64,000 bases of DNA from contig JAJQGJ010000024.1 in assembly GCA_021200565.1 (NCBI GenBank), forward strand, positions 1 to 64,000, in the 5' to 3' direction. Positions 1 through 64,000 of the stretch are shown here, piece by piece (position 1 is the stretch's first letter; the number at the start of each line of letters is the position of its first letter). Both the position numbers and the translations under genes were made by a program. Below the pieces are notes generated by a model. It saw nothing but the letters and a program-made list of their open reading frames with translations, had not been told where the DNA came from and ran no database searches. The DNA comes from Oscillospiraceae bacterium. Lineage in GTDB: Bacteria > Bacillota > Clostridia > Oscillospirales > Ruminococcaceae.

Positions 1-187
1 GATTCCTTCTTATTTTTCTTCTATTTTGCTATTGACTTTTTATAGCTGGTCTTTCCAAAAATGCTTATCCGTCTATTATACACCAAAATATTATTTATTT
101 CAACCCCCAAGGCTGGGACAATAGTCCAAAGCTGTGTTCAAATAGTTACAAGTCGGTTACAACTGAGTGACAGTTTCAAAAACCTCA

Positions 188-216
188 TTGACAAGTCGGG
201 GTTCTGTTGGTAAAAT
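188..216 (+). promoter_or_regulatory. sigma-A-like promoter TTGACA-17-TAAAAT upstream of the kinase-like gene
   Basis: TTGACA at 188-193, TAAAAT at 211-216, 17-nt spacer. Confidence 0.6.
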
Positions 217-273
217 AATATCATGTATCATTGTGGACTTCTATACTGAGGTCTGAAAGGAACGAATCAACTG

Positions 274-2055
274 ATGAGTGAATATAAAACGCTGTGTATG
301 GGCTGTATGGAGCCTTTGATGGAGGGTCAGGATGTCTGTCCGAATTGCGGACTGAGTGTCAATGCCGGAAATCTGCCCTCGTATCTCCAGCCCAAAACAG
401 TTCTGGATTCGAGATATATTGTAGGAAAACTTATCAAGAGTAACGGCGAGTCCGCCACCTATATAGGATACGACAACACAGAATCCCATAAGGTCACAAT
501 AAAGGAGTATATGCCTGATGTTCTCTGCCAGAGGGCTAAAGGCAGCACCGAGCTTATCGTCGATCAGAATTATGTCGTCAAGTATAAGAATTATATGTCC
601 GAGTTTGCTGAGCTGAATAAGTCTCTGGCAAGGCTCAGAACCATGTCCCATATCGTAGCGCCCACAGACATGTTCACGGCAAATAACACTGTCTATGCAG
701 TCTTCCCGAATGTTGAGGGAATAACCCTCAGGCAGTATCTGCAGGACAATGCCGGAGAGCTCACCTGGGATCAGGTCAAAAAGCTTTTTCCTCCGCTCTT
801 AACAACTCTGGCGTGCATACATAACGCCGGAATCCTGCACAGAGGAATCTGCCTTGATAACATCATCGTTACCGATAGAAATGAGCTCATGCTCACAGGC
901 TTTGCAATCCCTGAGATAAGAACCGCCAACACCGACCTGGCGCCCGAGCTTTATGACGGCTTCTCCGCTCCAGAGCAGTATTCAGCAAGCGAGTGGGAGG
1001 GCACATGGACGGATGTCTATGCAGTAGCAGCTGTCATGTACCGGCTTCTCACCGGCTGCATGCCTCCTGAGCCAATGTCAAGAATCGGCAATGACTCCCT
1101 CATGGAGCCTAACAAGATTAATCCTCATGTTCCTGCAAACGTTTCAAAGGTCATAACCCAGGCCATGCGCCTTTCCTGCGAGCAGAGAATCCAGACGATA
1201 ACCGATTTCGTAACGAAGCTTTTCGAGCAGCCGAGCTATATGACCCAGCTCCCGAGAGGCGCAACCCAGACAATTCCCATTCAGGATACCAATAAAGACA
1301 GGCGCAGCACAAGCGGCAGTAAAAAGAAGAAAAAGAAAAAGGGAAATGGCGGCAATATCGCAATGATAATCGGCGCAGTATTCCTTGTTGCGATAGTAGT
1401 TGCGGCGTTCTTAGCCCTTATCTCAATGCTTCTTCCTGACAATTCGAGCGGCACCGAGACAACGACAGCTTCAACCTACTCAACAACAGCTGCTCCTGTA
1501 ACAACTGCAGCAACCACTGAGGCGACAGAAGCAACCGATGCTACGACTGTCTCTTCCGAAGAAGCCGAAACCACCACTGCAACAAGCGGAACGCTCTTTG
1601 TAATGCCGAATCTTGTCGGAAAGAAGTACACCTCCGTTGCAGACAGCGAAACCTGGAAGGGAAGGCTCGAATTCGAGGTCATCTATGATTATTCCGACGA
1701 ATACGAGCGTGGAATCATCTATGACCAGGATATTCCCGGGGGCACCGACCTCTATCCCGTCACAACGGTCAAGCTCTATGTCAGCCAGGGTCTTGCAGTC
1801 GTTGAAATCCCCGACTATATGAATGACGACGGAACCAGAATGACAAAGGAAGAGTATGTAGCGCTTCTTGACGAACTCAACATCAAGTATGAGTGCCGTG
1901 ACCTCGAAACTCCTCTGGTGCTTTCCGGCTATGTCATGGACGTCTACTGCGCACAGACTGGCGAAGGTGTCGGCGGCGAGATAAATGTCAAGGATGGCAA
2001 CACTCTCTATGTCGATATATCGGTATTTTCACCTTTGGCTGATGCAGCCGGTTAG
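274..2055 (+). CDS. Zn-ribbon / protein kinase-like (predicted pseudokinase) / TM / PASTA-domain protein
   Basis: N-term CMGC..CPNC ribbon; kinase fold motifs TIKEYMPD, LHRGICLDNI, SAPEQY, WTDVYAVAAVMYRLLTG; TM segment; Thr-rich linker; PASTA-like MPNLVGKKY..IYDQDIPGGTDL. Confidence 0.85.
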   Translation: MSEYKTLCMGCMEPLMEGQDVCPNCGLSVNAGNLPSYLQPKTVLDSRYIVGKLIKSNGESATYIGYDNTESHKVTIKEYMPDVLCQRAKGSTELIVDQNYVVKYKNYMSEFAELNKSLARLRTMSHIVAPTDMFTANNTVYAVFPNVEGITLRQYLQDNAGELTWDQVKKLFPPLLTTLACIHNAGILHRGICLDNIIVTDRNELMLTGFAIPEIRTANTDLAPELYDGFSAPEQYSASEWEGTWTDVYAVAAVMYRLLTGCMPPEPMSRIGNDSLMEPNKINPHVPANVSKVITQAMRLSCEQRIQTITDFVTKLFEQPSYMTQLPRGATQTIPIQDTNKDRRSTSGSKKKKKKKGNGGNIAMIIGAVFLVAIVVAAFLALISMLLPDNSSGTETTTASTYSTTAAPVTTAATTEATEATDATTVSSEEAETTTATSGTLFVMPNLVGKKYTSVADSETWKGRLEFEVIYDYSDEYERGIIYDQDIPGGTDLYPVTTVKLYVSQGLAVVEIPDYMNDDGTRMTKEEYVALLDELNIKYECRDLETPLVLSGYVMDVYCAQTGEGVGGEINVKDGNTLYVDISVFSPLADAAG

Positions 2056-2190
2056 AGCCTTAACCCAGTTCCAGCCGAGCCGGAAAATGCCAAGTGAAAA
2101 ATGCCGTAATATCCCGCATCAAATATGATTTTGTACAGAATATCGGCTTAATACGCACCTTTTTTTGGCGCGTATTTTGGCGTAAAATGA

Positions 2191-2219
2191 TTGACATCTC
2201 GCTCGTAAAATGTTATTCT
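2191..2219 (+). promoter_or_regulatory. promoter TTGACA-17-TATTCT upstream of pfkA
   Basis: Exact -35 hexamer, 17-nt spacer, TATTCT -10. Confidence 0.7.
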
Positions 2220-2387
2220 ATAAGGAAGGACAGTTTTTGTGTAGCCGTGGCTGCATGTCGCTGTCACGCAATGCGAGATGCATATCAATAAAATCTTGTG
2301 ATTATATGAATATTTTCGCTGATTTTACTGAGCGCAGTCTGCATCGCTTAATATAAATTTGCTTTGAATTGTTTTGGAGGTACTTGT

Positions 2388-3350
2388 ATGTCAAGAACAA
2401 TCGGAATACTAACAAGCGGAGGAGACGCTCCCGGAATGAACGCCGCAATTCGTGCGGTAGTAAGAGCTTCTATAGCCAAGGGCTTTAAGGCTGTCGGCAT
2501 CAGGAGAGGTTATCAGGGTCTTATCGACGGCGATATGTACGAAATGAACGCAAGAGACGTTTCGGATATTGTCCAGAGAGGTGGCACGATTCTCTACACT
2601 GCAAGAAGCAAGAAGTTCATGACCGAGGAAGGTCTTGATATAGCTAAGAATAACTGCGACAAGTTCGGAATCGACAGCCTGGTCTGCATCGGCGGCGACG
2701 GAACCTTCAGAGGCGCTCTTGACCTTTCTAAGAAAGGCGTAAAGTGCATCGGAATCCCCGGCACAATCGATAACGACATTGCCTGCACCGATTACACTAT
2801 CGGCTTCGACACCGCACTCAACACCGCACTCGGCATGATCGACAAGATCAAGGACACTGAAATGTCCCATAGCCGCTGCTCAGTAGTTGAGGTTATGGGC
2901 AGACGTGCTGGTCACATCGCTGTAAATGTCGGCGTAGCAACCGGAGCCACCGAGGTTATCACCGTCGAGAAGGAATTCAATCTTGCTGAGACATGCGCTA
3001 AGATGCTCGAGCAGAAGAAGACCGGCAAGCGTCACTTCGAGATAGTTGTCGCCGAGGGTGTCGGACATTCCGATGACATCGGTGCATACATCCAGGAGCA
3101 CACCGGAATCGAAACAAGAGTAACAGTACTTGGACATGTTCAGAGAGGCGGAGCACCTACATGTACTGACAGAGTCATGGCTGCAAGAATGGGCTGCTAT
3201 GCTGTTGACCTCCTTGCAAACGGTCTCACCAACAGAGTCGTTGCTCTCAAGAACGGTCATCTCGTTGATTATGATATAGTCGAAGCTCTCGGAATGAGGA
3301 AGAGCTATGATGAGCACTTACATAATCTTCTGAGCGACTTGTCTCTGTAA
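2388..3350 (+). CDS. pfkA: ATP-dependent 6-phosphofructokinase
   Basis: MSRTIGILTSGGDAPGMNAAIRA, GGDGTFRGA, PGTIDNDIACTDYTIGFDTA; ATG with GGAGG at 2376-2380 (ORF track start 2364 is too early). Confidence 0.96.
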   Translation: MSRTIGILTSGGDAPGMNAAIRAVVRASIAKGFKAVGIRRGYQGLIDGDMYEMNARDVSDIVQRGGTILYTARSKKFMTEEGLDIAKNNCDKFGIDSLVCIGGDGTFRGALDLSKKGVKCIGIPGTIDNDIACTDYTIGFDTALNTALGMIDKIKDTEMSHSRCSVVEVMGRRAGHIAVNVGVATGATEVITVEKEFNLAETCAKMLEQKKTGKRHFEIVVAEGVGHSDDIGAYIQEHTGIETRVTVLGHVQRGGAPTCTDRVMAARMGCYAVDLLANGLTNRVVALKNGHLVDYDIVEALGMRKSYDEHLHNLLSDLSL

Positions 3351-3365
3351 ATTTTCACTAACCCC

Positions 3366-3466
3366 AAAAGAGTAGAAAGCCGAGCGTTATAGTGCCACAG
3401 GAACGGGGAGTTGTCCTGCGGACGAAATGGTGTAGCCCTGCGGTTCGGTTTTCGCATCCCGCTTAT
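3366..3466 (+). ncRNA. THF (tetrahydrofolate) riboswitch
   Basis: Conserved segments AGAGTAG..GCGTTA.AGTG..GGGGAGTTG..ACGAAA..GCGGT..TCGCATCCCGCTT in THF order; AAGCCGA/TCGGTTT P2 stem; CAGG/CCTG P3; upstream of a FolT-like gene. Confidence 0.88.
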
Positions 3467-3590
3467 CTGTGCACACAGTTTCTCATGAGAAATTTAAAAT
3501 TTCTCATTCGAAGCTGAACAAGTTCGCAAGCGAACTTGCAGTTTTGCAAGCAAACCTGATGGTTTTGCAAGTGAATCTGAGGAATGGCAA
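3467..3590 (+). repeat. cluster of short palindromes in the folT leader
   Basis: CTGTGcaCACAG; TTTCTCATGAGAAA; ATGAGAAATTTaAAATTTCTCAT (3485-3507); CAAGTTCGCaaGCGAACTTG; TTTGCaaGCAAA and a related TTTTGCAAGTGAA. Confidence 0.8.
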
Positions 3591-3597
3591 AAACAAT

Positions 3598-3637
3598 AAT
3601 CCTTCTGCACTTGTAAGTAAAATAGTGTAGGAGGATT
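3598..3637 (+). promoter_or_regulatory. SD-sequestering hairpin directly upstream of the folT start
   Basis: AATCCTTCTGCAC (3598-3610) pairs over 13 positions, including two wobbles, with GTGTAGGAGGATT (3625-3637), which contains the SD. Confidence 0.75.
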
Positions 3638-3642
3638 TTATT

Positions 3643-4422
3643 ATGAAAGGTTTTATTAATCTGTTCGTCCGCTCTGCAAAAGAGCTCAAAAGCGTCCGCA
3701 ATCTGTGCGTTATAGCCATGCTGATAGCTCTCGACCTGGTCCTGAAGCTGACAATAAGCATCAAGGTCTCTAACTATATGACCATTTCGTTTGCATTCAT
3801 CGCAATGGCGGCAATAGGCATGCTATATGGACCGACGGTTGGCTTCACAGCTGGAATGATAACCGACATTTTGGGCTACATCATCAAACCGGATGGTGCG
3901 TTTGATATAAGGTTCACGCTTATAGAAGCATTGGGCGGACTTCTCTATGGTCTTTTCCTCTATAACGCCAAAAATGACAAATGGCTTATAGTCAGAATCG
4001 TTTCGGCAAAGGCAACAGTAATCGTAATCTGCAACCTGCTCTTAACAAACTGGGCGATCTCCGCACTCTATGGAAGCGGCTTCATGGCGATTCTTCCTGC
4101 AAGAATCATAAAGAACTTAGCTCAGTTCCCAGTTGATGTGATACTTCTTTCAATCTTCCTGCCGCTGGTCCTGAAAGCCTACACAAGCGTCTTCAAGGGA
4201 GCGAGAACGGTTGATAAAGGCATCTTCAGCGATGAGAATTTTATGCACGGCATGACCTATGTTGTCTGCCTTCTGATTCTGCTCATCGGCTGCACCGGAA
4301 TTGCCGCACAGTATCTCAAGAATAAGTACGATAGCCAGAGCGACACAATAGAAGCTCAGCAGGAGGAAATCGACTATCTCTATGAGATACTTGAAATAGA
4401 AAAGCCTGTTGCAAAAGAATAA
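3643..4422 (+). CDS. folT: folate family ECF transporter S component
   Basis: Multi-TM ECF S-component sequence (YGPTVGFTAGMITDILGYIIKPDGAFDIRFTLIEALGGLLYG) downstream of a THF riboswitch. Confidence 0.82.
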   Translation: MKGFINLFVRSAKELKSVRNLCVIAMLIALDLVLKLTISIKVSNYMTISFAFIAMAAIGMLYGPTVGFTAGMITDILGYIIKPDGAFDIRFTLIEALGGLLYGLFLYNAKNDKWLIVRIVSAKATVIVICNLLLTNWAISALYGSGFMAILPARIIKNLAQFPVDVILLSIFLPLVLKAYTSVFKGARTVDKGIFSDENFMHGMTYVVCLLILLIGCTGIAAQYLKNKYDSQSDTIEAQQEEIDYLYEILEIEKPVAKE

Positions 4423-4460
4423 AAAAATCGTCGGGTTTCATTGCCCGACGAAATTTATTT
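4422..4460. terminator. bidirectional intrinsic terminator between convergent genes
   Basis: TCGTCGGG/CCCGACGA stem flanked by A and T tracts. Confidence 0.85.
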
Positions 4461-4462
4461 AT

Positions 4463-4996
4463 TCAGAATTCATCAACCTCATACTCATACTCGCCACTCT
4501 CAAACTTGTGAAGATAAACCCTTCTTGCAATGATATAGGTGAGAATGCAGAGCGCAACCCAGAATACAGTTCCCAAAAGCGCATAAATTTCAAGCCTTTC
4601 GCTCACAAACGAGAGCCAGTAGCTGGTGAAATAGAGCTGAGTGATGGCGTCAACCGCACGCTCTTCCGTCAGATACCCTGCAACCACCGCAGGAATGTAA
4701 TAGACAATTCCGGTGACGAGCATAACGCAGGTGACAAAAAGAGGTCTGTAGCTTCTGTAAGCCGTGTGCCTCTTTGCGTCGTCCGCAAAAAGCATGATGA
4801 GCATGACTCCAGGAATAATGCAGGATATAAGGCTTAAAAGCTCAGTGTTGTTGTAGAGCTGAAGCCTCGGAATTATCGTCCCGACAACTCCTAAAACTGC
4901 AGTTCTTCCCATGATAATTCCGAAAACAGTTATCGCCCAGAACAGTCCGAACCGGCTGAGGCAGTATAATAAATCCTTGAGGGAATCTCTTTCCAT
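4463..4996 (-). CDS. hypothetical multi-TM membrane protein
   Basis: 177-aa ORF with hydrophobic segments; start preceded by AGGAGG-like RBS on the minus strand. Confidence 0.75.
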   Translation of the reverse strand: MERDSLKDLLYCLSRFGLFWAITVFGIIMGRTAVLGVVGTIIPRLQLYNNTELLSLISCIIPGVMLIMLFADDAKRHTAYRSYRPLFVTCVMLVTGIVYYIPAVVAGYLTEERAVDAITQLYFTSYWLSFVSERLEIYALLGTVFWVALCILTYIIARRVYLHKFESGEYEYEVDEF

Positions 4997-5077
4997 AAAA
5001 TATCCTCCTGAATGGGTAAAAGTTCTCCACCTATATTATCGTCCATTTCACCCGTTTTGTCAAGTGTTTTAGACATG

Positions 5078-5117
5078 ACAAAAGCGTCCCACCGTCTGAT
5101 AAGTGGGACGCTTTTGT
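5078..5117. terminator. intrinsic terminator hairpin
   Basis: ACAAAAGCGTCCCAC/GTGGGACGCTTTTGT, 15-bp perfect stem with T/A tracts. Confidence 0.85.
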
Positions 5118-5146
5118 TGTTTTTACTTTACCCGAAGGGTGAAGTG

Positions 5147-5281
5147 TCAGCATCCGCAGCTGTTGCAGCTATTGCAGCTGTCGCAGCTTGAGCATCCGCA
5201 GTTTCCATTGCATGCAAAGAGAATGATGAGGATGAGGATGATAATCCACCAGTAGCCACTGAAGCATGATGAGCAGTTCAT
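5147..5281 (-). CDS. 44-aa Cys-rich single-TM peptide
   Basis: Minus-strand translation MNCSSCFSGYWWIIILILIILFACNGNCGCSSCDSCNSCNSCGC*; AAAGGAGAC SD about 7 nt upstream; absent from ORF track because <60 aa. Confidence 0.8.
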   Translation of the reverse strand: MNCSSCFSGYWWIIILILIILFACNGNCGCSSCDSCNSCNSCGC

Positions 5282-5409
5282 AATCTGTCTCCTTTAAGAA
5301 TTATTAAAGCAAGCGTCTTGCTTATAGTTCAGTTTATTCGGAAGCAAGAAATGTGTTACTGGTTACTGTTTATTGTCCCACCGGCATATCTTTAGAATGT
5401 CGGTTTTGT

Positions 5410-5450
5410 ATTCGCAGTGTAAGACCGTCTGCGCTGCGAATCGCCGACGG
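5410..5450 (+). ncRNA. candidate structured leader (H-type pseudoknot) upstream of clp
   Basis: ATTCGCAGTGT (5410-5420) pairs GCGCTGCGAAT (5431-5441); loop CCGTC (5425-5429) complements GACGG (5446-5450). Confidence 0.45.
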
Positions 5451-5519
5451 CAAATGAATATTCAAGAAAAAACTGTCAAAGCTTGAAATAGAATATCAGA
5501 GATAGTGAGGCAAATTACA

Positions 5520-7841
5520 GTGACCAATTTTGATAGAGCATACCCCTCATCCGACTTCACCGACGAGGCGCTTGCAGCGATAAGACAGGCGATGAACTCA
5601 GCGATGGATTCAGGACACACCTACGTCGGCACCGAGCATCTCATACTGGCTTTTTTGAAGGATGAGAATTCCGCCAGCGAAATCCTTTCAAGCTTCGGCG
5701 TCAGCTATCAGGCTGTCAGTAAAAAGATATGCGAGCTTGCAGGAAAGGGAACCAAGCGCACAAGCCTTGATGTCGATTCGTTCACCCCCGCCGCAAAACG
5801 CTGCCTGAAATTCGCAAGAAAAACAGCGTCTGATCACGCCAGACCGAAAGCCGGAACCGAGCATATCCTCTATGCTATTTTAGGTCAGCAGAATTCGACA
5901 GCCGGCTGTATCCTGAGCGAGCTCACCGGCAACTCCTCCCGTATATTTGCCGCAACAGCAGACCTCATCGAGCGTGACAGCCGTGTTCAGTCTTCGTTTC
6001 ACCCGGAGCGCAAAGCTCCGAATCTCGAAAAGTTCGGTTTCGATATGGTCAGGAAAGCGAGCCTCGGCGAGTTCGATCCGTGCGCAATGCGTGATGCCGA
6101 GATCGAAAGAATTATCGGAATCCTGCTTCGACGCCAGAAAAACAATCCATGTCTCGTCGGTGAAGCAGGAGTCGGAAAAACCGCAGTCGTCGAAGCCCTT
6201 GCCGGGAGAATTGCCGATGGAAACGTCCCCGAACAGCTCAGGAATGTGAGAATATATTCACTCAGCCTGACGCAGCTTTTGGCGGGAGCGAAATACCGTG
6301 GCGATTTCGAGGAACGCCTGAAATACTGCATAGATGAAGCGGCAACCATCGACGGCATCATCTTATTCATCGACGAGATTCATATGCTCATAGGAGCAGG
6401 AGCGGCGGAGGGAGCAATCGACGCCGCAAATATCTTAAAGCCTATGCTTGCCCGAGGCGAAATCCGTGTAATCGGAGCCACAACCTTTGACGAATACCGC
6501 AAAACTATAGAAAAGGACAAAGCGCTTGACAGGAGATTTTCGCTGGTTCACATAAACGAGCCTGATGAAGAAACAGCCATCACGATGCTCACTCGCCTCA
6601 AACCAAGCTACGAGTCACACCATGGCGTCAGAATAACCGATGAAGCGGTAAGAAAGGCAGTCGAGCTTTCAAGCCGCTGTATTCCCGACAGATATTTGCC
6701 GGATAAGGCTATCGACATTCTGGACGAAGCCTGTTCATCTGTCAAGCTTAGCAGCTTTGCAAGAAGGCAGAGCATGAGAAAATCTGATAATGCGCTTGCC
6801 GGAATAACCGCAGAGGGACTGACAGAGCGCTATCTGAGCGAACTAAGCAGCCGCATATCCGTCCCGACGGTAACCGGCTCAGATATAGCAAGGTGCATAG
6901 CTTTACAGACTTCTGTTCCTGATGAACGGGAGATCATCACCGGCATCTCCCATATCGAAAGCGTTCTGAGGACCCGTGTCATAGGTCAGGACGAAGCCAT
7001 TGCAGAGGTCATAAACGCTCTCAGGCGTTCCGGCTCCGGACTCCGTGACAGAAGCCGCCCGATAGCAACTCTGATGTTTTCAGGACCCACAGGAGTAGGA
7101 AAGACCTCGCTTGCAAAAGCTGTGTGCGAAGCGCTATTCGGAAGTGATGACAAGCTCATCCGTCTTGACATGTCCGAATTCTCCGAGAAATACTCGCTTT
7201 CCAGACTCATCGGTTCTCCTCCCGGCTATGTCGGAAGCGAAAACGGCGGCGAGCTCACTGAAAGAGTCCGGAAGTCTCCATGTAGCGTAGTTCTCTTCGA
7301 CGAGCTTGAAAAAGCTGACCGTGATGTCATCTCGATACTTCTTCAGATTTGCGACAACGGCAGCCTCACCGACTCCCAGGGCAGACACGTCTCGTTCAGA
7401 AATACAATAGTAATCATGACTACAAATGTCATGAGCACTAAGTCGACATCCTGCGGCTTCATCCCAAGCGAAGGTTCAGACCGCACCGCTCTTGCAAGAC
7501 AGTTCTCAAGCGAGCTGATAAACCGAATCGATGCCGTCTGCTGCTTCAACCGGCTTTCAACAGAATCCTGCAAAGAGCTGACAAGGCAGATGCTTTTACA
7601 GCTGTCGAAGCGTGCATCTTCAGCCGGTGTCCGCCTCAGCTATTCCGACGGCATAGAGGATTTTATTCTCTTAAAATCATACACCCAGGAATTCGGTGCA
7701 CGGGAGCTAAGGCGTGTCATCATGACTGAAATTGAAAACCCTCTTGCCTATGAACTCTCAATAGGCAGAAGAGGGGAGCTCATGTGTGAAATAAATAACG
7801 GCAAGGCTCTTTTCAGAAGAAGCCTCACCGTTTCTGCATAA
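5520..7841 (+). CDS. clpC: ATP-dependent Clp protease ATP-binding subunit, ClpC/ClpA type
   Basis: Clp_N repeats; two AAA+ modules [14 protein letters not shown] and [27 protein letters not shown] start at 5520 or 5505. Confidence 0.88.
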
Positions 7842-7849
7842 AGTTATAT

Positions 7850-9235
7850 TCAGTCTAGAGCCACACTGAAAGCCTGCCGGAGATTGGAAACCGGGACGAT
7901 CTGAATCTTATGACCGCCCTGAATACCGCTCATTCCGCTTTTCGGGACGATGCACTTCTCAAATCCAAGCCTTTCGGCCTCTTTGATTCTCTGCTCGAGG
8001 TGGGAGACTGATCTCAGCTCTCCTCCAAGCCCGATCTCTCCGAAAGCGATGACGTCGTCGCCGATAGGTTTGTCTTTAAGCGAGGAGTAGAGCGCCAGTG
8101 CCACCGGCAAATCGGCAGCCGGTTCGTTGATCCGAAGACCGCCGATGATGTTCACATAAATGTCAAGGTTTCCGAAATAGAATCCGATTCGCTTTTCGAG
8201 AACAGCGGTTATGAGCCACACTCTGTTGTAGTCAAATCCTGAAGCTGACCGTCTCGGAACCTGCAGCCCCGATTTCGTGACAAGAGCCTGAACCTCGGCT
8301 AAGATAGGACGTGAGCCCTCCATTACGCATGCAACACAGCATCCGGAAACTCCTTTTGGTCTCCCTTCAAGAAGCATCTGTGAAAGATTTTTCACCTCGA
8401 CGAGCCCGGAATTCTGCATGTCGAACATTCCGATTTCATTTGTAGAACCAAATCTGTTCTTTGCAGCTCTTAAGATGCGGTATGAAAGATTTCTTTCGCC
8501 CTCAAAATAGAGCACCGCATCTACAATATGCTCCATAACCTTAGGACCGGCAATGGCGCCATCCTTGTTGACATGTCCGACGATGAAGAAGGGAATCTCT
8601 TCGGCTTTAGCTGTCCTCATAAACAGCGAGGTGCACTCCCTTACCTGTGTGATTGAGCCAGCCGACGAGTTCAGGTCGCTTATAGACATTGTCTGAATCG
8701 AGTCAATAATAACGATTTCAGGCTTGTTCTTTGAGATAGTTTCGCAGATAGAGCGTGCGTCCGACTCAGCTAAAAGATAGAGATTTTCTGTGGTGACTCC
8801 AAGCCTTGAAGCTCTCAGTTTAATCTGCCTCACCGATTCCTCACCGGAAACATACAAAATTTCTTTGTCACGCCCCAAGTATTCGCAAATCTGCAGAAGC
8901 AGCGTCGACTTTCCTATTCCCGGCTCGCCGCCTATGAGAACCACCGAACCCTTCACGAGACCTCCGCCCAGAACTCTGTCGAGCTCTGAAATACCTGTGT
9001 GGTATCTCGTTTCGTTATCGCTGTCGATAGGCTCACTCAGGTTCACAATCCTGTCTATCAGATCCACTCCGCCGGATTTTCCTTTTGAAAGGCTTGACGA
9101 CTTCGCAGCCGGCATCAATGTCACTTCTTCAAGAGTGTTCCAGAGCCCGCAGCTTGTGCATTGACCGCTCCATTTCGAGGTTTCTGCGCCGCATTCACGG
9201 CAGACATAGGCTGTAGACTTAGCCAATTCAAACAT
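7850..9235 (-). CDS. radA: DNA repair protein RadA
   Basis: CRECGAETSKWSGQCTSCGLWNT Zn finger, GGEPGIGKSTLLLQ, KNRFGSTNEIGMFDM. Confidence 0.97.
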   Translation of the reverse strand: MFELAKSTAYVCRECGAETSKWSGQCTSCGLWNTLEEVTLMPAAKSSSLSKGKSGGVDLIDRIVNLSEPIDSDNETRYHTGISELDRVLGGGLVKGSVVLIGGEPGIGKSTLLLQICEYLGRDKEILYVSGEESVRQIKLRASRLGVTTENLYLLAESDARSICETISKNKPEIVIIDSIQTMSISDLNSSAGSITQVRECTSLFMRTAKAEEIPFFIVGHVNKDGAIAGPKVMEHIVDAVLYFEGERNLSYRILRAAKNRFGSTNEIGMFDMQNSGLVEVKNLSQMLLEGRPKGVSGCCVACVMEGSRPILAEVQALVTKSGLQVPRRSASGFDYNRVWLITAVLEKRIGFYFGNLDIYVNIIGGLRINEPAADLPVALALYSSLKDKPIGDDVIAFGEIGLGGELRSVSHLEQRIKEAERLGFEKCIVPKSGMSGIQGGHKIQIVPVSNLRQAFSVALD

Positions 9236-9256
9236 CCCTTTCTCTCTCAGACCGGT

Positions 9257-9994
9257 TCAGACCCCGTAATCCGAGAAGATATATTCACATATGCCAGAGA
9301 AGAGTACGAATGCCACCTCGCTCTGGTATTCTTCAGTTTCCAGTTTATCCGCTTCCTCCTGATTCGAAAGGAAGCCGCACTCCGCCATGACAGCAGGGCA
9401 ATTTGCAAAATGCAGAAGATATATCTCGCTTCCGACAGGCTTCGTTTCCCGCTCGTTGTCCGGCTGAAGATACCTGACAAAGCTGCTTTGGAGAATCCCC
9501 GCCAGCTTTGCGCTCTCAGAGCTTTCCACAGTATAAAACATCTGCGCTCCCGAGTATTTCGAGTCGGTATAAGTATTCTGGTGGACAGAGATAAAAATCG
9601 CATTTTCGACAGAATTCACAATCGCCAGTCGGTTTTCCATGTCCGATTTTTTCTGGTTTCCAAGTCCCGTGATGCCGGGATCGTGGATGGAGGTGTCGGT
9701 TGAGCGTGTGACAATGGTGTCAAATCCAGCTGCTTCAAGCATCCCCTGAAGCCTCAGCATGATGCTGAGGTTGATGTCTTTTTCCTCAACACCGTTTATA
9801 CTGACGCACCCGCTGTCGATTCCGCCGTGACCGGCATCTAAGATGATAGTCGGATAGACACTTTCTGCTTCTGCATCTGCGGGGATAACCGCAATCGGCT
9901 CATCAGCCGTGCTTACAAATCCAAAAACCAGGAGAAAAGCGCAGAGCATCACGATAAGCGCACCAACCCGGTTAGTCCAAAGCTTCTTCAACAT
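9257..9994 (-). CDS. cwlD: N-acetylmuramoyl-L-alanine amidase, CwlD-like
   Basis: IILDAGHGGIDSG, HQNTYTDSKYSGAQMFY, VMAECGFLSNQEEA; N-terminal signal/TM. Confidence 0.88.
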   Translation of the reverse strand: MLKKLWTNRVGALIVMLCAFLLVFGFVSTADEPIAVIPADAEAESVYPTIILDAGHGGIDSGCVSINGVEEKDINLSIMLRLQGMLEAAGFDTIVTRSTDTSIHDPGITGLGNQKKSDMENRLAIVNSVENAIFISVHQNTYTDSKYSGAQMFYTVESSESAKLAGILQSSFVRYLQPDNERETKPVGSEIYLLHFANCPAVMAECGFLSNQEEADKLETEEYQSEVAFVLFSGICEYIFSDYGV

Positions 9995-10020
9995 AAGAAA
10001 ACCTCCGAAATCTGTTTTTA

Positions 10021-10038
10021 GTACAAACTTGTTTGTAC
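10021..10038. promoter_or_regulatory. candidate operator palindrome upstream of cwlD
   Basis: GTACAAAC-TT-GTTTGTAC, 8-bp perfect arms, about 26 bp upstream of the start codon. Confidence 0.45.
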
Positions 10039-10076
10039 AAACTTATGAGGTTGTCTTATAAATTATTCCGGACGGA

Positions 10077-10643
10077 TCACTTTCCGTAGACTATCTTTGC
10101 CTTCATATCATAGTTCTTGTACCCGACGTAGAATCCAATATAGCAGGTAGCAAGGAATGTAAGAGGCAGAATCGTTATGATAAGCAGCCCATACCAAGGC
10201 AAATCAACTGCCGCCATAGTGGTGCTGACTCCGTCAACTATAGTATTAGGAGCAAAAAGATACGTCCATGGCATGAAATAGAAGGTCAGAGTCTTATAGA
10301 GCGGGTAGAAGTCATACGAAACAACCCTGAATTTCGAGAGATAGACAAGTATCACATAGACATAGTTGATAAGAGTCGGGACAAGTCCCATAATAAATCC
10401 GAAATAGGAGTTGTCGACGCCGTCGAGCCTTGCATCCTTGACACCGGCTTTCTTTCCCGATTTCCAGGCAAAGTCGCCGTAAAGACAGACGCAGGCACCG
10501 GTTGAACATATTCCGAACACAACGCTCATGCCGACACCGATGCTCTGATAAGCCATCGGGAAGAACATGACAATTACAAATGCGGCAAGCTCACACACGA
10601 TAAGATAGAGTGCCGACTGAACCAAAAGCTTGGGTTTATTCAT
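10077..10643 (-). CDS. hypothetical multi-TM membrane protein
   Basis: ORF with ATG at 10643 (MNKPKLLVQSALYL) and RBS-like AAGGGTGATG. Confidence 0.7.
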   Translation of the reverse strand: MNKPKLLVQSALYLIVCELAAFVIVMFFPMAYQSIGVGMSVVFGICSTGACVCLYGDFAWKSGKKAGVKDARLDGVDNSYFGFIMGLVPTLINYVYVILVYLSKFRVVSYDFYPLYKTLTFYFMPWTYLFAPNTIVDGVSTTMAAVDLPWYGLLIITILPLTFLATCYIGFYVGYKNYDMKAKIVYGK

Positions 10644-10771
10644 AGTGGTATCATCACCCTTGAGAAAAGTAGTACCTACATTATATATCATTTTTCCTGA
10701 AAGCACAATCCACAAATAGAATTTTTCTGTCCGATTCGGGAATAATAGTCGAAGAAATGGAGGATTTCACT

Positions 10772-10951
10772 ATGAAGAAGATCAAAAAAGGCGATAACGT
10801 TCGCATCTACCAACCAAAAGGCGAGGTGATTCCTGTCTTCAAAGAAAACACAATAGTGGATAACTATACCGATGAGAATGGCAGAGTTTATAACCGTTCG
10901 GAAGAGAATATCCTTTTAGCCAGAGATGAAGTCGACGCCAACAAAAAATGA
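10772..10951 (+). CDS. small hypothetical protein (59 aa)
   Basis: MKKIKKGDNVRIYQPKGEVIPVF; GGAGGA RBS before ATG at 10772. Confidence 0.65.
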   Translation: MKKIKKGDNVRIYQPKGEVIPVFKENTIVDNYTDENGRVYNRSEENILLARDEVDANKK

Positions 10952-11046
10952 TTGCAAACCCGTGCGCAAAGTAGTATAATCACAGTAACGCTTTCTGACG
11001 AATCCACATATTTTAGCATTAACGAAAAGTGTATGGAGGAGTCAGA

Positions 11047-11349
11047 ATGGTACTTATAAAGTTAGCGATAGGGCTTGTGTTTGTTTTGGTGGTGTTCCTG
11101 GCGGTGGAGCTGATAAATGAGAACTATTGCCGAAAAGAAACAACATTTAAGCCGCAGGCGGAGATAAGAATATACTATGAGTCAGACTGCGAATGCTTCG
11201 AATGGCTGGTAGAAAGAATGAAAGAGTCGAAAGCTGTCCGGGACAGCAAGGCAAGGCTCATCGTAGTTGACACGGTCAGAACCGAAGAATCGAGAAAGTG
11301 GCTTATGAGCCTGCAGAAAAAGATGAACGGCGCATTTGAAATTGAGTAG
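11047..11349 (+). CDS. hypothetical membrane-anchored protein
   Basis: N-terminal TM MVLIKLAIGLVFVLVVFLAVEL; GGAGGAG RBS. Confidence 0.65.
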   Translation: MVLIKLAIGLVFVLVVFLAVELINENYCRKETTFKPQAEIRIYYESDCECFEWLVERMKESKAVRDSKARLIVVDTVRTEESRKWLMSLQKKMNGAFEIE

Positions 11350-11367
11350 AACCGAGGGGGTGAGAAG

Positions 11368-13620
11368 ATGGCGAAGCAGATGTCAAAGACAGAGGGCACA
11401 GAAGTTAAAGTTTCAGGAACCGTTGACAGCGTGACCTACCGCAACGACCAGAACGGTTTTGCCGTCATCACTCTCGACCTGGGCGATGAGCTGCTGACAG
11501 TTGTCGGCGACCTCGGAAATGTCGATGAAGGAGAAGAGCTGGAATTAACCGGCACTTTCAGCGAACACCCGAAGTTCGGTCATCAGTTCAAAGCGGCAAG
11601 CTGCATCCGCTCGCTTCCCGTCGAGGTCTCCCAGATTCAGAGATACTTAGCCAGCGGAGTCGTCAAGGGCATAGGACCGGTCACGGCGAAAGCGCTTGTC
11701 AAGAAGTTCGGCGCCGAAACCCTTGACATACTTGAAAATCACCCGGAACGCCTGACTGAGGTTAACGGAGTGACTGCGGATAAAGCCAAAAAGTATTCGG
11801 AAGAATTTCTTAAGGTAATCGGCTTCCGTAACGTAATCGGCTACTTCTCGAAGCTCGGAACACCGACAATGTACGGCGTCAAAGCCTGGAAGAGATACGG
11901 AGACAAAACCATCTCTCTCATTGACCATAACCCGTATATCCTCTGCGGCTCCGGTGTTGAGCTCCCGTTCATGACTGCCGAAGAGATAGCGAAAGACAAA
12001 GGCATTGCTCCCGACAACTACTTAAGGCTTTCAGCCGGAATCAAGTATGTCCTGAACGAAAACGCTTTTTCTGGTCACACCTGCCTTCCGAAAGAAAAGC
12101 TCATCGATATAGCATCCGATTTCTTAAAGTGCGATAAAGAGCTCATAAACAAGACAATAGTCTCCGAAGCCGAGGACGAATACTTATACATCTACATAAA
12201 AAAAGGCAAGCAATACGTCATGCTGAAGGAGTATTTCACCGCTGAGGATTATATTTCCCGCCGCCTTTCCATCATGAATTCCCTTGCATTCGACACCGGA
12301 ATCAACTATGATGAGGTAATAGACCTTGCCGAGGAAGAATTCGATATTACATATGAGGAAAAGCAACGTCTTGCCATCAATACAGCACTCTCAAAAGGCT
12401 TTATGATTTTAACAGGCGGACCCGGAACCGGCAAAACTACAACACTGAACGCAATAATCTCGCTTTTGGAGCAGCAGGGACAGAACGTCTTCATCTGCGC
12501 TCCCACCGGCAGAGCCGCCAAGCGTGCATCAGAGCTCACCGGCAGGGAAGCTATGACCATCCACAGGCTTTTAGGTGTAATCCCCTCTTCTGACAATCAG
12601 TTCCGATTCGAGCATGATGAAGAAAACCTCCTCGACTGCGACGCACTTGTAATAGATGAGATGTCTATGGTGGACGTTTTGCTGTTCGAATCGCTTCTTC
12701 GGGCAACCAAAATTAACTGCAAGCTCATAATGGTCGGCGACAGCGACCAGCTCCCGAGTGTCGGCGCCGGAAACCTTCTGCACGACATCATAAAGAGTGA
12801 CACAGTTCCCGTAATCGCATTGACCGAGATTTTTCGTCAGGCGAGCGAAAGCGCAATAGTCACAAATGCACATAAGATAGTCCGTGGCGAAATGCCCGAT
12901 CTTAGCCGGAATAACAGCGATTTCTTCTTCATGCAACGCCTCGATTTCCAGTCCTGTGCAGAGTTGACGGTGGATCTCTGCTTAAACCGGCTTCCGAAAA
13001 CCTACGGCTTCTCGCCGATAGACGACATCCAGGTTCTCACCCCCACAAGAAAGGGACCACTCGGAACGGTGGAGCTCAATAAGCTTCTCCAAGCCGAACT
13101 CAATCCACCGTCATATGAGAAGTCGGAGATAAAAACTCCTCAGTACACTTTCAGACTCGGCGACAAGGTTATGCAGGTCAAAAACGATTATGAGCTCGAG
13201 TGGAAGAAGGGCAAGGAGGAGGGCTCCGGAATCTTCAATGGTGACATCGGTGTCATAACCAAGCTCAACCGCATTTTAGGCGTCATGGAGATAGATTTCG
13301 ACGGAAGAATCTGCAAGTACGGCACCAAAAATCTTGACAACCTTGAGCTTTCCTATGCCGCAACGGTACATAAAAGCCAGGGCTGCGAGTTCGACGCTGT
13401 CATAATCCCGATTTTAGGCGGCTATGACAGGCTGTACTTTAGAAATCTCCTCTACACAGCCGTTACCCGTGCAAAAAAACTCCTTGTGATAGTCGGCTCT
13501 GCAAAGCGTCTTGAATTCATGGTCAGTAATAACCGAAGAATGAACCGCTACACCTGCCTTGAGGACATGCTCCGAAATGACAGCTTTGGCGGCGATAAAG
13601 AGGCTGAGCCGGATGAATAG
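11368..13620 (+). CDS. recD2: ATP-dependent RecD-like DNA helicase RecD2
   Basis: GGPGTGKTTTLNAI, DEMSMVD, GDSDQLPSVGAGN, AATVHKSQGCEFD; N-terminal OB/HhH region. Confidence 0.95.
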   Translation: MAKQMSKTEGTEVKVSGTVDSVTYRNDQNGFAVITLDLGDELLTVVGDLGNVDEGEELELTGTFSEHPKFGHQFKAASCIRSLPVEVSQIQRYLASGVVKGIGPVTAKALVKKFGAETLDILENHPERLTEVNGVTADKAKKYSEEFLKVIGFRNVIGYFSKLGTPTMYGVKAWKRYGDKTISLIDHNPYILCGSGVELPFMTAEEIAKDKGIAPDNYLRLSAGIKYVLNENAFSGHTCLPKEKLIDIASDFLKCDKELINKTIVSEAEDEYLYIYIKKGKQYVMLKEYFTAEDYISRRLSIMNSLAFDTGINYDEVIDLAEEEFDITYEEKQRLAINTALSKGFMILTGGPGTGKTTTLNAIISLLEQQGQNVFICAPTGRAAKRASELTGREAMTIHRLLGVIPSSDNQFRFEHDEENLLDCDALVIDEMSMVDVLLFESLLRATKINCKLIMVGDSDQLPSVGAGNLLHDIIKSDTVPVIALTEIFRQASESAIVTNAHKIVRGEMPDLSRNNSDFFFMQRLDFQSCAELTVDLCLNRLPKTYGFSPIDDIQVLTPTRKGPLGTVELNKLLQAELNPPSYEKSEIKTPQYTFRLGDKVMQVKNDYELEWKKGKEEGSGIFNGDIGVITKLNRILGVMEIDFDGRICKYGTKNLDNLELSYAATVHKSQGCEFDAVIIPILGGYDRLYFRNLLYTAVTRAKKLLVIVGSAKRLEFMVSNNRRMNRYTCLEDMLRNDSFGGDKEAEPDE

Positions 13621-14296
13621 AGTGCTGTCAAAGATTATAAGCTTCGTCTATCCCAACAGATGCGGCTTCTGTGGCTCTGTCATCCAGCATGACAAGCTCG
13701 TATGTGCAAGATGCGCTGACAGAGTTGGACGTGAGATCGAACGCTCAAAGGCTCAGTTTCCTTTGTATCTCAGCGTCGGCGAAGTCAACTTTTCCGGATG
13801 TGTAGCGGCTGGTAGCTATGATGGAGCGATCAGAGACGGTGTTCTTCGGCTGAAGTACCATTTCGGGATGAACGCAGCAAAATATCTCGTGCCGGAGCTT
13901 CGGGACAATCTTCTGCGGGCAGGCATAGTCTCTCAGTGCGACATGATAACCTTCGTCCCGATGACTATGACCCGCAAAAATAAATACGGCTACAATCAGG
14001 CGGAAGTGATAGCCAGGCTTTTGTCAAAAGAGCTTGGAATCCCGGTTGAAAGAAATCTCATCAAAAAGAAGCACACAAGAAAAGCTCAGCATGAGCAGAC
14101 TCTGGAAAACCGCAGAATTTTAGCATCGAAGGTATATAAATCCGGAAGGAGCAGAATGGATCTTAACGGCAAAACGGTTCTTCTCTGCGACGATATAATC
14201 ACCAGTGGAAGCACCCTTTCCGAGTGTGCAAGGGTTTTAAAAGCCAGAGGAGCCGAAAAGGTCTACTGTGCTGTTCTGGCTCAGTTGGCGGAATGA
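13613..14296 (+). CDS. comF: ComF family amidophosphoribosyltransferase
   Basis: CGFCGSVI..CARC Zn motif; VLLCDDIITSGSTLSECARVL PRPP motif; ATGA overlap with recD2. Confidence 0.9.
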   Translation: MNRVLSKIISFVYPNRCGFCGSVIQHDKLVCARCADRVGREIERSKAQFPLYLSVGEVNFSGCVAAGSYDGAIRDGVLRLKYHFGMNAAKYLVPELRDNLLRAGIVSQCDMITFVPMTMTRKNKYGYNQAEVIARLLSKELGIPVERNLIKKKHTRKAQHEQTLENRRILASKVYKSGRSRMDLNGKTVLLCDDIITSGSTLSECARVLKARGAEKVYCAVLAQLAE

Positions 14297-14318
14297 AAAG
14301 AAAGTAAGGAGGTGCCAC

Positions 14319-15326
14319 ATGTCGAGGCTTGATCTTGGAATAGACCTTGGTACAGCAAACATAATAATCATGACCGGCGGCAAGGCAGTCCTCAATGAAC
14401 CGACGGTAATCGCATTCAACAGAAATACTGAAGAGGTAGTCGCATTCGGCAACGACGCCTACAAGATGATAGGCAGAAATCCTCCCCATATAGCGGTCAT
14501 CAAGCCACTCAAGGATGGCGTCATCTCGAATAATGACATGGCGCAGGAGCTTATCCGGCTCTGCATTCTGAAAGTCATTGGTCATCGTCTCATCAACCCC
14601 CGGATCGTCATGTGCGTTCCGTCCGGAATAACAACCGTTGAGAGAAAGGCAGTTGTCGAAAGCGCAGTATCAGCCGGCGCCCGAACTGTCTACTTAATAG
14701 AAGAGCCTGTGGCAGCCCTCCTGGGAGCGGGAGCCGACATTCTCAAGCCATATGGACAGATGGTAGTCGATATAGGAGGAGGAACCACCGACATAGCCGT
14801 CACTTCTCTTGGAGGAGTAGTTGCATCAGCATCGGTGAAGTGTGCCGGAAACACCCTCGACAAAGCGATAGCAAAGCATGTTGCCGATAAATATCGGCTT
14901 CTGATAGGGGAGAAAGCTGCTGAGGAGCTGAAAAAGAGCACTGCAAACGTCTTCTGGTCGTCTGATGAACCCACAGCCACCGTCACCGGGAGAAGCCTCA
15001 TAAACGGGCTTCCAGCCTCAGTCAAAGTAAGCGAGCAGGACATAACCATGGCTATCCAGGAGAATATCGACACGATAATCGAAGCCATAATGTCTGTATT
15101 CGAAAAAACGCCACCCGAGCTTGCCGGAGACATAATAGAGTCGGGAATCATCCTGACCGGAGGCGGTGCGCTTATCAAGGGCTTGGATCTCTACATAACC
15201 CGTGAAACGGGCGTCCAATGCCACATAGCCGAAGATCCGATGGGCTGTGTCGCAAGGGGAACTTATCGAGTTTTCTCCATCCAGGATAAACTCCGCAACG
15301 GCTTTGAAAAAGTATCTGTATTTTAA
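14319..15326 (+). CDS. mreB: MreB/Mbl-family cell shape protein
   Basis: LGIDLGTANIIIM, PSGITTVERKAV, DIGGGTTDIAVTSLGG, LTGGGALI. Confidence 0.93.
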   Translation: MSRLDLGIDLGTANIIIMTGGKAVLNEPTVIAFNRNTEEVVAFGNDAYKMIGRNPPHIAVIKPLKDGVISNNDMAQELIRLCILKVIGHRLINPRIVMCVPSGITTVERKAVVESAVSAGARTVYLIEEPVAALLGAGADILKPYGQMVVDIGGGTTDIAVTSLGGVVASASVKCAGNTLDKAIAKHVADKYRLLIGEKAAEELKKSTANVFWSSDEPTATVTGRSLINGLPASVKVSEQDITMAIQENIDTIIEAIMSVFEKTPPELAGDIIESGIILTGGGALIKGLDLYITRETGVQCHIAEDPMGCVARGTYRVFSIQDKLRNGFEKVSVF

Positions 15327-15358
15327 AAGGACTCGTGACGTAGCGAGTCCTTTTCTTG
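15325..15358 (+). terminator. intrinsic terminator after mreB
   Basis: AAAAGGACTCG/CGAGTCCTTTT hairpin. Confidence 0.85.
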
Positions 15359-15410
15359 TGAATAATATTGCCAATTTCCGCCAATAATCCTTCCAGAAAG
15401 GCGGGATAAC

Positions 15411-16007
15411 ATGCGGAAAATCACAATAAGCATACTTTTGGCACTGATACTATCTCTGATAGCCCGAGGAGTAGCTGGAGCTGCAGAGGTAGGGAACACC
15501 ACCTCGAAGCTAATCCGTCTCCACGTCGTCGCCAACTCAGACAGCGAGGAAGACCAGTCAGAAAAGCTCGAAGTCCGTGATGCCGTTCTGGAATACGTTT
15601 CAGAGCTGACTAAGGATGCCGCTTCCAAATCAGATGCAGTAGAGCTGATAAACTCTCATATTGATAATATTACAAGCGTAGCCAAATCGGTCACATATAA
15701 GAACATCTCAGTCTCATACGAAACCGTATTAGTCGACAAGCGGGAATACGACAATTTCACTCTGCCTTGCGGCTACTACGACGCTCTCTGCATCCTGATA
15801 GGTGAAGGGAAAGGCAGAAACTGGTGGTGTGTCCTCTATCCCTCACTCTGCGTCTCAGGAGCGATTTCGATAGAGGAGACGCTTGACGAAGAAGACCTGA
15901 TAATCATCCAACAACCTGAGAAGGTTCAGTACAAGCTCTTCTGCTTTGAACTTTGGCAGAAGGTAAAAAGCCTCTTCACCGACAGTAAAAGTCTTGTTGG
16001 GACATAG
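15411..16007 (+). CDS. spoIIR: stage II sporulation protein R
   Basis: LIRLHVVANSDSEEDQ.LKLEVRDAVL-type motif, CGYYDALCILIGEGKGRNWWCVLYPSLC. Confidence 0.93.
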   Translation: MRKITISILLALILSLIARGVAGAAEVGNTTSKLIRLHVVANSDSEEDQSEKLEVRDAVLEYVSELTKDAASKSDAVELINSHIDNITSVAKSVTYKNISVSYETVLVDKREYDNFTLPCGYYDALCILIGEGKGRNWWCVLYPSLCVSGAISIEETLDEEDLIIIQQPEKVQYKLFCFELWQKVKSLFTDSKSLVGT

Positions 16008-16068
16008 TACACATTGACAATATTCAAATCTCGATGTAAAATAGAAATAAATGAAAGGAGCGAGGACA

Positions 16069-19000
16069 ATGCTAAGAATAGTAACCGGCGAATACCCGGA
16101 TGAAAAAATGGTCATGTACGGGCGTGAAATCAAGACTTTACTCGAAGACAGTAAAGACGTTTTATGCGTCATCCCCGACCAGTTCTCGTTCCAGTTCGAC
16201 AAGATGCTCTATAGTGAACTTGGAGCAAAGGATTTCAATAGGGTGGAAGTCAAGAGCTTCCGCAGGCTTTCCGATGAGATACTGACCTCAGCTTTAGCTG
16301 GCGGTGCGCAGCCAAGCGGCACAATAATGCGTCCGGAAGAGAAAATCCCGATAATATACCTGACCCTGAAAGAAGTTCGCCGCAAGAAAGCCTTGAAAGC
16401 CCTGACCAGGTTCTTAGACAAGCCCGCATTCATAGATGAAATCGGTTCTGTTATAGAATCCCTCATCCGTTCCGAAACAACAGTCGAGCAGCTATATTCT
16501 GGTGCCGAGCGAATAGAGGGAACAGCCGGCGACAAGCTTTTCGACATCGCCTTAATTTATGAGGAGTATCTAAGAAAGCTTTCCGAGCGGGGATTGCGTG
16601 ACGAAAGCTCAATAATCTCTGCCGGAGCGGTCATAGCCGACACTCATGAAGCTTTCAGAGGCAAATACATATATGTTGACCGCTTCAATAATTTCTCCCA
16701 GGACGAGCTTTCGATGCTCAGATGCATGATTCGTGATGCCATCGAAGTCAGCGTCTCGGTCACCCTTCCCGAAGGTGAAAAGCACACCCCCACATCGGTA
16801 TATTCCCAGTCGTTCGAAACGAAAGACAGCCTTACATCTCTTTGCAGGAGCCTTGACAAGAGCTGTCGCCTTGCCTCCTGCACAAGTAAGCCTGTAAAGC
16901 AAAACGGCATTACAGAGCTTTCCGATTGTGTCAACGGCAACTTCGCTGCCGGAAAGAATAGCAGTTTTTCTGAGCCCGACGGCAGCGTCAGGATTTATTC
17001 CTGCCGTTCAATCTATGATGAAGCCGATTTCGTTGCTGCAAGCATACGGGAGCTTGTTTCATCTGGAAAGTATACATATAACGATATTTCGGTAATCGCA
17101 AGCGACATTTCCAATTACGAAGACGCAATCGAAGCGTCCTTCGAAAAGTACGACATCCCATACTTCTTAGATCAGAAGCATAAGGCATCGGACATGTCTG
17201 TAATGCTCTTTGCCTTTGCACTTATAGATGCTGCCTCCACCCGCAAGCCGGACACCGACAGGATTATGAAATATGTCCGTTCACCATTTTCCGAGTTCGA
17301 CGAGCTTGAAACCTCACTTATCGAAGACTACACCGTCCGCTGGAACGTCGACGGTGAAATGTGGCTAAGCGATTTCACGGTAGGTGAAGAAAAAGAGCTT
17401 TCCACGCTCAATTCCCTCAGATCAAGAATAATTGAACCGCTAAGGAAGCTCCACGATGCCTGCAGGTCAGCCGACGCCAGGACAGTAGCCGCCGCATTCA
17501 GCGACTGCCTTGAGGAAAGCCGTCTGACCAAGCGTGCCAGAGACATAATCGAGAGCTACTATGACGAGGATGAAAAGTTAGAAGCCGCAAGACAGTTCAA
17601 GCAGCTCTGGAATGCGCTGATGAATTCAGTCGCCGCCATCTACAACACAATCGGCGACGATAAGCTCACCCTTAAGGAATTCGGCGAGCTCCTCAAGCTC
17701 TCGCTTTCCGACAGCGGAATCTCGAACCCTCCGCAGAAGCTTTCCTGTGTCGTAATCTCCGATCTCGCACGCTCAGTGATAACCTCGCCCAAGGTCGCAT
17801 TCACTATGGGAGCAAACGACGGCATCTTTCCGAACGACTCGAAGAAAACCGGAATTTTCAGTGGGCGTGACGCTGAGCTTCTGGAGAGGGAAGGGCTCAA
17901 GTTTGAAATAAGCGACGAGCACAGGCTTTCTGGCAGCAGATTTGATTGCTACACAGCCCTCACCTGCCCGAGCGACCTTGAAATTATTTCCTACGCAGTT
18001 TCCGACACCACCGGACGGCACTTAAGACCATCGATAACCGTCACAAGAGCTATCAAGCGCCTCGATATACAACCTGTAAAGGCAGACAGCTTGCCACTAT
18101 CCTTCTACTGCTCTGCACCCGAAGCAGCGTTTTATCGCTACTGCATCGGCGAAAGCACAGACGAAACCGAGCTCGTTGCAGTTAGGAAATCCCTTGAAAC
18201 TCTGCCTGAGTTCAGAGAGCGGCTTCATCGCCTCGAAGCTTCCAAAAATCCTCATGGTCACCGCCTGTCACCGGCAGTTGCAAAAGAAACATTCGCCAAG
18301 CATGACATAAACGTCACCGCTAGCAGAATCGATACATATAATCACTGTCCTTTCAGCTATTTCATCCGCTATGGCTTAGGAATAGAGCCAGTTGAGCCGA
18401 TGACAATCAACCCTGCCAACCGTGGCTCGGTTATGCATTTCGTCTTTGAAAATGTTCTCGAGCGTTTCGGTGATGGCTTCGATAAGGCAACCGACAGCGA
18501 AATAGAATCTGCAGTTTCTGAGTTTCTTGAAATCTATGAGAAGGAGAACTTAGGTGGTGATTTCGGCAAAAACTTCAAGTTCAAAGCCGACTATGAACGC
18601 CTGGCGTCCGCATGCTGCGAAATTCTCTTCAACATCCGTGAAGAATACGAGGTGTCAAGGTTCCGACCTGTACGCTTTGAATATGACCTTTCCCGTGAAA
18701 ACGGCGAAAGCGTTCTCTCAATTCCGATAAATCAGAACCTTAAAATAAACATCCGTGGCATAGTTGACCGAATCGACGCTTATGAGGCGGAAGACAGCAA
18801 GAAGTATATCCGTGTAGTCGATTACAAAACCGGCAGCAAAGCATTCAGATTTGAGGACATCTATAACGGTCTCAACCTCCAGCTGCTTCTCTACATGGTT
18901 GCCCTGACCGAGGGAACGGATGAGAGCTTCCGTGATTGCACACCAGCCGGAATTTTTTATATGAAAGCCGGATTCTTAGAGTGTGATGACGACTATTCGC

Positions 19001-19434
19001 CGCTTTCAGACAGCGCAGAAGACCGCCTAAGACGCCGTGCCGAACAGCTGAAACGCTCCGGGCTCATTCTTGAAAATGACGACGCAGTCACCGCCATGGA
19101 TGAAAATATTTCTGGGAAATACGTCCCTGTCAAGAAGAAGCGTGACGGAAGCTATACCAAGCAGTCATGCCTCATTTCGGAAGAGAGCTTCAGACTTCTG
19201 CGCAACTTTGCCAAAAGCAAGACCGTTCAGTTCGGAAATGATCTTTTGAACGGCAAAATAGATGCGGTTCCAGTCGGACCCGATTCTATACACGTCAGAT
19301 GTTCAAATTGCGGTTATCAGTCGGTCTGCGCCCGTGCGGGATACATCTATAAGCCAGTAACCGAAGAAGACGGTGATAAACTGAAAGCCGAGATAAAATA
19401 TGGAGGTGAACCCGATGCCGAACTGGACACCTGA
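16069..19434 (+). CDS. addB: helicase-exonuclease AddAB subunit AddB
   Basis: C-terminal nuclease VVDYKTGSKAFRF; Fe-S-like cysteines CSNCGYQSVC; precedes addA. Confidence 0.93.
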   Translation: MLRIVTGEYPDEKMVMYGREIKTLLEDSKDVLCVIPDQFSFQFDKMLYSELGAKDFNRVEVKSFRRLSDEILTSALAGGAQPSGTIMRPEEKIPIIYLTLKEVRRKKALKALTRFLDKPAFIDEIGSVIESLIRSETTVEQLYSGAERIEGTAGDKLFDIALIYEEYLRKLSERGLRDESSIISAGAVIADTHEAFRGKYIYVDRFNNFSQDELSMLRCMIRDAIEVSVSVTLPEGEKHTPTSVYSQSFETKDSLTSLCRSLDKSCRLASCTSKPVKQNGITELSDCVNGNFAAGKNSSFSEPDGSVRIYSCRSIYDEADFVAASIRELVSSGKYTYNDISVIASDISNYEDAIEASFEKYDIPYFLDQKHKASDMSVMLFAFALIDAASTRKPDTDRIMKYVRSPFSEFDELETSLIEDYTVRWNVDGEMWLSDFTVGEEKELSTLNSLRSRIIEPLRKLHDACRSADARTVAAAFSDCLEESRLTKRARDIIESYYDEDEKLEAARQFKQLWNALMNSVAAIYNTIGDDKLTLKEFGELLKLSLSDSGISNPPQKLSCVVISDLARSVITSPKVAFTMGANDGIFPNDSKKTGIFSGRDAELLEREGLKFEISDEHRLSGSRFDCYTALTCPSDLEIISYAVSDTTGRHLRPSITVTRAIKRLDIQPVKADSLPLSFYCSAPEAAFYRYCIGESTDETELVAVRKSLETLPEFRERLHRLEASKNPHGHRLSPAVAKETFAKHDINVTASRIDTYNHCPFSYFIRYGLGIEPVEPMTINPANRGSVMHFVFENVLERFGDGFDKATDSEIESAVSEFLEIYEKENLGGDFGKNFKFKADYERLASACCEILFNIREEYEVSRFRPVRFEYDLSRENGESVLSIPINQNLKINIRGIVDRIDAYEAEDSKKYIRVVDYKTGSKAFRFEDIYNGLNLQLLLYMVALTEGTDESFRDCTPAGIFYMKAGFLECDDDYSPLSDSAEDRLRRRAEQLKRSGLILENDDAVTAMDENISGKYVPVKKKRDGSYTKQSCLISEESFRLLRNFAKSKTVQFGNDLLNGKIDAVPVGPDSIHVRCSNCGYQSVCARAGYIYKPVTEEDGDKLKAEIKYGGEPDAELDT

Positions 19435-22400
19435 ACAGCTTGAAGCAATAAACGCCATAGACGAGCCGGTAATTGTATCCGCAGCAGCCGGTTCTGGCAA
19501 GACAGCCGTCCTGGTTGAGAGAACAATCCGCCTTCTATGTGATGAAAAAAAGCACATTCCTGCCGATAAGCTCCTTGCGGTGACGTTTACAAACGATGCC
19601 GCTTCACAGATGCGTGAAAAGCTATCTGATGCACTCGAAAAGAAAGCTACGGAAGAACCTGACAACTTGTGGATCCAGAAGCAGCAGTCGCTTCTGAAGC
19701 TTGCTGACATATGCACCATCAACTCTTTTTGCTTTGACATGCTGAGAAACCATCTCGAAGAAACCGATTTCCAGAGCGGTGTCCGAATCATGGAGGAGAA
19801 TGAGTCGGGGATGCTGACAGAGCGTGCGCTGACCGCAGTTCTGGAAAACGCCTATCGTGACCGCCCTGAAGAGACAGAGCGGCTCATCTCGCTCTTCTGC
19901 AAGGAAAACGACTCAACCCTCCGTGGCATGATCCTCAAGCTCTATAGCTTCTTGAGAACACTTCCGTTCAAGGACATCTGGGCTGATAAAATCCTCACGT
20001 CCCTGAAAGACGGCACAGCTGTGCAGAGCGTCATCCGGGAGAGAACCGAGGACGCTGTACATCTCTGCAAGAATTTAAGGACCGTCAGTCTCCGCCTCCG
20101 CAGCTTAGCCGAAAGCCTTTCCTGCCATAAATCCGCTCAGGAAATCTTTCTTAATGCCTGCGATCAGGCAGACGACCTTTGCAAAATTCCAAAGGGCTAC
20201 GACTGGGACGAATGCCGGGAAATCTTCATGAGCGTTTCGTGGAAGGGCTTGCAGTCCGCACGCCAGACGAAAGCTGAAAAGGCAGAATCTACAGCTGCTG
20301 AAGACGAGCTCTATCAGACTGCAAAAGACTGCTACACCCGCCTCAAGGAAGTTGCCGCAGAAATTTCCGGAATCTATTTCTGTACTACCGCCGATGCCGA
20401 AAAAGATGCAGCTCTCACTGACGAGTGCTTCACATCACTCATGAAGCTCACAAACGAGCTCTGGGATGAAGTTCTGCGCATGAAGATTGAGAAAAACGCC
20501 GTCGACTTTGCCGACACCGAGCTGATAACCGTTCGGCTTTTGGCTGAATGCGACTCTGACGGCAAGCTTCACCGCACCAAGCTCTCAGAAGAAATCCGTA
20601 ACAGCGGCAGATATAGCCTGATTCTCATTGATGAGTTTCAGGATGTCAACAACCTCCAGGAAGTCATCTTCAAGTCAATTTCAGATACGGATAATTTAGG
20701 CGAAATCGGTTCAAATGTCTTCTGCGTGGGCGACGTGAAGCAGGCGATCTATCGCTTCCGCCAGGCAAACCCGATGATTTTCATGAACACGAGGCTCCAA
20801 GGCAAATCGCCCGACAGCCCGGTGCGTGAGATAATACTTTCTAAGAACTTCCGAAGCCGTGCCTCAGTTCTCGACTTCTCGAACTATATCTTTTCATCTC
20901 TCATGACAAACGACCTGGGCGAGGTGGAGTATACCCGTGAAGAGGAGCTTGTTCCGGGAGCCGAATATCCCGGCGAAGACCAGCCCTGCACAATAATCGA
21001 AGTGGACTCTGAGGGCAAAAACTCCGCCGAAGTGGAAGAGCTCGAATACACTGCCATCGCAAGGCGCATAAGGAAAATGATAAATGACGGCGTCACAGTC
21101 ACAGACGGGGGAGTGCAAAGACCATGCCGTGCAGGCGACTTCTGCGTCTTGTCAAGAAACAATCCCGATGGCGAATTAGCTGTTGGGTGCTTCGAAGCTG
21201 AGGGCTTGAAGATAGCCTCAACCAGCGTTTCCGGTTACCTGGGCTCCCGTGAAATCTCGCTACTTATCAATCTTTTGTCCATCACTGTCAGTCCGATGCG
21301 TGACATTCCGATGTCGAGCATCATGCTCTCTCCGATAATGGGCTTCACAGATGATGAGCTCGCCCGGGTGAAGCTAACAGACAAAAAGCACCGGCTCTAT
21401 CGCAATATGCTCGATATTTCGGAGGACAATTCTGATCCGGTTCTCAGGGACAAATGTCGCTCCGCAGTTGCGCTTGTAAAAAAGCTCCGTCTCTATTCGT
21501 CGAGCATGACTCTGACACGCCTCATAAAGAAGATATACGACATCACCGACCTTATAAGCCTTGCCGCATCCTATGAAGACGGCGACAAGAAGATTGCCAA
21601 CTTATATCTCATGCTCGAATATGCCAAGAGCTATGAAGAATCATCAAAGGACGGTCTGAACGGCTTCCTCAGATACATAGACTACATTTCCCAGAACGGC
21701 GGCGACTTCAACGAAGCCGTCACAGTAACAGAATCCTCCGATTCCGTCAGCTTCAAGACAATCCACAAGTCGAAAGGTCTTGAATACCCGTTTGTCTTCA
21801 TCTGCCGCCTCTCAAAAAAGTTCAATAAAACCGACCTCTACGGCAGACTCATCCTGAATACGGACGCCGGAGTCGGAATGAGCTTCCTTGATTATGGCAG
21901 CCTCACAAAGCGCAAAACCATCTTCTCCGAGTACGTAGAATCGAAAAATCTTTCAGAAATGCTTTCAGAAGAGCTCCGGCTTCTCTATGTCGCAATGACC
22001 CGAGCCAAAGAGCGGCTCTTCATCGTCTATGACATCGATGAAAAGACCGCCGGGCGTGCCGCTCAGTTCTCATATGAGATTGATGGAGCAAAGATTCCGT
22101 CATCGCTTTCAAGCCGTGCCCAATGCATGCAGGACTGGCTCACAATGGCGCTGTGCAAACACCCGCATTTCAGGCTTTTAAGAGAAGTTCTTCCGGACGA
22201 CGCCTATACTGACCCGGGAAGAGTGCCGGATATTTCCGAGGAAATCCCTCTTGAAAAAAGCCAGCTCGAAGACGCCGCAGGTATATCAGGCGATGTCCAG
22301 CCGGACGAAAATCTCAGGCAGAAGCTTCTTCATTCGTTTGAATTCAGAAATGACCCGATTCTCACCTCCACCGAAGCCAAGGTCACTGTAACAGAGCTCG

Positions 22401-22978
22401 CCGCCGACGACCCGGTCAACTTCTTCCCGAAGGTTCCGAGGCTCAAGGAAACTGTCACCGAGCTCACTGCCGCACAGAAGGGAACGCTTATGCACCGTTT
22501 CATGCAGTGTGCCGACTATTCTCTTGCTGCTAGTGATGTGGCATCTGAAATAAGTCGCCTGACCAGCTCCGGCATCTTCGCAGAGCACGAGGCAAAATCT
22601 CTCGACACCGCTTCACTTTCCAGGTTCTTTGAAAGCGATATTTACCAGAGAATGAGCCGGAGCCCGAATGTCAGCCGTGAAAGAAGCTTTATAGTCAAAT
22701 TTTCCGACATAGATGAGCCGGAGGACATAAAAGCTATCTATGGCAACACCGACGGCATGATGCAGGGAATTGCCGACTGCATTTTTGAAGAGCCCGACGG
22801 CTATGTCATCGTTGACTACAAGACCGACAGAGTCAATACGGTTGAAGAGCTCGCCGAGCGGTACTCAATGCAGCTCTCGCTCTATAAAGCGGCATTCGAC
22901 GTGCTTTTAGACAAGCCGGTCAAATCCTGCTATATCTACTCTCTGAGGCTCGCAAGCGGCTCGGAGATTCGGTTCTGA
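19415..22978 (+). CDS. addA: helicase-exonuclease AddAB subunit AddA
   Basis: WTPEQLEAINA, VSAAAGSGKTAVLVER, IDEFQDVN, GDVKQAIYRFR, VIVDYKTDRV; GGAGGTG RBS. Confidence 0.96.
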   Translation: MPNWTPEQLEAINAIDEPVIVSAAAGSGKTAVLVERTIRLLCDEKKHIPADKLLAVTFTNDAASQMREKLSDALEKKATEEPDNLWIQKQQSLLKLADICTINSFCFDMLRNHLEETDFQSGVRIMEENESGMLTERALTAVLENAYRDRPEETERLISLFCKENDSTLRGMILKLYSFLRTLPFKDIWADKILTSLKDGTAVQSVIRERTEDAVHLCKNLRTVSLRLRSLAESLSCHKSAQEIFLNACDQADDLCKIPKGYDWDECREIFMSVSWKGLQSARQTKAEKAESTAAEDELYQTAKDCYTRLKEVAAEISGIYFCTTADAEKDAALTDECFTSLMKLTNELWDEVLRMKIEKNAVDFADTELITVRLLAECDSDGKLHRTKLSEEIRNSGRYSLILIDEFQDVNNLQEVIFKSISDTDNLGEIGSNVFCVGDVKQAIYRFRQANPMIFMNTRLQGKSPDSPVREIILSKNFRSRASVLDFSNYIFSSLMTNDLGEVEYTREEELVPGAEYPGEDQPCTIIEVDSEGKNSAEVEELEYTAIARRIRKMINDGVTVTDGGVQRPCRAGDFCVLSRNNPDGELAVGCFEAEGLKIASTSVSGYLGSREISLLINLLSITVSPMRDIPMSSIMLSPIMGFTDDELARVKLTDKKHRLYRNMLDISEDNSDPVLRDKCRSAVALVKKLRLYSSSMTLTRLIKKIYDITDLISLAASYEDGDKKIANLYLMLEYAKSYEESSKDGLNGFLRYIDYISQNGGDFNEAVTVTESSDSVSFKTIHKSKGLEYPFVFICRLSKKFNKTDLYGRLILNTDAGVGMSFLDYGSLTKRKTIFSEYVESKNLSEMLSEELRLLYVAMTRAKERLFIVYDIDEKTAGRAAQFSYEIDGAKIPSSLSSRAQCMQDWLTMALCKHPHFRLLREVLPDDAYTDPGRVPDISEEIPLEKSQLEDAAGISGDVQPDENLRQKLLHSFEFRNDPILTSTEAKVTVTELAADDPVNFFPKVPRLKETVTELTAAQKGTLMHRFMQCADYSLAASDVASEISRLTSSGIFAEHEAKSLDTASLSRFFESDIYQRMSRSPNVSRERSFIVKFSDIDEPEDIKAIYGNTDGMMQGIADCIFEEPDGYVIVDYKTDRVNTVEELAERYSMQLSLYKAAFDVLLDKPVKSCYIYSLRLASGSEIRF

Positions 22979-22998
22979 AAAATTTTTTCAAAAAACGC

Positions 22999-23027
22999 TT
23001 GACAAACCGACACTCACGGTATATAAT
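22999..23027 (+). promoter_or_regulatory. consensus promoter TTGACA-17-TATAAT for infC-rpmI-rplT
   Basis: Perfect hexamers, 17-nt spacer. Confidence 0.9.
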
Positions 23028-23033
23028 GACAAC

Positions 23034-23166
23034 CGTAAAGAAAGTAGCAACGTTTACGTTCTCACCTCAAGCATTTGTGAAGAGGTCGATAAGGTTGATT
23101 TTCGGAGAGGGAATTCCCGAACCGTGAGTGATTTTATGAGCGTAAACCATGTGTTTGCGCTTTTTT
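23034..23166 (+). ncRNA. infC operon attenuator leader (L20-leader-like)
   Basis: Terminator GCGTAAAC/GTTTGCGC + T6 (23140-23166); GTTTACG (23052-23058) can pair with CGTAAAC (23141-23147) or CGTAAA (23034-23039). Confidence 0.7.
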
Positions 23167-23207
23167 GTTGGGTTAAGACAACAATTATTTTTCGGAGGTG
23201 TAGCACC

Positions 23208-23732
23208 ATAGCTAACATAGCTCATCAAATCAATGAAGAAATCCGTGACAAGGAAGTTCGTGTAATCGACTCAGACGGCACACAATTAGGTATCATCTCT
23301 TCGAAGGAAGCTCAGAAAATAGCGAATTCGAAAGAGCTGGACCTTGTTAAAATTGCGCCCACGGCGAATCCGCCGGTCTGCAAAATCATGGATTACGGCA
23401 AGTATTGCTTCGAGCAGTCCAAGCGTGAAAAGGAAGCCAGGAAGAACCAGAAGATAGTTGAAATCAAAGAGGTCAGAATGACGTCAAAGATTGACGGTGG
23501 TGACTTCAATACCAAGGTCAATCAGGCTATCAAGTTCCTGAAGGGCGGAGATAAGGTCAAAGTTTCTGTCAGACTTCAGTTCCGCAAGGGCGTCCCACTT
23601 CATTCTGAGCTGAGCGACAAGCTTCTTGATGAGTTCAAGGAAGCAGTCGCAGAATATGGCACATTCGATAAGCCCAGCAAGGTCGAGGGCAGAAACATCA
23701 CTCTGATGATTTCCCCCAAAGCGAGTAAGTAA
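23208..23732 (+). CDS. infC: translation initiation factor IF-3
   Basis: (M)ANIAHQINEEIRDKEVRVIDSDGTQLGI; GGAGG at 23194-23198; first codon of the conserved N-terminus is ATA. Confidence 0.93.
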   Translation: MANIAHQINEEIRDKEVRVIDSDGTQLGIISSKEAQKIANSKELDLVKIAPTANPPVCKIMDYGKYCFEQSKREKEARKNQKIVEIKEVRMTSKIDGGDFNTKVNQAIKFLKGGDKVKVSVRLQFRKGVPLHSELSDKLLDEFKEAVAEYGTFDKPSKVEGRNITLMISPKASK

Positions 23733-23760
23733 ATAATTCATTAAGGAGGATATTTCCAAA

Positions 23761-23964
23761 ATGGCAAAGAATAAGATCAAAACCCATTCCGGCACCAAGA
23801 AGCGTTTCAGCCTCACAGGAACCGGCAAGGTAAAGTTCCAGCACGCAAACAAGAGACATCGTCTCGTATCGAAAGATCATAAGGCAAAGAGAATCGCCAG
23901 AGGCACAGCATATGCCAGCAACGCAAATGTTGAGGCACTCAAGAAGACAATTCCATACAAATAA
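23761..23964 (+). CDS. rpmI: 50S ribosomal protein L35
   Basis: KIKTHSGTKKRFSLTGTGKVK..HLRH-like; between infC and rplT. Confidence 0.97.
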   Translation: MAKNKIKTHSGTKKRFSLTGTGKVKFQHANKRHRLVSKDHKAKRIARGTAYASNANVEALKKTIPYK

Positions 23965-23982
23965 TAGGGGAGGTAAAAGATT

Positions 23983-24339
23983 ATGGCTCGTGTAAAGGGC
24001 GCAATGATGACCCGTAAGAGAAGAAACGCAACCCTCAAGCTCGCCAAGGGCTACTGGGGTTCAAAGAGCACCCACTTCAAGATGGCTAAGCAGGCTGTCA
24101 TGAAGAGTGGCAACTATGCATATATCGGAAGAAAGCAGAAAAAGCGCCAGTTCAGACAGCTCTGGATTGCAAGAATCTCTGCAGCAGCAAAGGCAAACGG
24201 AATGAACTATTCCACACTTATGAACGGTCTTAAGAAGGCTGACATCACAATCAACAGAAAGATGCTCTCCGAAATCGCAATCAATGATCCTGCTGGCTTC
24301 ACAGCAATCACTGAAAAGGCAAAGGCAGCTTTGAACTAA
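23983..24339 (+). CDS. rplT: 50S ribosomal protein L20
   Basis: [48 protein letters not shown]. Confidence 0.98.
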
Positions 24340-24349
24340 TGAAATAAGG

Positions 24350-24380
24350 TAACCACGCTCCGCGCGGGCGTGGTTATTTG
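24350..24380 (+). terminator. intrinsic terminator after rplT
   Basis: AACCACGC/GCGTGGTT stem followed by ATTTG. Confidence 0.8.
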
Positions 24381-24411
24381 TAATTTAGAAAGACTGAAAA
24401 TTTTGACGAAA

Positions 24412-25200
24412 ATGGATTTTAAGCTCATTTCAAGCAGGGATAACTCACTCATAAAAGAATATATAAAGCTCCGTGATAATAAAAAATACCGCACATTCCA
24501 GCATAGATTTGTTTTGGAGGGAGCAAGACTGTCGGGCGATGCCGTAAAATCAGGCGTTACGCTTCACAGCGTCTTCCTGACCGAGCAGGCGATGGAAAAG
24601 TACCCTGAAACGGCAGCACTTCTGGGCGAAAGCTCCGAGATATATCTGATTCCGGATAAGCTCGCCCGTGATCTTGAGGACACAAAAAACTCCCAGGGAA
24701 TCTTTTCTGTCGCATCAGTACTTGACAAAAATCTTGACGCTGGTAAAATAAAAAGCGGAAGTCGTTTTGCAGTCCTCGACAGTCTTCAGGATCCCGGCAA
24801 CGTTGGAACCATTCTCAGGGTAGCTGATGCAGTCGGATTGGATGGAGTTTTTCTCTGCAACTGCTGCGACGTCTATAACCCAAAAACAATCCGCTCTACA
24901 ATGGGCTCTGTATTTCGAGTTCCGTTCAGGGATGATCTGAGCTTTCCCGAGGCGGCGGAGCTTCTGAAAAGCTGTGGCGTCACTCTCTATGCCGCAGTTG
25001 TTGACAAGGACGCTGAAAGCATCAGGGAAACCATATTCTGCGACAGCTCCTGTGCAGTAATAGGAAACGAAGGCAACGGTCTCAGCGAGCAGGATGTCGG
25101 GCTCTGCGACAAGCGTATAACAATCAGAATGAACGGCACAATAGAATCCCTGAATGCTGCAACAGCTGCGGGAATAATACTCTGGGAAATGACAAAATAA
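24412..25200 (+). CDS. TrmH/SpoU-family RNA 2'-O-methyltransferase
   Basis: LDSLQDPGNVGTILRVADA, VIGNEGNGLS, MNGTIESLNAATAAGIILWE. Confidence 0.9.
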   Translation: MDFKLISSRDNSLIKEYIKLRDNKKYRTFQHRFVLEGARLSGDAVKSGVTLHSVFLTEQAMEKYPETAALLGESSEIYLIPDKLARDLEDTKNSQGIFSVASVLDKNLDAGKIKSGSRFAVLDSLQDPGNVGTILRVADAVGLDGVFLCNCCDVYNPKTIRSTMGSVFRVPFRDDLSFPEAAELLKSCGVTLYAAVVDKDAESIRETIFCDSSCAVIGNEGNGLSEQDVGLCDKRITIRMNGTIESLNAATAAGIILWEMTK

Positions 25201-25219
25201 ATAAAAAGGGGAATGACTC

Positions 25220-26443
25220 ATGACGGAATCGACGAAACACTGGCTCTGGCTTACATTAGCCTATGGACCTGCAAATTCAAGAAAGTGGAATCTCATGTCC
25301 CACTACAGCTCCGTCACGGAAGCATATGAGCATGTCACCTCCGGCGACTTCACTAATGTTCTTCCCCAGGACAGAAAGTCGTTCGAGCTCGCCACTCCGG
25401 CAAAAATAGATGAGCTTGTCTCAGAATGTGAGAAGCAGAGAATCAACATCTATTCCTATGATGACCCGGAATTTCCCGACAGACTCCGTGAAATCTACAA
25501 TCCGCCGTCAGTTCTCTTCACGCTTGGAAGACTTGAATCGATAGACGAAAGCGTAATCATAACTGCAGTCGGAACAAGAAATCCCGATGACTACTCAAGA
25601 GCCATCGCTTCACGGCTTATAAGAGAGCTCGCCCATGCCGGAGTCACTATAGCGAGCGGCTGTGCCTCAGGTCTTGATTCGGTGTCACTTGTGTCGGCAA
25701 TAAAAGGCGGTGGCAGAGTCTACACAGTGATGCCCTGCGGGCTTCTCTGCGACTATCCCAGAAATTCTGCGGCTATGAAGAAGGCAGTCTCCGCTCACGG
25801 CGCAGTAATCAGTGAATACCTTCCTCACTCCGGCTCAACAGCACTTAATTTCAGAATGAGAAACAGAATCCTTTCAGCAATAGGCTTGGGAACACTCATA
25901 CTTCAGGCTGGCTCGTCAAGCGGCTCACTCAGTACAGCTGCATTTGCGCTTTCTCAGGGAAAGGACATTTTCTGCATTCCTCCACATAACCTGTATGATG
26001 ATTCCTACTCTGGCGTCATTTCGCTCCTTCGTGATGGCGCAATCCCGGTTTTTGATTCGAGAGACATTCTGAATGAATACTACAGCGTCTACGCCCATCG
26101 GCTCAACTACAGCGCAGACGTATTTTCCCAGAGAAGCGAAAGCGGACTTTTCGGAATCAACAAACAAGCCGAGCCAGCACCCGTCCGTCAGACCCGCAGA
26201 AAAGCAAATCCGGAGCCAGAAGAGCATCCTGAGCCTATAGCGAAGCCAAGACCAGCTCCTGATTTATCAGGACTCACGGAAGAAAGACGCAGAATCGTCG
26301 AATATATCCTCTCGAACGGAATAGTTCTGTTCGATGAAATAGCCGAAAATGTCGACGGAACCACCGACCTCGAAACATCATTGACAGAGCTCGAGCTTGA
26401 TGGTATAATCCGTTCGCTTTCCGGAAACAGATACACAGTCTGA
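25220..26443 (+). CDS. dprA: DNA-processing protein DprA
   Basis: DDPEFPDRLREIYNPPSVLFTLG, TIASGCASGLDSVS, GLGTLILQAGSSSGSLSTAAFALSQGKDIFCIP. Confidence 0.92.
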   Translation: MTESTKHWLWLTLAYGPANSRKWNLMSHYSSVTEAYEHVTSGDFTNVLPQDRKSFELATPAKIDELVSECEKQRINIYSYDDPEFPDRLREIYNPPSVLFTLGRLESIDESVIITAVGTRNPDDYSRAIASRLIRELAHAGVTIASGCASGLDSVSLVSAIKGGGRVYTVMPCGLLCDYPRNSAAMKKAVSAHGAVISEYLPHSGSTALNFRMRNRILSAIGLGTLILQAGSSSGSLSTAAFALSQGKDIFCIPPHNLYDDSYSGVISLLRDGAIPVFDSRDILNEYYSVYAHRLNYSADVFSQRSESGLFGINKQAEPAPVRQTRRKANPEPEEHPEPIAKPRPAPDLSGLTEERRRIVEYILSNGIVLFDEIAENVDGTTDLETSLTELELDGIIRSLSGNRYTV

Positions 26444-26498
26444 GAAAGAAAGCTCAGATCTATAAGCTTTAAGCTTAATCAGAAAGGCAATATCACAA

Positions 26499-28580
26499 AT
26501 GTCAGATTTAATTATAGTAGAGTCGCCTACTAAGATCCATACAGTCAAAGGAACCCTGGGAAGCGGCTACGATGTGGTTGCTTGTGTAGGTCACGTCCGT
26601 GATCTGCCCAAGTCAAAGCTCGGTGTAGATATAGAGCACGGCTTTGAGCCTACCTATGTCGACATCAAGGGCAAGGAAAAGGTCATCGAAGACATAAAAA
26701 AGCGTGCCAAAAAAGCCGACCACGTCTATTTTGCAACCGACCCTGACCGTGAGGGAGAAGCCATTTCGTGGCACCTGGCAACAATCTTAGGCTTTGATCC
26801 TGACGACAGAAACAGAGTCACCTTCAATGAGATAACAAAAACCGGAGTGGAAGCAGGAATCGCCAAGCCCCGGAAAATAGATATGGATATAGTGAACGCT
26901 CAGCAGGCAAGGCGAATTCTTGACAGAATCGTCGGCTATAAGCTTTCACCGTTCCTTTGGAGAAAGGTGCGCAAGGGTCTCTCTGCCGGACGTGTCCAGT
27001 CTGTCGCTGTCAGGATGATAGTTGACCGTGAAGAGGAGATAAAAAGATTCTCTCCTGAGGAATACTGGACAGTAGAAGCGAAGCTTCTGGGAAAAGCCTC
27101 CCGAAAAGCGTTCACAGCCCGCCTCACGGCTATTGACGGCAAGAAAGCTGAACTCAAAACCAAAGAGGAAACCGATGCAGTCTTAGCAAAAATTGACGGC
27201 GGAGATTTCGTTGTAACTGCTCTCAGAAAGGGCACACGTTCAAAAGCTCCGGCTGCACCTTTCTCGACAGCGTCGCTTCTCCAGGACACAGCACAGCGTT
27301 ACAACTTCAATTCAAGAAGAACCATGAACATCGCCCAGGAGCTCTATGAGGGCGTAGAAATCGAGGGCTTGGGGGCGGTAGGTCTTATCACCTATATGCG
27401 TACAGATTCACTGAGAATCTCCGATGAAGCGAAGGCTTCCGCCGCACAGTTCATAACAGACAATTTCGGCAATCAGTATCTCCCTGAAAAGCCACGTAAC
27501 TACAGATCCGGCGGCAATAATGTCCAGGACGCCCACGAAGCCATCAGACCCACAATGATTGAGCTGACGCCGGAAAAGGCAAAACCAAGCCTCACAAACG
27601 ACCAATATAAGCTCTATAAGCTCATCTGGTCGAGATTCTTGGCAAGCCAGATGGCTGACTGCGTGATGGATACCCAGAGCGTCACTGCAGAAGTAAACGG
27701 CTGCACCTTCAAGGCTTCCGGCTTCGCAGTCAAATTCGACGGTTTCACAGTTCTGTACGAAGAATCAAAGGACGACGACTCGGAGAAAATCCCTATTCTT
27801 GCAAAAGGCGACATCCTCAGGACAAAGTCAGTCGACGGCATCCAGCACTTCACCCAGCCGCCGGCAAGATATACTGAAGCTACTCTCATCAAAGCCTTCA
27901 AGGAGTATGGCATAGCCCGTCCGTCAACCTACGCTTCAACAATAACGACTATCCTGCAGCGTTCCTATGTCGAACGTGATGGCAAGCAGCTCAAGCCGAC
28001 AGCCTTGGGCGAAGTCACTACGGAGCTCATGAAAGACCACTTTGAGGACATAGTCGACGTCCAGTTCACCGCTCAGATGGAGTCAAATCTTGACGATATA
28101 GAGGCAGGCAAAGCTGATTGGCGGCAGACCTTGCAAATCTTCTATGATGGCTTCGACAAAGACCTTAAGCAGGCAGAAACCGATCTTGACGGCAAGCGCA
28201 TAAAGGTTCCTGATGAGCCTACAGATCAGATCTGCGAGCTTTGCGGGAAGCCGATGGTCATAAAAATAGGAAAATACGGCAAATTCCTTGCATGCTCCGG
28301 CTTCCCTGAATGTACAAACACCAAGACTATAGTCATCGAAGCCCCCGGCAAGTGCCCATATTGCGGAAAGAAAATACTCCAGAAGAAGACTCAGAAAGGC
28401 AAGAAGTACTTCGGCTGTGAGGACAACCCAAATTGCGAATTCATGACATGGGATACCCCCACAAACGAAATCTGTCCGAAATGCGGCTCAACGCTCTTCC
28501 AGAAGGGCTCAGCAAAGACGGGCAAGCTCCTCTGCCATCAGAAGAATTGCGACTACGAAAAGGACTTGAGCAGTGAATAA
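26499..28580 (+). CDS. topA: type I DNA topoisomerase
   Basis: LIIVESPTKIHTVKGTLG, ATDPDREGEAISWHLA, GLITYMRTDSLRIS, C-terminal Zn ribbons. Confidence 0.97.
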   Translation: MSDLIIVESPTKIHTVKGTLGSGYDVVACVGHVRDLPKSKLGVDIEHGFEPTYVDIKGKEKVIEDIKKRAKKADHVYFATDPDREGEAISWHLATILGFDPDDRNRVTFNEITKTGVEAGIAKPRKIDMDIVNAQQARRILDRIVGYKLSPFLWRKVRKGLSAGRVQSVAVRMIVDREEEIKRFSPEEYWTVEAKLLGKASRKAFTARLTAIDGKKAELKTKEETDAVLAKIDGGDFVVTALRKGTRSKAPAAPFSTASLLQDTAQRYNFNSRRTMNIAQELYEGVEIEGLGAVGLITYMRTDSLRISDEAKASAAQFITDNFGNQYLPEKPRNYRSGGNNVQDAHEAIRPTMIELTPEKAKPSLTNDQYKLYKLIWSRFLASQMADCVMDTQSVTAEVNGCTFKASGFAVKFDGFTVLYEESKDDDSEKIPILAKGDILRTKSVDGIQHFTQPPARYTEATLIKAFKEYGIARPSTYASTITTILQRSYVERDGKQLKPTALGEVTTELMKDHFEDIVDVQFTAQMESNLDDIEAGKADWRQTLQIFYDGFDKDLKQAETDLDGKRIKVPDEPTDQICELCGKPMVIKIGKYGKFLACSGFPECTNTKTIVIEAPGKCPYCGKKILQKKTQKGKKYFGCEDNPNCEFMTWDTPTNEICPKCGSTLFQKGSAKTGKLLCHQKNCDYEKDLSSE

Positions 28581-29898
28581 GGTAACAGTAATCGGAGCCG
28601 GTCTCGCCGGCTGTGAAGCGGCATGGCGTCTTGGCAATATGGGAATTCACGTTAAGCTATATGACATGAAGCCGGAAAAGTTCACACCTGCTCATAAATA
28701 CAGCGGTCTGTGCGAGCTTGTCTGCTCAAATTCCCTCAAGGCTGAAAGACCGGATTCTGCAGCAGGACTATTGAAGCTTGAAATGAGACGCTTAGGCTCT
28801 GTCACAATGCCGGTAGCCGATAAAACACGTGTTCCTGCAGGAGGAGCCTTAGCGGTTTCAAGAAAAGACTTTTCCGACAAGGTAACCGAAAAGATTCTTG
28901 GGCATCCGAATATAGAATTCATCTCAGGCGAGATAACCGAAATCCCCGATGGCTATGTCATAATAGCAACAGGACCGCTGACGAGCGACGCACTGTCAGA
29001 CAGCATAAAATCCCTCATCGGCGAGGATTACCTCTATTTCCACGATGCCGCAGCTCCGATTGTGACCCGTGACAGCCTTGATATGTCATGCGTTTTCGAA
29101 GCTTCAAGATATGATAAAGGCGAAGCGGATTATCTCAACTGCCCGATGAGTAAGGATGAATATCTCGCTTTCTATAACGAGCTTATCCATGCCGAAACCG
29201 CACCTCTTCATGAGTTTGAGAAATCCGGTAGCGACAATTATAAAGTCTATGAGGGCTGCATGCCGATTGAGGCTCTCGCCAAGCGTGGCGAGGACACAAT
29301 GCGCTTCGGACCTATGAAACCAGTTGGGTTGATTGATCCGAATACTGGTCGCAGACCCTACGCCGTAGTTCAGCTGAGAAAAGAGAATGTTGACGGAACG
29401 ATGTTCAACCTCGTCGGTTTTCAGACAAATCTTAAGTTCGGCGAGCAGAAGCGGGTATTCTCAATGATTCCTGGACTAAAGGAAGCCGAATTCATGCGCT
29501 ATGGCGTCATGCACAGAAACACCTACCTGAATTCTCCGATGCTCCTCGACAAGCATTTCTGCCTTAGAAAAGACCCTCGGATCTACTTTGCAGGTCAGAT
29601 GACCGGAGTCGAGGGCTACACCGAATCTGCAGCAAGCGGAATCTATGCCGCAATGAGTCTCGGAAGAAAGCTCTTGGGGCTCAGAGAGATAACTCTTCCC
29701 GTCGAGACGATGATTGGAGCACTCGCAAACTACGTCGAAACCGGTTCACCCTCTGGCTTCCAGCCGATGGGCGCAAATATGGGAATTCTTCCGGAACTGC
29801 CGGATAGAATAAAGAACAAACAATTAAAATATCAGGCACTTTCTGAGAGAGCAATGAACGCTCTTGAAAGAGCACTGACAGAGAATCAGGAGGCTTAA
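28573..29898 (+). CDS. trmFO: methylenetetrahydrofolate--tRNA-(uracil-5-)-methyltransferase TrmFO
   Basis: VTVIGAGLAGCEAAWRLGNMG, CELVCSNSLKAE, GGALAVSR; GTG start overlapping topA. Confidence 0.96.
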   Translation: MNKVTVIGAGLAGCEAAWRLGNMGIHVKLYDMKPEKFTPAHKYSGLCELVCSNSLKAERPDSAAGLLKLEMRRLGSVTMPVADKTRVPAGGALAVSRKDFSDKVTEKILGHPNIEFISGEITEIPDGYVIIATGPLTSDALSDSIKSLIGEDYLYFHDAAAPIVTRDSLDMSCVFEASRYDKGEADYLNCPMSKDEYLAFYNELIHAETAPLHEFEKSGSDNYKVYEGCMPIEALAKRGEDTMRFGPMKPVGLIDPNTGRRPYAVVQLRKENVDGTMFNLVGFQTNLKFGEQKRVFSMIPGLKEAEFMRYGVMHRNTYLNSPMLLDKHFCLRKDPRIYFAGQMTGVEGYTESAASGIYAAMSLGRKLLGLREITLPVETMIGALANYVETGSPSGFQPMGANMGILPELPDRIKNKQLKYQALSERAMNALERALTENQEA

Positions 29899-29899
29899 A

Positions 29900-30922
29900 A
29901 TGGCTGATAAAATCCGTGTAATAGTTGACGCTTTCGGCGGCGATAACGCTCCGCTTGAAGTAATCAAGGGCGCAATCAGGGCTGTAAATGAACTTGGTGT
30001 CGACATAACCCTCGTTGGCGACGAGGAGAAGATACGTAAATGCGCAAAGGATAACGAACTTGATATATCTAAGATAGCCGTTCATCACGCTCCCTCAGTC
30101 ATGGCTGTTGAAACCGAGCCTACAAAGATTCTGAAAGAATACTCTGACAGCTCAATGGCAGTTGGTCTTAAGATGCTTCACGACGGCGAGGGCGACGCTT
30201 TCGTCTCAGGTGGCTCAACAGGTGCTCTCACAGTCGGTGCCACGTTCATTGTCAAGCGTATGAAAGGCATCAAGAGATGCGCTATAGGAATGGTTCTCCC
30301 GACAACCAAGGCTCCCTGCATGGTTCTTGACATCGGCGCAAATTCCGAATGCCGTCCTGACATGCTTGTCCAGTTTGCAATAATGGGCTCAGCCTATATG
30401 AATAAGCTTCAGGGAGTAGAAAAACCAAGAACCGCCCTCATCAATATCGGTGCCGAGCCGACAAAGGGCAGAGACCAGGAGGTCGAAACCTATAAGCAGC
30501 TTGGAACCGCTCCAGTCAACTTTATCGGCAATATAGAAGCCCGTGAGATTCCCTTAGGCGGAGCAGATGTCGCCGTAACCGACGGCTTTTCAGGCAACCT
30601 GGTGCTTAAAACCTACGAAGGAATGGGCAAGCTCATCTCGGCATACTTAAAGGACATGTTCAGTGGCGTAACCGGAAAGATTGCCGGTCTGTTCGTGCTC
30701 AAGAGAATCAATGCTATGAGAAAGAAGCTCGACTATTCTGAATACGGCGGAGCGCCGCTACTTGGTGCTGCGAAGCCAGTAATCAAGGCTCACGGCTCAT
30801 CGAATGCAACTGCTTTTTATAATGCCATCCGCCAGGCAAAGCTCTACATAGAAAATAACGTAACCGAAGAGATAGCAACCGCTCTTGAAGAACTGAAAGC
30901 GAAAGAGGCTGAGGAGAAGTAA
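29900..30922 (+). CDS. plsX: phosphate acyltransferase PlsX
   Basis: VDAFGGDNAPLEVIKGA, FVSGGSTGALTVGATF, PLLGAAKPVIKAHGSSNATAF. Confidence 0.96.
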   Translation: MADKIRVIVDAFGGDNAPLEVIKGAIRAVNELGVDITLVGDEEKIRKCAKDNELDISKIAVHHAPSVMAVETEPTKILKEYSDSSMAVGLKMLHDGEGDAFVSGGSTGALTVGATFIVKRMKGIKRCAIGMVLPTTKAPCMVLDIGANSECRPDMLVQFAIMGSAYMNKLQGVEKPRTALINIGAEPTKGRDQEVETYKQLGTAPVNFIGNIEAREIPLGGADVAVTDGFSGNLVLKTYEGMGKLISAYLKDMFSGVTGKIAGLFVLKRINAMRKKLDYSEYGGAPLLGAAKPVIKAHGSSNATAFYNAIRQAKLYIENNVTEEIATALEELKAKEAEEK

Positions 30923-31627
30923 ATGGAACTTTCTAAATTAGAAGAATTTGAACAGAAGCTTGGCTATACTTTTAAGGATCAGGAACTTCTCATCGAGGCT
31001 CTCACTCATTCGTCATACGCCAATGAGTCTCATCATACGAGAAATTCGAACGAACGCCTTGAATTCCTGGGTGATTCCGTCCTGTCAATAGTCGTTTCCG
31101 AGTATCTTTTTGAAGAGTGTCAGGACTACCCCGAGGGCGAGCTGAGCAAAACCCGTGCAACTCTTGTCTGCGAGAAATCGCTTGCAAAGTTCGCAGAGCA
31201 GATTGATCTTAAAGAGTATATTTTCCTGGGAAAAGGCGAGCTTGCAAACGGCGGCAAAAATCGTCCGTCGATAATTTCCGACGCATTTGAGGCGGTAATC
31301 GCCGCAGTCTATCTCGATGGCGGCTTCGAAGCGGCAAAGAAATATGTCCTCCGGTTTATCCCCGAGAACGTAGAAGAAGCTGCCGCCAAGGAGTATGATG
31401 ACTACAAGACCGTCCTGCAGGAGATAATTCAGAAGAATCCTGAGGAATCGGTTGAATATGAGCTGGTTTCCGAGTCGGGACCTGCGCACAGACGCTCGTT
31501 CACAGTTGATGTCATGCTGAATTCAAACGTCATCGGCACAGGCACTGCGAGCTCCAAGAAGCGAGCCGAGCAGCTTGCGGCAAAGGAAGCTCTTAAGCTT
31601 ATGGGAGCACTTCCCGATGATCACTGA
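30923..31627 (+). CDS. rnc: ribonuclease III
   Basis: THSSYANE..NERLEFLGDSVLSIVVSEYLF; C-terminal dsRBD. Confidence 0.97.
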   Translation: MELSKLEEFEQKLGYTFKDQELLIEALTHSSYANESHHTRNSNERLEFLGDSVLSIVVSEYLFEECQDYPEGELSKTRATLVCEKSLAKFAEQIDLKEYIFLGKGELANGGKNRPSIISDAFEAVIAAVYLDGGFEAAKKYVLRFIPENVEEAAAKEYDDYKTVLQEIIQKNPEESVEYELVSESGPAHRRSFTVDVMLNSNVIGTGTASSKKRAEQLAAKEALKLMGALPDDH

Positions 31628-32618
31628 GATGCGCCGGGGGAGACATGCCAATCTGAGCATCTTCGTCCCGCATATCGGCTGCCCGCACAAGTGCTCATTC
31701 TGCAACCAGAATACCATCACCGGTCAGACCTTCATCCCGCACTCCAAAGACGTAATCGACACATGTGAAAAAGCTATTTCCGACGGCGTTGATATTTCGA
31801 ACACCGAAATCGCATTTTTCGGAGGAAGCTTCACGGCAATCCCACGGAGCTATATGCTTGAGCTCCTTGAACCAGCAAAGAAGTACGTCGATAAGGGATT
31901 TAAGGGCATCCGCCTCTCTACCAGACCTGATGCTATTAATGAAGAAATTCTTTCGATACTTAAAAGCTACGGCGTCACGACAATAGAACTCGGTGCGCAG
32001 TCGATGTTTGACGATGTGCTAGAATTGAACGAACGTGGGCACACGTCGGAAGATGTCGAAAACGCTTCACATCTCATCAAGCAGCATGGTTTTAATCTTG
32101 GACTGCAGATGATGCTTGGCTTATATGGTTCTACACCTGAAAAAGACTATGAAACCGCCCTTAAAATCGCAGGTTTGGAGCCCAGAGAAGTAAGAATATA
32201 TCCGACAGTAGTTCTTAAGGACACAAAGCTTGGCGAGCTTTATACCGAGGGAAAATATAAAACCTATGGGCTTTCCGAAGCAGTCGAGCTTTCAGCGAAG
32301 CTACTTGATTTATTTGAAGGCAGGGGTATAACCGTCATCAAGCTCGGGCTTCATTCGTCAACCGATGTCGAGAGCTCCATGCTTGGAGGCATTTACCATC
32401 CGGCATTTCGTGAACTCTGTGAAAGCGTCCGGGCAAGAAACAAAATGGAAAAGCTTATGGGCAATGGGGCATCTTATACTTTCACCGTTCGTCCCGATTA
32501 TCTTTCAAAAGCACTCGGGCACAAGAAAAGCAACATAGAATATTTCCGTTCAAAAGGCATAGAAGTCACGATAAAAGCAGAGCCATCTCAGACGGAGAAT
32601 ATTCTCATTAAGGAATGA
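31617..32618 (+). CDS. Elp3-like radical SAM protein
   Basis: CPHKCSFCNQ CxxxCxxC-type cluster motif, FFGGSFTAIP, GLQMMLGLYGST. Confidence 0.88.
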   Translation: MITEMRRGRHANLSIFVPHIGCPHKCSFCNQNTITGQTFIPHSKDVIDTCEKAISDGVDISNTEIAFFGGSFTAIPRSYMLELLEPAKKYVDKGFKGIRLSTRPDAINEEILSILKSYGVTTIELGAQSMFDDVLELNERGHTSEDVENASHLIKQHGFNLGLQMMLGLYGSTPEKDYETALKIAGLEPREVRIYPTVVLKDTKLGELYTEGKYKTYGLSEAVELSAKLLDLFEGRGITVIKLGLHSSTDVESSMLGGIYHPAFRELCESVRARNKMEKLMGNGASYTFTVRPDYLSKALGHKKSNIEYFRSKGIEVTIKAEPSQTENILIKE

Positions 32619-32625
32619 TAAAAGC

Positions 32626-35600
32626 GTGTATTTGAAATCTATTGAGCTTCACGGCTTCAAATCCTTTCCGGACAAGGTCAAGCTTGAGTTCGGAAAAGGC
32701 TTGACAGCTGTTGTAGGTCCCAACGGAAGCGGGAAAAGCAATATAGGCGACGCAGTCAGATGGGTTTTGGGAGAGCAGTCCTCCAAAACTCTTCGTGGCG
32801 GCAAGATGGAGGACGTAATTTTCGGAGGAACCGAAAAGCGTAGCCCCATGAGCTTTGCTTCCGTAACACTGAATATATCAAACGAAGACCGCACCCTCGA
32901 AATAGATTCCGATGAAGTCAGCGTAATGCGCCGCCTTTGGAGAAGCGGCGAAAGCGAGTACCTGATAAACGGAGCCCAGGTCAGACTCAGGGATGTTGTC
33001 GAGCTCTTCATGGACACAGGCTTGGGTCGTGACGGCTACTCCATAATCGGACAGGGCAAGGTCGCAGACATAGTGAGCTCTAAATCGGGTGATCGCCGGG
33101 AGATATTCGACGAAGCCGCAGGAATCTCAAAGTTCCGCTACAAAAAAGCCGAGTCCGAAAGACGCTTGGCATCTGCCGAAGAAAATATTCTGAGACTAAA
33201 AGATATACTCTCAGAGCTTGAGGGAAGAGTAGAGCCTTTAAGAATCCAGTCAGAAAAGGCAAAAAAGTATCTTAAGTTAGCCGACGAAAGAAAGCACCTC
33301 GAAATCTCCGTCTGGGCTGACAGATTGGAAGAGCTTAAGACCAGCGAAAGTGAAACCGGAAATCTTCTTCTCTCGTCCCAGGGCGAGTATGAGCACTTAA
33401 CCAATGAAATTTCCCGTTATGAAGCGGAAATAGAAGAGCTCGCCGCAAAGCGCAGGCAATCAGCAGCAGCGGCTGAGGAATACAGATCGAGAATAGCAGA
33501 GCTCAGCTCCCGCAGTGCTGAAGCGGCATCCGACATCGCTGTCTACAAAAACAACATCATGCACTATGAAAGCGAGATTTCGGAAGCCGAAAGAAAACGC
33601 CAGGAGCTTCTTGAGGCTGAAAAAGAGGTCGAAAAGAGCATCTCAGAAAAGCTTTCAGAATCTGAGCGAATCAGGTCTGAGCTATCCTCACTCAGCGAAG
33701 AGGTATCTTCACTCGAGCGGGAGCTCACCGGCTTGAACTTAGAGGAGAACGAGCATGAAAGCGACCTTGGCAGCTTCCGTGAAAAGCTCAATCGTGCATA
33801 TGTCGAACGCTCCGAGCTCAAGTTCGCAATAGCAAGTGCCTTAAGAGACAAAAGCGAAGCGGAAGCTGCAATCAAAGAAGCATCAGCCCAAATTGATACA
33901 CTTAAGTTGCAGATAACACGGACTGAAAATGATGAGCAGTCGGCGTTAGACGGCGTTTCCGACATCTTAAGACAGATTTCCGAGCATCAGAACCGTTTGA
34001 CCGGCTTCAATATGCTCTACCAGAAGAAAACCGAGCAGCAAAAGAAACTTTCGGCTGAATATAACGACGCAGAACTAAATAAGCGCTCTCTCGAATCCCG
34101 CCGTCAGATGCTCATCGACTTGGAGAACAGCATGGAGGGCTTTGCGGGAAGCGTCAAGAGCGTCATAAAAGCCGGCAAGTCAGGAAGGCTCCAGGGCGTC
34201 AGAGGCACAGTTTCCCAGCTCGTCTCAGCAGATTCAAAATACAGCCTCGCAATCGAAACTGCCTTGGGCGGTGCAATGCAGAATATTGTCGTCTCAAATG
34301 AAGAGTCCGCAAAAGCCTGCATCAGATTCCTGAAAGAAACCAACGGCGGCAGAGCGACATTTCTGCCGATAACCTCAGTCAAGGGCAACACTCTTAATGA
34401 GCGTGGTCTTGATATGGAAGAGGGCTTCGTTGCAATGGCTGACGAGCTGCTCGATTGCGACGAAGAGTATTCCGGAATAATCCGCTCACTCTTAGGCAGA
34501 ACAGCAGTCGCCGAGAATATCGACCTGGCATCAAACATTGCAAAAAAGCACGGTTACCGTTTCAGAATAGTCACTCTCGACGGTCAGGTCATCAATGCTG
34601 GCGGCTCCTTCACCGGGGGAAGCTCATCAAAGAATTCGGGCGTACTTTCGAGAAAGAACGAAATCTCGAAGCTTTCCGCCCAGTTAAATAAGCTTGAATC
34701 CGACCTTTCGAGGCTGAAAGAACGTCTTTCCTCTGTCAATGCCGAAGCCGAAAAGCTAGGCTTTGACTTAGACGGCGAAAAGGACATTATCTCTTCGATG
34801 GAAGCGGATAGAATAAGATTTGAATCAGAAGCCGAACGCTTGAGACTTTCCGCAGAACAGCTGAGAGCCCGTGTCTCAGATATTGAGAAATCTGCACTTG
34901 CAAGCAAGAACAGGATTTCCTCTTCAGAAGAATCCAAGGCTTCCTCAGAAATAAGACTTGCCGAGCTCGAAGCCGAAATTTCGGTGATTGAGGGCAGGAT
35001 AAGCGCAGCAGGCGAGGAAAGTGTAGCTTTAAGAAGCCGCCGTGAGGAGATTTCGAATGAGATTTCTAAGAAACGCCTCCATTCGACAGAGCTTGCAAAG
35101 GACATCGAGGCTGCAAATCAGTTTATAGAGCAGCTTAGAGCCGGCATCGAAAGCTCGCATGCATCTGCAGGTGAGTATCTTGCAAGAAAAGCCGAACTCG
35201 AACGTGAAATAGTCGCTGAGCAGGAGAATATCGCCGAGCGTGAGCATGAAGCTGAAGAATCCAAGCTTACAGCTGAAAGATACAATGAGCGCATCCGTCA
35301 GGAAACCGACAGCTCTCTTGAATATGAGCGTCAGGAAAATCTGACACGTGCTAAATCTAAAGAGACTTCATCTCTGAAAGAATCGGTCATGAGTGAAATT
35401 TCACGGCTTTCGGAAAGACTCGAAACCATCCGCCGTGACAGCTCAGATATAATCGGAAGCCTCTGGGAATCCTATTCGATGACCGCCGAAGAAGCGGCAG
35501 CCCAGGCTGAAAAGCTCACCGACGTTTCCGAAGCGACAAAGCGACTGACCGAAATCAAAAACAAAATCCGTGCACTCGGCTCTGTCAATACCGACGCAGT

Positions 35601-36198
35601 CGACGAGTATAAGGAAGTCTCCGAACGCTACGAATTTCTTTCGAAGCAGCTCACCGACGTCACAAAATCGAAGTCAGAGCTCGAAGCACTTATCGATGAC
35701 CTGACAGTCAATATGCGCAGGATGTTCTCTGAGAGCTTCGAGAAGATCAACGAGAACTTCAAGCAGACATTCTCTGAGCTATTCGGAGGAGGAAGAGGTG
35801 AGCTGATTCTCACAGATCCCGACAACGTCCTTGAATCGGGAATCGAGATAAATGTCGCACCTCCCGGAAAGGTCATCAAGAACCTATCGCTTCTTTCCGG
35901 AGGCGAGCAGGCTTTCGTTGCAATAGCAATATACTTTGCAATACTCATGCTCCGCCCGTCGCCTTTCTGTATCCTTGATGAGATAGAGGCAGCCCTCGAC
36001 GACGTGAATGTCACAAAGTATGCGCAATATCTACGGCACTTCACCGACACAACCCAGTTTATACTTATCACCCACCGCCGTGGCACGATGGAGGAAGCAG
36101 ACGTTCTCTATGGTGTCACTATGCAGGAAAAGGGTGTCTCTAAGCTTCTCAAGATGGACGTTCACGATGTGTCGTTCAGCGACGATGAGATTAACTAA
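32626..36198 (+). CDS. smc: chromosome segregation protein SMC
   Basis: LKSIELHGFKSFPDKVKLEFGKGLTAVVGPNGSGKSNIGDAVRWVLGEQS; hinge; SGGEQAFVAIAIYFAI; GTG start. Confidence 0.97.
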   Translation: MYLKSIELHGFKSFPDKVKLEFGKGLTAVVGPNGSGKSNIGDAVRWVLGEQSSKTLRGGKMEDVIFGGTEKRSPMSFASVTLNISNEDRTLEIDSDEVSVMRRLWRSGESEYLINGAQVRLRDVVELFMDTGLGRDGYSIIGQGKVADIVSSKSGDRREIFDEAAGISKFRYKKAESERRLASAEENILRLKDILSELEGRVEPLRIQSEKAKKYLKLADERKHLEISVWADRLEELKTSESETGNLLLSSQGEYEHLTNEISRYEAEIEELAAKRRQSAAAAEEYRSRIAELSSRSAEAASDIAVYKNNIMHYESEISEAERKRQELLEAEKEVEKSISEKLSESERIRSELSSLSEEVSSLERELTGLNLEENEHESDLGSFREKLNRAYVERSELKFAIASALRDKSEAEAAIKEASAQIDTLKLQITRTENDEQSALDGVSDILRQISEHQNRLTGFNMLYQKKTEQQKKLSAEYNDAELNKRSLESRRQMLIDLENSMEGFAGSVKSVIKAGKSGRLQGVRGTVSQLVSADSKYSLAIETALGGAMQNIVVSNEESAKACIRFLKETNGGRATFLPITSVKGNTLNERGLDMEEGFVAMADELLDCDEEYSGIIRSLLGRTAVAENIDLASNIAKKHGYRFRIVTLDGQVINAGGSFTGGSSSKNSGVLSRKNEISKLSAQLNKLESDLSRLKERLSSVNAEAEKLGFDLDGEKDIISSMEADRIRFESEAERLRLSAEQLRARVSDIEKSALASKNRISSSEESKASSEIRLAELEAEISVIEGRISAAGEESVALRSRREEISNEISKKRLHSTELAKDIEAANQFIEQLRAGIESSHASAGEYLARKAELEREIVAEQENIAEREHEAEESKLTAERYNERIRQETDSSLEYERQENLTRAKSKETSSLKESVMSEISRLSERLETIRRDSSDIIGSLWESYSMTAEEAAAQAEKLTDVSEATKRLTEIKNKIRALGSVNTDAVDEYKEVSERYEFLSKQLTDVTKSKSELEALIDDLTVNMRRMFSESFEKINENFKQTFSELFGGGRGELILTDPDNVLESGIEINVAPPGKVIKNLSLLSGGEQAFVAIAIYFAILMLRPSPFCILDEIEAALDDVNVTKYAQYLRHFTDTTQFILITHRRGTMEEADVLYGVTMQEKGVSKLLKMDVHDVSFSDDEIN

Positions 36199-36219
36199 TA
36201 TAAAACAAAGGAGAATAAT

Positions 36220-37137
36220 ATGGGCTTTTTTGACAAGCTGAAAGCAGGACTTTCAAAGACAAAATCCGGTCTTATGAGCGGCATAAACAAGCTGTTCTCG
36301 AGAGGAAACCTCGATGACGACTTCTATGACGAGCTCGAAGAGCTTCTGATCCTTTCCGATTTAGGCGGCAAGACCTCAGAGGAAATCGTCGAGTCGCTCA
36401 AGGAAAGGGTTAAAGAGAATAAAATCAAAGATCCGATGGAGGCAAGACAAGCTCTCAAAGACATAATCACTGAAATGCTTGGTGAAGACGTGCCTCTCGA
36501 CTTAAGCACAAAGCCATCAGTAATCCTTGTAATCGGCGTAAACGGAGCCGGCAAGACCACCACAATCGGAAAGCTTTCTAACCAGCTTAAAAACCAAGGG
36601 AAGAAAGTGCTTGTGGCAGCCGCCGACACCTTCCGGGCCGCAGCAGTCGACCAGCTCCAGGTCTGGTGTGACCGTGCCGGAGTCGACATCGTCAAGCACG
36701 CAGAGGGTAGCGACCCTGCGGCAGTAGTCTTTGACGCAATGGATGCCGCTAAGGCGAGAAATGTCGATGTAGTAATAGTCGACACAGCCGGAAGACTCCA
36801 GACCAAGAAGAATCTCATGGCGGAGCTCTCAAAGATTTCAAGAATCGTCCACACCAAGGCAGAGGGTTGCGCACTCGAAGTGCTCATCGCTCTTGATGCC
36901 ACCACCGGTCAGAACGCCGTCAACCAGGCTCGTGAATTCAACGAAGCCGCCGACATCACCGGAATAATCCTCACAAAGCTCGACAGCACCGCCAAGGGTG
37001 GAATCGTAATCCCGATAGTGAATGAGCTCAAAGTTCCCGTAAAGATAGTAACAGTCGGCGAGAAGATCGACGACATCCAGCCGTTCATCGCAAAGGACTT
37101 CGTAAATGCACTGTTTGACGAGGGAGGGGAGTCGTAA
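36220..37137 (+). CDS. ftsY: signal recognition particle receptor FtsY
   Basis: VIGVNGAGKTTTIGKL, AADTFRAAAVDQL, VDTAGRLQTKKNLM. Confidence 0.97.
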   Translation: MGFFDKLKAGLSKTKSGLMSGINKLFSRGNLDDDFYDELEELLILSDLGGKTSEEIVESLKERVKENKIKDPMEARQALKDIITEMLGEDVPLDLSTKPSVILVIGVNGAGKTTTIGKLSNQLKNQGKKVLVAAADTFRAAAVDQLQVWCDRAGVDIVKHAEGSDPAAVVFDAMDAAKARNVDVVIVDTAGRLQTKKNLMAELSKISRIVHTKAEGCALEVLIALDATTGQNAVNQAREFNEAADITGIILTKLDSTAKGGIVIPIVNELKVPVKIVTVGEKIDDIQPFIAKDFVNALFDEGGES

Positions 37138-38027
37138 TGAAGATGATACTTGCTTCCAACAACCCCGAAAAGCTCAGAGAAGTGAGAGAAATCCTGACTC
37201 CATACGGCATAACCGTCATCTCCCAGTCAGAAGCTGGAATTAAATTAGAAGTAGAAGAAACCGGCACTACCTTTGCCGAGAACTCCGAGCTCAAGGCTAA
37301 AGCTGTATTTGATTTGACGCATATGCCAGTAGTTGCCGACGACTCCGGAATCGTGGTCGACGCTCTTAACGGTGAACCCGGAATTTATTCCGCAAGATAC
37401 GGCGGCGAAGGTCTCGACGACGTCGACAGATGCCACTTGCTTCTTAAGAATATGAAAGACGTTCCCGACGAAGAGAGGACAGCTCGTTTCGTCTGCGTCA
37501 TAACCTATTTCGACGAAAACGGCACTAAGCACCAGTTTGACGGCAAGATTGAGGGAAAAATCGGCTATGAAATGATAGGTTCTAATGGCTTCGGCTATGA
37601 CCCACTCTTCATTGTCGGTGACCGTTCGCTTGCTCAATATACCGACGAAGAAAAGAACAGCGTCAGCCACCGTGGCAACGCCTTGAGAAAGCTGGAAGCT
37701 TACCTTGCTGAAAACCATAAGCCAAAGAGGGTGTCAAAACTGAATTCCAAACAGCGTTCATACTTAAAAGCCTACGCCGCCAATATCGAGCCCAGCTTCC
37801 AGATAGGCAAGGGCGGCATCAGTGAAGCACAGGTCAAGTCGATAGACGACTACCTCACAGCACACGAGATAATCAAGGTGAAGTGCCTTGAAAACAGCCT
37901 CTATACTGCCAGAGAAGCCGCAGAAGAGCTCGCCGACAAGACAAATTCCGAAGTAGTAATTACCATCGGCTCGAAAGCGGTTCTCTATCGCAGGAACCCG
38001 AAGAAGCCGGTTATCGATTTCAAATGA
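37137..38027 (+). CDS. fusion: XTP/dITP diphosphatase (RdgB/HAM1) + YhbY-type CRM RNA-binding domain
   Basis: N-half ASNNPEKLREVREIL..VVADDSGIVVDALNGEPGIYSARY; C-half LNSKQRSYLKAYAANIEPSFQIGKGGIS..ITIGSKAVLYRR. Confidence 0.92.
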   Translation: MKMILASNNPEKLREVREILTPYGITVISQSEAGIKLEVEETGTTFAENSELKAKAVFDLTHMPVVADDSGIVVDALNGEPGIYSARYGGEGLDDVDRCHLLLKNMKDVPDEERTARFVCVITYFDENGTKHQFDGKIEGKIGYEMIGSNGFGYDPLFIVGDRSLAQYTDEEKNSVSHRGNALRKLEAYLAENHKPKRVSKLNSKQRSYLKAYAANIEPSFQIGKGGISEAQVKSIDDYLTAHEIIKVKCLENSLYTAREAAEELADKTNSEVVITIGSKAVLYRRNPKKPVIDFK

Positions 38028-39220
38028 TGAAGATAGCAATATTCGGGGGCACATTCAACCCCATTCATAATGGACACCTGAATGCCATAGAGAACGTGCA
38101 GAAAGCCCTGTCTCCTGACAAGCTGATTCTCATGCCAACCCATATCCCGCCACACAAGGCTGTGAAAGATTTAGCTTCCGACGAAGCAAGGCTCGAAATG
38201 TGCCGGATTGTGGCATCGCTCTATGAAAACGTCATCGTCAGCGATTTTGAACTTAAGTCTGCCGGCAAGAGCTACACGGTAACAACGATGGAGCATCTTA
38301 AGAGCGTCTATCCTGGTGATGATCTCTATTTCGTTATGGGAAGCGACATGCTCAATACTTTCTTAACCTGGTACCAACCGGAGAGAATAATGGAGCTCTG
38401 CACCCTCGTCTGTGTCTGCCGTTCAGAAGCAGACAAAAAGCAAGCTGTAGTCAAGGCCGAAGAGATTCGCACCTGTGGCGGCAGATGTATTCTCATAGAC
38501 TGCGAAGCTGTAGAGGCATCATCAACCGAGATAAGAGCTGACCTGATAGCCTATAACAGCTCATTCGGACGGATTCCAGATTCTGTTGAACACTATATTT
38601 CTGAAAACGGTCTTTATAATTTTGACAAAACGAAGTATAATAGCTACAGGGAATATTTAGCTGGAATTCTTTCCGAAAAGCGGTTCAACCATAGCTTGAA
38701 TGTCGCTGATGAGGCCTTGAAGCTTGCGGTCTTATATGATTGTGACAGAGAGAAAGCCTATTTTGCCGGACTTGTCCACGACATCTGCAAAGAGATTCCA
38801 ATAGAGGATCAGTATGCACTCACTCTGAGATGCCCTCTTGACGTCACCGATGTCGAGCTCCATGCTCCTAAAACCTATCACGGCATAGCCGGCTCGGTCT
38901 TTCTTAAAGAGCATTTCGGAGTAACCGATCCCAATATTCTCTCGGCAGTACGTTACCACACAGTCGCCAAGGGCGGGATGAACCTCCTTGAGAAGATAAT
39001 CTACATGGCAGACCTCATATCGAAAGAGCGTCACTATCCGGATGTCGAATACTATAGAGACGTCACCCATAAGGACCTTGATTTGGGACTATACGAGGCG
39101 ATGAAGTTCTCGATTGAGGATTCTATATCCAAAACAAGAACCATTCCGACGCTGACGCTTGATGCCTATAACGAATACACCCTTTATAAGCTGAGCCTTC
39201 AGGGCGAGACAAAAAAGTAG
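38024..39220 (+). CDS. nadD: fusion: nicotinate-nucleotide adenylyltransferase (NadD) + YqeK HD-domain
   Basis: N-half GGTFNPIHNGHLNAIENVQ..PHK; C-half KRFNHSLNVADEA..FAGLVHDICKEI..RYHTVAKGGM. Confidence 0.94.
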   Translation: MMKIAIFGGTFNPIHNGHLNAIENVQKALSPDKLILMPTHIPPHKAVKDLASDEARLEMCRIVASLYENVIVSDFELKSAGKSYTVTTMEHLKSVYPGDDLYFVMGSDMLNTFLTWYQPERIMELCTLVCVCRSEADKKQAVVKAEEIRTCGGRCILIDCEAVEASSTEIRADLIAYNSSFGRIPDSVEHYISENGLYNFDKTKYNSYREYLAGILSEKRFNHSLNVADEALKLAVLYDCDREKAYFAGLVHDICKEIPIEDQYALTLRCPLDVTDVELHAPKTYHGIAGSVFLKEHFGVTDPNILSAVRYHTVAKGGMNLLEKIIYMADLISKERHYPDVEYYRDVTHKDLDLGLYEAMKFSIEDSISKTRTIPTLTLDAYNEYTLYKLSLQGETKK

Positions 39221-39254
39221 GAACCAAAGGATTCAACGCCCTTTATGAGTAATT

Positions 39255-40118
39255 ATGAAAGAGCGTTTGAAGAAAATCCTGTCGAAATTCGAAAGAGAAG
39301 AGCGACCAAGGCTCAGGCTTCGCCGTGGGGACAAGCTTCCGCTTATGATGGCTGTTGCCTGCATCATAACGGCGACGGCAACCTACATGATATTAAGTGG
39401 CACTGCGGCATATGCCAAAAAGCTTGTGGCATTGCGAGCTATAACGCCTGAAATTCAGGACTATGAGCTTGGAAACTACTCTTTTGAACCGGTCACCACA
39501 AAGAGAAATATTCTCTTTTCGATAACCAATGAGGAAGAACTGTGCCGTGTGCATGTATTATCTTTCGATGAGGACAAGCACACTCTTGACATCTCAGACA
39601 TTCCGCCAGATACTCTTGTCTCCTGCGGAGGCTTTGAGGGAACGCTTGCGGAAGCTTACGAAACCGAAGTCTATGCAGAAATAGTCTCGATGGCATTAAG
39701 TCTCCATCTTGATGGAAGCATGGCAACGGACGTCGAAACAATTTCTGACTGTATAAATCTTCTCGGCGGAGTGAAACTGACTCTTGACAAAGAGATAAAA
39801 ATCGGCGAAAATATATTAAGTAAGGGTAAAAGAACTGTAATGGGAAGTGTAGCAAAGATTATCTTCTCTGACGGTCAAGCCTACACTGACGGCGACATAG
39901 ATCGTATCACCGCATATCATAATCTTCTAATATCGCTTATTTCAACTCTTAAAGAAAAAGGCGCAGTCGAGTGGGTCAGTCTCACTCTTAACCTCATTGT
40001 AAACAAAGTCGAAACCGATATGACTGTCAGCGAGATTATAGAGCTTATAAATCTCCTGAACAGGATACAGACAGAGAACATTAATATCAATTTGATAACA
40101 ATAGAAAATTCAAAGTAA
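39255..40118 (+). CDS. divergent LytR-CpsA-Psr (LCP)-like membrane protein
   Basis: N-terminal TM then LCP-like order (ILFSITNEEE..VHVLSFDEDKHTLDISDIPPDTLV); synteny between yqeK and rsfS. Confidence 0.6.
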   Translation: MKERLKKILSKFEREERPRLRLRRGDKLPLMMAVACIITATATYMILSGTAAYAKKLVALRAITPEIQDYELGNYSFEPVTTKRNILFSITNEEELCRVHVLSFDEDKHTLDISDIPPDTLVSCGGFEGTLAEAYETEVYAEIVSMALSLHLDGSMATDVETISDCINLLGGVKLTLDKEIKIGENILSKGKRTVMGSVAKIIFSDGQAYTDGDIDRITAYHNLLISLISTLKEKGAVEWVSLTLNLIVNKVETDMTVSEIIELINLLNRIQTENININLITIENSK

Positions 40119-40129
40119 AGGAGCTCGAA

Positions 40130-40483
40130 ATGACAGAATTAGAAAAAATCACGGCAATAGTGAAAGCACTCGACTCAAAGAAAGCGGAGGACATCCGGGT
40201 AATCAAGATAACCGACCTGACGATAATCGCTGACTACTTCGTTATCGCCGGTGGCACCTCCACAACCCACACCAAGGCTCTTGCCGACGAGACGGAATTC
40301 AAATTAGGCGAGCTTGGAATCAAGCCCAGCCATATTGAGGGCGTCGACGGTGCGAGCTGGATAGCAATGGACTTCGGCGACATCATTGTGCATGTATTTT
40401 GTAAAGATACCCGTGCGCAATATTCGCTTGAAAAGCTCTGGAGCGATGGAGAAGTTATTGACATATCGGGGATGCTGTGTTAA
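40130..40483 (+). CDS. rsfS: ribosome silencing factor RsfS
   Basis: KAEDIRVIKITDLTIIADYFVIAGGTS, WIAMDFGDIIVHVF. Confidence 0.95.
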   Translation: MTELEKITAIVKALDSKKAEDIRVIKITDLTIIADYFVIAGGTSTTHTKALADETEFKLGELGIKPSHIEGVDGASWIAMDFGDIIVHVFCKDTRAQYSLEKLWSDGEVIDISGMLC

Positions 40484-40536
40484 AATACAGTAGATTGACA
40501 AAGGGTCACCCAAGTAAATTATAAGGACTGATAACA

Positions 40537-42942
<2,406 letters not shown>

Positions 42943-42965
42943 TTTTCGAAACTTGCAAATTTCTC

Positions 42966-42994
42966 TTGACTTCCATTAGCATTTGTTCTATAAT
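42966..42994 (+). promoter_or_regulatory. promoter TTGACT-17-TATAAT upstream of rpsU
   Basis: Hexamers with 17-nt spacer. Confidence 0.8.
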
Positions 42995-43086
42995 GTAAGA
43001 AGTTACATTGTGCGTAAATGTAAGTATAATCCTCAGCCAGCCTCAGGCTAGCTGCCTGACCATGTGGCAAAAGGGGGGAACATCAA

Positions 43087-43260
43087 ATGGCAGAAATACA
43101 CGTCGGCAAAAACGAATCACTGGACACCGCTCTTAAACGCTTCAAGAGATCATGCGCTCGAGATGGTGTTATCGCCGAGGTACGTAAAAGAGAACACTAC
43201 GAAAAGCCTTCTGTAAAGCGTAAGAAGAAGTCGGAAGCTGCTCGTAAGCGTAAGTACTGA
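43087..43260 (+). CDS. rpsU: 30S ribosomal protein S21
   Basis: [57 protein letters not shown]; 57 aa, below ORF-track cutoff. Confidence 0.95.
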
Positions 43261-43273
43261 TCAGTAAGAAAAT

Positions 43274-43326
43274 CAAAGGCGAGCAGTTGCCGATAGCATA
43301 TCGGTCTGCCCGCTTTTGTTTTTGAT
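43274..43326 (+). terminator. intrinsic terminator after rpsU
   Basis: CAAAGGCGaGCAG..CTGCCCGCTTTTGTTTTT with inner CCGATA/TATCGG stem. Confidence 0.75.
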
Positions 43327-43338
43327 TGAGGAGAATTG

Positions 43339-43833
43339 ATGCTTTTCAAACCGAAATACGTATTCAACACTATAGCCGACATTGATGTCGAATTCCTGCA
43401 GCGTGAGAACATCAAAGCCCTGATTCTGGACCTGGACAACACTCTGACCACGCATAACAATCCGATTCCAAACGAGAAGATAGCTGGTTGGCTGGCTAAA
43501 ATGAAGGCAGAGGGTGTCCCGATGCTGATAATGTCAAACAATCACTATGAACGTGTCAAGCCTTTTTCGGAATCTTTGGGGCTCGACTTTGTCTGTGACG
43601 CCGGAAAGCCGCTCGGCAAAGGCTATAAGGAAGCTATCGGGCGTTTGGAACTACCGAAGAAAGAAGTCGCCACGGTTGGTGATCAGATCTATACCGATGT
43701 TTTAGGTTCAAATTTTCACGGAATCCGCTGTATATTCACGTTTCCGATAGTCTATGAAACCGGCTTCTGGTTCAGAGTAAAGAGAACTCTCGAAAAGCCA
43801 TTACTACCCAAGAAAGAGAGGGCACTGAAATGA
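43339..43833 (+). CDS. yqeG: YqeG-family HAD-type phosphatase
   Basis: LILDLDNTLTTHNNPIPNEKIAGWL, VGDQIYTDVLGSNFHGI. Confidence 0.9.
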   Translation: MLFKPKYVFNTIADIDVEFLQRENIKALILDLDNTLTTHNNPIPNEKIAGWLAKMKAEGVPMLIMSNNHYERVKPFSESLGLDFVCDAGKPLGKGYKEAIGRLELPKKEVATVGDQIYTDVLGSNFHGIRCIFTFPIVYETGFWFRVKRTLEKPLLPKKERALK

Positions 43834-44708
43834 CAGCACTATTCGGACCAGCCGGCAGCTCGGAAGCTTTTTCAAAGATATATAAGAAGTCATCCGACAT
43901 GCCAAAGTACTTAAGCGAAATGAGTCTTGATGCCTTTGAGTATCAGTGCGGACAGGGAGTCCGTGTCACCGAAGCCACAGGAATAGCTCTTAAGTCCGAA
44001 GCCGAAAAGTGGGGAATCAGGCTCTCGCTTCATTCGCCATATTTTATCTCGCTTTCAAGTGTAGAACCGGAAAAGCGAGACAAGAGTATCGACTACATAT
44101 TGCAGTCATGTCGGGCAGCAAAGCTCATCGGTGCTGACAGAATCGTCATCCACTCCGGCTCCTGTGCAAAAATATCACGTGAATATGCGCTTGAGCTTGC
44201 CTGCGAAACCCTTTCAAGAGCGAGACAGGCTGCTATCGCTGAAGGCTTTGAAGACATCCACTTCTGCCCTGAAACAATGGGAAAGGTAAACCAGCTTGGA
44301 ACTCTTGACGAGGTTCTGACTCTTTGCAGGCTTGATGACACATTCCTGCCAACAGTCGATTTCGGGCACCTCAACGCAAGGACGTTTGGAGCTGTGAATT
44401 CAAAAGAAGCCTTCTCCGAAATCCTTGACAAAATAGAAAACGAGCTCGGAAGTGATCGCCTGAAAATCTTCCACTCTCATTTCTCAAAGATTGAGTACAC
44501 CAATCCGGGAGGCGAGAAGCGGCATCTGACTTTTGAGGACACAGTTTATGGTCCTGAGTGTGAGCCACTTATGGAGCTTATCGCAAAGAAGGGTCTTGCG
44601 CCCACGTTTATCTGCGAGAGCGCAGGAACACAGGACAAGGACGCACTGACTATGAAACAAATCTATAATAATTATTTATCGGGAGGAAATACATATGAGC
44701 AAATTTGA
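43830..44708 (+). CDS. endonuclease IV-like TIM-barrel protein
   Basis: LSLHSPYFISLSS, IVIHSGSC, CPETMGKVNQLGTLDEV, TVDFGHLNAR, FHSHFSKIEYTNPGGEKRHL. Confidence 0.8.
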   Translation: MTALFGPAGSSEAFSKIYKKSSDMPKYLSEMSLDAFEYQCGQGVRVTEATGIALKSEAEKWGIRLSLHSPYFISLSSVEPEKRDKSIDYILQSCRAAKLIGADRIVIHSGSCAKISREYALELACETLSRARQAAIAEGFEDIHFCPETMGKVNQLGTLDEVLTLCRLDDTFLPTVDFGHLNARTFGAVNSKEAFSEILDKIENELGSDRLKIFHSHFSKIEYTNPGGEKRHLTFEDTVYGPECEPLMELIAKKGLAPTFICESAGTQDKDALTMKQIYNNYLSGGNTYEQI

Positions 44709-45762
44709 AAGACTGTTTGAAGTGATGCCGGCTGGCATAGATTGCGCTTTAGTAACGGCTGACGTCAACCGCAGATACTTCACCGGCATGAAGTCATCAG
44801 CCGGAACCATCCTTGCCTTCAAGGACAAGGCTTATCTCATCATCGATTCAAGATATTTCGAGGTAGCTTCACTCACCGTCAAGGACGCAGAGGTAATCCT
44901 TCAGGGCAAGCTCTTCGAGCAGATCAATGAGCTTCTCACGAAGCACGGCGCAAAGACTGTCGCTATAGAAAGCGACTATGTAACTGTCTCTCAGCTGAAT
45001 TCTTTCAAGGAGAGAATCACTGCTGCAGAGGTAGTATCTTCAAACGACTTAAGCAAGGCAATAGGTGAGCTCAGAATCGTCAAGACCCAGGACGAAATCG
45101 ACAAGATGATCAAAGCTCAGAGAATCGCTGAGAAAGCATTCGACAACGTCCTTAATTTCATCAAGGTCGGCGTCACCGAGAAAGAAATTGGTCTTTGCCT
45201 CGACTATTTCATGCTTAATAACGGAGCTGAGGATTTGTCATTCGAGACTATAGCCCTCACTGGTTCAAATACTTCCCGCCCTCACGGCGTAGGCGGCGAC
45301 ACCAAGGTCACTGAACATAGCTTTGTACTCATGGATTATGGTGCTACATATGACGGCTACCACAGCGACATGACCAGAACTGTTTGTGTGGGAACTCCTA
45401 CCGATAAGATGGCTGAAGTCTATGACATCGTCCTGAGAGCCCAGCTCGAAGCTATGAAGCACATCAAGGCTGGCGTCAATGCAAGCGATGTTGACAAAGT
45501 TGCACGTGATATAATCACCGAAGCCGGCTATGGCGACAAATTCGGACATTCTCTCGGACATGGAGTTGGACTCGAAATTCACGAAGCACCCGCAGCAGCG
45601 CCGTCGAGCAAGCATGTCCTGAAAGAGAACATGATAGTTACCGACGAACCAGGAATCTATCTTCCCGGAGAGTTCGGAGTCAGAATCGAAGACTTTGTAA
45701 TAGTCAAGAATGACGGCTGCATAGACATGACAGAGGCGAAAAAGTCGCTTATAGTGCTGTAA
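44695..45762 (+). CDS. M24 family Xaa-Pro aminopeptidase/dipeptidase
   Basis: MDYGATYDGYHSDMTRTVCVG, FGHSLGHGVGLEIHEAP, VTDEPGIYLPGEFGVRIED. Confidence 0.93.
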   Translation: MSKFERLFEVMPAGIDCALVTADVNRRYFTGMKSSAGTILAFKDKAYLIIDSRYFEVASLTVKDAEVILQGKLFEQINELLTKHGAKTVAIESDYVTVSQLNSFKERITAAEVVSSNDLSKAIGELRIVKTQDEIDKMIKAQRIAEKAFDNVLNFIKVGVTEKEIGLCLDYFMLNNGAEDLSFETIALTGSNTSRPHGVGGDTKVTEHSFVLMDYGATYDGYHSDMTRTVCVGTPTDKMAEVYDIVLRAQLEAMKHIKAGVNASDVDKVARDIITEAGYGDKFGHSLGHGVGLEIHEAPAAAPSSKHVLKENMIVTDEPGIYLPGEFGVRIEDFVIVKNDGCIDMTEAKKSLIVL

Positions 45763-45860
45763 ATGTAAAAAATTCGGTGCAAATTGCACATATTTCGAAT
45801 TAGTACTTGCATTATTGACGATTATCGGTTAAAATAGAATTACTAAAGACAGAATTATCC

Positions 45861-45891
45861 TTCGGATGTTGTATGTAAACAGCATGCCGAA
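45861..45891 (+). promoter_or_regulatory. stable hairpin in efp leader
   Basis: TTCGGATGTTGT / ACAGCATGCCGAA, one bulge and one wobble, just upstream of GGAGG. Confidence 0.5.
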
Positions 45892-45911
45892 AGAATTGGA
45901 GGAAAATTTAA

Positions 45912-46469
45912 ATGATTTCAGCAGGTGAATTCAGAAACGGCGTAACCTTCGAGGAAGATGGCAACGTCATGCAGGTCATAGAGTTCCAGCACGTCAAGCC
46001 TGGTAAAGGTGCTGCATTTGTAAGAACCAAAACAAAGAACGTACTTACAGGTGCCGTAGTCGAAAAATCTTACAACCCCACCGCAAAGTTCCCGACAGCT
46101 TATATCGAAAGACGTGATATGGAGTATTCCTACTCTGATGGCGAGCTCTACTACTTCATGGATTCGGAAACCTATGAGCAGATTCCTGTAAGCCCTAACG
46201 ACGTCGGCGACAACTTCAAGTTTGTCAAGGAAAACATGGTCTGCACAATCCTTTCCTACAAGGGTAAGGTATTTGGCGTAGAGCCCCCGTTCTTTGTAGA
46301 TCTCGTTGTAACCCAGACCGATCCTGGCTTTGCAGGCAACACCGCAACAAATGCGCAGAAGCCCGCAACCCTCGAAACCGGCGCAGAGATCAAGGTTCCG
46401 CTCTTCATCAATGAGGGCGAAACGATCAGAATCGACACCAGAACCGGTGAATACATGGGTCGTGCATAA
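45912..46469 (+). CDS. efp: elongation factor P
   Basis: [40 protein letters not shown]. Confidence 0.98.
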
Positions 46470-46521
46470 AAAAGTACATCTCTATTTCAACACTAAAATT
46501 TAAACCAGAGGAGGATTTGTT

Positions 46522-47040
46522 ATGAACTTATCAGAAAAGGTACAGTACCTGAGCGGTCTTATGGACGGCTTGGGAATTGACGAGTCAACCGACACCGGAA
46601 AGGTACTTCTTGCAATGAAGGACATTCTGGACGAGGTGTGCGAGGCTGTTGACGGAATTGACAGCGACGTCGACGATATTGTCGACTTCTGCAACGCAAT
46701 GGACGAGGATCTTCACCATGTGGAGGAGGCTATCTTTGATGAGCCTTATGACGAACCGCCTCACGGTCCTCACCACGGTCCTCATGATCCTCACGGACCT
46801 CACGACGGTCCACACCATGGTCCACATCCAGGTCCGCATCATCCTGACCACGACCATTGCTGCTGCCATCACCACGAGATGGAGGAAGATGATCTCCCTT
46901 TTGAACATGCCTTCCCGTTCTTTGATGACGACCCGCTTCCAGTCTGGGATGACGACGAGGAAGTCGATATTCCTGACGAAGAAGACGAAGACGAGAGCGA
47001 AGCTTCCGAGGCTGGTGGAGAGGACAAACCCGAGGAGTAA
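46522..47040 (+). CDS. CD1247-type N-terminal domain protein with His/Pro/Gly/Cys-rich tract and acidic tail
   Basis: LSEKVQYLSGLMDGLGIDESTDTGKVLLAMKDILDEVCEAV; HGPHHGPHDPHGPHDGPHHGPHPGPHHPDHDHCCCHHH; GGAGG RBS. Confidence 0.82.
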   Translation: MNLSEKVQYLSGLMDGLGIDESTDTGKVLLAMKDILDEVCEAVDGIDSDVDDIVDFCNAMDEDLHHVEEAIFDEPYDEPPHGPHHGPHDPHGPHDGPHHGPHPGPHHPDHDHCCCHHHEMEEDDLPFEHAFPFFDDDPLPVWDDDEEVDIPDEEDEDESEASEAGGEDKPEE

Positions 47041-47064
47041 TCCTTATAAGCTAAACAGGCAAAC

Positions 47065-47098
47065 AGCTCTCCCGTAGGAGTTCTTACGGGAGAGCTTT
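47065..47098 (+). terminator. terminator hairpin
   Basis: AGCTCTCCCGTA/TACGGGAGAGCT perfect stem; short T run. Confidence 0.6.
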
Positions 47099-47123
47099 GA
47101 ATGAAAGAATATGGGTAATAAAT

Positions 47124-47798
47124 ATGGCTACATCAACCAAAAAAATTGATACAAAAAAATTAGTATTAGCAGCACTGTTTTCCGCACTTGCATATCTTAT
47201 TTCACTGGTATTTCGAGTTCCTTTCGTCCCGGCAGTCAGCTTTTTGAGGTATGATGCCAAGGACGTTATTATAGCTCTTGAGGGCTTCATCTTAGGACCA
47301 TGGTACTCGGTTGCAACATCAGTTATTGTCTCGCTTATCGAGATGGTAACCATCAGCTCAACCGGCATTATAGGCGCAGTAATGAACGTCCTCTCAACGC
47401 TCTCATTCGTAGTTCCGGCAACAGTAATTTATAAGTACAATCGTAAGGTTTATGGCGCAGTTATGGGACTCGCTGTCGGAGTATTCGCAATGACCGGCTG
47501 CATGCTCCTTTGGAACTACTTCATCACGCCTCTTTATATGGGCGTTTCAAGAGAAGCGGTTGCCGCACTACTCCTCCCGGCATTCTTCCCGTTCAACTTC
47601 ATCAAAGGCTTGATCAACGCTTGTTTGACATTTATTTTGTATAAACCCATAATGAATGCCCTGAGACACGCTAAAGTACTTCCCGCATCATCAGGAAGCG
47701 CACCGAAGAAGGGCACTGCAGTTGCAATCAATATAGCAATGATAGCTGTTTTAGCGTGCGCCTTAGGAATAGCAATCTGGCTCAGCACCAGAAGTTAA
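47124..47798 (+). CDS. ribU: RibU-like riboflavin ECF transporter S component
   Basis: LVLAALFSALAYLISLVFRVPFVP..FLRYDAKDVIIALEGFILGP; LLLPAFFPFNFIKGLINA. Confidence 0.8.
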   Translation: MATSTKKIDTKKLVLAALFSALAYLISLVFRVPFVPAVSFLRYDAKDVIIALEGFILGPWYSVATSVIVSLIEMVTISSTGIIGAVMNVLSTLSFVVPATVIYKYNRKVYGAVMGLAVGVFAMTGCMLLWNYFITPLYMGVSREAVAALLLPAFFPFNFIKGLINACLTFILYKPIMNALRHAKVLPASSGSAPKKGTAVAINIAMIAVLACALGIAIWLSTRS

Positions 47799-47808
47799 GG
47801 AGAAAATC

Positions 47809-49341
47809 ATGCCTAGTTGGCTTAAAAACGCAATTTTTTATGAGATATACCCACAGTCGTTTATGGATACCAATGGCGACGGAATCGGCGATTTTATAGG
47901 CATAATTTCAAAGCTACCCTACATAAAAAACCTTGGTTGCAATGCAATCTGGATAAATCCATGCTTCAAGTCTCCTTTCGGCGACGCTGGTTATGACGTC
48001 TCCGATTACTATGAGGTCGCCCCGAGATACGGCACCAATGACGACTTAAAGAGACTTTTTGAGGAAGCCCACAAGCTCGACATGCATGTGCTTCTCGATT
48101 TAGTCCCCGGGCACACCTCCTGGGATCACGAGTGGTTCAAGCGCTCATGTGAAGCTGAGCATAACGAATATTCCGACAGATATATCTGGACGGATTCCAT
48201 CTGGGAGCAGCCTAAAGACCTTGCCTGCCTTGCTGGAATTGCACCACGTGACGGATGCTGCGCTGTCAACTTCTTCTCTCATCAGCCAGCACTTAATTAT
48301 GGCTATGAGGAGATAACCCGCCCATGGCAACAGCCAACCGACGCTGAAGGACCAAAAGCAACTCTCGAAGAGATGAAGAACATCATGCGCTTCTGGCTTA
48401 ATATGGGCTGCGACGGCTTCCGTGTCGACATGGCGGGATCTTTGGTTAAAAATGACCCCGAAAGCAAGGGCACAATCCGCCTCTGGCAGAACGTAAGAGG
48501 ATTTCTCGACAAGGAATTTCCGAATGCCGCTCTTATTTCCGAGTGGGGAGACCCTGACAAGTCGCTTGCCGGCGGATTCCATATGGACTTCCTGCTCCAC
48601 TTTGGACCTATGAAGTATTGGGAACTCTTCCGCGGCGATAAGGCTTTCTTTTCTGGCAAGGGAGATATTTCCGAATTCTTTGAGAAGTATATGGAGAGCT
48701 ACAATAAAGCCTACGGCAAGGGACTCATCTGCATCCCATCCGGCAACCACGACATGCAGAGAATTTCCCACGACCTTACCGAAGAGGAAATAAAGCTTGC
48801 GTTCGCATTTATCCTCAGCATGCCCGGCGCCCCGTTCATCTACTATGGCGACGAAATCGGCATGAGAAACCTTGATGGTTTGGTTTCAGTCGAAGGCGGC
48901 TATGGCAGAACTGCTGCCAGAACTCCCATGCAGTGGGACGAAACTAAGAACGCCGGCTTCAGTACAGCGGAGTCCGATAAGCTTTATATCACAATAGACC
49001 CTGACGAAAATCGCCCGACTGTTTCAAAGCAGGAAGCTGACGAAAGCTCAATCTTAAACGAACTGAAGCGAATTACATCGGTTCGCAAGACCCATCCGGC
49101 TCTCAGCTCCGAAAGCGATTTCGAGCTCGTCTATGTTAAGAAGAACGACCCTGTAATTGCATATATCCGCAAGAGCGAATCTGAAAAGCTTCTTGTCGTG
49201 ATAAATACATCCGATAAGCCCGAAGCTATTGCTTGCGATTATCTCCCAGAAGAGACAATCTACGAGCAGGGAAGCCCGGCAGAATTCGACGGCAAAAAAT
49301 CACTTGTACAAGCAAAATCCTGCGGTTTTTACCGCATTTAA
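47809..49341 (+). CDS. GH13 alpha-glucosidase/alpha-amylase family protein
   Basis: IFYEIYPQSFMDTNGDGIGDFIGI, DLVPGHTS, GFRVDMAGS, ISEWG, SGNHDMQR. Confidence 0.93.
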   Translation: MPSWLKNAIFYEIYPQSFMDTNGDGIGDFIGIISKLPYIKNLGCNAIWINPCFKSPFGDAGYDVSDYYEVAPRYGTNDDLKRLFEEAHKLDMHVLLDLVPGHTSWDHEWFKRSCEAEHNEYSDRYIWTDSIWEQPKDLACLAGIAPRDGCCAVNFFSHQPALNYGYEEITRPWQQPTDAEGPKATLEEMKNIMRFWLNMGCDGFRVDMAGSLVKNDPESKGTIRLWQNVRGFLDKEFPNAALISEWGDPDKSLAGGFHMDFLLHFGPMKYWELFRGDKAFFSGKGDISEFFEKYMESYNKAYGKGLICIPSGNHDMQRISHDLTEEEIKLAFAFILSMPGAPFIYYGDEIGMRNLDGLVSVEGGYGRTAARTPMQWDETKNAGFSTAESDKLYITIDPDENRPTVSKQEADESSILNELKRITSVRKTHPALSSESDFELVYVKKNDPVIAYIRKSESEKLLVVINTSDKPEAIACDYLPEETIYEQGSPAEFDGKKSLVQAKSCGFYRI

Positions 49342-49365
49342 ATCGACAAAGAAGGACAGATAGAA

Positions 49366-50577
49366 ATGCTTACACTTGATAAGTTTGAAGAAGCCTCAGA
49401 AGTAGTTAAACAGGCAACCCAGGAAACCAAACTGGTCTATAGCCCCTACTTCAGTGAAAGAACCGGCAATAAGGTCTACCTGAAGCCTGAAAATATGCAG
49501 GTCACAGGAGCCTATAAAGTCCGTGGTGCTTACTATAAGATAAGCACTTTGACTCAGGAAGAAAGGAACAAAGGCTTGATAACTGCCTCTGCCGGCAACC
49601 ATGCCCAGGGAGTCGCCTACGCTGCAAAAGCCTATGGCTGCAAAGCCGTTATAGTCATGCCGACAACCACTCCGCTTATCAAGGTAAACCGCACCAAGAG
49701 CTACGGCGCAGAAGTTGTCCTATATGGCAACGTCTATGACGAAGCATGCGACTATGCCCTCGAACTGGCGGAAAAAGAAGGCTACACCTTCATCCATCCA
49801 TTCGATGACCTCACAGTCGCAACCGGACAAGGCACAATAGCAATGGAAATCGTGAAAGAGCTCCCACTGGTAGACTGCATTCTCGTCCCAATCGGAGGAG
49901 GAGGACTCGCCACAGGCGTTTCCACCCTCGCAAAGCTCCTGAATCCGAATATCCATGTAGTAGGCGTCGAGCCTGCAGGCGCTGCTTGCTTAACAGCTTC
50001 TTTCAAGGCTGGCGAAGTAGTGACCCTCCCGACGGTAAGCACCATCGCTGACGGCACAGCAGTAAAGACTCCCGGCAAAGAGATATTCCCATATCTTCAG
50101 AAAAATCTCGATGATATTATCACCGTCGAAGATGATGAACTTATAGTCGCATTCCTCGACATGGTTGAGAATCACAAGATGATAGTCGAGAATTCCGGCT
50201 TACTTTCAGTAGCCGCACTCAACCACCTTGGCTTTAAGGGCAAGAAGGTTGTGTCAGTCCTTAGCGGCGGCAACATGGACGTCATCACAATGAGCTCAGT
50301 CGTCCAGCATGGACTTATTCAGAGAGACAGAATCTTCACAGTTTCCGTACTTCTTCCGGACAGAGCAGGAGAGCTTGTCCGAGTAGCAACCGTCATCGCC
50401 AACGAGCAGGGCAACGTCATCAAGCTCGACCATAACCAGTTTGTCAGCACCAATAGAAACGCTGCAGTAGAGCTCAAGATCACGATGGAAGCTTTCGGCA
50501 CCGACCATAAGCAGAGAATCGTGAAAGCTCTCGAAGACAGCGGCTTCAATCCGAAGGTTATAACACCTAATCTGTAA
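49366..50577 (+). CDS. ilvA: threonine ammonia-lyase (PLP, C-terminal ACT)
   Basis: KPENMQVTGAYKVRGAYYKI, ASAGNHAQGVAYAAK, PIGGGGLATGVS, C-terminal ACT-like region. Confidence 0.92.
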   Translation: MLTLDKFEEASEVVKQATQETKLVYSPYFSERTGNKVYLKPENMQVTGAYKVRGAYYKISTLTQEERNKGLITASAGNHAQGVAYAAKAYGCKAVIVMPTTTPLIKVNRTKSYGAEVVLYGNVYDEACDYALELAEKEGYTFIHPFDDLTVATGQGTIAMEIVKELPLVDCILVPIGGGGLATGVSTLAKLLNPNIHVVGVEPAGAACLTASFKAGEVVTLPTVSTIADGTAVKTPGKEIFPYLQKNLDDIITVEDDELIVAFLDMVENHKMIVENSGLLSVAALNHLGFKGKKVVSVLSGGNMDVITMSSVVQHGLIQRDRIFTVSVLLPDRAGELVRVATVIANEQGNVIKLDHNQFVSTNRNAAVELKITMEAFGTDHKQRIVKALEDSGFNPKVITPNL

Positions 50578-50615
50578 ATTTAGCCACAATAGTTAGTTTG
50601 TCCATTTCAAAAAGC

Positions 50616-50644
50616 TTGACAAGCTAATTGTGAGTTGCTATAAT
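50616..50644 (+). promoter_or_regulatory. consensus promoter TTGACA-17-TATAAT for the metK leader
   Basis: Perfect hexamers and 17-nt spacer. Confidence 0.88.
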
Positions 50645-50660
50645 CAAAACATAATAAAAC

Positions 50661-50803
50661 CCTTATCAAGAGCGGCGACAGGAACCTCCGGTTACAGGAA
50701 CCTTTGGTTCCTGGGGAAATTGGTCCTATGTAGCCCGGCAACCTGTTTTCTAGGTGCATAGCTGCGTAGCAGCTGTATCCAGCGGTCTAACCGAAAGATG
50801 AGG
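50661..50803 (+). ncRNA. SAM-I (S-box) riboswitch with extra hairpins
   Basis: CCTTATCAAGAG..CCCGGCAACCTG..TAGGTGC..TATCCAGCGG..CCGAAAGATGAGG; P1 CCTTATC/GATGAGG; upstream of metK. Confidence 0.88.
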
Positions 50804-50836
50804 AAATTCGAACACTGTTCGAAAAGTCTTTACTTT

Positions 50837-50866
50837 CCGCACTCGGTTATCCGGGTGCGGTTTTTA
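50837..50866 (+). terminator. riboswitch-controlled intrinsic terminator
   Basis: CCGCACTCGG-TTAT-CCGGGTGCGG followed by T5. Confidence 0.9.
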
Positions 50867-50890
50867 TGATTCTATGAAAGGACAATACAT

Positions 50891-52063
50891 ATGAGAAGTT
50901 TATTCACTTCCGAATCAGTTACCGAGGGACATCCTGACAAAATCTGTGACCAGATTTCCGATGCCGTTCTCGATGAATGTCTCCGGCAGGACCCTGAGTC
51001 AAGGGTTGCCTGCGAAACGACATGCGCTTCCAGCCTCGTTATGTGCATAGGAGAGATAACAACAAACGCCACAATCGATATTCAGAGCATCGCCCGTGAT
51101 GTCATCAGCGACATAGGCTATAATAAGCCGGAATACGGCTTCGACTCCGAGGGCTGCACCATCTTGACCTCAATCCGCAAGCAGTCTCCTGATATAGCTA
51201 TGGGCGTCGACAATTCGCTTGAGGGAAGAGATACAAACGATTCTGATATAGGAGCCGGTGACCAGGGCATGATGTTCGGTTATGCATGCGATGAGACTCC
51301 TGTTCTGATGCCGATGCCGATATATTATGCCCATAAGCTCACCCGCAAGCTTGCAAGCCTCAGAAAGAGCGGAGAGCTTGGCTACTTAAGACCAGACGGC
51401 AAGAGCCAGGTTACAGTTGAATACGAGGACGGCAGACCCGTCAGAATCCATACAGTAGTCATTTCCACCCAGCACGACCCGGACGTCTCTCAGGAGCAGA
51501 TTCATGCCGATATAATTGAAAAGTGCATAAAGTCAGTGATCCCCGCAGAGCTAATGGACGAAAAAACAGTGTTCTATGTCAATCCAACCGGCAGGTTCGT
51601 AATAGGCGGACCCTGCGGCGACAGTGGACTCACCGGTAGAAAGATTATTGTAGACACCTATGGCGGTTATTCCCGTCACGGCGGCGGCTGCTTCAGCGGA
51701 AAAGACCCAACCAAGGTGGATCGCAGTGCAGCTTATGCCGCAAGATACGCAGCAAAGAACGTAGTAGCGGCTGGCTTGGCGTCAAAGTGTGAAATCCAGC
51801 TTGCCTATGCGATAGGAGTAGCACGCCCGGTTTCGCTTCTTGTGGATACATTCGGAACAGGCAAGCTCAGCGATGATATTCTGGCAAATGCAATCGGCGA
51901 GGTTTTTGATTTCAGACCGTCTCATATAATAAGCGACCTCGACCTTCGCAAACCGATATATCGGAGCATATCCGCCTATGGTCACATGGGCAGAGAGGAC
52001 ATTGAGCTGCCATGGGAAAGAACGGACAAGACAACCGAGCTTCTTCAGGCTTTGAAGCCGTAG
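50891..52063 (+). CDS. metK: S-adenosylmethionine synthetase
   Basis: [59 protein letters not shown]. Confidence 0.98.
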
Positions 52064-52440
52064 ATTTAAACGTAAATTCCCGGGAGGAAAGTGAGCTCCT
52101 CAAGCTGAGGGAAAAGATATACCTCTTGGTTATTCTTATGCTTTCGCTTCTTGCAATAATCGGCATGTTCGCCATGAGAAATAGCAGCAGCGACTCATTC
52201 AGCCTGCTTCTGGCGGATGAAACGGAGCTATATGATCTGAGCATCATAAACTCCGCCACGGTTGAAGACTTCATGGAGGTTGATGGAATAGGCGAGGTGA
52301 GGGCAACCTCAATCGTTAATTTCCGTGAATCGATAGGCGGCTTCACTGATATAAGCCAGATCGCCTATATTGACGGAATCTCAGACTCGACATTAGAAAG
52401 CATAATCGAATACTTCTATGGAGAAGATTCCGGAGACTAA
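52012..52440 (+). CDS. membrane-anchored helix-hairpin-helix (ComEA-like) protein
   Basis: [67 protein letters not shown]; start overlaps metK. Confidence 0.8.
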
Positions 52441-52453
52441 AAATAAAAGCACA

Positions 52454-52495
52454 ACAAAAATCGCTCTTTCAAAAAAATGAAAGGGCGATTTTGTA
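52454..52495. terminator. intrinsic terminator (bidirectional)
   Basis: AAAATCGCTCTTTC / GAAAGGGCGATTTT stem. Confidence 0.85.
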
Positions 52496-52524
52496 ATGCT
52501 TAGGAGACTCTTCAAGATAAAAAG

Positions 52525-52600
<76 letters not shown>

Positions 52601-52706
52601 ACCATCTGACACGATTCATCCGTGCCACGATTTGATATTATAGACTATTCGAGCCGGTTTGTCAAGACCTTTTTTGAAATTTTTTTGAGAATTCGTATAT
52701 TAACTT

Positions 52707-54026
52707 TTACTCCTCACTAGAGCTCTCATTTGAAACTTCTTTTTCATCCTGTTCATCACTTGCGGTTTCGCTTTCTTCAGAATCGGCTGAAACTTCAACA
52801 GCCGGGATAATGGTGCCTTCTGAGCCTATATTCACTCCTGCCATCGAATAGTAGCTTGTTTCCGTGGGCATATTTTTCCTTGTCAGATTTCTTTTCACTA
52901 TTGCCGAGAGAATGTCGAATACAACCGCAAACAGCGGAACGCCGATAATCATGCCGACAATTCCGAAGAGATTTCCGCATACAATGATGGAGATAAGAAC
53001 CCAGAAAGATGAAATACCGATTCTGTTGCCTAAAATCTTCGGACCGATGATATTGCCATCAATCTGCTGAAGAACCAGAATAAATATTATGAACCATATA
53101 ACTTTTTTCGGCTCTGCGATAAGAACCAATAGTGCCGACGGGATCGCACCGATAAACGGACCGAATATCGGGATAATGTTTGTAATTCCGATTATAATTG
53201 AGATGATCATGCCATATGGCATCTGGAGAATAAGCATACCGACGGCGCAAAGGCATCCTATTATGATTGAGTCAAGAATCTTGCCATAGATGAATCCCAA
53301 AAGTGCATGGTTGGTGCTCGAAGTGAATGTAAAGAGTGAGTGATAGACTCTTTCAGGGAAGATACCGACAATAAGCTTCTTCGCTTGTGCCTGCAAAATT
53401 TCCTTGCTCGCAAGGAAGTAGATAGCTACAAAGAATCCTAAGATGAAGTTCTTGACTGAATTTGCAAAGCTGAGAAGGCTTGTCAGCAGAGTTGAAAGCT
53501 GTGAAGCAAGATTAGATACAAATGAACTCAGATATGAGGTTATGTTGTTGAGCTCATTGTTGACAGCAGTTGCAATGCTCGGATAGTCATCCAAAAGCTT
53601 CGTCAACCAGCTTTCAACCGCCGGATAGACCTCGTTTACAAGACCGTCATAAATTCCTGGAATGCTCGTGATAATCTGCGGTATAACCGCCATGATAACA
53701 AGAACGATTACAGCAATTATAATAACCGAAGCAACAGCAATGCCGATGGCTCTTGAGACTTTAGGATGAGGCTTTTTGCGGAAAATTGTTTTTCCAAGAA
53801 TTATCTCGGTTCTCTTCACCATCGAATTCATGATGAATGCGATAACAAGTCCCCATATCACAGGCTCAAGAACGCTCAGGATATTTTTGAAGAACGAGCT
53901 CACCGTGTCCCACTGGAACAGAATCAGTACCACCAAAAGAACGACAGTGATAAAAGCGAAGCAGTATCCGAATATTTTGTTGTATCGTTTGTTGTCAAAG
54001 AATCTCAAGTAAATTCCTCCAGGCAT
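52707..54026 (-). CDS. AI-2E family transporter (PerM-like)
   Basis: Multi-TM; IISIIIGITNIIPIFGPFIGAIPSALLVLI; IIGPKILGNRIGISSFWVLISIIVCGNLFGIVGMIIGVP; real start may be TTG after GGAGG about 18-21 nt inside. Confidence 0.9.
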   Translation of the reverse strand: MPGGIYLRFFDNKRYNKIFGYCFAFITVVLLVVLILFQWDTVSSFFKNILSVLEPVIWGLVIAFIMNSMVKRTEIILGKTIFRKKPHPKVSRAIGIAVASVIIIAVIVLVIMAVIPQIITSIPGIYDGLVNEVYPAVESWLTKLLDDYPSIATAVNNELNNITSYLSSFVSNLASQLSTLLTSLLSFANSVKNFILGFFVAIYFLASKEILQAQAKKLIVGIFPERVYHSLFTFTSSTNHALLGFIYGKILDSIIIGCLCAVGMLILQMPYGMIISIIIGITNIIPIFGPFIGAIPSALLVLIAEPKKVIWFIIFILVLQQIDGNIIGPKILGNRIGISSFWVLISIIVCGNLFGIVGMIIGVPLFAVVFDILSAIVKRNLTRKNMPTETSYYSMAGVNIGSEGTIIPAVEVSADSEESETASDEQDEKEVSNESSSEE

Positions 54027-54201
54027 ATGTGTTATGTATTAAGGGAAAGCTTTCTTATAGTATAAACCATACTGATGTTAAATGTCCATACCCAAAAGTG
54101 AAATTTTTAGAAAAAGATAAAAATCGTCGCCGTGGTATTTTCTTTTTCGAGTGTTTGTGATATACTTACAAGGTGTAAACTTTGAACACGGAGGAAAGAA
54201 A

Positions 54202-56550
54202 GTGGCAGATAACTTTACAGAGTTAAAAAGAAAAGCTCTTACAAAATATTTTTCGCATCTTAACGACATGCAACGTGAGGCTGTATTCACAGTTGACGGA
54301 CCGGTTCTCATCCTTGCAGGAGCAGGAAGCGGAAAGACGACAGTACTCGTCAACCGTGTTGCCAACATGATTTATTTCGGCAACGCATATCAGGACACCT
54401 ACAGATATTCGGGCGTAACCCCAGATGATGAGAAGTTCTTGCAGGATTTCGCCGATGGAAAGACCGACGACCAGGAACGCTTGAGAACCATAACCGCAGT
54501 GAACTGCGTAAACCCGTGGAATATCCTCGCAATTACATTTACAAACAAAGCAGCAGGCGAGCTCAAGGATAGGCTTCACCAGATGCTTGGCTCAGTTGCG
54601 GACGGCATAACGGCTGCAACCTTCCATTCGGCATGTGTCCGCATCTTAAGAAGAGAGATTGACAAGCTTGGTTATGCTTCGAGCTTCACAATCTATGATA
54701 CAGATGACACCCAGAGAGTTATAAAGGCGTGCTTGCAGGACTATAATATCTCAGACAAGAGATTCCCACCGAAAGAGATCATGCGTGAGATTTCAGCTTC
54801 TAAAGAATCTCAGGTCGATGAAAACGAATATGCGAAACTCTCAATGGGAGACTATCGCAAGCAGACTATTGCAAAAATTTATTCCGAATACCAGCAAAGG
54901 CTTCGCACAGCCAATGCTCTCGATTTTGACGACATAATTTTACTCACAGTCAGGCTTTTTGAACAGTTCCCGGATGTTCTCGACCATTATCAGAACCTCT
55001 ATAAGTACATACTAGTAGACGAGTATCAGGACACCAACATGGTGCAGTATCGCCTCATTTCGATGCTGAGCGCAAAAAGAAAGAACCTATGCGTAGTAGG
55101 AGACGATGACCAGAGTATCTACAAGTTCCGTGGGGCAACAATCGAGAATATCCTCTCGTTTGAGCACCAGTATGAGAACGCAAAGGTCATCCGCCTAGAG
55201 CAAAACTACCGCTCAACCCAGAACATTCTGACATGTGCCAACGAAGTTATCAAAAACAACCGCAGCCGAAAGGGCAAGAAGCTCTGGACATCAGCTGGCG
55301 ACGGCGAAAAGGTTACTGTCTATGGCGCCTCAACCGAGCAGGGTGAATCAAGGTATGTCGCCGAAACGGTTTTGGGCTACATCAAGGATGGCGGCAAGTA
55401 TTCCGACAATGCAGTTCTGTACCGAATGAACGCACAGTCGAACTCGATAGAAAACGCCTTCATGCGAAGCGGAATTCCATATAAAGTCATCGGAGGTCTT
55501 AAGTTCTTCGATAGAAAAGAAGTCAAGGACATAGTTGCCTACCTGTCAGTGCTGAATAACGAAAACGACCTTCTCAGGCTCAAGCGCATCATCAACGAGC
55601 CAAAGCGTGGCATCGGAACGGCAACAGTCGACGCACTTGAGAGCATTTCAAGAGACTTAGGCGAGTCGCCGCTTCAGGTTATGCGAATGGCAAAGGATTA
55701 CCCGATTCTCTCACGTTCCGCACCGAAGCTTATGAGTTTAGCCGACATGTTCGATGAGCTGAGAGACCACTCTGAACTGATACCACTTCCTGACCTCTTG
55801 GATGAACTGATGGACAAATCCGGCTACCGGGCATTCTTGGAAACCCAGGGCGATGAGGGACTGACCCGACTTGAGAACATCAACGAGCTCAAATCCTCCA
55901 TGGTGAACTATATCGATGAAGCCGAAGAGCCGTCGCTTTCAGGATTCCTTGAGGACGTTGCGCTGATTTCAGACATCGACTCGATGGACTCATCCGACAG
56001 CGTAACCCTCATGACCGTTCACTCTGCAAAGGGACTCGAGTTCAATAATGTTTTTGTAGTTGGAATGGAGGAAAACATCTTCCCATCTTCCCGCAGCATG
56101 GACTCTGAAGAGGATGTGGAGGAGGAACGCAGACTCGCCTATGTCGCAATAACGAGAGCCCGGAAGCATCTGAGCTTAAGCTATGCAAGACAGAGACTTC
56201 TCTTCGGTTCGACCAACTTCAACCGACCATCAAGATTCATTTCCGAGCTCCCAGACAGTTCAATCGAAAAGCGCCAGGAGAAAACCTCCGACGACTACCA
56301 GAGAAGAACTGTCCCGCAGAATCGCACATCAACCACCACGTCATATCTCCAGAATGCAAGAAAGCCTCAGCCTGAGAAATCCGCAAACATCGATTTCTCA
56401 GTCGGTGACAGAGTCCATCACAACGTTTTTGGCGACGGAACAGTATTAAAAGTCACCAGGATGTCAAACGACATGCTCTTGGAGGTTGCCTTTGACACCG
56501 TCGGCACCAAGAAGATAATGGCGGCATTCGCTAAAATTTCAAAAATCTAA
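54202..56550 (+). CDS. pcrA: ATP-dependent DNA helicase PcrA/UvrD
   Basis: LNDMQREAVFTVDGPVLILAGAGSGKTTVLVNRV, VDEYQDTN, GDDDQSIYKFRGA, TVHSAKGLEF; GTG start after GGAGG. Confidence 0.96.
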   Translation: MADNFTELKRKALTKYFSHLNDMQREAVFTVDGPVLILAGAGSGKTTVLVNRVANMIYFGNAYQDTYRYSGVTPDDEKFLQDFADGKTDDQERLRTITAVNCVNPWNILAITFTNKAAGELKDRLHQMLGSVADGITAATFHSACVRILRREIDKLGYASSFTIYDTDDTQRVIKACLQDYNISDKRFPPKEIMREISASKESQVDENEYAKLSMGDYRKQTIAKIYSEYQQRLRTANALDFDDIILLTVRLFEQFPDVLDHYQNLYKYILVDEYQDTNMVQYRLISMLSAKRKNLCVVGDDDQSIYKFRGATIENILSFEHQYENAKVIRLEQNYRSTQNILTCANEVIKNNRSRKGKKLWTSAGDGEKVTVYGASTEQGESRYVAETVLGYIKDGGKYSDNAVLYRMNAQSNSIENAFMRSGIPYKVIGGLKFFDRKEVKDIVAYLSVLNNENDLLRLKRIINEPKRGIGTATVDALESISRDLGESPLQVMRMAKDYPILSRSAPKLMSLADMFDELRDHSELIPLPDLLDELMDKSGYRAFLETQGDEGLTRLENINELKSSMVNYIDEAEEPSLSGFLEDVALISDIDSMDSSDSVTLMTVHSAKGLEFNNVFVVGMEENIFPSSRSMDSEEDVEEERRLAYVAITRARKHLSLSYARQRLLFGSTNFNRPSRFISELPDSSIEKRQEKTSDDYQRRTVPQNRTSTTTSYLQNARKPQPEKSANIDFSVGDRVHHNVFGDGTVLKVTRMSNDMLLEVAFDTVGTKKIMAAFAKISKI

Positions 56551-56565
56551 AGATAGGAAACACTT

Positions 56566-57162
56566 ATGGCATATACGTATGACGATTACCTCACAGAGGA
56601 TATGTTAAGCCTCCATGACGAAATGGCGGTAAAGATTCTCATCTGCTATTTTCTGAGGCAGATTAACCGCCCGATAACTCCAACCCAGCTCGCAGAGATA
56701 GCCACTACCGACGGCATAGTGAATTACTTCACCTATTCTTCGGTGGTTGAGAGCATGCTTGAAAGCGGAATGCTCTCTTTGAGAAAAGACGGCGATGAGG
56801 AATATTATGTCCTCTCCGAAGCCGCAAGAGCCGGCGCAGACAGCTTCAAGCAGCAGGTTCCCCAGAGATTCCGCAACAAGATTCTTTCAGCTGGTCTCAA
56901 GTTCTTCGCCAGACTCAAGAACGAGAACGATGTCAAAGTCACTGTCTCCAAGCAGGAAAAGGGCTATCTTGTTGGGATCAACTGCCAGGACTCTGGCACA
57001 ACTCTTATGGATCTCAAGCTCTTCGCTCCTGACGAGGAGCAGGCGAATCTTCTTGCAGAGAAGATTAAGCTCAACCCGACTGACTTTTACGCCAAGGTGA
57101 TAGATTTCGCAACCGAAAACGAAGAATACCAGCCGGAAGTAAAGGAGGTCGACGATCTGTGA
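56566..57162 (+). CDS. DUF4364 family protein
   Basis: AVKILICYFLRQINRPITPTQLAEIATTDGIVNYF winged-helix-like start. Confidence 0.8.
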   Translation: MAYTYDDYLTEDMLSLHDEMAVKILICYFLRQINRPITPTQLAEIATTDGIVNYFTYSSVVESMLESGMLSLRKDGDEEYYVLSEAARAGADSFKQQVPQRFRNKILSAGLKFFARLKNENDVKVTVSKQEKGYLVGINCQDSGTTLMDLKLFAPDEEQANLLAEKIKLNPTDFYAKVIDFATENEEYQPEVKEVDDL

Positions 57163-57758
57163 CAACATTTGCAGACGCAAGCGAAAACAACAGCTTCTTT
57201 GCGCTCACTTCCCGAATGAAGTACATAAACCGCTGGGGACTGATGCGCAACACCCGCAACGAAAACATCGCCGAGCACTCTCTGGATACGGCGATAATAG
57301 CGCACCTTCTGTGCATTCTCCGGAATGACCGCTTCAGAGGAAATGTCGACCCGGACAGAGCAGCAGTTCTTGCCATCTTCCATGACACAACCGAGATAAT
57401 AACCGGAGACCTCCCGACACCTGTCAAATACCTCAATCCTGAGATAAGAACCGCTTATAAGGACGTTGAAGCTGCAGCGGTTGAAAAGCTTTTAGGCTGC
57501 ATTCCTGAAGACATCAGGGGAGAGTATGACGGAATATTCAAGTCGGAAGACAAAGAGCTCCTGAAGCTCGTCAAAGCTGCCGACAAAATCTCAGCTTTGA
57601 TAAAGTGCATAGAGGAACGCAAATCCGGCAACCGTGACTTTGAGGAAGCGGAAAAGCAGACTTTTGAATCAATCAGGGCTATGGGAATTCCCGAGGCTGA
57701 CATGTTCCTTGACGAATTTCTGCCTGCATATGAGCTTACTCTTGACGAGCAGGCTTGA
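57159..57758 (+). CDS. YfbR-like 5'-nucleotidase (HD domain)
   Basis: RMKYINRWGLMRNTRNENIAEHSLDTAIIAHLL; AIFHDTTEIITGDLPTPVKY. Confidence 0.9.
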   Translation: MTTFADASENNSFFALTSRMKYINRWGLMRNTRNENIAEHSLDTAIIAHLLCILRNDRFRGNVDPDRAAVLAIFHDTTEIITGDLPTPVKYLNPEIRTAYKDVEAAAVEKLLGCIPEDIRGEYDGIFKSEDKELLKLVKAADKISALIKCIEERKSGNRDFEEAEKQTFESIRAMGIPEADMFLDEFLPAYELTLDEQA

Positions 57759-57773
57759 TAACCATCACGAAGG

Positions 57774-58949
57774 GTGATCATATTGCTTAAAAAGCTTTTT
57801 ATCAAGGACTATCAAAACACATCTGAGCAGTCAGTCAGACTGAGATATGGAATTGTTGCCGGAGTTTTCGGAATGCTGACTAATCTCATGCTGTTTCTTT
57901 TTAAGCTTCTTGTCGGACTGATGTCCAATAGTATCACAGTCATTGCCGACGCCGTCAACAACCTGTCCGATGCGTGCTCATCAATACTCACGATGATAGG
58001 CTTCAAGCTCTCAAGCCGTCCTGCCGATAAAGACCATCCCTATGGTCACGCAAGGTACGAAGAAATCACTGCACTCATAGTTGCACTTCTGGTCCTGTGC
58101 GTCGGAGTGCTCTTCGCAAAAAGCTCAATAGACAAGGTAATCACCCCCAGTGAACTTGAAATCAGCGCTGTAACTTACATAGTGCTCATAGCGGCAGTCG
58201 CAATGAAGCTCTGGCAGTACTTCACATACATTGACTTCTCGAAAGCGATCGACTCAGACGCCTTGAAAGCCGATGCAGTCGATTCGAGAAACGATGTCAT
58301 CACGACGTCGTCAGTAATCCTCAGCATGGTTGTCATGCAGGTTTTCAAGGTTAACCTTGACGGCTGGTTCGGACTTATAATCTCAGTATTTGTGATAATT
58401 TCCGCTGTGAGAACGCTTTCCGAGGTCATCAGCCCTATGCTGGGCGAGCACCCGGACGAAAAGCTTGTCGAATCCATCTATTCGCTAGTCAGAGACAGAG
58501 AAAACGTTGTAGGCTACCACGACCTCATCATCCACAGCTATGGGGCAGGGAAGTGCTATGCCTCTTTACACATCGAAGTCGACGCCTCACAGGATATATT
58601 TCTTCTTCACGACATGATCGACACCATCGAGCGTGAAGCTCATGAAAAGCTCGGAATACTTTTAACCATCCATATGGACCCTGTCGACATGAAAGACCCG
58701 CTTCGCATGAAACTTCATGAAATTACTGTCGAAGCGCTTCACGACGAATTCGGAAGCGATCTCGGAATCCACGATTTCCGCATAGTTGCAGGACCCACAC
58801 ACACCAATATTCTATTTGACATTGTAGAGCCGTTCGGAGAACACTATGACATATCCCGCATTAAATCCCTTTTGACCGAGAAGTATCTTGAGGCACACGA
58901 TCCCACAACCTACTACTTCGTCATCAACGTTGATAAGAAGATGGACTGA
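57774..58949 (+). CDS. cation diffusion facilitator family transporter
   Basis: SNSITVIADAVNNLSDACSSILTMIGFKLSSRPADKDHPYGHARYEEI. Confidence 0.93.
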   Translation: MIILLKKLFIKDYQNTSEQSVRLRYGIVAGVFGMLTNLMLFLFKLLVGLMSNSITVIADAVNNLSDACSSILTMIGFKLSSRPADKDHPYGHARYEEITALIVALLVLCVGVLFAKSSIDKVITPSELEISAVTYIVLIAAVAMKLWQYFTYIDFSKAIDSDALKADAVDSRNDVITTSSVILSMVVMQVFKVNLDGWFGLIISVFVIISAVRTLSEVISPMLGEHPDEKLVESIYSLVRDRENVVGYHDLIIHSYGAGKCYASLHIEVDASQDIFLLHDMIDTIEREAHEKLGILLTIHMDPVDMKDPLRMKLHEITVEALHDEFGSDLGIHDFRIVAGPTHTNILFDIVEPFGEHYDISRIKSLLTEKYLEAHDPTTYYFVINVDKKMD

Positions 58950-60088
58950 TGAAAAAATCTGAATTCAAAAAATCCGACATAGCTCTGATAGCCGTTTTTG
59001 CTCTGGCGATTCTACTAAATGTGATAGCCAGGCTTTCGACCACAATTTCCGACTTCTATGTTCAGAAAATATACCCGGTAATCTCGACGCCATTCATCTG
59101 GCTTTCAGGACTTTTCCCGTTCTCAGTCGGCGAGGTTATGATAGTTCTTGCGGTTATACTCGTTCTCATCGGGCTGCCGGCGTTCATTATCTTCATGATA
59201 GTGAAGCGAAAAAACAAGGCTCTCACCTCGAAGGTCAGCGGCTTTTCACTCCGATTTGTTGCCTGGATAGTGGCATATGTCCTGATGACCGAAACTCTCA
59301 ACTGCTTCATAATGTATCAGTGCACGCCGTTCTCGGAGAGATACTTTGAAGAGACTGAACATACCGAAGAACTTCTTATAGAAACAATAGGCGCAGTAGC
59401 TGATGGCTTGGCAGAGCTCAGCGACAGCTTCTCACGTGGCGATGACGGCTACATAGAGCTTGACGATGATTATATCGACGAGTGCAAAGCTGCCCTCACG
59501 GCAATATCAGAGGACTATTCCCAGCTTTCCGGATACTATCCGAATCCAAAAGGCATCTTCTTCTCATTCTTTATGTCTCAGGAAAGCATAATCGGCTTAT
59601 ACATCCCGTTTGCGTTCGAAGCCACATACAATCGTGATCCGCAGGACATCTCAAAGCCTGCAACCATCTGTCATGAGCTCGCCCACCTCAAGGGAATAAT
59701 TCAGGAGGATGAAGCAAGCTTTGTCGCTATGGTAGCCTGCTTCAATTCCGACTGTGATGCCGTCCGCTATAGCGGTCTTCTGGATGCATTCTACTATCTC
59801 TATTCCGATGCAAGTGAGCTTATTGGCACTTCCTATGAAGACGCTTTAAGGGAAGCTATTGCCAATGTCCCGAGTGAAGTCTGGGACTATGATATGTATT
59901 CATTCAAATCCACCTATTGGGAAGAAAACGAGGACAAAGAAATAATCCCGACAGAAACGGTACAAGCCGTCAGTGAAGCGCTTACAGACGCAAATCTCAA
60001 ATTCAACGAAGTCGAAGAGGGAATCGAAATCTATTACAAAGTCACCGAGCTACTTATGGATTACTATGCCTCGGGAGGCACAATCTGA
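58949..60088 (+). CDS. DUF3810-type membrane protein with HELAH metal motif
   Basis: N-terminal TMs; TICHELAHLKGIIQEDEASFVAMVAC. Confidence 0.83.
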   Translation: MKKSEFKKSDIALIAVFALAILLNVIARLSTTISDFYVQKIYPVISTPFIWLSGLFPFSVGEVMIVLAVILVLIGLPAFIIFMIVKRKNKALTSKVSGFSLRFVAWIVAYVLMTETLNCFIMYQCTPFSERYFEETEHTEELLIETIGAVADGLAELSDSFSRGDDGYIELDDDYIDECKAALTAISEDYSQLSGYYPNPKGIFFSFFMSQESIIGLYIPFAFEATYNRDPQDISKPATICHELAHLKGIIQEDEASFVAMVACFNSDCDAVRYSGLLDAFYYLYSDASELIGTSYEDALREAIANVPSEVWDYDMYSFKSTYWEENEDKEIIPTETVQAVSEALTDANLKFNEVEEGIEIYYKVTELLMDYYASGGTI

Positions 60089-60113
60089 TTGAGATATACG
60101 GAGGAACACTATA

Positions 60114-61283
60114 ATGAAACCGAAAAGAATCCTTTCCGCAGCCATAGCGTTTGCCATATCGGTAACGGCTTTGACCTCCTGCGGAAGCACTTCGCACCCC
60201 GACCTATATGCCTATGATGAGGATGCACCCTCACTCTATGAAGCCTTTTCGCAGTGGTTCAAGGTCGGAACAGCCATGAACACAAGCGACTTAGTAGAAG
60301 GCTCAGAAGAGATGGAGATCCTTATTAAGCAGTATAACATCTTCACTCTCGAGAACGAGTCGAAGCCGGAGAACATCCATCCGTCCGAAGACGTCTACAA
60401 TTTCGAAGCCCTGGACAAGCTAGTTGAGTTCGCCAACGAGTATGACAAAACCGTCCGTGGACACGTTCTTGTCTGGCACTCTCAGTGCCCCGACTGGTTC
60501 TTCTATGACTACAGCAGCGATGCTGCTGGCGGCAACACCGTCTCGGCAGACGTCCTCATCGAGCGGATGAAAGAGCACATCACGACAATAGTCAGCCACT
60601 ATAAAGGTGAAGTTGACGTCTGGGACGTCGTCAACGAAGTTCTTGGTGACAATGGCGGACTCAGAGATTCCATGTGGTACCAGATTATCGGCGATTATGA
60701 TGGCGACGGCGACAAATACGACTATATCGAAATTGCCTTTGAGACAGCCCACGAAGCCGACCCGGACGCCAGGCTCATCATCAACGACTACAATCTCGAA
60801 TGGTCAGAAGACCGCACCATCACTATGTACATGATGGTCAAGAGTATGCTCGAAGAAGGGATTCCCATCGACGGCATCGGACTTCAGATGCACATCGACA
60901 TTGATTTTGACGTCGAAACCTGCAAGAATAATGTTGAGATTCTCATGAAGCTGAAAGACATCGACCCTGATTTTGTAATCGAAATCACCGAGCTTGACCT
61001 GAGCTGCTACTCCTGGAGTGACGAATCAACCGACATAGAGCTTACAGATGAGTTTGTCGAAATGTTCGACAGCCTCTATTCGGACATTTTTGAAATGTTC
61101 ATTGAATTCTCCGAAGCGGGATACCTCGACTCGGTTGTGATGTGGGGCTATAATGACGGCATGAGCTGGCTCAACGGCTATCCCGTCTCCGGCAGAACCA
61201 ACTATCCGCTCCTGATTGACCGTGACTACAAACTCAAATCAGCCTATTGGAGCCTGATAGACTTGGCGACAGCAAAATCCTGA
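60114..61283 (+). CDS. GH10 endo-1,4-beta-xylanase lipoprotein
   Basis: Lipobox ALTSC; GHVLVWHSQCPDWFF; WDVVNEVLGDNG; ITELDLSCYSW. Confidence 0.93.
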   Translation: MKPKRILSAAIAFAISVTALTSCGSTSHPDLYAYDEDAPSLYEAFSQWFKVGTAMNTSDLVEGSEEMEILIKQYNIFTLENESKPENIHPSEDVYNFEALDKLVEFANEYDKTVRGHVLVWHSQCPDWFFYDYSSDAAGGNTVSADVLIERMKEHITTIVSHYKGEVDVWDVVNEVLGDNGGLRDSMWYQIIGDYDGDGDKYDYIEIAFETAHEADPDARLIINDYNLEWSEDRTITMYMMVKSMLEEGIPIDGIGLQMHIDIDFDVETCKNNVEILMKLKDIDPDFVIEITELDLSCYSWSDESTDIELTDEFVEMFDSLYSDIFEMFIEFSEAGYLDSVVMWGYNDGMSWLNGYPVSGRTNYPLLIDRDYKLKSAYWSLIDLATAKS

Positions 61284-61287
61284 CAAA

Positions 61288-61324
61288 AAATGACCCGGCA
61301 TTACCTGTCGGGTCAAATTATTTT
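61288..61324. terminator. intrinsic terminator between xylanase and brnTA
   Basis: TGACCCG/CGGGTCA with flanking A and T tracts. Confidence 0.8.
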
Positions 61325-61517
61325 ATCCTGCTTGTTTTGTCATTGACATCCGTCTATTTCTTTGAACCACGGAGGACTGAAACGCCTTTATCATTGCAGG
61401 CGAAAGCTCCGGGCAGTCTTCATCAAACACAATCGGCTTTTTCGCTGCCGCCCTGATTTCTTCACGCTGTTCATCAGTCAACGGCTTCAACTCTTCAAGA
61501 GTTACTGTTTTGGTCAT
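61323..61517 (-). CDS. brnA: BrnA-like antitoxin
   Basis: MTKTVTLEELKPLTDEQREEIRAAAKKPIVFDEDCPELSPAMIKAF; directly downstream of and overlapping brnT. Confidence 0.78.
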   Translation of the reverse strand: MTKTVTLEELKPLTDEQREEIRAAAKKPIVFDEDCPELSPAMIKAFQSSVVQRNRRMSMTKQAG

Positions 61518-61779
61518 AATAAAGTCTCCTTTCAGTTGGGGTTGCAATTCTTGCGGAAATCAGTCTTATTGATTCTTTTCGTTCGGTAAATACGACAAAC
61601 AGTACGTCGTCAACTTTGCCTATAGCCATATACCTGTCTTCATCAACGCTGTGCTCGAAATCGTACATCTCAATGTAGTAAGGATCATTGAAGACGAGTG
61701 AGGCTACCTCGAACGAGATTCCATGTTTTTCCTTGTTGATTAAGTTCTTGTTTTCATCCCACTCAAATTTCATCGTCAT
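61495..61779 (-). CDS. brnT: BrnT family toxin
   Basis: MKFEWDENKNLINKEKHGISFEVASLVFNDPYY..RYMAIGKVDDVLFVVFTERKESIRLISARIAT. Confidence 0.92.
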   Translation of the reverse strand: MTMKFEWDENKNLINKEKHGISFEVASLVFNDPYYIEMYDFEHSVDEDRYMAIGKVDDVLFVVFTERKESIRLISARIATPTERRLYYDQNSNS

Positions 61780-61805
61780 AAGCCCCTGAACACCTTTATG
61801 CTTAT

Positions 61806-61834
61806 ATTATAGTCGATTCTGAGTTAAAAATCAA
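61806..61834 (-). promoter_or_regulatory. brnTA promoter TTGATT-17-TATAAT
   Basis: Minus-strand hexamers, 17-nt spacer, about 27 bp upstream of brnT. Confidence 0.75.
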
Positions 61835-61945
61835 CCCCTATTTCTTCCTTAAACAATTTCCTGCTTTTCGTTTCAAATCCTCCCATCCAGTCTTACGGTA
61901 TAAAAAATTTCACAAAAATTTCCCTCGAAATAATGCCTGTTTTGG

Positions 61946-61974
61946 TTGACAAACCTCAGGTTTGGTGTTATCAT
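61946..61974 (+). promoter_or_regulatory. surface-array promoter 1 TTGACA-17-TATCAT
   Basis: Exact -35, 17-nt spacer. Confidence 0.85.
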
Positions 61975-61979
61975 AGATA

Positions 61980-62008
61980 TGGTTTTATACCAGAATATAT
62001 TTTGGAGG
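61980..62008 (+). promoter_or_regulatory. surface-array leader 1 with two alternative hairpins
   Basis: TGGTTTTATACCA overlapping CCAGAATATATTTTGG-AGG. Confidence 0.65.
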
Positions 62009-62015
62009 AATTCTA

Positions 62016-62732
62016 ATGAAAAAATTTGTATCAATCGCTCTTGCGATCATCATGATGCTTTCTGTAAGCGTTTCTGTTTTCGCTGTAGATGATGACTATA
62101 TCAACAGCGTTGCAGCTGAAGTCCTTTCCGAGTATGAGCCTCTCTTCCCGATGGACAACGGCTGGTGGACTGAAGATTCTGATCTCGGCAGTTCTACCGA
62201 TGCTGGCGTTGCTTTTGCAGAGGCTATTTTGACCGACGGAGCCAAGATTGTTATCAAGGCTGACGCTGCTGCAGGTTCCACCGAGGATGGCTGTGGTTAC
62301 CAGTATGGCATCCAGACAACCGACACTTGGGTAATGGTTCTTGCTCACTTCAACTATCCTGATGAGGGCGCATGCATTGCTGAGGAAGTTGTTGTTGAAG
62401 GCGACTATGCTTACATCATCATCGATGCAGCTGAGTTTGTTGATGCTCTTACTGCTAACGACGTCGATCTCACTGTTAACACTTGGCAGTGGATCTTTGG
62501 CGCTTGCTCTGGCGCTAAGACCTATGGCGTTTATGTAATCACCACTGGTTCTTCCTCTGACGATTCTTCTGCTGAGGCTGAGACCGAAGAGGCTGAGGCT
62601 TCCTCTGAGTCCACAGAAGCTTCTTCTTCCGAAGAGACCTCTTCCGCTTCTTCTCCTGACACCGGCGTTGCATTGGCACTTCTCCCGATGGCTCTGGCTG
62701 GCATCGCAGTAGTTAGCTCCAAGAGAAAGTAA
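62016..62732 (+). CDS. secreted surface protein, array member 1 (PDTG-type sorting tail)
   Basis: Signal MKKFVSIALAIIMMLSVSVSVFA; Ser/Glu/Ala-rich stalk; SPDTGVALALLPMALAGIAVVSSKRK. Confidence 0.9.
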   Translation: MKKFVSIALAIIMMLSVSVSVFAVDDDYINSVAAEVLSEYEPLFPMDNGWWTEDSDLGSSTDAGVAFAEAILTDGAKIVIKADAAAGSTEDGCGYQYGIQTTDTWVMVLAHFNYPDEGACIAEEVVVEGDYAYIIIDAAEFVDALTANDVDLTVNTWQWIFGACSGAKTYGVYVITTGSSSDDSSAEAETEEAEASSESTEASSSEETSSASSPDTGVALALLPMALAGIAVVSSKRK

Positions 62733-62751
62733 TTTCTCCTTAGTTTAAAGG

Positions 62752-62788
62752 TCGAGGCGTTCCCGCTCAGGGTACGCCTCGATTTTTA
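62752..62788 (+). terminator. intrinsic terminator after array member 1
   Basis: TCGAGGCGT/ACGCCTCGA followed by TTTTTATTTT. Confidence 0.88.
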
Positions 62789-62812
62789 TTTTCACAAACG
62801 CGCCTTTTTCGG

Positions 62813-62841
62813 TTGACAAACGCTTTCCGAAATGGTATTAT
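62813..62841 (+). promoter_or_regulatory. surface-array promoter 2 TTGACA-17-TATTAT
   Basis: Exact -35, 17-nt spacer. Confidence 0.87.
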
Positions 62842-62846
62842 AAATA

Positions 62847-62875
62847 TGGTTTTGAACCAAAATATATTTTGGAGG
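62847..62875 (+). promoter_or_regulatory. surface-array leader 2
   Basis: TGGTTTTGAACCA overlapping CCAAAATATATTTTGG-AGG. Confidence 0.65.
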
Positions 62876-62882
62876 AATTGAA

Positions 62883-63521
62883 ATGAAGAAATTCGTATCA
62901 ATCGCTGTCGCACTCGCAATGGTTCTTTCCCTGAGCATCGTTGCTTTTGCTGACACCACAGTTGCTTCAACAGAAATCACTGTTTCCGGCAGCTACACCA
63001 TTGACATTCTCGACGGCGCTGACTTCACCGACGAGACTCTCTATCTCTACATCTACTTCTCTCTTAACGATGATAGCAAGGCTGGTTGGGGACCTGCAGG
63101 TCTTTGCTCTCCTACTGACGGCTCTGTAAACTGCATCGGTTACCAGTCTCCTGGCGGCTATGAGCTCACTGCTAATGCTGACGGCTATGTTTGCTTTGCT
63201 CTGACCGACATCGCTGCTGCTTTCGAGGCTGCTGGCTTTGATGCAAATGATGGTGTTATCCTTAACTGGTGGGAAGCTGAATACTGCACTCCTCTCAGCG
63301 TTGCATTAGTTTCCACTGATGACAACTATGCTGTCGCTGAGGAAGAGACCACTGAGGCTGCTGAGGAATCCGCAGAAGCTGCTGAGGAGACCACTGAGTC
63401 CACAGAAGCTTCTTCTTCCGAAGAGACCGCTTCCGCTGCTTCTCCTTCCACCGGTGTTGCTCTCGCTCTCGTTCCGATGGCTTTGGCTGGCATCGCAGTA
63501 GTTTCTTCTAAGAGAAGATAA
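62883..63521 (+). CDS. secreted surface protein, array member 2 (PSTG-type sorting tail)
   Basis: Signal MKKFVSIAVALAMVLSLSIVAFA; stalk; SPSTGVALALVPMALAGIAVVSSKRR. Confidence 0.9.
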   Translation: MKKFVSIAVALAMVLSLSIVAFADTTVASTEITVSGSYTIDILDGADFTDETLYLYIYFSLNDDSKAGWGPAGLCSPTDGSVNCIGYQSPGGYELTANADGYVCFALTDIAAAFEAAGFDANDGVILNWWEAEYCTPLSVALVSTDDNYAVAEEETTEAAEESAEAAEETTESTEASSSEETASAASPSTGVALALVPMALAGIAVVSSKRR

Positions 63522-63541
63522 TCACTTTTCTGTCATAGATC

Positions 63542-63574
63542 AAGACCGCAGGCTTCGGCTTACGGTCTTTTTCT
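63542..63574 (+). terminator. intrinsic terminator after array member 2
   Basis: AAGACCG..CGGTCTTTTTC with inner GC-TTCG-GC. Confidence 0.85.
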
Positions 63575-63606
63575 GTGTAAATTTTCAGTAAATTTCGAGA
63601 ATTCGG

Positions 63607-63635
63607 TTGACAACGACAAAAGATAGTGGTATGAT
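63607..63635 (+). promoter_or_regulatory. surface-array promoter 3 TTGACA-17-TATGAT
   Basis: Exact -35, 17-nt spacer. Confidence 0.86.
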
Positions 63636-63640
63636 AATAG

Positions 63641-63669
63641 TGGTTTTATACCAAAATATATTTTGGAGG
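63641..63669 (+). promoter_or_regulatory. surface-array leader 3
   Basis: TGGTTTTATACCA overlapping CCAAAATATATTTTGG-AGG. Confidence 0.65.
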
Positions 63670-63677
63670 AATTCTAA

Positions 63678-64000
63678 ATGAAGAAATTCTTATCAATCGC
63701 TGTAGCACTCGTTATGGTTCTCTCCCTGACTTGTGTTGCTTTTGCTGATGTATCAGTCGATGTTAGCGGCATTGACACTGCTTCCAGCTGGGACACTTAT
63801 GGCGCATCCTATGAGGATGATTCTATGGTAATCTCTCTCGATGACATGAACGCTATTGTTGAAGCTATGAGCGAGGAGGGCTCTGTAATCGTTTACACCC
63901 TCACCAACACTGCTGGTTGGTTCCAAGTTGGTTTCAACTCTGATTCTGCAGCTTATTCCAACACTGGCGATCCTGACGGTACTGGCGGCTATATCGCTTA
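63678..64000 (+). CDS. secreted surface protein, array member 3 (truncated by window edge)
   Basis: MKKFLSIAVALVMVLSLTCVAFADVSVDVSGIDTASSWDTYGASYEDDSMVIS..; open to end of window. Confidence 0.85.
   Translation, partial: MKKFLSIAVALVMVLSLTCVAFADVSVDVSGIDTASSWDTYGASYEDDSMVISLDDMNAIVEAMSEEGSVIVYTLTNTAGWFQVGFNSDSAAYSNTGDPDGTGGYIA

Follow-up and report, generated by a model that had tools for sequence, protein, structure and literature searches.

Tandem cassettes for predicted surface-anchored proteins in gut Oscillospiraceae keep constant ends and appear to exchange their exposed domains between species

In the genome of an Oscillospiraceae bacterium we found a tandem array of short genes for predicted surface proteins, each with its own expression signals, near-identical export and anchoring ends, and a divergent exposed domain. 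We lean toward reading this array as a chromosomal display locus, the fixed ends of which act as homology arms and the exposed domain of which is replaced from related species. The analysis began with a window of 64,000 bases, namely the first part of contig C7 (84,643 bases) in a genome of 2.18 Mb and 24 contigs. A preliminary description of the window had proposed that domains are swapped among fixed export, anchor and expression modules; this proposal is well supported by comparison of related sequences, where tree incongruence and cross-species mosaic breakpoints give it firmer backing than the window by itself could.

Results

Layout of the array

The contig carries exactly four members, three of them in the window and one downstream. 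(The preliminary description had counted at least three; the fourth was reached by reading on along the contig, past a pair made up of a PIN gene and a small ORF.) The first three, M1, M2 and M3, are consecutive and all lie on the + strand, and each has its own promoter, leader and near-identical signal peptide. The features of the locus are as follows.

60114-61283, + strand: GH10 xylanase lipoprotein, the upstream neighbor (Pfam PF00331, 289 bits; synteny)
61323-61547, - strand: candidate BrnA-like antitoxin between GH10 and the array, adjoining BrnT, with no Pfam match
61495-61779, - strand: BrnT-type toxin (PF04365, 93.6 bits; cut-off 34.5)
61946-61974, + strand: promoter of member 1 (TTGACA-17-TATCAT, TG-extended; promoter scan), 86-100% identical at the same position across four sister species
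61978-62015, + strand: leader of member 1, array-specific, with the 16-nt near-palindrome CCAGAATATATTTTGG at 61990-62005, which overlaps the GGAGG of the ribosome-binding site
62016-62732, + strand: member 1 (type A, 238 aa), with signal peptide, a mature domain rich in aromatic residues and poor in Lys/Arg, acidic linker and SPDTG signal
62652-62729, + strand: sorting signal of member 1, SPDTG followed by a hydrophobic stretch and KRK (NF033846, 16.7 bits, under the cut-off of 23.5)
62746-62788, + strand: terminator of member 1 (-28.5 kcal/mol, z -7.3)
62813-62841, + strand: promoter of member 2 (TTGACA-17-TATTAT; promoter scan)
62845-62882, + strand: leader of member 2, specific to array genes, with the palindrome CCAAAATATATTTTGG at 62857-62872
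62883-63521, + strand: member 2 (type B, 212 aa), with signal peptide, predicted beta-sandwich mature domain and SPSTG sorting signal
63441-63518, + strand: sorting signal of member 2 (NF033846, 18.9 bits, under the cut-off)
63542-63574, + strand: terminator of member 2 (-16.8 kcal/mol, z -4.3)
63607-63635, + strand: promoter of member 3 (TTGACA-17-TATGAT; promoter scan)
63639-63677, + strand: leader of member 3, specific to array genes, with its palindrome at 63651-63666
63678-64000, + strand: member 3 (type C), truncated where the window stops; the contig copy is complete to 64325 (215 aa, SPATG)
Contig C7, 65263-65982: member 4 (type D), beyond the window and flanked by PIN/antitoxin-like pairs
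Contig C7, 64464-65134 and 66117-66795 (L019:3465-4135 and 5118-5796): PIN/antitoxin-like pairs on either side of member 4

Every member consists of a TTGACA-17-TATNAT promoter, signal peptide, acidic linker, a tail formed by SPxTG, a hydrophobic stretch and KRK/R, and a terminator. The three cassettes with TTGACA-17-TATNAT promoters that had been described in the window were recovered as such, all three promoters matching at 11 of 12 positions, carrying an extended TG and ranking as the top three promoter matches of the region. Sequence comparison of M1-M3 likewise bore out the repeated leaders and near-identical signal peptides, the repetition extending over the first ~70 nt of the coding starts. 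The tail shared by M1 and M2 also held up: SPDTG or SPSTG is followed by a common hydrophobic and basic end, VALAL[LV]PMALAGIAVVSSKR[KR]. From SPxTG to the end, the tails are near-invariant in M1-M4, and the mature regions of the same four proteins align poorly. Each of the four is followed by a terminator hairpin, with energies of -16.8 to -28.5 kcal/mol and z scores of -4.3 to -8.5.

The array occupies one site in part of the genus

Eleven of 31 genomes of the genus (G000 and G006-G015) contain the array, in each case at one syntenic site and with two to four members; the contig of G010 ends within the array. The site has the order DUF3810-GH10-[BrnTA]-array-asnS (most genomes have BrnT, a BrnA-like gene or both) and continues downstream as asnS-DegV-HD-YicC-gmk. 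Members occur in the orders A-B-C-D, A-D-C, A-B-D, D-B, D-D-B, D-B-D and D-B-B-D. (Note that all genomes compared are draft assemblies, with one genome per species.) Flanking proteins are ~85-98% identical, with GH10 and CDF lower in some genomes, and array members are 46-77% identical apart from one partial match at 91%. Homologs are found across the clade, and in the more distant genus members G001 and G025 this location or its vicinity holds similar anchored genes that lack the array leader. Searched against 199 and 299 family genomes, respectively, the A/D and B profiles hardly occur beyond the genus, the rare matches there being weak and partial.

Exposed domains match those of other species

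Comparison of the arrays across genomes indicates that tip domains are exchanged between species and that the ends are kept. The sister species G007, G008, G012 and G013 are 96-98% identical in asnS DNA and form a clade with support of 99/99. At matching positions in these four species, promoters, leaders and tails are 86-100% identical (mostly 96-100%), as against 49-75% for the mature domains, and position 1 holds a type-A domain in G012 and a type-D domain in G013 within the same frame. The best match of a mature domain from the sister clade usually lies in another species, for which asnS identity is about 84-87%. In particular, G008-A best matches G006 (91% DNA), G008-B matches G014 (87%), G008-D matches G015 (84%) and G012-B matches G010 (84%); G007-D pairs with G000-D in the tree with support of 100/99. 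Forcing the four sisters together in the type-B tree costs 133 log-likelihood units, and an origin of the type-B domains in that single clade is rejected (p-AU 3.3e-15); asnS, for its part, keeps the clade at 99/99.

All five genes tested have informative sites that fall into runs of the type frame-donor-frame, with one switch near codons 1-20, in the signal peptide, and another in the linker or tail. Judged from the sequences, this pattern is what one would expect if the exposed domain had been replaced through homologous recombination within the conserved ends. Point mutations arising independently, also considered, fail to account for the donor-specific matches.

A leader palindrome and biased codons set the array genes apart

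Each array member is preceded by a leader of ~35 nt that carries ACCANAATATATTTTGGAGGAATT and contains the 16-nt palindrome. The leader pattern had 34 matches in the 11 array genomes, exclusively at array genes, and 0 in the other 20 genomes of the genus; the reversed pattern, used as a control, gave one match. Among 33 aligned leaders, 13 of the 16 palindrome columns are invariant and the remaining three account for five changes in total. Four of these five arm changes are A to G, which G-U pairing would survive, an observation that is suggestive only. In the form CCAAAATATATTTTGG the palindrome overlaps the ribosome-binding site, and a GGT..ACC dyad precedes it, the ACC being common to both.

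The leader was also considered as a strong RNA hairpin. Folding gave only -3.8 to -8.5 kcal/mol (z -0.8 to +0.4), and these weak energies and z scores leave a stable RNA structure unsupported. The leader palindrome suggests that some shared factor acts on the array genes, and the element may be a DNA operator or a translation element. At the array loci inspected, no regulator gene was found between GH10 and asnS.

The remark that Ala, Val and Ser codons differ from the rest of the window, in keeping with high expression, was correct. The fractions of GCT, GTT and TCT are 0.77, 0.66 and 0.50 in the array versus 0.23, 0.25 and 0.12 in the other window genes, a bias like that of fusA and rpsL. 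CAI values for the array are 0.67-0.76, compared with 0.70 for fusA, 0.70 for rpsL, 0.84 for tuf and a window mean of 0.50 (s.d. 0.08); the PIN genes between cassettes have the lowest values (0.29-0.33). By this measure the codon usage of the array is that of highly expressed genes.

Predicted anchoring and composition of the exposed parts

Array proteins have the general features of sortase substrates, that is, a signal peptide, xPxTG, a hydrophobic segment, a basic end and a sortase in the genome. The search for a sortase returned six sortase-domain matches in the genome; two adjacent sortases on contig C18 resemble class B (TIGR03064, 113 and 115 bits, under its cut-off), and C9 has at least two of class C. 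A sortase recognizing SPxTG probably links the array proteins to the cell wall. These proteins resemble the Rumino_NPXTG proteins (NCBIfam NF033846) of Ruminococcus-like bacteria in having [N/S]PxTG, a hydrophobic stretch and a basic end, but differ from them in using S rather than N at the first motif position, and the four members score 15.5-18.9 bits, below the curated cut-off of 23.5. Other proteins of the same genome have NPTTG with the same hydrophobic tail.

Lysine and arginine are rare in the exposed parts. Of the 5707 residues that lie from residue 24 to the sorting motif in 33 array proteins, 54 are Lys and 18 are Arg (1.3% together), and the type-B exposed parts contain 2 Lys and 0 Arg in 1702 residues (11 proteins; arrays L019 and L070-L079); the mature domain of member 2 has one Lys and zero Arg before the sorting motif. 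The mean for Lys plus Arg in window proteins is 10.7%, and low values (0.7-3.4%) are likewise seen in the other proteins of this genome that carry an anchor. Trp makes up 2.3-3.7% of the mature domains versus 0.6% of window proteins. A possible reason for the low Lys/Arg content is that sites for trypsin are avoided in a gut bacterium.

The mature domains are of several types

The mature domains had been described as clearly different, and this is not simple allelic drift: profile comparison of the mature parts relates A to D with 90.7% probability and C to D weakly (35.6%), and detects no relation of B to the others. In AF2 models M2 has a beta-sandwich core at residues 40-148 (pLDDT 70-90), and the M1 model is of lower confidence. 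The best sensible Foldseek match of M2 is CBM65 (4afm; prob 0.90, E 0.027, TM 0.31-0.47), which is marginal; the fold search with M1 gave nothing above prob 0.33. Scans of the mature regions found no Pfam domain and no significant sequence or profile match to CBM65, and no solved PDB chain matched the mature domains in sequence. The suggestion that the domains are carbohydrate-binding-like is therefore weakly supported, through the modest-confidence beta-sandwich and the marginal CBM65 match of M2. M2 resembles CBM65 of E. cellulosolvens Cel5A (PDB 4afm) in its predicted beta-sandwich; unlike that enzyme module, the array proteins stand alone and are predicted to be anchored.

Type-B domains have the invariant motifs DFTDE and LNWW. 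In related genomes the same domain is the ectodomain of zinc-ribbon Ser/Thr kinases with one TM segment (L083:2889-6041, L084:2479-5640 and L086:4876-7956; 1026-1053 aa), the C-termini of which are 38-47% identical to the type-B domain (profile match, 99.6% probability); there, unlike in the array, it is the receptor part of a membrane protein. No such kinase ectodomain was found in the window's own genome. Type-B domains also occur in a 3053-aa protein and in a 528-aa anchored protein of related genomes, and recurrence in these three settings suggests a reusable ligand-binding domain. (The 3053-aa protein of G009, L088:4158-13319, has repeated type-B-like and type-D-like domains.) We prefer the reading that the displayed domains are ligand binders, probably of glycans.

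Toxin-antitoxin-like genes lie between cassettes

Altogether the arrays hold 11 PIN genes, each followed by an ORF of 70-80 aa, with no lone PIN gene; this constant pairing is as expected of a toxin and its antitoxin. Three such small ORFs occur without PIN (extra or lone, in three arrays). PIN2 matches PF01850 with 32.8 bits (cut-off 23.6) and PIN1 scores below the cut-off, at 18 bits; the small ORF beside PIN matched no known family. When the PIN genes were run through PADLOC, only weak partial matches were returned (E 1e-4). The PIN pairs are diversified too, and are sometimes closest to those of another species (G006 with G014, 90% DNA). They would be passengers or stabilizers of the locus.

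Discussion

We envisage the locus as producing two to four short, strongly expressed proteins that would be exported by Sec and attached to the wall by sortase, the acidic linker holding the domain outward. The block of promoter, leader and signal peptide and the block of linker, tail and terminator, both near-constant, would act as homology arms, so that the exposed domain of 110-160 residues could be swapped by homologous recombination with DNA of related species and without any change of position, expression or anchoring. The exposed domains would be small beta-sandwich binders, most likely of a polysaccharide or another ligand in the gut lumen, and pressure to diversify, exerted by substrate, phage or host antibody, may sustain the exchange. 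We entertain, more tentatively, a wider form of this idea, namely a shared platform of cassette exchange in which co-resident species draw domains from a common pool, the likewise diversified PIN pairs mark or stabilize slots, and the tips are almost free of Lys and Arg so as to survive gut trypsin.

The closest parallel is the Mga locus of S. pyogenes (mrp-emm-enn), which also has tandem signal-peptide genes with sortase-type anchors and divergent exposed parts, and where homologous recombination between members and strains yields chimeras (PMC6952200, PMC9993116). The array works like mrp-emm-enn yet is unrelated to it, and we claim no sequence homology. Its mature domains are predicted by AF2 to be mainly beta rather than coiled coil, its genes are marked by a shared leader palindrome with no regulator gene seen, putative toxin-antitoxin modules lie between the cassettes, and exchange is between species of a gut commensal genus. 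Surface arrays with conserved ends and variable middles are already known, then, and this one is a variant outside the streptococcal family. A literature search returned no direct match for the array, for toxin-antitoxin-linked hypervariable surface loci or for Lys/Arg-depleted surface proteins.

The streptococcal M locus is described as being under diversifying pressure from host immunity (PMC9993116). By analogy, the exposed domains of the array might have no essential ligand and instead be abundant decoys or receptors turned over by phage or antibody, with interspecies exchange supplying the variants. Replacement of whole exposed domains between constant ends is the pattern of the M locus, and the very high expression that codon bias implies and the putative toxin-antitoxin modules in the same locus are in line with it; the invariance of DFTDE and LNWW and the reuse of the domain in kinase ectodomains suggest instead a conserved binding role. 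Searches of viral contigs with A3 and A4 turned up neither a phage ligand nor a relative, a negative that bears only weakly on phage involvement; a phage origin was likewise considered and set aside. On balance we regard such antigenic or phage-receptor variation as possible but doubtful.

The placement of the array next to a xylanase, pointed out in the window, raises the idea that its proteins are CBM-like docking factors that hold xylan near the GH10 lipoprotein and that their diversity tracks that of xylans. GH10 does adjoin the array in 10 of 11 genomes, and the marginal CBM65 match and the aromatic enrichment agree with such a role. G013, however, keeps the array without GH10 (L077, 9262-9823), so that the neighbor is nearly but not fully constant. 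Moreover, GH10 has neither the array leader nor a strong codon bias (CAI 0.53), and is thus not driven by the array's signal; we consider a xylan-utilization accessory unlikely.

Two further explanations dispense with interspecies replacement, and we find both less likely than replacement itself. Old tandem paralogs might have undergone birth and death with gene conversion of their ends, each lineage having started with many copies and lost different ones while conversion evened out tails and leaders. The A and D members are clearly paralogous, leaders and tails are alike among paralogs within one genome, and G014 has two type-B and two type-D copies. Against this, sisters differ in domain type or allele at one position inside promoters and tails that are 96-100% identical, and cross-species domain matches of 84-91% DNA are similar to, or higher than, those species' asnS identities, so that birth and death would need many separate losses and conversions, which makes it distinctly improbable. 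Alternatively, the mosaics might stem from short-read metagenome assembly that joined co-resident species at conserved leader and tail islands, which we find very improbable. In its favor, the related genomes are SPAdes-style MAG contigs where titled, and between sisters divergent blocks are interspersed with islands of 200-300 nt that are 95-100% identical. Against it, donor and recipient leaders share only ~30 identical nt in a row, presumably short for assembly k-mers; even the best donors match the recipient domain at 84-91%, never identically; and many assemblies with different names, as well as every one of the tested genes, show the pattern.

Under the favored reading of domain replacement from related species, the array shows commensal species trading surface domains at a fixed locus, in gut Oscillospiraceae that are mostly uncultured, and makes for a clean case that lends itself to testing. 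The locus brings together several families of orphan domains, a regulatory leader peculiar to the array and putative toxin-antitoxin modules set between the cassettes, and may be regarded as a natural display scaffold of interchangeable domains that are nearly without trypsin sites. It also lets one ask what drives the surface diversity of commensals, be it diet, phage or antibody.
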